Part shown: positions 1 through 64,000 of the stretch, in pieces
How positions within the stretch are numbered: position 1 is the stretch's first letter
How the letters are laid out: each line of letters opens with the position of its first letter
Assembly (NCBI RefSeq): GCF_048771995.1
Contig: NC_133026.1
Location: 118,749,501-118,813,500 of the forward strand
Length of the DNA stretch: 64,000 bases
Source: Taeniopygia guttata
Taxonomy: Eukaryota; Chordata; Aves; Passeriformes; Estrildidae
Direction: 5' to 3'
Notes under the pieces: model-generated
Told to the model about the DNA's origin: nothing
What the model saw: the letters and a program-made list of their open reading frames with translations, nothing else
Databases searched by the model: none
Position numbers and translations under genes: made by a program

Positions 1-2445
1 TCCTGAAGGCTTCCTGCAGGGATGCTGAAGTGAAATATGCCTATGGAAAACTTCTGTTAGGCAGAGCATCATGAGGGGTGGATCGTCCTCTGGGGTCATT
101 CAGCCCGTGGGACACAAACCCATTCCTCCCACTCCATCCACCCTCATGCCAGCCCTGGGAAACAAGGCCAGTTTCTCTCTCAAGGACAGACTACCTGTGG
201 TGCTCACAGGAAAACCAACATAGAATAAGTAAGGTGTGAATTTCAAGACCGGTGCTGAAATTCAGTGAGGCATTTCAATGTGAAATAAGGTTCTGCAGGA
301 TTTTTTCCATGTAGAGAAGTTCTAAAAAAGAAAAAAGTTAGTAGGTCAAATAAATGCACCTTAGCCCAAATGTGTTCCAATGTGAATTTCTGAGCCATCA
401 TAGTTTAATACGAGGTTCCTGCAGCAGATTTGCTCTAGTCATTTTGTGCCTCTTAGAAAAGAGAAAATATTGCTGTGCATGAATTAACTTTGTTTTATCT
501 TTTGAGATTTGTATAGTTGATTTCAATTACATAGGTGCATATATAGGAATAAAATCTTCATTTAAATTATGGTCGTTTATAATACTTCCTACATTTACTC
601 TAATCAGTTGCAGTTAACATCAGTTAAATTAAAATTACTTTCACAGAATGAGTGATTGCTGACAGATTCTAAAATAGTGAAATTACTGGTCTGTGGGAAG
701 CTGCTGCTAAATGTCTGAAACTAGGAATAAGCATGTAGGGAATTAATCCCCCATTAAAAGCTTGCTCTTAATTTAAATTTACTCTAGTCAATACATAGTT
801 TATTTGAAAAGGAGAACACAAGGAAGCTGGAAAAAAAAAATCTTTTTTCCTGAGGTGCGATCCTGAGATCTGCTAGTTCCAAAATCTCCAAGGCTGTGGT
901 ACTCAGGGAAATACTTGCTTCAGCTTATTTTCTCATTAAAATAAAGGAAAATAAAGGAACCTAGCATAATATTTTTTAAATTAAAACTGGCAAAATTCTA
1001 ATTTTTTCATGCCTAATGTGTATCTGAAAATAGATAAGCCTCAAAAACAGAAGGATTTGAAGAGAAAATACTAAATATCTATAAAATATAAATAGAAAAT
1101 ACTTTCACTGTTAGTTTTTAGTGTATTTAAATTTTCTAGCACCATTGACATGTTGTATCACCTTCATTGTAGATCACATTGTAGATCACTGTCCCCTTGC
1201 TGTTTTTTCCTAATCCCCTTTATGGGAGGAAAGTTTCCAAGCATTCACCCACCTCTCTGAGAACATCTCAGAAGTGTATGGGATGTGTTCACTCCTGAGC
1301 TCTGTTCCAGCAGTCATTGACACAGGTCAGCAATGAGCCCATGCCAAGGAGGGGAGCTCCTGCTGAGCTACACTAGCAGGAACACTGCTAAGAGGTCGTG
1401 GGAAGTGAGCACTCACCTCTCCCTGGTGCCTGTGGGCTGCACCTGGAATGCTGTATCCGGGTTGGGATCTCCATGAGCAGCAGGACTTCGGTGCGCTGGA
1501 GCAAATCCAGGGGAGGACCCCAGATGGGGTGGAAGTACTGAGAAGGGGCAGAGGTTTGTTTAGCCAGGGGAAGAGAAAGCAAAGGAAGAAGCTAATTGTT
1601 TCCTTTGATTAACTGATGGCAAATTAGAGAGAAGACAGACCCAGGTATGTCTTGGAGGTGCACAGCAAAAGGGCTATCAGAAAGAGACAAGTGGCAGCAA
1701 GGGAAATTGTAAAGAGGGTCATGGAAATAAGTGTTACCATAAACTTAATTAAGAGCTGGAGCCCAAAGAGGCTGTGGAAAGTCCACTCTAGGATACATCC
1801 AAACCTAATAATGTTGCTGCTTTGAGGAGGAGGATGAACTAAATGACCTCCAGATGTTCCTTCAGTACATGCTCTTAATTTTTTGCTTGCTTAGTATCTG
1901 GCCTTGAGGATTTCATGTTTTTTTCTTCCTCTCTTCCTCCTCAACTTCATAACTTGGGATGTGCTGTTAATTTTATGAATTTGTAAGTGAATTATGGGTC
2001 ACCTGCCCATGTCATATTTGGGTATAGACCAGATTTCAGCCCCTGCCCTGCCCCAGCTGTTGATCTGCGCTCACCCAAAGCACAGACAGTCCCATCAGAT
2101 CAACCATATTCACTCCCCTGGAAAAGAGAGCAGGAGCTGGTGGGCTCCCTGTTCAGCTTGGGGCTTGGAGAAGGGTAGATATTTCCTTTGCATTTCCTCC
2201 ACATCTCCACATGAGAGAATGCTCAAGAAATTATGATGGGAACGGGAGGTTTCTTTCATAGTTTGTATGCCAAATTTGTCACCAGTTTACATGGTGTAAC
2301 TTATTGAGGTCACCTGATTGAGCCCAGTGGGTTTAGCAGTGGATACTGATGAGTTTTAACACTTAAATGGTTTGCAGGGTATTTTTACATTTCACTGATG
2401 TATATTTACCTCTCAGTAATAAGCTACACCATACAGAAATATTTA

Positions 2446-2484
2446 TTCATCTGCAGTGTTCATCTGCAGCGTTCATCTGCAGCA
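2446..2484. repeat. 13-bp tandem repeat, three copies
   Basis: Three adjacent copies of a 13-mer, TTCATCTGCAG followed by TG, CG and CA. Only the last two bases vary. It is a small minisatellite in the SULF1 intron with no visible function. Confidence 0.85.
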
Positions 2485-5400
2485 TAACCCTGCTTTTGTT
2501 TTAAAATGGGAAAGAGTTGGTGTCAACTTGTAATAAAGCTTTGTTAATTTTCCAACAGAGCAGAAAAAATAACATGTGAAGAAATGTTTCTCTGGATTCA
2601 TACAACCTTATCATGACACAAATCTCTTCTCAGTTTTCCACTGGAATAACCTGAGACAAGAATATATGTTAGTTCAGGAGGTTTAGAGGCAAGCTGCTCT
2701 TAAATCCTCCAGCAGGTTATTTTTCTTGAACTCATTCCATCTTCTCTCTCATGAAATTCTTCTGGATACTTAGCAAATATCAAATAAAACCATGTTAACT
2801 GTGTTTTCATTTATACTTTTTCTTTCTATCTTCCCTTACCTAAATGTGTAATTAAGGAGTTGAGTTAATTCATAAGTATTTATTCTTTTTCTCTCCAGTC
2901 TGAGTAATAGGAATTTTCCTAAGGCATAATTTTGACTTCTGGGACTTAACACTCTTTCCCAGATCACAGTTACCTTATGAGGTCTGGTGACTGATAGGCT
3001 GGATGTCTCCAGTGTACTGCTCAATCCATTATTTATAATCAGTATCAAATCCATAGCCAAATATGCATTTTCATCCTCTTAGAAAAATTACACAAACCAC
3101 AATCTTTTTTTTTTTTTTAATTTTCCCAATAGGATAAAAAAAAATAACTACCCTCCCCAAATGAGGACTGTGAAGCACTGTGTTTGAAATTTCAGCTCTT
3201 AGATTGGATGACTCAGCAGTGAAACCCAGACATGGGTCTGTTTATTTTATGAGCATACATCTCCTACCATCTGCTTGACACTACCTGCCAGTTTGTGAAC
3301 AGCAAAGGTCTGAAACTTGTAGAGATCCATGGCCTTGTGCCAGCTCCAATGAGCACTGACAGTGGGCAGAGCAGAAAAATGCATCATGCTGCCCATGTTG
3401 GTATGACATGAGCTCACACTGTGCTAGACAGGTATAACGTTGTAGCTGCACCTTCCCTGTGCTCTCTTTTCATGCGTCTCAGCTTTAGGGATGCAAAATA
3501 TTGAGTTTCCTCCTGAGGAACTGTATCCCAAAACTACCCTGAGGAAATAATGTTTCATTTGGAGAAAATGCCTGAAGACTGTACAGTGAGATTTTAGTTA
3601 GATTAGGTCTCAGTGTATTTTACAGTGATCTGAGGCTTTATGGGTAGTCACTGGAGACATGTTGCTGAATCCAAAAATCAGTTTTGTGGTAAATGTGCAA
3701 GATTCTTCTGGGTCTGATCCAAAAAGCATGTTTTGTAGCCTGTACTCCTATTCCTCACATATTTTTCACCCTCTAAAAACCTAGCATAAGAATTTAATTT
3801 TATTATTGATATTCATATTCCTCAAATTATCATATCAGCATTCAGTCAAAAGAACGTCTATTTGCCATGCTGAAAGAACACTTGCTATCAATCAGCTCAC
3901 AGATAATATTGTAAAGGAAATTAGAATGGGGCTTATTAGGTGTAGTCTGGTTTGGCTCAAGTATCTATGTTCTCATAAAATAAATATCACAGACCATACA
4001 TTTGTATAGGTCAGCTTTATGACCAGCTGCAGAGTATGAATAAAAACACATACACTGGTAAGAGCTGGCCAGAAGCGTCAGATGGCTGGCCAGCCACTGA
4101 CAGCGAGAGCCTGAGCACCCACTAAACCCCAAAATTATGCTATGGCATATTAACATCAGTCGTGGATTCTCCAGATTCCAGAACAACCTCCTGATACTTT
4201 CAGGAGTCAAAAAGCGCTTGGTGATCAACCTGTTTTACCAGAGCACTGATTCAAAGCTGTCTCTTCTTCGCCATCTCCCCACTGATACCATCTTTTCTTA
4301 GTAATAATTCAGTGGAGGCATCTATGCACAGGCTCAACTGGAAGTACATGTGTTTGGGACCAGTTATGTGCCTAAAACTAAGTGCATACTTCAATGCTTT
4401 TGTGAACAGCTCTTGAAGCTATTCCTCACTTTAAACCCTGTGGAGTCATCCCTCACAGATGACAGAAACATGCCTGCAATTTAGTTGCTCAAGAATTCGT
4501 AGGAATTGCCAGAAATTATGATACCTCTAGTTAAAATACCACTCTGTTTATGAGTTGAAACCAAATATGAAGATAAGTTCCTTTATCTGTAAAAATAATC
4601 TTTCAAGGCATGGTATTTCATATTTCAGCCTAAATAGTTCACATTTCAGCCTAAATATTTAAGTTTTTATCAAACAGAGAGCAGCTCTTCCCAGATTTGA
4701 CAATTCTTTAAATTCAAGCAATTCTTAATTGGATGTATGAAGTCTATTCTGGATAAAATCCAGAGATATTCCAGGAAGATTACTGGATCCACTGGTTTCA
4801 TCTCTTTCAATGCACAACTGTGTTCAACCTTTTCACTGTCATCTTGCTGGTGTTCTCTAACAGAAAGACCTTTTTGGTGGAGTGGCACAGTTTTTAACAA
4901 AGCAAATTCTTTAAACCTTTATTAATGTAACTGTATGTACTAAAAATGTCTAGACAAAAAACACAATTTATGCAAGAATTATTTTTAACGCTTTCTGTAG
5001 TACTCCTTGGAGGTTCTCTTTTTGCAGAGTTTCCATTTTAAAGTATCCAGTGAAATAGAATATAAGCTAAGTCCTCTGCAAGTTAAATGTATATGACACA
5101 ATAGTAACAGATTATTATTGCTATTACTATTTGTAGCTAAAGGATTAAATTTATCCTTTTCATTAGCTCCTATTTGTTTGCACTTGATAGTGGATGTTTA
5201 TTGGATAACAACAGAAGTCTCTCCATGTTGAGCTGTAACTGCAGGCAAGTTAATGGATTTGGTAGAAAATGCTATGCAGGAGAAATATTTGCTGTCTTGA
5301 CCTAGGTGCCTACATTTCTGGAGCTGACAATGCAGTTCATGCATATTTTATTGCTAGAGAACAGCTATAACTGTGACACTTAAAATCAATCTTGTCTATA

Positions 5401-7246
5401 CAGCAAGAATGCAAAATTTTGTAGTCTGTAAAATTCCTGGGCAATTTTCTTTTTCTTTCTTTTCATAAGCTTGTGATGTAGCTCAAAATTGCTAATTTTA
5501 TATAGCTATTTCTGTTATCTAGTGACTAATACCTTCATTCCTTTTTTCCTCCAGTTCTGTTCCTGTGCATTTATCTGAAAGTATTTCTAAATTCTGTCAT
5601 ACATTTCTGCCCATCAGTTCTTGTAGGACAAACTTCTTCCCTAGCTGTTGAACCACTGACCACTGCATTTTTAGTAACACTTCTCAGGGGCTAAGGCTGT
5701 ATATAAATAACTTTGAATATATTCATGTTGTCAGACTCTGGAGCGTGATCCAACAGAAAGTGGTTCACTTACAAGAGAGTGGTGCAAAACTTGGGATCTG
5801 CCATTACAAGCAGTATCTACTCAGCTCTAAAATGGAGGATGAGATTTTTTTTTTTCCCCACAAAAATGCAGCAATTCCAAATTCCCTGAGTGAACCTGGC
5901 AAACCATCCCTGTTAAACAGCTGCACTTATGTGCAATGTTGAAGTACTGCTGAGATGAAACAACCCAGATTAGTATTTCCAGGGGCATTTAGGAGCCTTG
6001 GTCATGACCAGGGTTCAGTTCTGCTCTGTGGGAATGTGCAGAGGACATGACCTTAACCAGCAAACATTTCTCAGTATTCAGGTCCAGTTCAGCAGGAATG
6101 AACTCTGTACTGTTTACCACAGACAACTAATTGCAGGGCACTTTTCAATATGCTGTGTGACATGGCCTCTTCTAATGGCCCAGAGAAAGCAAATGCAAGA
6201 CAGCTCTGATTGCAGCAGCACAGCCCTGAACCAGACTCCTTTTCCAGCATTATCACATCAAGTCCCCTTGCACTCCCCCATATCTGGTTACTGCTAATGA
6301 AGGAAAATGGTACACACATACTCAGCCTGTGATGGTATTTCCATCTATACTGTTTTCAAATTTAGAGAGTACCTTTCAAAACAGGAAGAAAAGGGAAATG
6401 AGATCTTGAGGATATATTTAAAGTCATGAAGTCTTCATTTTTCAGGCCTTATCTTAACATTCCCAAGGCTGAGCAATAATACTCAAAGTCAGTCATACAT
6501 TACAAAAATGAAAAAGCACCTGTAAAAATATTGCTGCTATGTTATATTTCCAGTTGCATGTTGTTTGGTGTTTCATAACTTTGTGATAAAATCTGACAAG
6601 GTATTTAACACTGATGTGTCTACTGCAAATATTAGGTGTTTACATTTCATAGAAAACTTTAGCTTGCCTACTGTTGGGACACATTTCGTGACTTGTCTAA
6701 TTCATTTCCCCTCTATATAAGGGAGCAGCAACTGTCTCAAAACTGTGACAGTCTATTAACTGCACAAAGCTGATTGGAAGTCCTGTCTAAGCAGCTATTT
6801 TGTAATGTGGAGCACATCATAATGATTCATTCTGAATGTATAGTTTTATGTATTAATTAATAATCAGTAATGAAATAGACTTAATTTTAAGTCTGTGGCA
6901 CAACTGATTAATACCAGGAAATTGAGATCCCAGGTAGTTATGAAGTCAATTGGTGTTGTCTTCCTTATGTAGCTGCGAGTCACAACTGGAGCCATGCCAG
7001 GTAGCAAGGCAAAGCAAAGCCACCAAGGACAAACCATCCCTTTTAACCAGTCCATGTTCTACCCTTTGTCTTTGAAATGTCTTTATGAGGACAAACCTCT
7101 ATCCCCAGAAGAAAGTGCGTCATGCTAGTGCCATTATCCAAGGAAAAGCTCCTGCTGCAGTAGCGTTGCCTTGCTTACCTCAACACTGAGAACAGGCACA
7201 GGTACTTACATGTTTAAACTTCAGGTTTGGCAGCTTGACATCTGAA

Positions 7247-7369
7247 GGATTAGGATAGGATAGGATAGGATAGGATAGGATAGGATAGGATAGGATAGGA
7301 TAGGATAGGATAGGATAGGATAGGATAGGATAGGATAGGATAGGATAGGATAGGATAGGATAGGATAGG
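7247..7369. repeat. (ATAGG)n pentamer microsatellite
   Basis: About 24 near-perfect copies of the pentamer AGGAT/ATAGG. It abuts the start of the solo LTR at 7370, and the same pentamer resumes just after the LTR at 7928. The array therefore looks like the expanded 3' tail of the minus-strand CR1 copy that follows, split by the LTR. The reverse strand reads as a Leu-Ser-Tyr-Pro repeat in open frames, which is an artefact of the period. Confidence 0.95.
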
Positions 7370-7927
7370 TGTAATGGTTTAACCCCAGCCACCAACTAAG
7401 CCCACACAGCCACTCACTCTCTCCCTCACCAGTGGGATCAAAGAGACAATCAGAAGAGTAAAAGCTAGAAAACTCATGGGTTGAGATAAAGTTTGATAGG
7501 GAAAGGGAGTGCACACAAGCAAAGCAAGAGGGAATTCATTCACCCCTTCCCAGGGACAGGCAGTTTTTCAGCCATCTCTGGGACAGCAGGACTCCATCAC
7601 ATGTAACAAGGATCTGGGAAGAAAATATTCCCTTCTTCCTTCTTCTTCCCTAACTTTATTTACTGAGTATGATGTCATATGGTCTGGACTATCCCTTTGG
7701 TCAGTCAGCTTTTCCAGCTATGTCTCCTCCCAGCCCCCCAGCCACATCCAGTTCCTTCACCAGTGTGGCAGCAGAAAAAGCAGAAAGACCTTGGCTCTGT
7801 GTAAGCCCTGCTCAGTAATAACAAAAACATCTCTATATTATCAACCCTGTGTTCAGTACAAATCCAAAACAGCCCCATACCAACCACTGGGAATAAAATT
7901 AACTCTACCTCAGCTTAAATCAGCACA
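7370..7927 (-). mobile_element. Solo LTR of an endogenous retrovirus, 558 bp
   Basis: Starts TGTAATGG and ends CAGCACA, the TG...CA termini of an LTR. It is flanked by a 5-bp direct repeat, ATAGG, at 7365-7369 and 7928-7932. Read on the minus strand it resembles a common avian LTR type: a degenerate promoter part with a CRE-like TGACATCA motif near 7673-7680 followed by an A/T-rich box. No internal retroviral genes are present, so it is a solo LTR. Because the target duplication matches the microsatellite unit, its exact boundary is slightly ambiguous. Confidence 0.85.
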
Positions 7928-7932
7928 ATAGG

Positions 7933-8390
7933 ATGGGATCAAACAATTTCTGTTGGGAGGGACCTGCAACAATCATTGAGTCCAACTGCCTGGCCACTTC
8001 CATGGCTTGTCCAAATGTCTTTTGAACATTTATATGCTTGGAGCAACAACCCCATCTCCAGGAAGCCTGTACAGTGTTTGACCACTCTCTTAGTAAAGAA
8101 ATGCATCCTAATGTCTAATCTGAACCTCCCCTGGCACAACTTTGAACCATTCCCACATGTCCAATCACCGGATCCACATTGCCCTCTCTGCTTTCCCTCC
8201 TCAGAGAGCTGTGAAGAGCAATGACATTGCCCCTCAGACTGTTTCTTTCAAACACAACAAACTACACATCCTTAGCTGCTCAGTCCTTTCACACTTTTAT
8301 CTCTCCTAAGCTCCTTTGCCATTTGCTGATGGGGGTAGAGAAAGCACTGGGAAGAACTGGCAGCCAGCACACACAAACCCAGCCAAGGCT
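7933..8390 (-). mobile_element. CR1 LINE 3' fragment
   Basis: On the minus strand this reads as the 3' end of an avian CR1 retrotransposon. Recognisable pieces are the GGACTCAATGATTGTTGCAGG stretch near the end and the diverged segment that usually carries AAGAAATTC and CATCCCTGG-like words. The match fades beyond about 8,390. It is 5'-truncated, as most CR1 copies are, and non-coding. Its 3' tail is the pentamer array at 7247-7369, now displaced by the LTR. Confidence 0.8.
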
Positions 8391-11261
8391 CCAAGTGCAT
8401 ATACAGAACAAACCCTTCTTGGTTTAGGGTGGCTGTAAACTACCAAAGCTCCTCCCAGTGGGCTAAGTTCCATCAGCTCTCAGGTGTGGGGTTTCAGGGC
8501 TCCACTGGTGTGGAAGCATTAAAGATCCTTTCTCACCTTTGCTTTCCCTCTGAACCTAAATTGAGGAGGAATGTGAACTGAAGGCAGGGAGCTGAGGTGA
8601 GAGGGAAATAGTGGCTGGGGGTAGGTGATGAAATGAGATGAAAGAAGGAAAAGATGAGTCAATTACAAGGAAAAAGGCTGAAACAGATGAAGTTTCACAA
8701 CATGACTGAAACAATATAACAGCTTGTTACAGTCAAATGTCAGGGGCTTGTTTTTTTCTCTACTGTTAGTTTTGAGTTTTTAATTCTGAGTTAGTTGTCT
8801 TTTCTCCTACCAAGGTGAGAATAAATCAGTGCAGGTTCCCTAAATCAGCAGGCAGCCAGAAGCAAGGACTATCCTATATTCCTATGGCAACAGTGGATTG
8901 TTAAATCGTCTTAGGTGTCTTGTGAAATATCACTGTAAGAAAGAAGAGAAACATGGGAAAAATAAGAAAACATGGACAAATTAAAATTTGATGAAGCTTG
9001 TGTATATGCTAATGGGGTTATTTAAGTGATGGAGAAATTGTGATCCAGAAACCAAAATTTATAGTCCTGAACCTCAAAGAATAGTTTGGTAATCAAAGTG
9101 GGAAAGAAGGTAGAAAACAGGGAAAGGGCCCAGGCATTCAGTCAGAATCTTCTTTTATGTGCATTAATAGATCTAAAGATGAGCAGAAGGACCATTACGA
9201 CTTAACTGTATAAGGCATGCTTGGTGTCTGATTACACTGGCATGGGCAGAGTTTCAGGAAAGTTAGATTGAAAATTCCATCTTAGAACTCTAAAGCATCT
9301 TTATAATGACACTTTTTAAACTAAAATTTAAAAAAGGAAAATAAAAGGGAAATTAATCACATTTAATCCCTGTTTTAAATAGGGAACTATTATTGACTTG
9401 CACTAGACAGAGAGTGTCTTGTTTCAGGGTTAGTCATAATACTGTTAAAAGTGATCTAAAAGGTTATTGAAGCCACTCCTACAACCTCTTGCTATGATTA
9501 ATGCAAAGAGACAAAGAGAATACTTATTCTACTTTAAAATGCTGCTTTTGAGACTCCTTAAAAGCTAGTGCCATATGTTTATAGCTGTAACACGTACCCA
9601 ATAAGGACAGGAAATGTAGTGGTGCAGTCAGCTCTTATCCTATAACAATCATCTCTTACTGCAGAAGGAAGAGAGCACATGCTATGGCAGAATAAAGTCT
9701 GCAAAGTTTTACAGCTCTTGGACACCTTTTCTTGTAGAAAGTTACATTGTCACTTACAGATGTACCTTTACACTGAAAGTGTAATTTCTCTGCCACTTAT
9801 TAGACTTGTTCAAATTAATGTCCTTTTACACACATGACTTACTGTTCTGAGATCAGCCATGCCAATCCACAGGAGGATCTCAGCATGGAGTCCATCTTTA
9901 ATTCAGCCCACATGTTAGGCCAGAGAGTGCACTCATGGTGCTGTGGTTCAGATCACATCAGCTCATTTCTCAGGTTATCAGGCCAGAAAATCTACCTGAG
10001 GCTCAGTTTTCTTTCTCCATTCTTTAGTCAGCATGACAGCATCCCCAAAACAGTCCAGAGCAGCCATTAGTTAATGGAGCTTACCGAAATGTGCATGTTC
10101 TAATATTAGTGTCCATTTCAAAATTAAGTTGGCAACTCCATTAGGACCAGCATCCATCTGTCTTGTTGTTACTAATGAGGCAAGAGAAAGCTACTTATGC
10201 TATTCTGTCATGGGAACCAAAAAAAGGACACAGTACAGAGAAACTTTACTGAAACTGCAGCTAAAAGGTTCCAGTTACCAGTAGCATTTACTGAGTTTTG
10301 TTCTTTGCAATATCCAGCCAAGCTTAGTGCTTTGTACACAAACTCTGGTCATTGTGGCTTAAGATGTAAAAGTGAACAAAACTCACTAAGTAATAGTCAT
10401 TTATGGTTGCAGTAAAATTATAAATAAACATAGCTATTTCTAGTTCTACCTATTGTTATTCAGACTACCACTGACTTAAAATCTTCACAGACTTCTTATT
10501 TTGTGTAGTGTATTGTGAGTGTCATGTATGGCAAGCTTTGGGTGTGGGCAAAGGAGCTCTGATTTCTCGGCATCTATCCATTTTTTGTTTTTAAATAACA
10601 TTTAGTTTTTTTAAAACAATATGATGTGAAAAGGAAATTAAAGTCCCAGTTGCTTTTTAATTTGAAATGTGAAGGTGATGGGATCCACTGGAAAAATCCA
10701 CCTGGAATCTTCCATCTGGTCCAGTGATGTTGATAATTAAGTCAGACAGATATTGTACAGACAAACTGGAAAAAAAAATCTGTTTCCTTTCATTCTCCCA
10801 CACTTGCTCTGATATTCAGCACACATGCAATGCTTTTTACAGGTACTCCTTCCAGAGCTTTTCCTCCCAAGTCTCATACAAATCTCATTACTTTAAATCC
10901 AAAGGAGTTTATCCAAGATAATTTCTTGTTTACTGTCCCTAAGGTTCTTCCCCTTGCTTGAACCTGCTGGCTGAAGGGAATGGTTTATGTATTTTTCTAT
11001 AGATTACATTCACAATTAGTTCTTTTCATTTCAAAACACTCTACAACTGAACTAGTTCTTCCTCATCCATTGATTGAGGATTTCTTTTTCCCTGAATCAT
11101 AGAAAATCTAAGCCACAGAACAAAATATATTCTTTTTTTCAAAGAAGACAAAGAGTGGGTGAAAACTACCTTGCCACTACTCCTTGACTCAGTAAACTAG
11201 GACTTTCTACTTGCTCTTTTCAGGGATGTGTGTAGTCTAGATACTCTTGATTTATGTATAT

Positions 11262-11388
11262 GTGTTTGGTTTTTGTTGGGTTGGTTTGGTTTTTTGTTTG
11301 TTTGTTTTTTGTTTGTTGGTTTTTTGTTTGGTTTTTTGTGGGGGGGTGTTTTTTGTTTTGGGTTTTTTTTTTTTTTTTTTTTTTTTTT
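11262..11388. repeat. T/G-rich low-complexity tract with T26 run
   Basis: About 127 bp made almost only of T and G, ending in an unbroken run of 26 T (11363-11388). It lies about 250 bp before a SULF1 exon, so it is farther away than a normal polypyrimidine tract. It is simple sequence, and its length may be uncertain in the assembly. Confidence 0.85.
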
Positions 11389-11635
11389 GCTTGGATTGTA
11401 TAGTTTATACAGATTTGAGGTGATTTAATTCAAACATAAATTTTCCTAGCATGCGAAAGACGTTCTGGAGAATGTGACTGCATTTTTGCCCGAAAATATT
11501 TCCCTTCCCAGTTTGCTATTTAAGGGACTGCTTAAATTTAAAAATAAATTTACCTGTCTCCTTTTACTGCCTACCTGAAAGCAACAGAGGTTTGGAAGGC
11601 TGTTGGGAAATCATCTTCATGTCTCTCTCTCACAG

Positions 11636-11852
11636 AAGTGGCAGTGCACAGAGGATGCTTCTGGCAAACTTCGAATTCACAAGTGCAAGGTGCCGAGCGA
11701 CATCCTCGCCATCAGAAAGAGAACGCGCAGCCTCCACTCCCGTGGCTACAGCGGCAAAGACAAAGACTGCAACTGTGGAGACACTGATTACCGGAACAGC
11801 AGGACCCAAAGGAAAAATCAAAGACAGTTCCTGAGAAACCCTAATGTGCAAA
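11636..11852 (+). CDS. SULF1: SULF1 coding exon, hydrophilic domain (first exon in window)
   Basis: SULF1 is a secreted or cell-surface sulfatase that removes 6-O-sulfate from heparan sulfate and so tunes growth-factor signalling. This exon begins after a CTCTCTCACAG acceptor and ends before GTAAGT. It gives 72 codons plus one base. The peptide opens [18 protein letters not shown] and contains [11 protein letters not shown] and the basic run [13 protein letters not shown], which I recognise as the part of SULF1 between the catalytic and C-terminal domains. This charged region binds heparan sulfate in the family. Identification is by remembered family sequence, not by a search. Confidence 0.95.
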
Positions 11853-12009
11853 GTAAGTATCACTTGATCTCTTGGACTCTGAGGCAGGGAGCAGGGGGAA
11901 ATGGCTAGCAGAGCATTTTCCTACCAGTATGTTCTTGCTTTCACCTTCGTGTCTAATGAAGATGTCCAGAATTGGTAGTCATATTCTGCATAATTGCCTC
12001 TGTAATAAG

Positions 12010-12309
12010 TACCTAAAGAGGGCCTAAAGCTGGAGAGGGACTTTTTTCAAGGCCATTTGGTGATAGGACAAGGGGAAATCACTTGAAACTTGGACAGAAT
12101 AGGTTTGGGTTTAATATTTGGAAGAAATTCAGTATTGTGAGGGTTGTCCAGAGAAGCTGCGGATGCCCCATCCCTGGATGTGTTCAAGGCCAGGTTAGGT
12201 GGAACTTTGAACAACCTGTTCCAGTGGCAAGTGCTCCTTCCCATGGCAGAGGTGCTGGAACTGGGTATTCTTTTAGGTCCTTTCCAATGCAAACCGTTCT
12301 GTGATTCTA
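12010..12309 (+). mobile_element. CR1 LINE 3' fragment
   Basis: Typical avian CR1 3' end in plus orientation. Visible landmarks in order are AAGCTGGAGAGGGACTTTT, GATAGGACAAGGGGAAAT, GAAGCTGCGGATGCCCCATC, TGTTCAAGGCCAGGTTAGG, and a closing TTCTGTGATTCTA. It is 5'-truncated, about 300 bp, non-coding, and lies directly before the CpG-rich block. Confidence 0.9.
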
Positions 12310-12341
12310 ACAGCAGCAGCAAGGATACTTATCCTTTGGAT

Positions 12342-12654
12342 CAGGGCGAGGAGCAGCTTTAGGCTGCTTTAGGCGCGGCGGCGGTGGCGGTGATGCTCTG
12401 GTGCCACCTCTCGCACAGCTCACACACGGCAGCCCGGCGGGCTCCGGGTGATTCGGGGCCGCTACTCGCCGAGGTGGCCGGGGCAAGCGTTTTGTTGCGT
12501 GGCTAAGGCTGAATTCACTCGCTGTTCGGTGATGCCCCGCACACGTCTGCTCCCCGGGGCGCTGCGGGGCTGCTTTCGGACGGAAACTCTGCTCAGCTCT
12601 CGCTTCCCTTCTCCCTGCGCCGCTCGTCCGTAGCGGGATCCCCGCAGGGACGGT
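12342..12654. promoter_or_regulatory. CpG-rich block inside SULF1 intron (possible CpG island)
   Basis: About 310 bp that is strongly GC-rich and dense in CpG, in sharp contrast to the AT-rich flanks. It includes GGCGCGGCGGCGGTGGCGG near 12,370 and many scattered CG pairs up to about 12,650. Dense CpG is normally lost unless a region stays unmethylated, so an internal promoter or enhancer is possible. I see no clear TATA box, and the short open frames here are not recognisable. Confidence 0.55.
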
Positions 12655-15015
12655 GAGAGCACAGTGTCCTCTAGTGGAGCGTGGGCTGAAGGATTGTACG
12701 AGAAGGTTTTAGGACTGTAGCACTTTCTTTCTTCTAATGATTTATACAAAAGAAGCCTGTTTCAAGAGGCTATTATTTTAAATGGAGCACGATTTTTCTT
12801 CTCTCTGCCCAGCAATGCAAGTGAATTTCTGTAGCTGTAGCAATAGAAACAGATTTTAGGATTTCGTGAAGAGCAGGCTGTGTTCTCCTGCTCTCTAACT
12901 AGAGTACAAAACTGGGGAATGAAGTAAAGATGGGTCTTCAAGCAAGATGTTAGTGAAATTGCATGAGAAACACAACAGTTAGAAGGTGCTGCACAGATGT
13001 CTATGAACTAAGAAAATAATGTCAGTATCATTCAAAATGTTTCCTGATTCAAAGCCCCCCCACACTGGGTATGTGAACAAGAATTCCTGGTATTCTTTAT
13101 ACATTCAACCACAATATTGTCTGTCTTAAGTTGTCTCACTGTTTGGCCTAAATACTGTCTTGATCTAATTTCTTCCATTTGTTTAGTATGACCTAAGGAG
13201 CCTCATAGTGTGTACAGGCAGAGCTCTGCTGAAAAGTCTACGTGCCACAGACTGCCAGGGTGATTCTCAAACTGGGGGATGTTCCCTCAAGTGATATTTT
13301 TGAGGGGAGATACCTTCTGTGTACCTTGGAAAGATGTGCTGCCAAGTCAGTCACCAGCAAGGGCTGAAAGGGAATTGTGACTGGAGCAAGTTACTTGGGG
13401 AAAGTAAAAGATGGAAAACATCTGGAGGAGGCATTGGAAAATGTTGCTTTGTTATGATTTAACTCTTTACAATGTTCTTACGTCTCTTCCCTTCTCTGTC
13501 TCCTCCAAACCAGCCTTAACACTCCTCTTAGTAGAGCAGGGAAAGACTCATAATGATGAAATATTTTTAAGGGAATTACTAATTCAGGTTTGTCTTCAGA
13601 TGACACATACATGAGATGCCTATATATTCCACCCTTTCAGCCACTTGTGTACTAAGCAATATCATCAGAGGCTGTCAAATGCATCTTACCCTATGAATCT
13701 ATCTATATAATTTTATTAAAGAGTAATATGGTTACAGACCAGAAAGATACTTTAAAACTAGTTTTTCTGTTGATGAAGATTAATGTCCTCATTGCCTTCA
13801 CTGAGACTTTTTTCACCTGACAGCAGGTGATTGCTGAAAACGTTTAGGACAGGGTGGTTTGAATGAAAAGTTCAGTGAGGCTCACTATCTTCTCCTTTAA
13901 AAGATTCTTGCAGGAAAAATTCAGCCTGAGTCTCTCAAAGATACTAACATAAAAACTTTACTAGAACTGATGCTGCCTGCCAAAGGCAGTACTTCTTACA
14001 GCTGCTGTTTTCTGCTGGATAAACTATTGTTATGTGACATGGGTGTGCATAGATGCAACAAAAGGAAATGCCCTACAACTGACTTTTTACAAGCCTAATT
14101 TTGTATGTCTAGAGCTCTCTGTGTGTGGCTTTGCAAGGCATCAATGGTAGACAGAGTATGCTTTGGTGTGGTATTGACTGTCAGTTTTATCATCTTGGTT
14201 TGGGTCAAGTGCATTTAGCAAAAGAAGTAAAAAGTGTAAGTAATGTCTTTCAGACTGAGACCAAACAGAGATTCTCTTGTACATTAAATTTAAGACCCCT
14301 TAAAAGAGTTAATTGTCTTAGTTTTACTCATATACACAGTAACTAAAGGAGCCGTAACCCTACTAAGCTCAGAGCTTTCAAGAGGTAAAAGTGGCACAAT
14401 TAATCTCACTGTAGCTCTGGAATGCAGCAACTTTTTGGTGGTTTATGACTTGCGCATGTAAATACAGATGAAATATATGTCAAGGCATATGTACATATAT
14501 ACATGTAGATACATACAGATATTGATATCTGATGGATTCTTACCCTCTAAATTCTTACCTTTAAAAAGGAAAAGCTATTAACCTTTTAAAAATTACTTTT
14601 TTAGTCTAAAGTATACCTTAATATGTCACATGCCAATTTACAGGTGATGACCTTGTTTCACAGTACTGAATGATTTCATTTTCTAAAGTGGTTTCTAATC
14701 CTGTATTCTCTGATTTTTTTTAGTGTCTCTTTCTAGATAAGGTCAGACTAACATGAAATGAAAACCTCAAAGCAACCAAAATTTCATGCTACTCAAGGAA
14801 GTGAGCACCCCAGCCTGCACAATGTAGCAAAAAACCATTAAATAAGTTTCTGTAAAGTCACAGAAAAAATCAACTGGCTTTATTGAACAGCGTTCTTCTC
14901 TTTGGAATATGTTTTGTGTTCATAGCATGGACCATGTATATACATGTAGATGCATATATAGATACATGCATACATATATATATATATTTGACTGTGAATG
15001 TTTCTTCTGGTTCAG

Positions 15016-15262
15016 AATACAAACCTCGATTTGTTCACACTCGCCAAACCCGGTCCTTGTCTGTGGAATTTGAAGGTGAGATATATGACATAAATCTGGA
15101 AGAAGAAGAACTGCAGGTGTTGAGGACCAGAAGTATCACCAAGCGTCACAATGCTGGAAGTGAGGGGGAAGGAGAGGAAACTGCTCGTGCTGCTCGGGAC
15201 ACAATGGTCGCTGATGGCACTGATGCTATCAGTCAACCCAGCTCTGTCAGAGTGACACACAA
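15016..15262 (+). CDS. SULF1: SULF1 coding exon with processing-site region
   Basis: The last base of the previous exon plus AA restores a Lys codon, giving [14 protein letters not shown]. The peptide continues [14 protein letters not shown] and an acidic run, EEEEL. It then has RSITKRH, a dibasic site of furin type; SULF proteins are known to be cut by furin-type proteases into two linked subunits, but the exact site here is inference. The stretch after it ([15 protein letters not shown]) is low-complexity and looks fast-evolving. The exon ends SSVRVTH plus AA before GTATGA, 247 nt. Confidence 0.95.
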
Positions 15263-16572
<1,310 letters not shown>

Positions 16573-16635
16573 TGAAGTCTTTACACTGATAACTTTTCAA
16601 AGAATAATTCTGACTCAGAAATATTCTCTTTGCAG

Positions 16636-16730
16636 ATCGAAGCTCTCCAAGACAAAATTAAGAATTTGAGGGAAGTTAGAGGACACCTAAAAAGAAGAAA
16701 ACCAGATGAATGTGATTGTAGTAAACAGAG
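16636..16730 (+). CDS. SULF1: SULF1 coding exon, coiled-coil segment
   Basis: Small 95-nt exon after TCTCTTTGCAG. The peptide [20 protein letters not shown] has a leucine/isoleucine spacing that fits a short coiled coil. It is followed by [12 protein letters not shown], with a Cys pair. The exon ends after two bases of a Ser codon (AG) before GTAAGA. It sits only 87 bp after the previous exon. Confidence 0.95.
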
Positions 16731-17695
<965 letters not shown>

Positions 17696-17868
17696 AGAAG
17701 CAGCACAGGAGGTGGATGGCAAACTGCAGCTGTTCAAAGAGAACCGGAGAAGGAAGAAGGAGCGGAAGGGGAAAAGGCGCCAGAAGAAAGGAGATGAGTG
17801 TAGCCTTCCCGGGCTGACATGTTTTACTCATGACAACAACCACTGGCAAACAGCACCGTTCTGGAACT
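17696..17868 (+). CDS. SULF1: SULF1 coding exon with strongly basic cluster
   Basis: This 173-nt exon encodes [16 protein letters not shown], then the very basic [17 protein letters not shown], then [16 protein letters not shown] and QTAPFWN. Basic clusters of this kind bind the sulfated substrate and keep SULF1 at the cell surface, as is known for the family. The second half begins the conserved C-terminal domain. It ends one base into a Leu codon before GTGAGT. Confidence 0.96.
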
Positions 17869-20493
<2,625 letters not shown>

Positions 20494-20527
20494 GAAATAA
20501 AGATGGAGGAAGCTATGATCCACACAG
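20494..20527 (+). CDS. SULF1: SULF1 34-nt penultimate coding exon (frame switch candidate)
   Basis: This very short exon encodes GNKDGGSYDPH and ends two bases into an Arg codon before GTATCC. It matches the end of SULF1 as known in other vertebrates, just before the final GxLWDGWEG. Its length, 34 nt, is not a multiple of three, so leaving it out shifts the frame of the last exon. It sits 366 bp after the solo LTR and 5.2 kb before the last exon. Confidence 0.93.
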
Positions 20528-23500
20528 GTATCCACACTTTTTTATTCTCCTCAGCAGCTTCTTTCCAAATAATTGCATGACTCCAGTCCATTTCAACTAA
20601 TGTCTGTATCCTGCCATGTTGCACACAATGTAGCTTTTGATGCATGCATTTTCTAACTACCCTACACTGAACTTGGCCATTGTTTTTTAGATCTACCATT
20701 CTGCATTTAACGTTGCTCATTGTCATAGCAAGACTTCATTCAGTTCATATTTCATGCCTGTACTCCTTAGATGTTTGCCCAAGGAAAATTTTACAGGAAG
20801 AATCACCTCTTTTGGGTTGCTCTTGTGTTATCATGTTGATTTTGGATGGGTTGGAGGTGTTTTTCTGGTTTTATTTAATAGGTCTTCACAGCTGCTTTTT
20901 AAATGTAAACTAAGTATGCTTAGAAGGCTTTCTGGAGTACAAAGAACCTAGTCAAACCTATGGAAGCAAAGCAAAATCTTCTCACTGGCTTTTGGAAATA
21001 TTGGCAGATACCACTTTAGGCAAAAGCAATGCTCAATATGAGCGGCCTGTGCTCAGAAGCCAGCAGGAGAGTGTTCAATTCAAGTATGGCAGAAGGATGA
21101 AGCTTCTTTGGGCTGGGACCAGATCAGACAAGCATAAAATAAAATTTCCTAAAAATGTTGAATTATTTGAACTGAGGAAAGGCACCAGGTGAGGGTTTTT
21201 TAAACCTAACACTTGAACATGAGGCATACATGACAGACACCTCTTTGAAAGTATATTTTTCTGTTTAAAAATATACTTATTGTACCTACATGTTTATCAT
21301 TCAGAGCTCTGTGTCTCCTGGTGGAGAAACCAGACAAACATAAAGCAAAACCTGAAGAGAAGGAAAAAACTTCATGTCTTAACAGTACTGCCTTTGCTAT
21401 TCATTGAGCAGTACTTGTTCTCAGGGTGAAAAACAGATTAACATCTGTGGAGTGTCATATTTAGACTGGACTCCTTTTCACAGTTTTTCAGTTTTATACA
21501 TTTTCACCTCTATACACTTTGGAGGAGTAGCTGCTGATAGACATTGCTTACTTGAAAAGTAAACAAGGGAGTCTAAGTGGTATACAAGTCTACATAAATC
21601 CTTTTTCACAGAGTCTTCTGGAAAGAACCTTTTCATTAGTTTCTAGCAGTCAGATAAAAATTAAGCTAATGTATTTCAATGTATAGATCTGCAATTTAAA
21701 CAGCTAAACTTTCTTTTGCAGGCAGTTTTGTATTTTCACACCTGAGTAGTTTTGGGATCTAGGAAAATTATAAACTTTTATTTGGTTTATATCCCACTGT
21801 TTGCATTGCTCAAATGCAAACTGGTGAGAACTGGTTGCTACAATGATAAAAAGAAATCCCTGTAATTATGCTTTTAAGTCTTTCATTAGAAGCAATCCTT
21901 GTAAGTAAGCATTCCTCATTTTAACTCCAGATCTAACAGAAATAGCATTTTTGAATTGTAGGATTACATGAAATAGTAGAGCACACAGGAGTAATCTTTA
22001 AATTACATCTTCCTACACTGTTTAGCAACAAAAACATCTTAACTTTTGATACCAAAGAACATACCATAAACATTTTGCTACTGTGATAAATAGCAGTGTA
22101 ATATAACATAAGCAATATTGTTCTGTGTCATGACATTGCAGATACTCAGTTTCTCAATTTACACATTCAATATTTTGGTTCAAGCCCAAACGTGGTAGGA
22201 TGTTTTTCTTTTCTTAAACAAAACAAAACCAACAAAACAAAACAAAAATTAACAAATTCCATTTATCAGGAGTCATTACAATGATCTAGTAGAGGATCCT
22301 TTTGTTGCTGCCTGGAGAGAACAAATGGAATAACAATGGAAGGTCATCTGAACTGCTCCTTAGGCTTCCTTCAGATCATGTAGATTCTCCACTCAGACCT
22401 GTTTCCAGTTCAAAATGCCCTGAGTTAGTGAAGCACTGCCTGTGCTGCAGTGAAGCACTGGGCCAACAGGCCCTTGTGGGAATAGCCAGACTGATGCTGT
22501 TTGCTTTGCACAAAGGGACAGAGAGCTTCAGCAGGGAAGAACTGGTGCCACTTCTGCCCTGTGACCCACAGAGTGTGGCTCTGCAGATAAGGCTGATCAC
22601 AGGATGTGTGAACTGCACATTCCTCTCTCCTCTCCTACTTGTCTGAAGTTTTTCAAAGCCACCAAGGATATGATTTTACCCACCTGTCTTTAGTCTCAAA
22701 GGAGACATATTCAAATCTCTTACTAGGTTTGAGATAAAACAGACACAGATGGCATGCCAGGGTAGGATAAATGGAGAGTAAAGCTTAACTAAAGGTTGAT
22801 CTACAAATAAACAAACAACAAAACAACAAAAAAGGAGCAAATTTTGCTTTGAACAGCTAGCACCATTTTTTTTTCTCTTTTGGATCTATGTCATAGCTGA
22901 AAAATTCCAAAATGTTGATCAAGGAAACTACTGCCCTGCTGTTTCTCAAATGCAACTCATCTGCACTTTCCCATTTCATACTTACTTGTAACAAAATTTC
23001 TTACAGGGGAAAATCCTCTTCTTTCCTCTCCTCTTCCCTCTGTTTGCTTTAATTTCAGTGGGAGACTTTTCATGCTTACTGCAAGTTGTGGAATTAAACT
23101 GTGAAGTAATTTGCTCAGTCAACCAAAATAGCTCTAGGACCTTGAGACTTTGCTTCCCTGTTTGTTTAACATATATGAATATAAGCCATCTCTGTCTTCA
23201 AACAAGCTATTTTCCTCTGTGTGACACAAAGATCGTGGAACAATTCCCAGTGCCTTCCCAGCTGTGAAACTTCTCTGAGACTGCAGAAACAGTGCCACAT
23301 TTAGAGAGCAAAAAATAGATCCAGAGTAAAGGACAAGCCCTGACTCAGACTTTCTGCTATTTTGTAGGAACACTACAAACTCCTTGCTGATCTTATTCCT
23401 GTGCAGCACAGCCCCACTGCCCTACTGCTGAGCCTCCTCAGAAACCCTGTTCTTCTTCACTGGTTCCCAGGCATCCCCACTGCCCAACTTGCCACCCAGC

Positions 23501-25716
23501 TCAAGCCTCTGTTCCCCTGCTGGGGATGGGCAGCAGAGGCCCTCCTGGCCCCAAGTGCAGCTTTATGGGTTCTGCTTTGCCCCCAGTCCCCTGGTCTGTC
23601 CCTAAACCTGTTACCAGTCAAACAGCATCACTCCTGTTCCAGTTCCTGCCATAACATAACAACCCACGTGACTGTCCCTACAACAGTTTCTTTTCCTATA
23701 CAGGCTCTGACTTGGCAAAGGAAAAATAAAACCAAAACTCTACCAATAAAAATAGTAACAGAGAAAATTAAATATTGTTTCATCTGCAAGTGGTTAATAT
23801 CTTCAAGGATTTAGTGACTAAATTCCTTGCAAAAGTAGCCCCCTGCCATGATGTTTTCTAGGGCCCTTTATGCCTCTAGGCACCAGAAGAGTAAATCTTC
23901 TTTCTTGAAATCTCTTTGGTATTTAATGATCTTTTGTTTCAGGGAACAAATTATCCATAATGTGGCTTACAAAGATGGCTCTCATGTGGCCATGCCATCA
24001 CTTCATTTCTCTTGTCTGCTTCAGGAAAGAAAGAAGATGCTCTGTTACAGCTGTTCTACCAAATCCAAAAAGCTTTTGTTTCTTCCTGGATCAGGAAGAC
24101 TGTTAAATGTTTGCCAAAAAAAAAAAAATTCTAGAATTTGATATTTAAAAAATAAAATACTTAAATTTTATGTTGCAAAATATTTCCAATTAAGAGCAAA
24201 GGTTCAGGTGTTTTCATATAAGGAAAGTGGTCTCCTTTTGGTGGAGCAGAGTAAGGCCCCACATTATAAGAAAATATCAAGGATTTTTTCTGACCGTAAT
24301 GGTATTTTTCTGACTTTCCATATGATGGACTAAATATTGGAGATATTCTTTTACTGTGAAATCCCAAGCTAGTAAGAAGCAAAGAATGTAATCTATGATG
24401 TCTTCTGTTCTATTTGAATAAAGATAATGGGCAACTTAAAATACAAACAAATTAATGGAGATGCCAAGAACCATCTGTGGGGATGTAGGACTCAATATAG
24501 ATGAGAATTTGAGCTAAATTCGCATGATTGGAATGTAGCCACTTGAACTTCTAAAGTAATTGCTACTAGCCTACCTGCCTGTACAATTTTCATGAAGAGA
24601 ATAAATCAGTAAGTTAATTACTAAAGATTGGCTGCAACATCATTTGTAAGGGCAAAATTTTCACTTTCCCTGACAAACTTTTGCATTGCTTGATTCGTCT
24701 TCCCTTGTAGACCACCTTGTTGATAAAATCTTTCCAGTGAATTCAGTCTGTCCAGTGAATTAAGTAAAATGGTGTTGTTCAGTGTTACTTTTCAATATAA
24801 AAGGGCTTCACATCACAGGGGATAATCTGAGTCACTATAGTTACTGTAGCAAATTTTAAAATATTTTGGAAATGGGTTTCTTTTGTGTCTTTCATTTTCT
24901 GGCTGTGATCAATAAAAAAAAAAATGCAGCTCTGTTGTTGCTATAGGCCCATATCTATACCCTTTATTCAGACTTATTATTTCAGAAGGCTGCTATATAT
25001 TTTCCTTGAAAGCTTTTTAAAAAAACCTTAGGAAGATTTCTCTGTGTATATTTTAACACTATTTTACACAGTGGTGCTGTCCTATAAATTAATTCACACC
25101 AGTTTTTTACAGCTTTCATTTCCCCTAATTGCTTCATGTAAAATAAATGAATGTTTACTAAATAGATTAAAACCCCCTTTGGCTAACATTTACTAAACAA
25201 AATGTGTCTAGTTAGTTTGTAGACCGTATTTTTAAACTATCCAGAAACAAAATTCATGTGGGCATTGGAGTTCAGGTCACCAATGGTTTCAGAGTTAGTC
25301 CCCTCTTTTATACTTAACCATTGTTTGATTATTGCATGTTTTGCTGGAGTGCTCAAGAAAGGCAACTGGATTATTTGTGTATTGAAACATTTTTCCTGCC
25401 TTGAAATATCAGAGGAAGGACTTATCTCTGACTGTCATCACAAAGCCCCATTAGACCAGATTTTGTTCTTTTTTCACTCAGCCCAGGGATGCAGCAGGAG
25501 ACAGGGAGCTCTTGCTGTGTGTTTAGCAGGGCTGTGAACATACCCAAGGCCAGAACCATTTATCTGATGACAGAAGAGGTGGAGTGTCTTACACTTTAAG
25601 CTACCTACTTTATGAACAGTGATGTTTTCAAGCCAATTGAAGTAGAAACACACATGGAAGCTTTGCTTGCACCTTTAATAGTGTTCACCAGTAGGCTTTA
25701 TTCTTTCTCTCAACAG
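20528..25716 (+). other. SULF1: SULF1 last coding intron
   Basis: Intron of 5,189 bp, donor GTATCC and acceptor TTTCTCTCAACAG, which is followed at once by AG and so makes a tandem AGAG acceptor. It has A/C-rich simple sequence near 22,217-22,250 and 22,801-22,832 and a C-rich, CT-rich stretch at about 23,400-23,620. I found no exon or clear transposon in it. Confidence 0.85.
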
Positions 25717-25747
25717 AGGACACTTATGGGATGGATGGGAAGGCTAA
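25717..25747 (+). CDS. SULF1: SULF1 terminal coding segment and stop
   Basis: The A at 25717 completes the Arg codon of the previous exon. It is followed by GHLWDGWEG and TAA (25745-25747), the expected SULF1 C-terminus. Only 31 nt of this large last exon are coding in the normal frame. The same exon carries a long open frame shifted by one base (see the next entry). Confidence 0.96.
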
Positions 25748-26540
25748 GCTGCCCATTTTCACTGGCGACATTGACTGGCAAGGACTGGAAGACTTGTACA
25801 GTGTGAATGAAAGTGTATATGAATACAGACACAACTTTAGACTTAGTCTGGCTGACTGGACTAATTACTTGAAGGATGTAGATAGAATGTTTGCACTGCT
25901 GAACAGTTACTACCAGCAAAATAAACCAGACAAGGATAACACTGGTCAAAGCAACAGGGACGGGGACGAATCATCCACGCCATTCACCTTGGTGGAAATG
26001 ACTTCTGCTGAGGAGTCCAGCGGCCTGATTGCAGAAGAGTTGCAGCTTATTGTGCCAACAGACTTTGCAGCCCTTGCTTTGAGCACGGTGAATTTAAGTC
26101 AGGAGAGGAAACTTGAATTAAACAATGATATTCCTGAGAAAAGTAGTTTGAATGATGCACACTGGAGAAATAGTCATCCAGCTGAAAAATGGATGGAGGA
26201 TAAAGAATCGGACCGTTTTGATATGGATTTCAGTGGAAACGGTTTGATAGAGTTGGAATCCCGGCATAGCTTCATGCTACAGCCCATCAGCATTCCTCAA
26301 AAAGACACTCATCAGGATAGTGACACTGTGGAAGATATATTTGAAGACCAAATGTATCTTCCCATGAGGTCTGATGAACCCTTCGTTCATCAGACCATAA
26401 ACATATCCATTAGGGATTCACCTGTCAATACCCAGGAAGAAGGAACTTTCTTAAAAAAAGCCAAACAGAGTCTTGCGGGAGAAAGTTCACAAATCCTAAA
26501 TACAGAAGGCAGTGCCTCAGCTCCACTCTCCTTGGATTAG
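25717..26540 (+). CDS. SULF1: Alternative-frame SULF1 C-terminal extension (predicted long isoform)
   Basis: Reading one base out of the normal frame, the last exon is open from its acceptor to TAG at 26538-26540: EDTYG, then 269 codons from the Met at 25731. The frame matches exactly if the 34-nt exon is skipped (G from 19248 + AG). The peptide is hydrophilic and acidic with no membrane span; it includes DWQGLEDLYSVNES, LSLADWTNYLKDVDR and DIFEDQMYLP, and three N-glycosylation sequons (NES, NLS, NIS). Codon use looks like real coding sequence, with many GNN and RNY codons and mixed residues. The Met at 25731 also has a good initiation context (G at -3, G at +4), so internal start is a second option. 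Function is unknown. I have an unverified memory of a related frame at mammalian SULF1, so it may already be annotated elsewhere. Confidence 0.72.
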
Positions 26541-27393
26541 ATCAAGTTGTAAACCATGAAATAAGTTCTCCTTTTTCTTATTAGCAAACTAATAAAGGTA
26601 ATCAAGACAACTGACATTCCATGGTTATTGTAGATACATTTTGCAGCTAAATTGAGCCCAGTTCAGTATTTGTGCATTTTTTTTTTTAATTCACATGCAC
26701 ATATTTGCATTGTAATTTTCCACACTGGGAAGCAAGATTTCCAGTTTTTCATTAAAAGAAACAGTGTTAACTTTCAAATGCAGTAGCACATTCTCTGAAA
26801 GCTAAAACTTATTTCTTCCAAAAGGATGTTCAAGTCACTTTCTCTATTTCCAAATGGTCCCGCCATGACTGAGTGTTTCAGTTCACCCAGTATACCTGCA
26901 TAATGTCTTTTTCATCAATTATTTTAACCACTGGCAATTCTTAATGCCATGCTTTCAAGTAAAATGCACTTTTAAAATCTGTATGCCATACCATTTATGC
27001 TTCTAATAACTTACAGGTTCTTAGTTTGCTCATTGTCTTGTGGAATTATGAAACCAATAAACAGACTGACCTGAAAGAGGTAAACACCATGGATTGTGGA
27101 AGAAGACTCTTCAAATATTATCTTAGCAAATATTGCATGATTTTTTTACTTTATTAAATTTAATCTCAGAAAGGTATGGCTAATAATTATTAACTGTAGA
27201 AGGATTTGTTTAAATTGGATTGTTTCCTTATATGTTGATATTGTCAGTATTAAAATGCCATTAATTTTTCTGACTTTTTTTTTTTTTCTGATACCGGTAG
27301 AAAGGTTTACATCAGTACATAAATGTTTTTGTTGCCCCACCTGATTTTTATTATTCTGAGCAATACCTTGAAAGCATTATTATAATTTTGAGT

Positions 27394-27429
27394 CTTTAAT
27401 GCCTTTTCTGTTTTGAAAAGGCATTAAAG
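27394..27429 (+). promoter_or_regulatory. Perfect 15-bp hairpin in SULF1 3' UTR
   Basis: CTTTAATGCCTTTTC at 27394-27408 pairs perfectly with GAAAAGGCATTAAAG at 27415-27429, leaving a 6-nt loop, TGTTTT. A G-U pair can extend it by one. A poly(A) signal follows 5 nt later (27435). It could affect RNA processing or stability, but no function is shown. Confidence 0.8.
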
Positions 27430-27434
27430 GGAAT

Positions 27435-27440
27435 AATAAA
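27435..27440 (+). terminator. Candidate poly(A) signal after the hairpin
   Basis: AATAAA within GAATAATAAAATC. It could end a shorter SULF1 message. Two further upstream signals are at 26591-26596 and 27056-27061. Confidence 0.4.
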
Positions 27441-28107
27441 ATCATGTTAGGTTTCCATTATTTTAGACACAAAAAGCACATGAAAGTGAAAAATAGTACT
27501 TTAGTAATAATTTTTGTTGTTGTATTCTAAATTTTCTCTTGAACTTTACCAAACATTAAATCATATGAAGTACAATACAAAAATTACTTCAAAAATCTGT
27601 ATTACTCAAAACTTAAATCTTTTCCCTTGCTTTTTTATAAATTTTTAAATAATTATCACAACAGCAACAAAAGAGAATTACCTCAAACAGACGTAATTCC
27701 ACAATGTCCAACTCACAGGTGTGTTTCCTACCTGTTACATTTTATTTAGTGTAGTGAATATTTTTTGGCTATTGCAAGCACTGCAGGTTAAACTTACATT
27801 CATTACATTGTATTTTAAGTTGAAACTTTTTAAAAAGGAGATTCTTTTAGTAGGATTTTAATAATTTTAAGAAGCAGTCTTTTTGATGGACTCTGTAAAT
27901 ATGTTAAAATTACTAGTTCTTTATCTGATGTATGTGTCATGGGCTGATTGATAGAAACAAATATTTATGGTCATGAATGATGCTATTTGTACATAGGTTT
28001 CAAGTTACTAGGATACAAACTGTGTTTTTAAATCTTGTATAATATTTCTGTGATACTTTTATAGTACAATTCTGGCTTCAGGAAAGTCTAGAAGCAATAT
28101 TTCTTGA

Positions 28108-28113
28108 AATAAA
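28108..28113 (+). terminator. SULF1: Candidate main poly(A) signal of SULF1
   Basis: AATAAA followed by AAGTGTTTTACTTTACC, a GT/T-rich downstream element in the usual place. It is the last well-formed plus-strand signal that fits the expected 3' UTR length; another AATAAA-like motif lies near 28,230. Confidence 0.5.
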
Positions 28114-29938
28114 AAGTGTTTTACTTTACCTGCTTCAGAGAAGTCCACATGATCCAGTTTTCCTCCTGAATATGGTTCATTTCAAGAATATGTTAACTGT
28201 TGTTTTAAGAATCCATCTACATTAAAAGCAACATGTAATAAAATAACACACAACATTCTTTTAGGTATAAATTATTCCTGGAAATGTGAGCAATGTATAT
28301 TTTTTGTTTAAGACATGCTGTGTTTTTAATTTTTTTAAATTCCAAATTAATCCAGTCGTTTTTTCCTTGAACTCCATGCACCGAGCTGCACAACCAGCAG
28401 ATCTCAGAAGTCATGAAATGTTTCATAGAGCCATGTCTTGCTCTGCTGCTTTCTCTCCTCCCTGCACACTCTCCCTGTGACAGCACAATACTGCAGACCA
28501 GACATGCAGCACTTAGTAAGAGAGAACCACAGATCCCTCGTCAGGACTTGTGTCTCCTTGTACAAGGGTCAGCACAAAAAGGAACTTAGCTTTCAAGGGA
28601 TACTCTCTCTTACATGAACTCTATGTTTGTTCAATGGCCTGTGACTAAGAGTACTTTCATACCTAAACTCATCCTCTGAATCTGTACTTCTTGAACTCTT
28701 TCTTTTACATGGTCCTGGGACTCTGATGCTCCTGCAGACATGAAGTTACAGGTGATGTTTGCAGGGAAAGTGGATGAATCCACGTGTTCAAAAAGCAGTC
28801 ACTGCAGTGTCAGGTACAGCCCGGGGAGAAGTCTGCCCTGGAAGCACAGCAGCAAGCACAGGATATATCTCAAAGCAGGGTGCAAAGCAGGCTGAGCCAG
28901 TGAGTTTGGGAGGACTTGAAGGACAAAGGCAAATTGAAGCAAGGTCCCAAACCACCACCTCTTGTACTTTTGTGCAGGGAATTATCCAGCGCCAAAAATG
29001 TGCCCTACATTCTTTGGAAGTACAATTCTTTGAAAGAACCAAGCAAGGTGCTTTCTCTCTTAATGCTGGGGCAGAGATAGAGAAGGGAGTGGTGCAACAG
29101 TGTGGTCCATAGATTCACCCCACTTGTCCTTCCTCCTTTACCTGACAGCTTAAAGTATTCATCGAGGAAATGGAAAAAAGAGCATCTTATTATTTTGAAA
29201 GTTGTTTACCTTCCCTCTTCTAGGACAGTAGTCTGTTATCTAAACTATCAGCTAAACACTGCCCTACCTTCTAAACCAGGTGGGAGCCTTTTTTACAGGT
29301 TTCTTATAGGAGTGTGGAGGAAAGAAACTATAAAGAACACTGATTTTGTAGGCAAGAGGTACAGACAGCAACGAGCTCTGATCCTTGCTGTCTTGGAAAC
29401 ATGCACCAAATATAAAACTAAACCAAGTTAAAGAGGCCAAAATCTTTTATATCTCTAAGTATGCAGCCTAAGCAGTGTGTTACTGTCCCAATTTGTTTTG
29501 TATTTCTTTCTGCACAGTACTTCTTGTCCCATAGCTGAGGTAGTCAAGTCCATGAGCAGTGCATGGTGTGACTGTCAGGAAGCTTTTACTGGCAGTTGCA
29601 GGCTCAGGAATGATGCAAGTGCCTAAATCTAGCAAGTGCTCCTCAAATAGGGGAGGGCCAAGAGGATGACCTTCATAGCTTTTTTGATCTGCAGAGCAGT
29701 AGAGATGTGCCTATTCTGAAAGGCAGGACATAGGTCATGACTTTCTGAAGGGCCCCTGGAGACAGACAGAAGAATTTCAAAATTTGCACATCTTTGGGAG
29801 ATAGCATCTGGAATTTAAGGTAAGGCAGCCATATTGACCTCACATCCTTGGACAGTGTGAGATACTTTCTGAGACTGCCTAGCAACTGAAAGCACTGCAA
29901 AAGAGCAAAGATGTGTAGTGCTTCAGTTCCAGAACTAG

Positions 29939-30021
29939 ACATAGAATCACAGAGTGGCTTGGGTCAGAAGCGGTCTTAAAAATCATCTGGTTCCAACCCC
30001 CACCATGGGCAGGCACTGACT
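29939..30021 (-). mobile_element. Short CR1 LINE 3' scrap
   Basis: On the minus strand it ends in the CR1-type TGATTCTAT tail. On the plus strand it reads ATAGAATCACAGAGTGGCTT, then AAAAATCATCTGGTTCCAAC and CCACCATGGGCAGGCACTG. Only about 80 bp survive. Confidence 0.85.
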
Positions 30022-33000
30022 TATAGCTGTTATCAGTAGGTGAATCCTGTTGTTATTGAGGTAAATGCACACTAGCAGTTTTGCAAAAAAAGCAAAGAAA
30101 CAAACAAACACTCAGATCAGAGCATTATTCTGGAGTTAGCCACCTGAAGGTTTTTGTGACAGTTGAGGGAGGTATTTTAAGAGTGCAGGTCTGAGCACAA
30201 ACCACCTGTACTGTCCCAGCCAAAATCCCTTGAGATGCCTGCAGCTGTCCACACTGAAGTCACACAAGCACAATCAGAGAGGATCTACTCTGTAACACAG
30301 TCAGGGATGAGAACCCAAGAGGTGCAACAGCCTTTTCCAAGGAAGATCTGCCCGGGACTACACTTGAGCCCTGAGCAGCTGTGGGTACCTGGGTACGTGT
30401 GATGTTGTAAGAAACGTCTTCCTTTAGTTTCAGCAAAACTCAATCCTGTTTGTGTGCTCCGACATAATTTTTCAGTGAGAACCGACGTGCAGTAAATAGG
30501 GTGCAAGCCAGAGAGTACTTTCAGAAATGATGTGTAACACCTGAGGGGATCCAGCGCCAGCCTGACGTGCCTGGGACTGCCTGGAGTGTGCCCACAGCCG
30601 CCCGGGCAGCAGGATCGGTGCAGAGCCGCGCCACAAGCCCAGCGCTGCCAAGGCTGCACCTGCTCCGTCTGCACCGGCAGCACCCCGATGTGCTACTCAT
30701 CTAATTTCATCCACTTTCCTTGCTTTAGCAGCTCTGGTCTTGGACACTGGTAATGTGCAGGGGATCTGAAAGATGATTTTTTTGTGTAGTTATACATATT
30801 GGAAATTAAAATATGCAAGCCTTACTTTGAAATCAAAGAGGATCTGGACCCAATCAACACACATGATATGCTATTTTTTATTTCCAAGTATCAAGTATTC
30901 AAGAGTTTGTTTTGTAAACACATGTTTACAACAGATGCTGACAGTAGGTTTCATTAAATCATGGGTTATATAACTTTAAAATTACTCTAAGCTCTGATGA
31001 GAAATAAATATAAATTTAAAAAAAAACAAACCCAAACCAAAAACATATAGGAGTAAAGTATGCAAAAATACCCAGCATAAACCAACTCTCTTTTTACCAC
31101 AGCACAGCACCCACACACTCATACCATCAGACATACTCTACAAATTTCCTTAATACTCTACACATTTGCTTAATAATGAGGTTTTAAAAACTAAACAGTT
31201 ACAGGCAGTGTGCCCACTCCATGCTCCTACAATACTACCCAGACTGCTGATGTTGTGTACAAATAATTTGGTAGAGGTATGCACTGCAGCCAGGGGCCAA
31301 ACTCCCATGTGCTCAGCTGGTGAAAAGAGCAGGTCTTCTTCCAGGAAAACCTCCACTCAACTGTGGATCTCACTGACATAAAATTTTCTTTTTTTACTGA
31401 AACTCAGCTTTAGATAATTTTGTATATATTTTTTGTTTTGTTTGGAAATTTCCCTCCAGGTTTTCAAATATGGAATTTGCTACAGAGGCAAATTTTCTGG
31501 CCTGTCGGTCAGAAGTGTGATTAGTGCTTATTAGTGCTTTCAGTGCTATTTGGAATACAGACACCTGCCCTGCATGAGCAGCCCAGGCACAACAAGACAA
31601 AAAAAAATATGGTTCAGAATTCAAAAGGGAAATTTTGTCTTCAAGATTTTAAAACCAAATGCCCCTTTGGTAAATCATAGCTCACTTTAGAGTCAACCAG
31701 ATTTGGCCTTTTTCCATTTCTAGAGATAGAATTTGCTCTTATTCTACCCCTCTCTTTCTGGTATTCCATGAAAGAACATTCAGATTTCAATCCTCATTTT
31801 CATTCAAAGGCTTGCTAATATTGCTAATTTAGCCCAGTGTTTCTTATCATTACTACAGAATTTATTTTTAGCCCCTGCTTAAGCAAAGCAACTAAATCAA
31901 GTAACATGCTACAGCAGGCTGAATACATTCTACACTCATGAGACTTCCGTGGTCTGTGTAGTTTTTACTTTACCTAATAGTGCTGGGCCAAATCCTACAC
32001 AGACTCCTGAAATTACTTATCCACAGGAGAGCTAGGCAGGAATTGGCTCACCATGAATTACAAACACTGTCAGTCCAGACTTTAGGAACAGAAACACATG
32101 CAGTTGCATCATTGACATGCCTTGAATATGTCATTTAAGTCATAGTGAATATATCATAAAATACTTCTGTACCTATTAGCACCACAGTGTTGTTTAGTCT
32201 ATTGTCCAGCGATTATCAAGGTGTCTCACCCTTCCTCAAGGTGAACAACATTTGGATGCTTTTTGTAGCCCTTCATTAATTCCACAGCTTTTCACCTATT
32301 CTATATAATGAACAAAACACTGTTAGAGGATAACAATGTGACAACTGGTTTGAGATTGAAAAAAAATTTTAAAAATACAATACACACAATGGATAATGCA
32401 ATAATTAGAATAGTAAAATAGGAACTGGATGAATAAGCATCTATTCTGTAATACTTGAAGTCAAGAAAACTTTGGAGCTGCTTTGAAATTGCAAAGCTAC
32501 CTCTGTGTTTAACAGGCTGTATTAACAAAAAAGAGAGCTGAGCTGAAGGACTGGAGGGGCAACTGCTAAATTTACTAACTGTAGTTATTAACTGCAGTTT
32601 AATGCAATGAATACAGCAACAGGACATGGGTAGTGTTAACTTACCTCCTTAATTTACGCAATAAATTATAAGGAAAATATAAAAAAAAATTTCCTTCCTG
32701 AGGATCAGGTAGGCTTTCAAACCTTTGTCCACAAAGTAGGATATAGCAGTGATATTCAGTGTAAAGGAGACTAATCATATGAACCTGGCCATATCCTGTC
32801 CTCTCACTGAAGGCTCCGACAATGTTTACATGTGATCTTTTTGAATTGTTATTTGTCAAACAAGATGTTAAAATAAAAAAAGAAGAAAGCCCTAATTCCC
32901 TACCAAAGAATAAATCTACCACCATGATGTTGACTGCCTATTTTCTAAGCACTCTGAAGTGATGAAAATGTGCAAAGAATCAAGTCCAGTATGTGAAGAA

Positions 33001-36000
33001 CCTGAAAAGTGTTGATTACAGGTTTAATCCATAATTAGCAAACACTGTCCATAGCAATGATGATGCAGGTTGTAGTCCTGGTAAATCTCTATTACCAGGT
33101 GTTTTAAGCCCCTGGAAAGCAACCACAGCTGGATGGCTTCAGCTGGGGGAACCGAGATTCTGAAGCATGCAGCGTGGCATCTCCTAAGCCATTGTAAAAA
33201 ACACATTATTGAGAAAACAGGAAAAGATAAGCTTGTTACGGAAGTTTTTTTGTCTTTGATCTCCAAAAATAGTAGTAGCAACCAGTGAATAGAGTATAAA
33301 AGCTAAACAAGTTTGATATTCCCTACTTCACACATACTTGCTAAAGCACCAGCTTGTTAACTTCCAACACAAGGTATGGTCTAGTTCTTCAGCCTCAACA
33401 TTGGACTAGTGAGGCCAAGAATCTGTCTCCAAAATAGCAGTAAGACACTTTGAACCTATTTCTCATCAATTTTATGTCAATATAACACCATGAAGAGCTG
33501 TGGTTTCACATGCACACTTAAGTGTAGTAAGGCAGCAATTATTCAGGCATTTTGGGGGAAAACCTGCAAGAGCAGTGCAGAAGGTGCTGACCCCTGTCCC
33601 AGACATGCTCTCTGAAGTTCCACTGAGCAGGCAATGCTCTGCTCCAGTTGTGCAGGATACTGACACTTTGTCATCTGAACTTCTAGGTTCAAATTCTGTG
33701 AAAGGGCACAATTTGAGTCTACAGCATTACTTGAGCAATTTCATTGGCTCTAAGGTCAGAAGGATGCATTTATTTAATCCATCTCCCAATGTAACACATA
33801 GGTTTTCAGACAGAAATTCATAAAATAAGTGAATGGCAGGAAGAGCGAGAATGAATCTTAGCCCATTCCCACAAAATATTTCGAATTTGAATTCTATTTG
33901 AAAATAACAGCCTTCCTCCATTGCTGGATATGTAAGCAGCCACACCTGAATGCCACAGGAGAGTACTCAAGTGCTACTTTGTGCTCTTCTGGTTACAGTT
34001 ATCATTGAATCCATGGGGGAAATGCTCAGCATAGAAATGTTCTTTGGATAAAGGAATTTCTTTTTGAATGCAGACAGGATTCAGTCCCATACTTGCATAT
34101 ATGCATTATTTTCAAGTTCATTACTTAAATATATAAATTTACCCACATATTTAAATGTTCTGCTGGATTAGAGCCATAATGAATGAATAGCTAATACTAC
34201 AAATTAATAATCAATACTAAAAAAAAACTTATTTTTGAAAGCACTGTATTAATTTAGGACCTTTCAAACGTACATTTCTAATGCTTAGTAGTGCCTCCAC
34301 TTACATAACAGTAAGTTCTGAAGAACTGCATGTTACTACATGCACTTTTAGAGATATATAGGCTGGCCAAAGAACTGAAAGTTTCTGAATAAATACAAAT
34401 TGCACAATAATATTCAAAGGTTCTTGCAGCTGCTCACACTGTTCTGAAAGGCTATAAAATGTCATTGGTTCTAAATTATATCATATTTTATCCAATATGC
34501 TCAAGGGGAAAAAGGGGGACCAAAACCAGGGGGCTTTTGACTAAAACTGGATACAAGGACAGTCCCACTCTCCAGATCTCTCCAGCCCTGCGAAGATCTA
34601 CAAATTATCTCCTGAAGGTGCTGAATTCATAAGCACCTACGGCCATGGCTGCATCCATTTTGAAGTTTTCTCCTTTTTGAGGAAACAAGGGTGAGTGAAT
34701 GGGAGGCTAAGCAGGGACAATTAACCTGTTCACTCAAGTCCATATATTTGGGCTACTCCTCCTCCCATGTTCCTCACTCTAAATCAGGAATAAGTGGTGG
34801 AAGAGGGATTTAGTCTGTCCCTCTGATGGCATGGTGGCACTTTGACCATCACCAGATGTTTCTCCATATTATCTCTGGCTGGTAAGTGCAGGCAGGTGAC
34901 TTGGATTTGCTATCAATAGCAGCCTGTGGTGAGCAGGACATCTGCTTCACCTTTTCTTGTATTCACTGCCAGCAAACCTTTTGTGTTCAAGGACAGAAAA
35001 GGAAGGTGGTAAAAATTACAACTTAATGGAATTTTATGTTCTATGGTGAGAAGATCTCACAGTAGGAAGACAGCTTGGGCCCCTTCACCACATGACAGGC
35101 AATATTCTTTTATAGTTCCTGTGAAGTTGGTTTAGCACCATGCATCGACCACGACTACTGCTAGGTGCCCTCAATGTCTGGAGATGCTGCTTCCTCCAGC
35201 AGTGACAGCCTCAGAACAGTGTTTGGTCAGCAGGTCTCAGTCCACATACTGGTAAATGACAATGCTGGAATTGACATTTCTAGGACGTGAATGTGTTTCC
35301 CCTGCATACCTTTATTTGCTTAGTTTAGATTGTTATAGACTACTCACGAGAAACCCTCCTTCATGAATCAATCAAAAACTAGCCAGTGGTTGGGTTTTCT
35401 TTCAGAGGATGCTGGCTTAATTGATTTTATAGAAATATATTTGCCTTGCCAAAATTATCTATATCCAAAACCAGGGGAAAAAATGTTTGAAAAGTAAGGA
35501 ATTACATTTTGTTTTGCATGTAATACTTAAAGAAAAATTTAAATTTATTTTCCAATTAAAAATTAAAATCAAAAGCATGTAAAAAAGGCTTTTTCAATAT
35601 TTCTGAAGTTAATATCTTTCTTTCTACATTCCACTTCTTCAACCATTTAGGAAATATGAATGATCTTGGAAGTCAAAGGGACAGGATATCCTAAAAAATA
35701 GATGGTTTCTACTGCAACAAGCTCTAAAATCCCTTCAAAGCTCAGAAACAGCAGCAGCTGCAGAAGTGTCACTTTTATCACTCTCATTCTTTGGCATCAG
35801 TGCCATTAGTTCCTGACAATCCTAATATGCTCTTCCTTGGTTTTTGTATGGAACTGAAGCACACAAGGCATGAAATATAAGAGATTGGGACAGATGATTA
35901 ATCTTCAGTCTTTTAAAATTCCCTAAATGCTCTGTTCCTGAGGTATTTGAAAAGATTGTCACTCTTCACTTCTCCCTTGTGATGATAAAAATGGGGAAGT

Positions 36001-36155
36001 GATAAAAATGGACGAGGGCTGGGCTGCAATTACACTTTGTCACACTATTTTGCCAATTTTCACCACGGTAGAAAATTCTTGGTGCAACGAGCATTTGAAA
36101 CTGAAGCAAAAGGAAACATTTTTACCATCTATTCTGATCTCCTATAGCAAATATA

Positions 36156-36214
36156 TATACACACACACACAAATATACATACATACATACATACGTATAT
36201 GTATGTATGTATAT
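36156..36214. repeat. AT/AC/CATA simple repeat with inverted symmetry
   Basis: A (AC)n run is followed by (CATA)n, and then its reverse complement (TATG)n from about 36,195. The CATA and TATG halves can fold into a hairpin or cruciform of about 16 bp. Microsatellite instability is likely. Confidence 0.85.
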
Positions 36215-38478
36215 TCCAAACACCTTTAAGCCAAGGAAATTTATTTCTCAGGACAAGAAGTGCAGAAGCCAATTATCTCAGGAAGTGTGTGCTAACTGAG
36301 AACACGCTGCTGTATCTGGTGGCTGCATGAAAGGAAAAGACATTCTCAAGCTTAACCCAAAAAAGGCTGTTAATATGGACAGAATAGTAGGAAGAGGTCA
36401 AAACAATACTCCTCTATGTTTGGGGTAGAAGAATTGGAGTTTTCAGACAGGAAGAGTAAGAATTGTTACAAACTACATAAATGGACTGACACATTCTGAA
36501 ATAAGCAGCCCCGTGGGTATTCCCATGTGCTGGTCAAGAAGACCCAGGTGATGACAAAAGGCAGCTGGCAAAGGCAGACAGTGAAATCTACACTTCCCTG
36601 GACAATTTAATGGATGCCACGGAGAGTACTGCCTTTATTTTCAAGGACTTGGTTCCATATAATGTTTAATCAATATACATTTTCTAAATTGAAAAATTAA
36701 ATCAGGAATACCTGTTCAAAAATATGTAGAAGATCTGCTCTTTCCTATTTATTTTCACACAAGTTCTCTACTCAGCAAAATCCAAACCAGACTATCACTA
36801 AGTCCTCTTAAAAGACTGCTTTTTCACTTCCTACACGTCTAAGACTTCCCCTGCAGGGCACAATACAGCCTTGACTTCTCAGTGTCCAACTGACAATTTT
36901 CTGCCTCTGAGACATCATTAGTACCTCATGAGCATGGCACTACAAAGCCTCCAGAACAAGAAATGAAATGCCAAGCACATTTGATTAGAAAGTTTAAGCA
37001 TCTCCCAGGCAGAGAGTAATTTGGAATAAACAAAGGCCACATCACATCCTGTGAGTCCACACTTGCCGATAATTTCTATTCTTAGCTCTTCACCCGGAGG
37101 GCCAAAGGAGAGACAAACTCACTCTCTGCCTTCACAGGAGCTTTCAGTGAAGCTGAGAAAAGGAAAGGCAGACATGTGTGAGACACACCACACAGCCAGG
37201 ACCTCCAGGCTTGTCCCACCAGCCTGCCCAGCACCGGGCAGCCGGAGAGGCAGAAGGGTGGCAGAAAGCAGAGGGTCTGAGCCAGCCTCCCTTCCCAGCC
37301 GCCCTGGGTGTCGGGGTGCTCCGTGCCTCGGCGGTACCAGGAGTGCAGGAAGAGCTTCCAAGCTGGCACCATGGTGGGCAAGCTGCTTGCAGCCCCTAGA
37401 GGGGCTCCTCTGCTCACTCCTGCAGCCTGAACTCTGCTGCCTGGCTGCGAGGGACCCGCCAGGTCCCAGACACCAGACGAGGCCATTACCTCTCCCTCGG
37501 GACTTTGCCACTGAAGCTGAGATACACTGGCATGCAATTCTGAAGGACAGCCAAACTTCCTATCAAGCTATAACCAGCTGTTTTCTTCTTCAAGAAAATA
37601 TGGATTTGGTGCTAATAACAGCCACCCAAATAACATCGCAGAAATGTGCACATATCTGATCTGGTGTGTGTGTATGATTCCTACATCTTAATGTTAATAA
37701 AACCAATACTGAATTTTTTTACTTCAAGCATTACAGTACCTACATACTTCGTGAAGAATGACTACATCCCATCAGATGAAAACTAATGCACATTTTTGAT
37801 AGGATAAAGATGTTACAACTGAACATTTGCAAACATTACCTGATGCATAACTCTTGTATGGCTTGACATGTTATTAACAGTACTTTAAACCTTATGTTAT
37901 TTTTAAATTTAATGATTACACCTGAAAATAGCCCCTTTCAAATTCAGTTGCAGTAATGTCTTTAAAAGCAAGCTTTAAATTTAATTTGCTGCACATACAA
38001 TTATCCAAATAAGTTGCATAGTTTAAATAAGTTCAGTTGTGCTTTGTAGCAGAACTCACAGTAATCACTCATCTCTTAAAAATACAATTTGTGGATACAA
38101 AGTTGACAATACATTTAAGCATTTTTGTGAGTCTAGACATCAACAATATGAGTTTTTGTCACTCTTCCACTGACTTCTGCTGTTTGTAACATCTCAACTT
38201 TACAATTATATTAGATCAGAGCATGGACATTTAATGGACACATCTGAAATAATTACAAACACAATTTTTAAAACTCCATTGTCAGGAGGGGAGAAATAAG
38301 AACTCGGGTTGGTTTGAGGTATCCAGCCCTCAGGAACATATTATGGTTGTTTGCATCAAGCTTTGTTGGTTTTATCACGTGTTACATTTAGATTAAAAAT
38401 AGAAGGCACAGGTGTTTTACAAGGCGCCGTAACTAAGTCAACCAACAAAACTAAATATTACATTACCAAGCCATGGGT

Positions 38479-38924
38479 CTATATCTCAACAGTGACTTCT
38501 TTCAATGCATTTTCATTTGAGGAATTTATTGCTTCTGAAAAAGGGCCGGGGTAGGTCTGTGCTAAGCAGTTCATTCCTTGTGCCACACTGATGTCTCCTT
38601 GGGAACTGAAGGTAGGGCAGGATCTAGTTCGTGCATAGTTTTGTTGGGGTCCAGCTTGTCCAACCATCTCACTCACAGTGTTCACCGGTGAAGCCCTCCA
38701 ACTCTGTCTCTGCAGTTGTTCTTCTTTACACTTTATGGAATACCAGGCCAGGAAAATAAAAAAGAATCCCACAAACTTGAGAGCAGCTGCCAACCCAAAG
38801 TAGACAAAACGAAACGAGGTGACATCGTATTCCCAACAAGATCCTTGTACGCCACAATCCTGTTGCCAAAGCATGCACGTGGTGTCAATAACAGCCCCAA
38901 AATAAATTGGAGTGGGAATGTAAG
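38479..38924 (-). CDS. SLCO5A1: SLCO5A1 last coding exon: end of TM11, TM12 and cytoplasmic tail
   Basis: SLCO5A1 (OATP5A1) belongs to the organic anion transporting polypeptides, 12-span plasma-membrane or internal-membrane carriers; its substrate is not well established. The exon starts after TTTTTGTTTCAG and encodes YIPTPIYFGAVIDTTC, MLWQQDCGVQGSCWEYDVTS and the last membrane span FRFVYFGLAAALKFVGFFFI. It then has a charged tail with ARTRSCPTFSSQGD and AQTYPGPFSEAI, ending VTVEI and TAG. The match to known SLCO5A1 is close through TM12 and looser in the tail. The final V-E-I fits a class II PDZ-binding pattern, which is only a suggestion. Confidence 0.96.
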
Positions 38925-40152
38925 CTGAAACAAAAATAGCAAGAGAAATAATATGTGTTAGCATATTGTGGAAAACTTCTAAAGAAACTGTATGTCCCAG
39001 CCAAAGAGTGTAGGTTGAATATTTTTGAGATTTCTACACTGCTGTTCTCATAAGAAATGTAAAACATGGAAAACTGGCCAGCCAATCTTTCCACCAATAC
39101 TATTTACCCCACACATGAAACCTACCACAAATAGGAGAGAATTGAAAGAAGGCAATGCAGCAGCACCTTACAACAGATACTACCATCTGCTTTCCCCAAA
39201 CAGCTCTTCTTGAACTACGTGTCCCCGACAAAAAAAATCCAATTTTGTTCTCAGGTAGATAGAAGGTGAAATACATTACCTCCATAGCATTACCTGCTGA
39301 ACATCCTTTGCCCATGAGCTGGGAAAGGAGCTGGTTTTAGATTAAGGTGAAAAAGCACTGAAGATCACAAAATATTTTTGAAGATAGATTTAAGGGGTAA
39401 GACCATTAAGATAACAAATTTCCTTTTGAATAGAACTTCCCAAGAAACAGACTAACTTCTAAGGCAGCAAAAAATGCAGCCAGTCCAAGGAATGCTCCTG
39501 CTTTCTCCAGAAATACATCTTTAAGATGAGATTGAAACATCCTTCCTCAAACAAAACTTGAAGATGCAGCTTTATGGGCTCCTCTTGTTCTCTTAGAATA
39601 GAACTTGCTTGCTCTAGTCATGTATTTCATACTAACTGAACACCTGGAGTGTTCTTTATGGGCAGGATTTTAGAAATTCAAGAGCTTGAAAGAGAATACT
39701 TTGAAAAATAAAGACTTTTAATATCTATCCATTTTTGCTTTGAAACACTTGAAAGACATTAAATAATATTAGAAGACATTAAGACATTAAATAACAAATG
39801 CTTATTTTAAAATTAGAAAAACTATTTTTATTGCTGAAAGCAACAGAATTCTGTTTTTTGAAAGCTAAAAAATCCTTGTAAAATAGTATTTAGTAACTAT
39901 TAATTTTTAAATACAATTTGAAGCTGTAATAATTTATCTTTTTGCGAAACAATGTTGTTGTAGAAAGTCAGTAGCCTAAAAAAGTAAATTAACCACATTT
40001 TCAGATGCAATCTTTTCAGAAGTTATTAATTTTAGATTACTAATACAGTTAGCCAAGCAATTAGTTGCATATTTATGGCATTTTAATACTTTTATGGTGC
40101 ATTTAAGCTGAACATGGCCTTTATGGAAATGCTGAGCTACTGTAAGACTTAC
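38925..40152 (-). other. SLCO5A1: SLCO5A1 intron
   Basis: Intron of 1,228 bp between the last two coding exons, donor GTAAGT (minus strand) and acceptor TTTTGTTTCAG. It is AT-rich; a partial direct repeat of GACATTAAATAA-type words lies near 39,757-39,797. Nothing else was seen. Confidence 0.9.
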
Positions 40153-40217
40153 CAAGAGTTCTTAATAAAACAAACTGCATTCCTAGTGCAAAGGGTCGCT
40201 CCCCATCTTCCACAGAC
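40153..40217 (-). CDS. SLCO5A1: SLCO5A1 65-nt coding exon, start of TM11
   Basis: A G completing an Arg codon is followed by SVEDGERPFALGMQFVLLRT, then L and the first base of an Ala codon. The sequence is the family-typical cytoplasmic loop and beginning of TM11. It lies after a CTAG acceptor and before GTAAGT, both on the minus strand. It joins its neighbours in frame. Confidence 0.95.
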
Positions 40218-41956
40218 CTAGCAGGTGAACAGAAAACTCCAGTGAAGGAACAGTCATAAACCATAATAATCCTGGTATGTTCTGGCTCTAGCTCGTGGCT
40301 TTTTTTCACAGCTATAGAAAATCTTTGTCTAAATTTCTTGTCTTTAGCTTCTACTATCATTAACTCCTACTGTTAGGACAAAATACAGCCAATCCGTCCT
40401 GGACCCATTTAATCAAAATCTCAGTCATGCCTTTTGAACCTTTCTTTACCTGTATAAGGCCTGAAGAATTTGATCCAAACACATTAAAGAAATTTAGAGA
40501 ATCCCCACCAAGTGTTTATGGCTTCTTATGATACCTTTCTATTATTTTATTTGTCTTAATTTATTTTTCTTAATATTTTTGAGGCAAATTAGAATTAATA
40601 GATAACTAAATTGTTGAAGGCTGGACTCAATTTCTGAATTTAACAAATCTTTGTCTAGAATAAGCACTTTGGAGTTACTTTAAGAAGAGTACCAGTACAA
40701 ACATCCAAACAGTCTCTTTAAATACCTTTTTCAATTCAATACAAGATTCCTTCCAGCAGTTTCAAAGGAAAAAAGTCAAGATTACAAAGACAAAATACAA
40801 AGTAACAAAATTCCACACTGCAACTACAATTTTCATAAATGACAAATTATCTACTGATTTTAAAATATTTTTAATTCTTAATCTAAAGGTCTTAAGATAG
40901 CCTCTATTTACATTAATGACCATAAAAACACACAAAAAGTCTACAGTCAAAGGCATACATCTGTAAAATCCAGCTTTCAAGTCAAGAAATTGAGAAATTA
41001 AAAAACCAACTTGTGCCACAGACCTTTGACCAATGCACAAAGCACAATATGTGGTTTGGGACAGCAGGTGTCACTGTCCATATGTGTGAGTCCCCATTTT
41101 ATGTAGTGAACATTACAAAGTCCTGTTGGAGATGTCCCTAATGTACCTCACTATTGTGAAGTTCACTGCAATATTGATCTTTGTTTGCCTTTGCTAATTG
41201 CAATGCAAAGGCAATTTTTTTATTATTACTATTATTTTACATGTGGGAAATCCAGAGACAGAGGGAATAAAGTCAGAAGTCTCTGAATTATGAAGGTGCT
41301 GTGCACACAACAGCTGAGGTAAGGCTGAGCAGCTGGAATTCTGATGTGCCCAGCCCCGCGTGCCTGGCTTCAATGTCCCAACAGTGACCTTTACACCCAT
41401 TCTGTGAATTTTTGAAAACCAAACTGGAAGGCAAAATTCCTCAGAGTGACACAGCACAATCCTCCCTGTGCCAGTAGTGGGCTCCTGCAGAAACCTTAGC
41501 CACTTGAGCTGAGAAAATGACAGCAAGAGAGTGCCTGTCCTTGGAGGGGGTGAGACATAGATTCCTGCCAGAGGGTTTCTCAGCTGTGCTCACAACTGAG
41601 CCTAAGGATGCCAAAGTTAAGTCCCAACCTGTCTCATGTTTTCCAAAGTTCCATGACCTATTACAAAGATTTGCCATTATTATTATTATTTTTAGAGGGG
41701 CCTAAATTTGTCCCAGAATGTCAGGGTTAAGTTGTAAAGGTGAAGGAAATCCTACTTGGTAGGGAGGACCCTTCTCACAGAAATAAAAGGCACATGACTG
41801 ATGTTAAAAAAAAAAGCTCAGTTTGAAGAGAGATTTTACACAAAACCAGGACAAAAGGTATTTCTATGTTAGCAATTATTGCAGCTAAACAGCTAGTGTT
41901 GAGACCAGACAAGAACACCGCAAGCATTTCAAGTATTTGTAGGGATTTACTTCATG

Positions 41957-42172
41957 TCAGCTCTAACCTGGTCTCATGCCCAGGATGTCCATTTGCAACC
42001 GGATCATTTTGAGTGTGCTTCTCACAGGTACCTCACACACTGGAAGAGGTTTCCTGGAGAGGTGGCTGATGCCCCCTGCCTGTCGGTGTTTGGACAATGC
42101 CCTCACTAACGGGTTTTCATTTCTGCTCAGTCCTGCAGTGGTCAGGCAGCTGGATTGGATGATTAGCAAGAG
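41957..42172 (+). mobile_element. Outer CR1 LINE 3' copy, 5' piece
   Basis: Plus-oriented CR1 3' end carrying CACACTGGAAGAGGTTTCCT, GGAGAGGTGGCTGATGCCCC, GTTTGGACAATGCCCTCAC and GTGGTCAGGCAGCTGGATTG. It breaks off at GATGATTAGC. Its missing end resumes at 42,461, beyond an inserted second CR1. Confidence 0.8.
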
Positions 42173-42460
42173 TATTTACCAGAGCATGTAGGGACAGGAC
42201 AAGGGGCAGTGGCTTCAAACTGAAAGAGAGCAGGTTTAGACTAGATATTAGGAAAAAATGTTTCACTGTGAGAGCAGTGAGGCACTGTAACAGATTGCCC
42301 AGAGAAGTGGTGGATGCCCCATCCCTGGAAGAGTTCACATTCAGGCTGGATGGAGCTCTGAGCAACCTGGTCTAGGAAAGGTGTCCCTGTCCATAACAGC
42401 GGGTTGGCACTAGGAAATTTTTATGTCCCTTCAAACCCCTTCAGATTCTATGATTCTGTG
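42173..42460 (+). mobile_element. Inner CR1 LINE 3' copy inserted in another CR1
   Basis: Plus-oriented CR1: CATGTAGGGACAGGACAAGG, TTTAGACTAGATATTAGG, AGAAGTGGTGGATGCCCCAT, GAGCAACCTGGTCTAGGAAA and a closing GATTCTATGATTCTGTG. It lies inside the outer copy. The first 10 bases or so of its boundary are uncertain. Confidence 0.88.
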
Positions 42461-42496
42461 CTCATTGTAGGTCCCTTCCAACTGAACTATTTTGTC
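42461..42496 (+). mobile_element. Outer CR1 LINE 3' copy, 3' piece
   Basis: CTCATTGTAGGTCCCTTCC followed by AACTGAACTATTTTG, the usual end of this CR1 type with a decayed ATTCT-like tail. It continues the copy broken at 42,172. Confidence 0.75.
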
Positions 42497-43432
42497 ATAT
42501 TTTTTATTTTCCAACTCATCTTCATCTGAAAAGAACTTACTTCTTCAACTCTGAGCTTGTTAGCTTCAGATCCCAAACCAAATAGACATTTTAAACCATA
42601 CTTTGTCCTCCTGCTACCAGCAGAACCAATGCTTATGGGTATGCTTTGTAAATTCTAGTAAATAATTATATAATTTTCCTCTAATTCCTCCTTCTCTTTA
42701 AATTGAAGCAACATAGATTAAACAAATACAAAATTATTTTAGCAGTAGACCATATTATATTTTTTCAGCTCACTTTTCCTTAAAAATCAGCAAAATAACT
42801 CTTACAGGAACTACATTTTATATGGACAAAGATGTTACAGGGAATGATTATGTTTATCAAACTAGACGGCAGAGATGAGAAAAGCCAATCCAGAAATACG
42901 ATTTTTTTTTTCAAATTGACAAATAAATGCTACTGCCTTTTTCCCACAGAGGCTCTGTTGTTCTCTATTCCTATAGTAATGGCAATAACACCACTATTAC
43001 AGTACAAGTTCAAAATTCTTGAGAAGATAAAAAACCACTCAAAACCAGGCATGTGGCTGGAATGAGCAATTTTAAGAATGAGAAAAGGATCATTTTAATT
43101 TTTAAATACTTAATATTTTCATTTTCATTTGAAAATCCAAACGCTTTGCTCTAAGAAGGTTGAAAACTTTCCAAAAGCAATCATTTTCTTCCATGATTGC
43201 TTGTTTTCTCCTTATAGCACCTGGAATTTACTGCACACTTCATGTTTCTTCAAGTGGATTTAGAATATTACATATTTTAAATACAAACAGATTTCACCCT
43301 ATCCATGTCAGCACTTTCCCTTTTTAAGGCTACGCTAGGATTCTATTCACTTTTTAAGGCTTCACAAGCTTCACAGGCACTGGTGATAGCAGGCATGGCA
43401 CAAATACTTACGAAACATCACAGAGTTCTCAC

Positions 43433-43674
43433 CTGAGTGTCACTATGACTGCTGATGGCTGGGCACATGCTGTTATAAGGGTTACAATGAAGAGGAATAT
43501 GAGGAATGGGATGAGCGTGTTGCAGGTTCGATCGCACTTCCCGGACACAGCGTAGCCATTCTCGTTCAGGTAGGTTTTGACAATCACCAGCCGGAGCTGA
43601 CTGCGCTGGCCCACTGTCGGCGGAGTGATCACCTGGCGACTCTGCACACAGGCACATTCTGTGTAATTTCTGAC
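43433..43674 (-). CDS. SLCO5A1: SLCO5A1 coding exon: end of extracellular loop 5 and TM10
   Basis: 242 nt on the minus strand after TTTTCCCCTAG. It encodes VRNYTECACVQS (a sequon and two Cys closing the Kazal-like loop), VGQRSQLRLVIVKTY, LNENGYAVSGKCDRTCNT, and then membrane span 10, LIPFLIFLFIVTLITACAQP. It ends SAVIVTL plus two bases of Arg before GTGAGA. It agrees closely with known SLCO5A1. Confidence 0.97.
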
Positions 43675-46600
43675 CTAGGGGAAAAAAAATAACATTTCCA
43701 TGTGAAAAATATGTGTAAGAAAGACATTGCAAGGAGACATCGTACAACAGTCCTGTGGTACTTCTCAGAGAATCTTCTGCCTTGAGCACCATTACCACAA
43801 GCACAAAGTTATATCTCCAAGTAATTTTAAAGTTGGCCAGGACTCTCTGTGATGAGGTTGCCTTTCCATTGCTTTATTTAGTCTGGGTTTATTTTTAAAA
43901 ATCTGGAAAAAAATTGGGAAATATTGACAAAACAATTCAATCACTTCTGACAGGGAGAATGGAGAAAAATATTGTTTCTATTGTACTCCAAAAAATGTGA
44001 GGAATCACTCTTCAGGCAGCAGTGAAAATGCCAGATTCTGAAATTCAGCAAGCTGCTGACTTTCATATTCAGGCAGTGTCTTCTGCCATATTAATGGAAA
44101 GCTACCCAGATTTGGCCACTGAGCAACAAGCTGCACTTCACACTTGAAGCTCAGGACTCTCCACCTGATGTGGGTGTAGGTTTGGCCAGGAGCAAAAACA
44201 GAGAATAAAGGGAAAGCAAAGACTAAAAGAGTGAGACTGGAGGACCTACTAAGAGATGACTGAATGGACAAAGAGAATGAAATTAAGATGAAGAGACTGA
44301 ATAAAGAAGTAACATTTCACAGGCAAACAGGACTGTGATTTGAACAAGGGGAGGAAGACCTAGATCAGAAATAGCTTTCTTTCACCTTTATGCTACTTCT
44401 GTTTTCATCTGATGTATGGCAAAGGGGTGTGTAGCAGATCAGTATATTCCAGTGCTACAGAAGAAACTGGCCAGGACATATGTGATGTTACAGGAACAAG
44501 CTTTCTGTTTCAATTTTTACATTCATCAAACCTTGGACCACACAGGCACAGAAGTTACAAAATCATCTTAAGATAATGAATTTAAGCACTTAGACATCAA
44601 GACATATCCAAATCATGGCAGTTTGTCAATTTTGAAGTGTACCTTTATATGCATCCATGCCATCATGTAGCCTCACACTTTTTTCCCCATGGGATTTAGC
44701 TGAATATCTTAATAGTGTATCTATTTATCCAGTATTTTACCTCCTATTTTCAAAATGCAACTTCAGGTATTTTTTTTTCCTCAGACTAGGAATATTCTAC
44801 TACAAAGACAGAAGGACTTATATTTCATTTGGATTTTCTGTAACTCATTATTTTAGCTTAACTCTTTCAAAAAGGAGTAATTTATCTTCAAAACAGTTAT
44901 GAGGTATTGATGTTATCTCTATTTTGTAATTAAGTGACTGAAATGGATCAAAGATTTCACTAACATAGGTGACTAATTTGAGACAACTGGAATAATTTTT
45001 TCAGAACATTTTCCATTATACCCAACTAAATATATTCTAAATGTAAATTTTCACTCCTTCAAATACAGATTTAGGCAGCCCATCACATAGTGCTATTTCT
45101 ATTTGTTGCTCATGTTCATCATCCAGAATATGAAGAATACAAGACTAATGACCAATGGGGAGAAGTTCTGTTTAACTGACTTGCCCAACATCACTTAGAA
45201 ACAAAGTCAATGACAAATGCTGGTTTCCCAAGGCAGCATTCCACTCTAACATCACATGAGTATCTGATTTCTTTCTACAGTACCTCACCCTAAACTCTTT
45301 ATTGCTTCCAAATGCAAATGCCAAATAGGAATTCTACAGAAATTAGACCTCTTTACCACACACTCTTTATTCATCAGCAGTGAAACTAAGTCTCTGTGTT
45401 AAATAAGACAGACATAGCATGACGGAATACTAAGAGTATAGGAATAGATATATGTATAAATATATATAAAACAGGTATGAACTGTACACTGGTATCCTTT
45501 CCTCTTAGTTTGAACTTTTAAATGGTTAATTTTGAAAACACTCTATGTTATGAATTAAATGAAAATATTATACGTTAGCAACATTTTGTGTGTTATGCAG
45601 TGGCACTAACTTACATTTTTTTGTTTCTAAAAGCACCATACAAAAAGGATTATTTAATCCTTTTCCAAGTCATGTCAGCCCTAGCAATGTCTATTCACCA
45701 TTAGACACTGAGTTAAAACTTCAGGCCATGAAGCATCTTTTCTTAAACCATAAGGTGCAATAGCATGTTTCAAAATCTGTAGAGCACACACTCCCAGAAT
45801 ATTTCCCTACTAAATAAATTAATAGTGCCAGTTCAATATCAGATCAAATGCAACAAAGATGAAGCCTGTCTCAGTCCAGGAAAGCACAAATTAGATTATA
45901 TAGACACTGATGGGCTTTTCCAATTGGTCAAAACAATTTTCTACTAAAAAACAGCAAGATTGTCTAAAAAAAACTGGGGGGGGCGGGGGGGAACTAATTG
46001 TTCTCAGTAGCATCTATATATGAACATGCTTTTCCAGACCATTATCCAGGTGACCTGAGAAAACACAGTGGTGGACCTAACATCCTCCTGCTTCACAGGC
46101 TCCTGCTTCACAACTGCAAATTAGGAGACTGATACATTTTAAGTAAGCTTTCTGGAAAGCACAATCAAGCCCTAAGAAAACAAATGTTTACATTACTTAT
46201 TTTCTGTCTTAATTATCCTTTTTTAAAGGACAGTTCTGTAACAGAATAATTTAAGAGTTCATTTTTTAAAGGAAATAATGACTATAATGCTCTGTTGATA
46301 CTGAAGTCAGATTCTACTTTTCAACTGTCTTCTTGTGACTAGTCCTGGAAACTGACAAATTTCTACGGTTTCGTTTTACCAGCAGGATGTCCTTCTCCAG
46401 TTCAGCATAACTGGAATGCTGGGTTGTAACAAGCAATGTATTTCCAAAAAAGAAAGTGGATTATTAACATCTTTTAAGTTCTTGCTACTTGAGCTTGATG
46501 ACAACCTTGATTTAGCATCAAGGTTTAGAAAAAGGCCATGGGACTGGTCAAACTGTTTTACAAGAGCAGAATACATGGGCAGTTTAAATAGCCAGGCAAA

Positions 46601-47245
46601 CCACAGACCTATCAGTGCACTGGTGCAGGTGCGAGAGCTACTTTGGCAAAATGATGAGGCTGACACAAACACCAATGACTTTAAACAAACCCTAAATTTA
46701 AACATGAGTTTAAAACACTTCCAACTACCTGAAGAGTTAAGTTCTTCCTTCAGTTCAGAGAGGGAGTCACAAAAAACCCCAAACTGCTCTAAAAGGTAAG
46801 ACTGAGCTTGAAGAAAGACAGTTTGATATGGCTGCCTATGTTGGCACTGTTAGATGACACTGACCCAAGGTACTCTCTCCAGGTGCTGTAGGAACAGCAG
46901 GCATGCAGGTCACTACCACCAAGGTCTTTGGGGTCTGAATGGGAAACACCAGCCCTTCCTATCCCATGGCATTTGCACTCACTCAACTGGAGGATTCACT
47001 TAGTACAAATGAACTTGTGCCTCAAACTGGTATATAACTAAAGGAAGTGGGGTAGCACCATGCAGTAACAGCATTGCCAGTCTTTCAAATCATGGAAAGG
47101 CTCAGAGATGGACAAGTCACCTGCAGAAAACTTCTCTGAAGCTCAGAGAAGGGATGCTTGAGCAAGGAACAGAGAAGTCTCCCATCTGCACTGGTCCCAA
47201 GGGGCTACTCAGGGGCTGTGTGTGGATGGTGGGTGAAGCACTTAC
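43675..47245 (-). other. SLCO5A1: SLCO5A1 intron
   Basis: Intron of 3,571 bp, minus-strand donor GTAAGT and acceptor TTTCCCCTAG. It contains a G-rich run at 45,976-45,991. A plus-strand open frame of 127 codons near 46,416 is not recognisable and is taken as chance. Nothing else was seen. Confidence 0.88.
45976..45991 (+). repeat. G-tract, possible quadruplex
   Basis: Eight G, one C, seven G. It is long enough to form a G-quadruplex in principle, on the strand opposite to SLCO5A1 transcription. It is isolated in AT-rich DNA and could also be a sequencing-prone site. Confidence 0.7.
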
Positions 47246-47405
47246 CCCTGTGCTGTGGTTTCCACCACTGATGCAGCCAGCTAGGCAAGGGTTAAAATAT
47301 GTTATTCCATCTGATCCACAGACAGGCTCGTACTCATGAATCTTACATCCACAGTTAACATTACAGCTTCCAGTCAGATTCCTGTGGGCCATGGCAAGAG
47401 TGGGA
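47246..47405 (-). CDS. SLCO5A1: SLCO5A1 coding exon: Kazal-like extracellular loop 5
   Basis: 160 nt on the minus strand, beginning after TTTCTTCAG, where T completes a Gly codon. It encodes PTLAMAHRNLTGSCNVN, CGCKIHEYEPVCGSDGITY and FNPCLAGCISGGNHSTG. The Cys spacing with PVCGSDG is the Kazal-type module that sits between TM9 and TM10 of OATPs. NLT and NHS are glycosylation sequons. An acceptor closer to the NLT (CCCACAG) also exists, but only the upstream one keeps both frame and the expected residues. Confidence 0.96.
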
Positions 47406-50400
47406 CTGAAGAAAGGAAAAAGAACATGCTAGTAGAGCACGCACAGATATCCATATTCTTCTGTACAGAGGGAGCAAACATCCTACTCATTAACTCTGGA
47501 ACTGAGAGTTGATGATTAGACAAAACTGTGTTACCTCTAGGTTATATATATACGACTTAAGCATATAGAAGAAAAAATATAGAACACCCAGGTAATCCTT
47601 GCCATCAACTAAAAATACAATAAAAGAAATAATACCAAAGTTTAAAATTTGTATCATATTTGGCTAGGTGTATTTTTCCCCTGGTTTTATTTTTTCCCTC
47701 TATGAATTAAGACACCACTATTTTATATGTTTATTCTAAGCTGCAGTAATTTCTTGTTGATTACTAATGAAGGATTCAGCAACAAGATGTGAGGATTCTG
47801 TGAATTAATGTGAACTAATAGGCATCTTCTCCTACATACCAACAGCTGTTCAGAAAACAACGCTTGTATGACTTATGTATTACAAATATGTGAAATTTAC
47901 AGGAAGCTCTCTAGATCTGGAAGACTGACGTGTTTTTACTAAATGTCTGTAAATGAATCACCACTCTGCTTCTCTATACCATTCCCCAAAATGTGGCCAA
48001 AGCCTAAATCCTTTATGGATTTGGACATATTTCAAATGCTTCTTGACCATCCTTGAGTGAAGACTGCTTAACACCTGCACCTACACGGCTCCCTAAAACT
48101 ACACAAATCTACGCTTGGTCTTTGAGTGCTCTGGCCAAAATGCAAACAGCTTACTTCACTTCAGTAGTCCTTGAGAACTGGTAACCATACTAATGTCTGA
48201 GAATTACACTGGAATGCACAACCATTCCACACTGGGCACTACAGCGTAATACTGAATTAACTGCTCTGTCTTGTTTGTTCTGTCTTTCTCTCAGTAGTGC
48301 TCAATGGCTACTGCTGTTTAAAACAACCTCAAGTACCTCTGCTCTTGAGCAGATCAGTAGATATCCAGGGAATTTCAGCACCTCCTCAGCCAGGCAGGAG
48401 CTGAACGGAATCTGGATTGGGTTTGTGGCTGCATCCTCAAGATCCTGTACAGGTGCTCACAGACTGCCATGGCTGCAGAGCCTCACAAGGGCTGCTGCTG
48501 CCCTGTCTTCATGTCTGTGATGTGGGCAAGGCCAGTGTGAAGATAAACAACTAGCAGCAGACTTACTGCACCCCAGCTACCCCAGGGACCACAAGGAATG
48601 TTCTTCTGTTCCCATCTTCTACCCCTGACTAGACCAGAGGCTTGGCTCAGGAGACTTTCTGCACACAGCGACTGGCACCGATGCCGTGTGTCACCTCACC
48701 TCCTGTCGGTAGTGGCACTCAGTAGCATGACTGCTGCTCGGAGCTTTCCATGTGACTGGTTCTCTTGTATTTATACACCACTATTTGCTTTTGCTGAATA
48801 TGCTTGTCTTCCCATCTGTGCACTGCTGCAGACAAATATTACTAAGTAGCTTTCAAATGTTTATTGACTGTCTACTGATCACACAAATCAGATTCACAAA
48901 TTTAGCTCTTGGATATACTTTACACTTTATGGTCTAGTTGGATGCTAACCAAAGCCTTTCTGAAAGTTTTGTTTCTTGCTCCATAAACAAACAAGGTACA
49001 CTTTTAGAAACAAGTTGCAGCTTGAGCAGGAAGTGAAATACCCAGGATTGGTAGTGGTTCTGTCACCTTCTCAGCTACCAGCTGAAATTTGTCATATTAT
49101 ATCCTGCTGGATTTCAGTAAGCAGTATGCAGCAACACATCATATAGCAATGGGCAGATTGTTCCAGTAATCTCTCAACAGAACTTTTTCTCCAATGGAAA
49201 AAACTCCAAATCATCAAAACATTCCTCGGGAACATACAAATTTCAGCAGCAAAGTGACAAAAGCTTTTCACACCAACAGAATAGGCAGCATTTTTAGAGT
49301 TTTACGAAATCCTAGTTAGCCTGCTGAGCTGGATGTCCCAGATGGGACAATACCTGGCATAAGAAGAGACTCCACCATCTGCCTGGGAGACCCTTGTACC
49401 GTGTTCCTGTTGACAACAGGGCTTTGCCACACTGCACAGGACCAGGTCCAGGGACAGCCCAGACTGCCAGGAAAAGCACAGCTCTGGTTCCACTCTCCAG
49501 CCTCTCTCACCCTGCAGCACAAATTCTTCTGATCTCTTAACCCTCCACCACCTAAAAACCCTTCTCAGGAACAGATAGGTAGGGTTCCACAGGAGGAGAA
49601 CCCATTCCCTGTCTCACTCTGCTTCCACAGATAACTACTTCAGCTATGTAAGCTTCAGCTGCACTGCTGAACATTACCATGACACAGAGGTTAGGAATCA
49701 GCTTAAAAAAAAAGGTGAATGAAATCAGGCATGCAAGAAATGAGAAATATGAAACTGGAAATTGAACTGAGACCACTGTGATAATGTAATCTCAAGCGCA
49801 TTTTTTTGTTTGTCCTGGAAGATGACTTAAATTTAGAGATACACAAAACAAATATGCTCAAATTAATAACAAGTTACTGCAAGCTGTCTCTGCAGCTTTC
49901 ACCACCTTTTGTCCTCAGCATATCACTGGAAGGCTTATTTGGGGAATTTCCTTTTGTTGCTTAGAGCAAATACCTTGCACACAGAGAGGTTTGGGTTTTG
50001 TTATCCTTTCAAGAACATGTAATACACAAAATCATCTATTAACTGCATTCCCAAAAGTTCATTATCAAACAGTTGTAAGAGGCTCATGCTTTCATCTTCA
50101 TTACCTTCACTCTTCACTCATTGTTCACTCCTCTTTCAGTGGTGGGAAACAAAGGATGAAGGAGGTTCAGATGCTGGGGACATGAAATCTCTACTAACAT
50201 GTGTCTGTGTAATCCCATTTTCATCACATGAGATCAACCATACAGCACATACCACAACAGATTTCTTGAACACTTCTTTCAGGAATGAATAATTTTTTCC
50301 TGAAGGTAAGCATTTTTCTGGAAGTAAGCTGACCAAAGCACTCTACTAATCCTGACTTCTGACACTGGAAGGCTGCCTACTCTCCACAGAGGAAAACTAA

Positions 50401-53400
50401 GTATTTATCCCTGAATTACAGCACAGCACATCACAGATTTACCTCCATCAGCCATTAAGAGTAGGTTCTTAGGGAAACTTCACCCAAGCTAGTACATCCT
50501 GCTCATGAGCTGATCTGTGGGAAAAGCAGCCTAGTCTCAATGCAGCAGCTGCTGTAGAAACATGGGATGTCTGAGAAAGAGCTTCTCTGCTTGCTTCAGC
50601 AGGTGCAGATACTGCCAACTCGCAACACTGCTGCACCTGAGCAGTCAAGGACACCAGTCATGCACAAGGCACACAAACAGAAACCAGCCTCAAATGACAG
50701 CATTTCCTGAACTATTCTTTCAATTACAAACAATGACGCTGCTCCTTCTATTAATAAGATTCAACTGCAAGTTCACTAAACATGTGCTTTGACAAAATCC
50801 AGAATCCCTTTTGCCAAACTGCATTTCTTCACTTCTCAGGAAGACTGTTCTATGTCTCCATGTCACAATGCTACAAAAGCTGATAAAAAGAAGACCTTTA
50901 TTAGATGTGACTAACAATGTAAAGGACTCTAGTTTCTAACATTTTTTCTAAGTCATGTTTTTCTCACCAACTTTTACTTCAGGGAAGGCTTGTGGTACAG
51001 GAGTAAAGTGAGTAAAGGGAAAATATAAAATGAGATTTATTGCCTGAATTTTTTGAGCTGTGACCTGTTATTTCACATACTCAGGCTTGGACCAAAACAT
51101 CACTGTACTGGCAGTCAATGAACATATATTGGGAAAAAAAAGTAGACCCTCTTCCCACAAGGTTACAATTTAAATGAAATGCAGTTAAAAAAAAAAAGGA
51201 AGTCAAACTATATTTTAGTAACATCTAAACAAATGATTGATTTAATACATGGTTTTATTGATATCACTGTAGTAACCTACAGAACCAAGAAATTACAAAG
51301 GGAAGGAGATAACCTCACCACATAGTTTCTATAATATTAATATTGGGCTATATGGTAAAAAGGATTATCTTAATTTGATAGCAGTATTTTTGGTTTGGTA
51401 TTGAAGGACATTCTGGATGGAAGAGATCTGCAGTCTCCTTGTTGGCAAGCAGCTGGAATTGCAGCAATGATGCAATTTTTGTGTAGCTGTCAAACAAGGG
51501 ACCCTCTCACTGTGTTAGCTGGATTCCTTCTTTGTTGTTATTGTTCTGATCCAATTAGTCACTGCTTTCAAGTTAAGGGATACCACTGATTGCACTGAAA
51601 TAGATACAAGAATAACAGAAACATACCACTGGTGATACAAGAGGAAGAATGTAAATATTTTTTTGTGTGAAATACCTCAGCCAATTGCACACTTTAAGTA
51701 AACTTCACTTGCACCAAAACAACACAAAGCAATCAAAAAGAGTCTGTGTTGATTCATTACACATCAGAAATGTGAGAGATGAAACTGCACTAATCCAGGA
51801 ATCTGACACTATGAGTAAACTCACCATGGAGGCTGTTTTAGCTGCCTTATACGACAACATATGCAACAGACAGGTCTGGAAAAAAAACAAACCAGCTGAT
51901 CTCTGCTATTTCCCTTTTGTTCATTACTGGTGAGGCCACACCTGCAGTGCTGGGCTCATTTCTGGGCTCCTCAGTGAAAGACAGACATGGGTGTACCAGA
52001 GAGAGACCAGTGAAAGTTCACCAAGATGACGGAAGGTCTGGAGCATCTATCATCTGAGGAAAAGCTGAGAGAGCTGAGACTGTTCAGCCTGGAAAAGGCT
52101 CAGGGGGATTTCATCAATGCCTGTAAATATGTGAGGAGATGATGCAAAGGAGACAGAGCCAGGCTCTTTTCAGTGGTGCCCAGTGGCAATGGGTACACAG
52201 TGAAACACAGGAGGTTCCCTACCAACACCAGGAAACAGTTTTCACTGTGAAGGTGACTGGGTGGTGACACAGGTTGTCCAGGGTGGCTGTGGAGCTTCCC
52301 TGCTTAGAAATACTCAAAAGCCATCTGGACTCTTGTCCAGACCATTCACTCATTCAGGACTTCCCACCTGGATGCTGTTATGGTGCAAGAGAAGGGATGC
52401 CATATTGTGGTTTGACATAAGGCTCCTTACACTGCAATTCAAACACACCCTCAGAACAAGGCTGGGGCATGGAGCAATAGGTTCTAAAATGCTGAGATGA
52501 ATAATACAGAGGTGCCCTTGATCTTCCTGAGAACAGAAATGCTGATGACATGCCAGCAACAGCAAAACTGCTTGTGCCCAACATAAAACAGCAGAAAATC
52601 TTTTCCAATATATTCTAATCTGTGCATGCCTCCAGGTCCCATTCACTTATTTGCAGCTGGTACAGTTAGAAAAATACTGAGTTATGAAACATACTGAATT
52701 ATGAAATGTCACTGCCTACTTTTCTGAGTACTGGTATGCGCATAACTTCTCTGTTAACTGAAATCTCTAGTTCACCCCTCTCCTTTGTAGTGGTTTAGGG
52801 CTCAGTTCACTAAAGAAAAAACTGCAAGCTTAAAGGTTTAAAAAATAAACAGTAGAAATGAACATATTTGTCCAGATATTTTCCTGCGGGGTATGTCTAC
52901 ACTGCCCAATGCATCTGAGATCTCTGGGTTGGTGCCAGTGCAGGAGATTATCAGACCTGGCATTGCTATGTTAGGGCAGAGTATCATGCAATACATTTAT
53001 CCCAAACCAGGCAGCTCTGCTGCTTCCCCTGTCCAGTCGTGCAATTGAACTGGCTTTGACATCCCTATGTTGCACTATAGTTGAAGTAGAGAATGAATGA
53101 TATGTTTTATTAAATTCAAAATATAAGCATGCTTTTTTAATTCCATGGCCAACAACATTCTTTGATGGCTGAGTTAAAGAGTTGCCTACTAAGTAAATGA
53201 TTTGAAACGATCAAATGATTGATCATGAGAATTAAGAGAGTGCTTACCATACCAGATATTCAAGATTAAATTATGTCTAGTGCTGCTTTTTTACTATCAT
53301 TTTGATAATAAATGTGGACTTTGTCTTTGCATTAAAAAAATCTAGCTGAACTATGTTTTGTAACATGCTGGTAATTCTCAATTTCTGATGACATTACAAT

Positions 53401-55265
53401 CAATAGGATTTTTGTACTGATTTCAAAGAGTTTATAAACATCAACAAGTTGTGAGAATTTTGCAATCGCCATTTCACACCTCTTTTCTCAATAAGAACAA
53501 TTACATGAATGTGGAAGGAAGTAATGTACTGCAGATTTGCACAACAGCTGTGAATTGATGCCTATTTCAATTGATGCTATGTATTTACTGCAAATGTTAT
53601 TGCTTACTAAAAAAAAAACATTAGATACTCTAACAAATCCAGCATGAAGACTGTGCGTTACATGACAATAGTACACCCTGTCTTCAGTTTAGAAAAAGAT
53701 TTAAAACAAGTGGGACTTGCCAAACAGAAAAGTATGGGCTTCTCATTAGTCAGGCAGGGACATTCAGACTTGCCACACAGATCGATTAATTCCTATCTGA
53801 AATTGATGTTTTCATTCCTATTAATTTTCATCCTCTACACCCACAGGCTGTCACAAACATTAACAGCAGGTGGACAATCGAAACATTCCACCTCTTCCCA
53901 TCCCTCTTCTCTCCTTCTTCAGCCCACTAAACTCAGATGAGGTTATATCACCATGCCACTTTCTTCTGCTGACAGCCCCTCAGCAGCAAGCTTTAACTCT
54001 AGGTCTTAGGAATACTAAGGAGTAACAGCTTTTCATCAGCTCTTGATTTTTCAGCTGCTGGCTTTCTTTGCTCTAGCATTTAGGTTTGACAGTAGCGTAG
54101 TAACACCCAGCAACAAGAAATGCAAAACATTCTCTGTGTAAACAGTGCCTATTTTCTTCCTCCCTTGCTTCCCATTTTACCTCTTTGTTTTTCACTTGCT
54201 ATCCCTCTGCCCCATAGTATTTTTTCTCCACTTCATCATCTCTTTTCCTGCTCCACACTCTACATTCTCTTCAAAATATTAGGAATCCAGAGCTGAGCCC
54301 TAAAAGCAAATAGGGATCTGATACCCAGCATCTGGTCATAATTAAGGCAGACATGCCTCAGATGTAAAAGCAAAGGGAAAAACATTGCTTCAGATAGGTT
54401 CACTCTCTCCAAACACTTACTCTGTTCCTGTGTTTAACCTACATGAAGAATGCAATTTTGAGGAACATCTCATGCAAAAAGTAAGAAAGAAAATAAAAGC
54501 TCATGATCAGGCTTCTACAGAATCCCTTTCCAGTGAAAATGTCTCAAGTTTTACCATACTGTCTTCCCTCCAAATATCTTTTCTCTTTTTTTCATGCCCT
54601 TCCATGCATTTCTTAATGCCACAGACTAAATCCTCACTCTCAAGTCCTTCCTACATCCACATCTTCTTCCTCATTGCAGTCCTCTTCAGTTTCTATAAAA
54701 CTTTAGGGAATATGGTCTAGTTGATGATGATATGGTCTTGATGATGATCCAGCAAGCACTGGAGGGCATTCACACAACTAGTAAGGGGTTCAGAAGCAGT
54801 GCACACCACTAATGTCAACAGCACATACCCAAGTAATTCCTCTCAAATAGGGACTATAGACCTAAAATACTAGTAAGATGATAATTAATAAACCCATTTA
54901 GAAATAATCTTCATAATCCACTTATTTTTTTCACAACTGTCATGAGCAGAAAAATTTTGAAACACTAAGCAAATTCTAAGTAACCTACAGAGGACACTAT
55001 TATTCTGCTGCATCACTGAAGGCCATTCTAATGCATTTTCTCACCCCTCAAGAAGGTGAGTTACTACATAAACTGCATTATAAACCAGATGTAAAAAAAC
55101 AAGGGCCACAAATTAACAGCATGTGTTTATATCACAATACTCACTAAATTCTCATTTGAACATGTGGCTTCCTCAGTACATCAGCTATCAGTATTTTTAA
55201 CATTTCTAGATCAGGCTTATTGGAAAAAGCTGGTTTTGCCAGAGATAATCACACAAGATACTTAC
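47406..55265 (-). other. SLCO5A1: SLCO5A1 intron with CR1 copy
   Basis: Intron of 7,860 bp, minus-strand donor GTAAGT and acceptor TTTCTTCAG. It holds one long CR1 3' fragment (about 51,893-52,330). The rest, including scattered C-rich patches near 48,300-48,760 and 49,300-49,560, matches nothing I recognise. Confidence 0.88.
51893..52330 (+). mobile_element. CR1 LINE 3' fragment, longer copy
   Basis: Plus-oriented and about 440 bp. Landmarks in order: GAGGCCACACCTGCAGTGCT, GGGCTCCTCAGTGAAAGACA, GAGAGCTGAGACTGTTCAGC, AGACAGAGCCAGGCTCTTTT, CAGTGGTGCCCAGTGGCAAT and AAAAGCCATCTGGACTCTTG. It is 5'-truncated and its last 3' part is missing or decayed. It lies antisense to SLCO5A1. Confidence 0.9.
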
Positions 55266-58711
<3,446 letters not shown>

Positions 58712-58876
58712 CAGTGTAGATGCTGGCATTGGAAGCTGGGATGCCAAACTGTGACTCGATGAACTTGGGAATGAAGGTAATAAAAGCTGTGACAATGGCA
58801 CTCTCAGCTGTGTATGACAAACTCACAAAAAGGAATGTCATGTTGCTTAAGATCCTGACAGCTGCTCTTGGAAGCT
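58712..58876 (-). CDS. SLCO5A1: SLCO5A1 coding exon: TM7 (first SLCO5A1 exon in window)
   Basis: 165 nt on the minus strand after ATTTTATAG. AG completes a codon, then LPRAAVRILSNMTFLFVSLS, YTAESAIVTAFITFIPKFIE and SQFGIPASNASIYT, ending on the first base of Gly before GTAAGG. It gives membrane span 7 and the following loop, with sequons NMT and NAS. A second AG (ATAGAG) lies two bases on, but using it would leave the exon in another phase. Upstream exons for the N-terminal half are beyond the window. Confidence 0.93.
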
Positions 58877-61800
58877 CTATAAAATGACAAAAATGACAAA
58901 CAAATGTTATAAACACTGAGTGAGAAACAAAAGCAAACTGAAACAGAACCAACTGATTTTCTTTGAGACGCTGGCAATAATGGCTTGCTAGCAGCTGGTA
59001 CATTTGCTAGACAGAAGGGAGAGTGCATACTTGGGATTGCAACCCTTGCTCCCTGCTCTGACCCCATCTCACTGCCTCACTCAGGGCCACAATCCCACTT
59101 GGCACTAACACAACTGAGGTGTGTATTAAAAAACCATCTGAAAGAACAGATAGTAACAACACAACAGAAAGAAAAACAGCAATAAAATGTAGAGATTTTG
59201 GAATTATTCTGGTATCTTGGGATTTTTTCTGAGATAACACATACCACACTGCTGAACTGACATTACTGAGATTTGCACTCCATAGGAGGAAAAAAGATCC
59301 TATAATCCCCCTGTTATTGTCTGCTTCAAGGACCATGCTTGGAAAGCTGGGGCAATAATAATATTCTAATTTGAAAGGGGAACCAAAATATTTTTAGTTA
59401 AACATTTTTCTACATTATTTTAAAGTATTTACAATTATGCAGACAAAGCATAATGAAAAAATTACATCAATGATATCATGGAATCTCAACATACATTACA
59501 TACAAAATATTCTCAGAAGGGATAAAGCAATCAATTAAAAAATGAGAGTACATCATTAACTTAAATTGAAAAAGTATTCATAGATGTTGCAATTATTCTC
59601 AAATCAATTATCAAACCCCCGTGAAATTCAGCACTGTAGTTAAATTAAACATTTACATACTTTTAATTTAGTCCTGCAGTGATGTCAAATTATCATCACC
59701 CTATTCAGCACTTAATTTTTTTCGGATTAGATGCTGTGATTTTAAACACGTCTTCTTTTCCTTGGGGCTTGTTTTACACCAGATCAAATTTTTTTCAAGT
59801 GTTGTATCTAATCTACTATAGTTCAGATTTTTTTCATTTGCTTTTCACTTGGTACTGAAATAGAATAGTGCTTGAATCAAAGCCAGTTGAATTCAATGAC
59901 AAGAGTACCCATTAGAAATACATGTTGAGCAAGAACAACCGAGAATTCTACTGATGTTAAAAGTTGTCAAGACAAAAATCTGTCTCATTTTCTCCACTGA
60001 CTCCAGTAGGTTATCTGTATAAAATCAAACATAATTTCACATGTCATGTCAAAACTTGTCAAACTGCAAATTAGCACTTAAGCTGTCTGACTGCATCCAG
60101 TATTAGCTTATGCCAGTTGTCAAAATTTATACTGAATTCATTATGACTACTAGGTTTATAATTTTAATGCAGTCAAATGCTCTCCTGCTACATCTATGAA
60201 GAAACTTATATTAAATGTTAAATACAAAGATTGGTGGAAATAACTAATGAATAAATCATATTAAGAATCAATCATGTATTTTAATGTTTTTACCACCTAC
60301 AGATATAAAAAATTTAAAAAAAGGTGGTACTGTTTGCAATAGAAACAACAAGAGCAAACAGTTATGACCATGCCGATGCTGCTGTGAGAAAGGAGTCAGG
60401 AAGCAGAAAGAAGGATTGGTACCGCTGGATGGAAACTGAGCTACTTAGTGGCAGCTGCTCAACTGGGTTTCAAATGTGGGAGAAAATAAGGTATCATCAC
60501 AGAAAGATAATTTTATTAGGATGATGAACTGAGTGTTCTTTGTAGAAATTAATTAGTAGTTCTTGGCTGAGAGTTGAACTCATGGTCTTTGCTAAACTGA
60601 TTATTTTAAAGAGTCTCGTCCAGACATCATAATACGTGGTAAAGTTTGCCCTTCCTGGTTAAAAACTGAGCTTCAGGAAAATGTATGCTTTAGAATTTTC
60701 AGTCAACTAGAGAATTAATTTTGCAAAGAACTGCAGAGCTAATGAACATTTTGCTCCGGCATTTGTATGTAGAGTTGTATTTCTGTTGACTCCTACTTAC
60801 ATCTCATCTGAGCACTCAGGCTAAAGGTCATTATTCATTTCAAAACTAATTAGTATTTTGAAATGGGATTTTTCCTGTTAAGTAGACAAAACTTAATGTC
60901 TTGGAATAAGCACAAGTTCTCTTATACCCATGTGAGGGGCTCTTCAGAGAACAGCTTTGCTGATTACTATAAATTTTGGCATGAAATAAAGAGTTTATTT
61001 CTGCATGCCACATTAATGCACGCCACCTGGATCACTTAAGAGTTGATCTTTGTGGTTTATAAACAGCAATTGTCTGGCATACAAGGGGAAGTGCTATATA
61101 GTAAGAAACTTGGAAATAAAAACACTCATTCAGAGTTAGTCTTTCCCTGATTTCCTCCCATGATCACCATCAAACCCGGTGTGACAGCACCTATACTACA
61201 CTTCTGAATTTAAAAACCTATAATAAAAAAAGTACTATTAAGTAACTCATTATCTTTCAACCACAATAACTGTAGTAAAAAGCAAGAACGCTAAAAAGTT
61301 TAAGAATCCTTTAGACTACATAATCAATCACGCTCTTAAAACATTTCTATGTCAAATTATTTTTGTGTGGCTAGGTTTTGATTTCAAGACCATTATTAAA
61401 CCTGTCAGGTTAGATTTTTTGGAAAGACATCTTCAAAAGACATTGCATATTTTTGCAAATTTGCATCAGAAACAAACCTAGAGAAATTGCTATTTCCCTC
61501 ATTCTGTCATCTAAACTAAAAAAACTCTATCAATGACACTCCTAGAACTAAAACAGTATTTTAGCATGGCTGCAAACATGTTTGTATTTCTGTGCAGTAA
61601 CTCAAATTTTAACATACCATCTTTTTTTTTTTTTCTTTTTCCCCCAATAAGTAGTATATAACTAAGAGTAAATTGAAACCTTCCTTGCTGGACTGGTTTG
61701 CTAGACTACTGGCAATTTTCTTCCTTTCATGATCTTTGACAGTATTTTTTCTTGGGTCGGTATTCATTTTTCTTTCACTCGTGTGCTGGACCATTGCTTG

Positions 61801-64000
61801 ATTCATGGTAAGGGAAAAGCAGAAGAAAAATCTGCAAGTAATACAAGTATTCACAAATATTTCTCTAAGCAAAGCACTGTAAACAGAATTTCAATAAAAA
61901 CTCAGTTATGACTTCACCTCCTTTTTCAACATTTAATATAGTTTCTTTTATCCCTGTTCCTGCACACCCAGCCCAGGGCAATGCAATGAATACAATCAGG
62001 TGAATAAATCATTCCAGTCTACAGCACTGTCATTCTGCAGTCCATCAGAAACTTGTCAGGGTGAGGCAAACATTGGCCAGAAGACCTCCCCTCTGCTAGT
62101 GCTCCCAGCCTAGACAGCACTACCCAAGCCTGCAGCTTTGGAGAGGGCTGGCTCCACACCCAGGTCTCAGGGGCAGCTTCCACTCTTGTGCACTACACAG
62201 CAGGGCCAAGATTTGAGACAGAATCTCTGCTTTGTTTATCAGAATGGAAACTAGCAAAATGACACACAACTATGTCAAATATATCCTTCATGGAGCTAAT
62301 CACTAATCTCCAGAACAGTATTTTGCCATTTCGTTATCTACTCACACACCATTTAGACAACCTCATTCAATTCTCAGGACAGGCCTTAAGCACCTGGCTG
62401 GTGGCTGGATCATTGAACAGCCCCTAATAGCCCATCAAGAGAGGAAGGGTTCAGAGCCAGTTTGGTACGATTATTACTTATTTTAATTTGATTTAGAGCA
62501 GGTCCTCGAGACTCCAGTTAGCACTGCTCATCACTGCATGGAGTTATGCCAATCTTTTCTATTCTGAGCTCTTCAGGACAGCCTAAGAAAGGACAAGAGG
62601 GAATTGCCTTGCTCAAGTGGCACTGCAGGATCTCCTGCATGCCATGGTCTGCTGAACCCTCTGACATTCACAGTGCCCACCAAGTGCCCCCACACACAGC
62701 CCTCTGCATCCTCCTCCTCTTCTGACGCCTGTCAACTGATCTTCAGGTAGCACAGAAACTCCAATCCAGTTCCTTGGCAAAGCACTTCAGTGGGCTTATC
62801 CTGCAACCACAAGCCTCTCAGGAGTTTCTTTTCTCTCTGCTGATGCCCTGACAATCATTATTATCCTGTCTCTGCCCCTCACAGGAACTCACCCAGAAAG
62901 GCATAGGACAGCTGGTAGATGTGACAAGCCAGACAGGAATATTCTACATTTAAGAAAGGGTTGTACATAGGGACAAAAAAAAAAACTCCAAAGGCTACAA
63001 AATACACATAATTAATTAGATTAATTATTTGATTCAGATTAGATCAGCCTTTTATAAGTAATATATACATTTGCTTTCTTTAACTGCTCCTTTACTCAAT
63101 TGCACAGTAAGTTTCATTATAGTGGTAAGTGAAAGGGACTGCAGATACAATTTCCATGGTACAAAACCCTAAGGGTATGTAGGTAATAAAATAAAACAGT
63201 AGTTTTGTCTGCTCAGATTCATGTATTATCTGCACATATGGGATTGAATCCTGGTTTATTCATTATAAAACTCCTCTAGCTCATGTAATCTACACTACCT
63301 CTATTTTTCCCAATAAACTACATCCAATTTTCTTCCTCCTATGACCTACTTACTCTTTTATTTAGTACTTTTGATACCTGACTCAGAAGCATTCTTCAGC
63401 TCACATTTTCTACTTGAAACATAAGTAAGAAAAGACTGAATTCCAAGCCCTTGCAACTTGAATTAAGTGAAAAAGCAAAGTTGTATCTGTATTTTTATCT
63501 GATTTCAGCTCTGCCATGGGCCAAAATAAAGCTCAGATCACTGAAGTTTGAGGCTACTTGTGGATGGAGCCAGTTTTGGTTTATTTCTTCAACTTATACT
63601 GGCAGTCAGTGCAGAAAAAAAGACTCATGACTTTTTGATATCTTTTCATTCACCTAGAGAATTAATTAGGAAATTAGAACAAGTTACAACAAGACAAAAA
63701 TCATTTTTCCAGGCTTCCCAGGTAAGATGATCTCACTTTGGAAGAAGAAAACAGTTACTGTCCTTACCAAAGCAGCAAAATTTCAGAGATTTGATGGATG
63801 GCACTGACCTCTGTCATGGCAGACTATGACATCATTGGTATTTATTAGTATAGAACAGAAGATATGACCTATTAAATCAACAGTCTCCTGTCTACTGCCT
63901 AAGTGGAGTTTCTGCCCACAGTGCTATAAAAAGATGAAGCACTGAAATACGATGGAAAGTATAAAATGTTCACTGCATCTCAGAAAAAGCAATGCTGAAT
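58877..64000 (-). other. SLCO5A1: SLCO5A1 intron (partial)
   Basis: AT-rich sequence running out of the window. I looked on the minus strand for the exons that encode TM1-TM6 and saw none, so it is read as one large intron. A 12-bp or longer T run lies at about 61,622. No transposon was clear here. Confidence 0.7.

Follow-up and report, generated by a model that had tools for sequence, protein, structure and literature searches.

The SULF1 gene contained a second long reading frame in its last exon, and this frame is real, coding, ancient and joined to SULF1 in database proteins. SULF1 edits heparan sulfate and thereby tunes Wnt, FGF and other signals. We propose that the gene has two ends, chosen by inclusion or skipping of a 34-nt exon. 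The best explanation, which we hold with somewhat better than even confidence, is that skipping of this exon would yield a long form of SULF1 that is secreted and may bear a glycosaminoglycan chain on its tail.

Exon layout and the two endings of SULF1

The window (the whole 64,000-nucleotide stretch of DNA analysed) covered the 3′ portion of SULF1, encoded on the forward strand like all SULF1 features given here. SULF1 consisted of 19 coding exons over approximately 62 kb, as determined with a pattern match for the 34-nt exon and with tblastn of the database protein P0072, which covered 40 kb upstream of the window and its initial 27 kb. Coding exon 10 was placed at 11633–11851, with approximate edges taken from the protein match. 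The seven coding exons 11–17 (15016–19248) had AG/GT borders, a continuous SULF1 frame and tblastn matches, with edges at 15016–15262, 16452–16548, 16636–16730, 17138–17203, 17696–17868, 18878–19020 and 19125–19248. Coding exon 18 of 19, the penultimate one, was the 34-nt exon at 20494–20527. Its donor (CAG|GTATCC) had the lowest score of eight donors (0.49, based on matrix frequencies), in favour of skipping. Next came the weak donor of the preceding exon (0.57; CAG|GTACAA, 19249–19254), which is common to both SULF1 forms.

The start of the last exon (25717–25747) was read in two frames. With the 34-nt exon included, SULF1 ended in ...LWDGWEG at the canonical stop (TAA, 25745–25747) and the remainder of the last exon was 3′ UTR. 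With this exon skipped, position 19248 was joined to 25717 and no stop occurred before 26540, as determined from the AG/GT flanks and the translation. Since 34 is 1 mod 3, skipping would shift the frame by one base, bypass the normal stop and produce a tail of approximately 274 residues. The tail frame (25717–26540) shared its first codon with the G at 19248, started with EDTYGMDGKAK (junction peptide GLET|EDTYGMDGK, continuing to 274 new residues) and ended with TAG at 26538–26540. It had 274 codons counted from the acceptor and 269 from the Met codon at 25731, while the open frame from stop to stop (25695–26540) had 281 codons and was the longest such frame listed for the window. The initial annotation had claimed a frame open past the SULF1 stop, with these codon counts and an exact join upon skipping, and both the frame and the join were confirmed. 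With the new stop still within the last exon, the transcript is not expected to undergo nonsense-mediated decay. Within the same genome, the tail was found at this locus alone at E 0.001, and an Rfam search of 19000–28000 yielded nothing at the gathering threshold.

Three protein searches returned at least 230 distinct relatives of the tail, from birds to sharks. The first search listed 71 of 71 relatives, the second 120 of 137 and the third 120 of 136, including 39 new ones. Birds, turtles, a crocodilian, lizards, snakes, marsupials, placental mammals, frogs, a salamander, caecilians, coelacanth, sturgeons, gar, bichirs, teleosts including zebrafish, sharks and rays were represented among the listed relatives. 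A counterpart at mammalian SULF1, suggested in the initial annotation, indeed exists, with macaque, gibbon, rabbit, cattle and others among the matches listed.

Of the 159 listed proteins with more than 400 residues, 153 had SULF1 joined directly to the tail; 137 of these matched the predicted spacing, 14 had one additional residue and two had one residue fewer. The pattern C-NPRPKGLE... joined to the tail recognized 152 of the 159 (136 at the predicted spacing), and P0126, with the same spacing, was recognized by eye. The other six long proteins were joined to the tail differently. The peptide of the 34-nt exon (DGGSY or KDGG) was found in the last 330 residues of none of the 159 proteins. 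The closest database protein, P0072 (H0ZMH3_TAEGU, 1120 aa), was a SULF1–tail fusion with one difference from the window in 274 tail residues, and this long form retained the sulfatase domain (PF00884, E 1.2e-45) and DUF3740 (PF12548, E 5.5e-68). P0177 was a complete fusion of 1115 aa from the SULF1 N-terminus to the tail, encoded on a contig of 4251 nt. Since this contig is shorter than the unspliced gene (~62 kb here), it is the best sign of a real RNA. Both P0072 and P0177 started with SULF1's own N-terminus. Fusions of approximately 1120 residues were named "Sulf-1 isoform X" models in the databases, and most names were automatic models. The long SULF1 is known as a database isoform, and a study of it as a biological object was not found in the open-licence literature. 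P0072 and the listed fusions support the isoform with a long acidic C-terminal domain that the initial annotation had derived from skipping of the 34-nt exon, and the tail is very probably reached by this route.

In one of the six proteins with other joins, P0165 from the giant panda, the tail frame was reached without the 124-nt exon and with the 34-nt exon kept. As both exons are 1 mod 3, P0165 represents a second possible route into the tail frame.

Tail composition and a candidate glycosaminoglycan site

Among the 274 residues of the tail in the window, 52 were acidic, 23 basic and 12 proline; cysteine and PxxP were absent. Acidic residues outnumbered basic residues in all 158 tails of at least 200 residues, taken from the 160 rows left after removal of rows at least 95% alike, and cysteine was absent from the aligned columns in 131 of the 160 rows. 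The AlphaFold2 model of the 274-residue tail, based on an alignment of 42 rows (the window and 41 of the 71 proteins of the first search), had a mean pLDDT of 47, with helices at residues 22–28 and 45–68 and the rest unstructured, and was too poor for a fold search. According to this model, the tail is probably mostly disordered. No Pfam family was detected in the tail, and solved structures gave nothing below E 0.099. A Pfam phage tail protein (E 0.021, 15.4 bits) was under its cut-off of 25 and was rejected. The most constrained tail residues were G5, W48, F59, N137, L62 and R38, and the 25 most constrained columns included a Ser-Gly site and a C-terminal E-G-S. An N-glycosylation sequon, Asn-Glu-Ser, was located at tail residues 31–33 (25806–25814), with Asn in 200 of 222 and Ser in 201 of 223 listed rows. 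The tails contained 3.9 N-x-S/T each versus 2.7 in composition shuffles, a descriptive comparison of related tails. As the N-terminus and the sulfatase and hydrophilic domains are retained in the long form, the tail should be located outside the cell, which we consider likely.

The Ser-Gly site, D-F-S-G-N-G (26226–26243, with Ser173 at 26232–26234), is a candidate glycosaminoglycan attachment site. Position 173 was Ser in 226 of 230 listed tails, position 174 Gly in 226 of 229 and position 172 Phe in 200 of 230. The Ser was lost and the tail kept in the caecilian proteins P0147 and P0166, the monitor lizard protein P0132 and P0051; P0060 had a gap at the site. Since these four of 230 listed tails lacked the Ser, the site is not indispensable. 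Together with its upstream acidic residues the site reads EDKESDRFDMDFSGNG here, an acidic Ser-Gly as would be expected of a part-time proteoglycan, and the upstream acidity was weaker in mammals, for example EGTNHLETDFSGDG in macaque. Acidic Ser-Gly, defined as having at least two acidic residues in the preceding six, occurred 1.65 times per tail versus 0.37 times in shuffles, an excess given without a P value as the tails are related. A second acidic Ser-Gly (EESSG here, 26019–26024) was kept in many lineages, as EDESSG in sharks and rays and as EEASGAG in carps, and was present in none of the 15 placental rows checked.

A similar site is known from the paralogue SULF2. The available part of a preprint (PMC13405426) reports that SULF2 is modified with chondroitin sulfate at Ser583 in EDQDDKDGGDFSGTGG (EDQDDKD-GGDFSGTGG), that SULF1 is unmodified and that the modification requires the acidic cluster as well as the Ser-Gly segment. 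In the same text, the motif increased secretion when put into SULF1, as well as activity in a tryptophan version, while the Ser-Gly segment without its acidic cluster was insufficient in SULF1. Activity is reported to be higher with the chain in this preprint, whereas the accessible text of PMC10721642 describes higher SULF2 activity after chain removal, and the direction of any chain effect on activity is disputed. The hydrophilic domain of SULF2 in the same genome had EEEDRDMGEYSGTG at the position of the chondroitin sulfate site, and the matching SULF1 exon (15016–15262) contained no Ser-Gly. Like the SULF2 site as described in the available parts of PMC13405426 and PMC10721642, the SULF1 tail has an acidic stretch followed by D-F-S-G-x-G. 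In both cases the site falls within a disordered stretch of an endosulfatase that is secreted (disorder and secretion of the tail being predicted), and the hexapeptides, D-F-S-G-N-G in the tail and D-F-S-G-T-G in SULF2, are one residue apart. The SULF2 site, however, is in the hydrophilic domain of the ordinary form, whereas the candidate site of SULF1 is in an optional tail.

We hypothesize that the Ser of D-F-S-G-N-G may be the residue on which a xylosyltransferase starts a chain of chondroitin (or heparan) sulfate, and we give a glycosaminoglycan at this residue an even chance. Long SULF1 would then be a part-time proteoglycan, whereas the paralogue SULF2 has a site of this kind in the hydrophilic domain, and splicing would set the secretion, retention and activity of SULF1. 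Switching between bare and glycosaminoglycan-bearing SULF1 by the 34-nt exon is plausible. The same long isoform might instead use its tail for protein interaction or stability, free of any sugar chain and with the Ser-Gly kept otherwise (e.g. as a binding motif or for phosphorylation), a serious possibility that we consider somewhat improbable. The conserved block around LSLADWTNYLKDVDRMFALLNSYY (tail residues 45–68, 25848–25919) fits such a role. This block, DW-NYLKDVDR-FALL, formed the only longer predicted helix (pLDDT block means up to 74, in a model that is poor as a whole), and with W48, F59, L62 and K53 it was constrained as strongly as the Ser-Gly site. The two caecilians and the monitor lizard that keep the tail without the Ser point in the same direction, and destabilizing frameshift tails are a described class in the available part of PMC7392665. 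The SULF1 tail, however, is unlike that class in being neither proline-rich nor equipped with PxxP. The excess of acidic Ser-Gly over shuffles and the near-identity of the hexapeptide to the established SULF2 site argue for the sugar chain.

Coding status and start of translation

The normal mRNA is highly unlikely to yield the tail as a separate small protein through internal initiation or reinitiation, whether at the ATG at 25731–25733 or at ATGs in the 34-nt exon. The Met codon at 25731 was not conserved as a start: of the 223 listed rows, 175 had Met at this position, 40 had Thr and 8 had Lys. This replacement in 48 of 223 rows argues against internal initiation, which had been offered as an alternative in the initial annotation and was not supported. 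Some databases do list an uncharacterized protein, such as LOC104639323, that starts in the 34-nt exon, and several database entries begin within this exon (MEEAMIHTED...). RNA or models that retain the exon would be expected to give such entries, and the ATGs of the exon follow from the SULF1 frame. In addition, the conserved sequon would be useless in a protein devoid of a signal peptide.

In first-order Markov resampling of 25745–26540 (three frames of the given strand), the largest open run was 223 codons versus 264 in the real sequence, and none of 2000 resamples reached 260 codons, in agreement with the claim that such a run is unlikely to arise by chance. The decisive evidence for coding is conservation rather than the length of the frame. 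In a substitution-only neutral simulation of 264 codons, the frame stayed intact in 151 of 300 runs at 95% identity, in 13 at 80%, in 2 at 60% and in none at 47%. An explanation of the frame as open by chance, or as a conserved element of the 3′ UTR without coding function, with which the constraint on the first exon bases by the other frame would be consistent, can be dismissed almost completely given the resampled lengths, the lack of intact neutral runs at 47% identity and the conservation at the protein level out to sharks. We regard it as virtually certain that the tail is coding, and its coding nature and splicing together as near certain. Tail-encoding DNA was confirmed in none of the viral contigs and prokaryote genome contigs searched.

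A tail relic in SULF2 and related splice systems

In SULF2 of the same genome (C22), a 31-nt exon, also 1 mod 3, was located at the matching place (L008:2911–2941), and the SULF2 ending (GQLWEGWEG, with the stop at L008:4360–4362) matched that of SULF1. Past this stop, a broken relic of the SULF1 tail with a frameshift and a stop was observed at L008:4363–4530 (C22, ~15372363–15372530). The relic reads EDNCGKAGKVNLPQ...EAGLESMYRLNEL-stop, its first residues crossing the stop region, with NYNIHLKDWLSFEAEIDRLFALV in the next frame. A SULF1-tail profile ranked these two pieces highest among 5554 six-frame pieces, with E values of 6.2e-5 and 1.4e-3 (the latter piece overlapping doubly read bases), versus 7.4 for the next piece. 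In a DNA comparison of the 200 bases past each stop, the score was 64, whereas 2000 shuffles scored at most 47 and 298 real downstream windows at most 39. No intact tail of SULF2 was encountered, and no Sulf-2 name occurred among the abbreviated names of the matches listed in the third search, which was not aimed at SULF2.

The relic indicates that the two-ended design is older than the split of SULF1 and SULF2, that is, the tail appears to predate the split and its frame is broken in SULF2 of this bird. The pre-split age is apparently new, as are the SULF2-like Ser-Gly in an acidic, mostly disordered tail and the non-conserved Met at 25731. Of the isoform reading in the initial annotation, the fusion itself stood, while the Ser-Gly site, the SULF2 relic and the reach to sharks had gone unnoticed. 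A wider reading, tentative and somewhat short of an even chance, is that inclusion or skipping of the 34-nt exon would switch SULF1 from a bare enzyme to a chain-bearing form, that a SULF1 splice form from sharks to mammals would be a proteoglycan, and that SULF2, whose pre-split tail has decayed in this bird, relies on a separate site within its hydrophilic domain.

Proteoglycans made part-time by splicing are known from CD44 (exon v3) and APP lacking exon 15, in both of which the frame is kept. As proposed for the candidate site of SULF1, splicing decides there whether the glycosaminoglycan site is present, but skipping in SULF1 opens a second frame past the stop. Skipping of penultimate exons into coding 3′ UTRs was described by Preussner et al. 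(2020; PMC7392665), the available part of which includes mouse Sulf1 among four genes with printed splicing-sensitive RT-PCR primers for this skipping. In that class of splicing-accessible coding 3′ UTRs, as predicted for SULF1, loss of a frame-breaking penultimate exon opens a frame in the supposed 3′ UTR, and no decay is expected. With thresholds of at least 20 new residues, at least 10 residues beyond the old stop and a new stop in the last exon, SULF1 would by its sequence belong to this class: skipping of its penultimate exon shifts the frame (34 nt, exon 18 of 19), and 274 new residues, 264 of them past the old stop, are followed by a new stop in the last exon. Tails of the class are proline- and PxxP-rich, disordered and destabilizing in the same partial source, whereas the SULF1 tail is acidic with relatives as far as sharks, and lacks the proline and PxxP enrichment that is typical of the class but not defining.

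Shorter, inactive SULF1 and SULF2 variants without exons 6, 7, 8 and 18 (Gill, Dhoot et al.) are cited in the available text of PMC8999074, and this exon 18 may be the 34-nt exon that is coding exon 18 here. In the accessible parts of PMC11311815 and PMC4399393, mentions of SULF1 were confined to a reference and to expression tables. The open-licence literature searched gave no account of a function of the tail or of a sugar site in it. The papers on the chain, as far as their available parts go, treat SULF1 as being without the chain of SULF2, apparently from the short form. If the conserved long form has a SULF2-like site, one of the two endings of SULF1 is missing from the comparison of SULF1 with SULF2, and their difference in sugar modification becomes testable with one splice-specific construct.

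Three minor features were observed downstream of the tail frame. An AATAAA at 26591–26596, 50 bases past the alternative stop, is a possible, weak proximal poly(A) signal that, if used, would end the mRNA just past the tail frame. This word was common in the window (142 versus 88 expected), and it was set aside as backing for a proximal poly(A) site. Two long open frames overlapped at 37030–37659 (forward strand, 209 codons) and 37082–37567 (reverse strand, 161 codons), which may merely reflect base composition. Finally, open frames on the reverse strand at 38479–39033 and 58656–59006 resembled exons of an organic-anion transporter arranged tail to tail with SULF1, which we take to be a member of the SLCO family, probably SLCO5A1.
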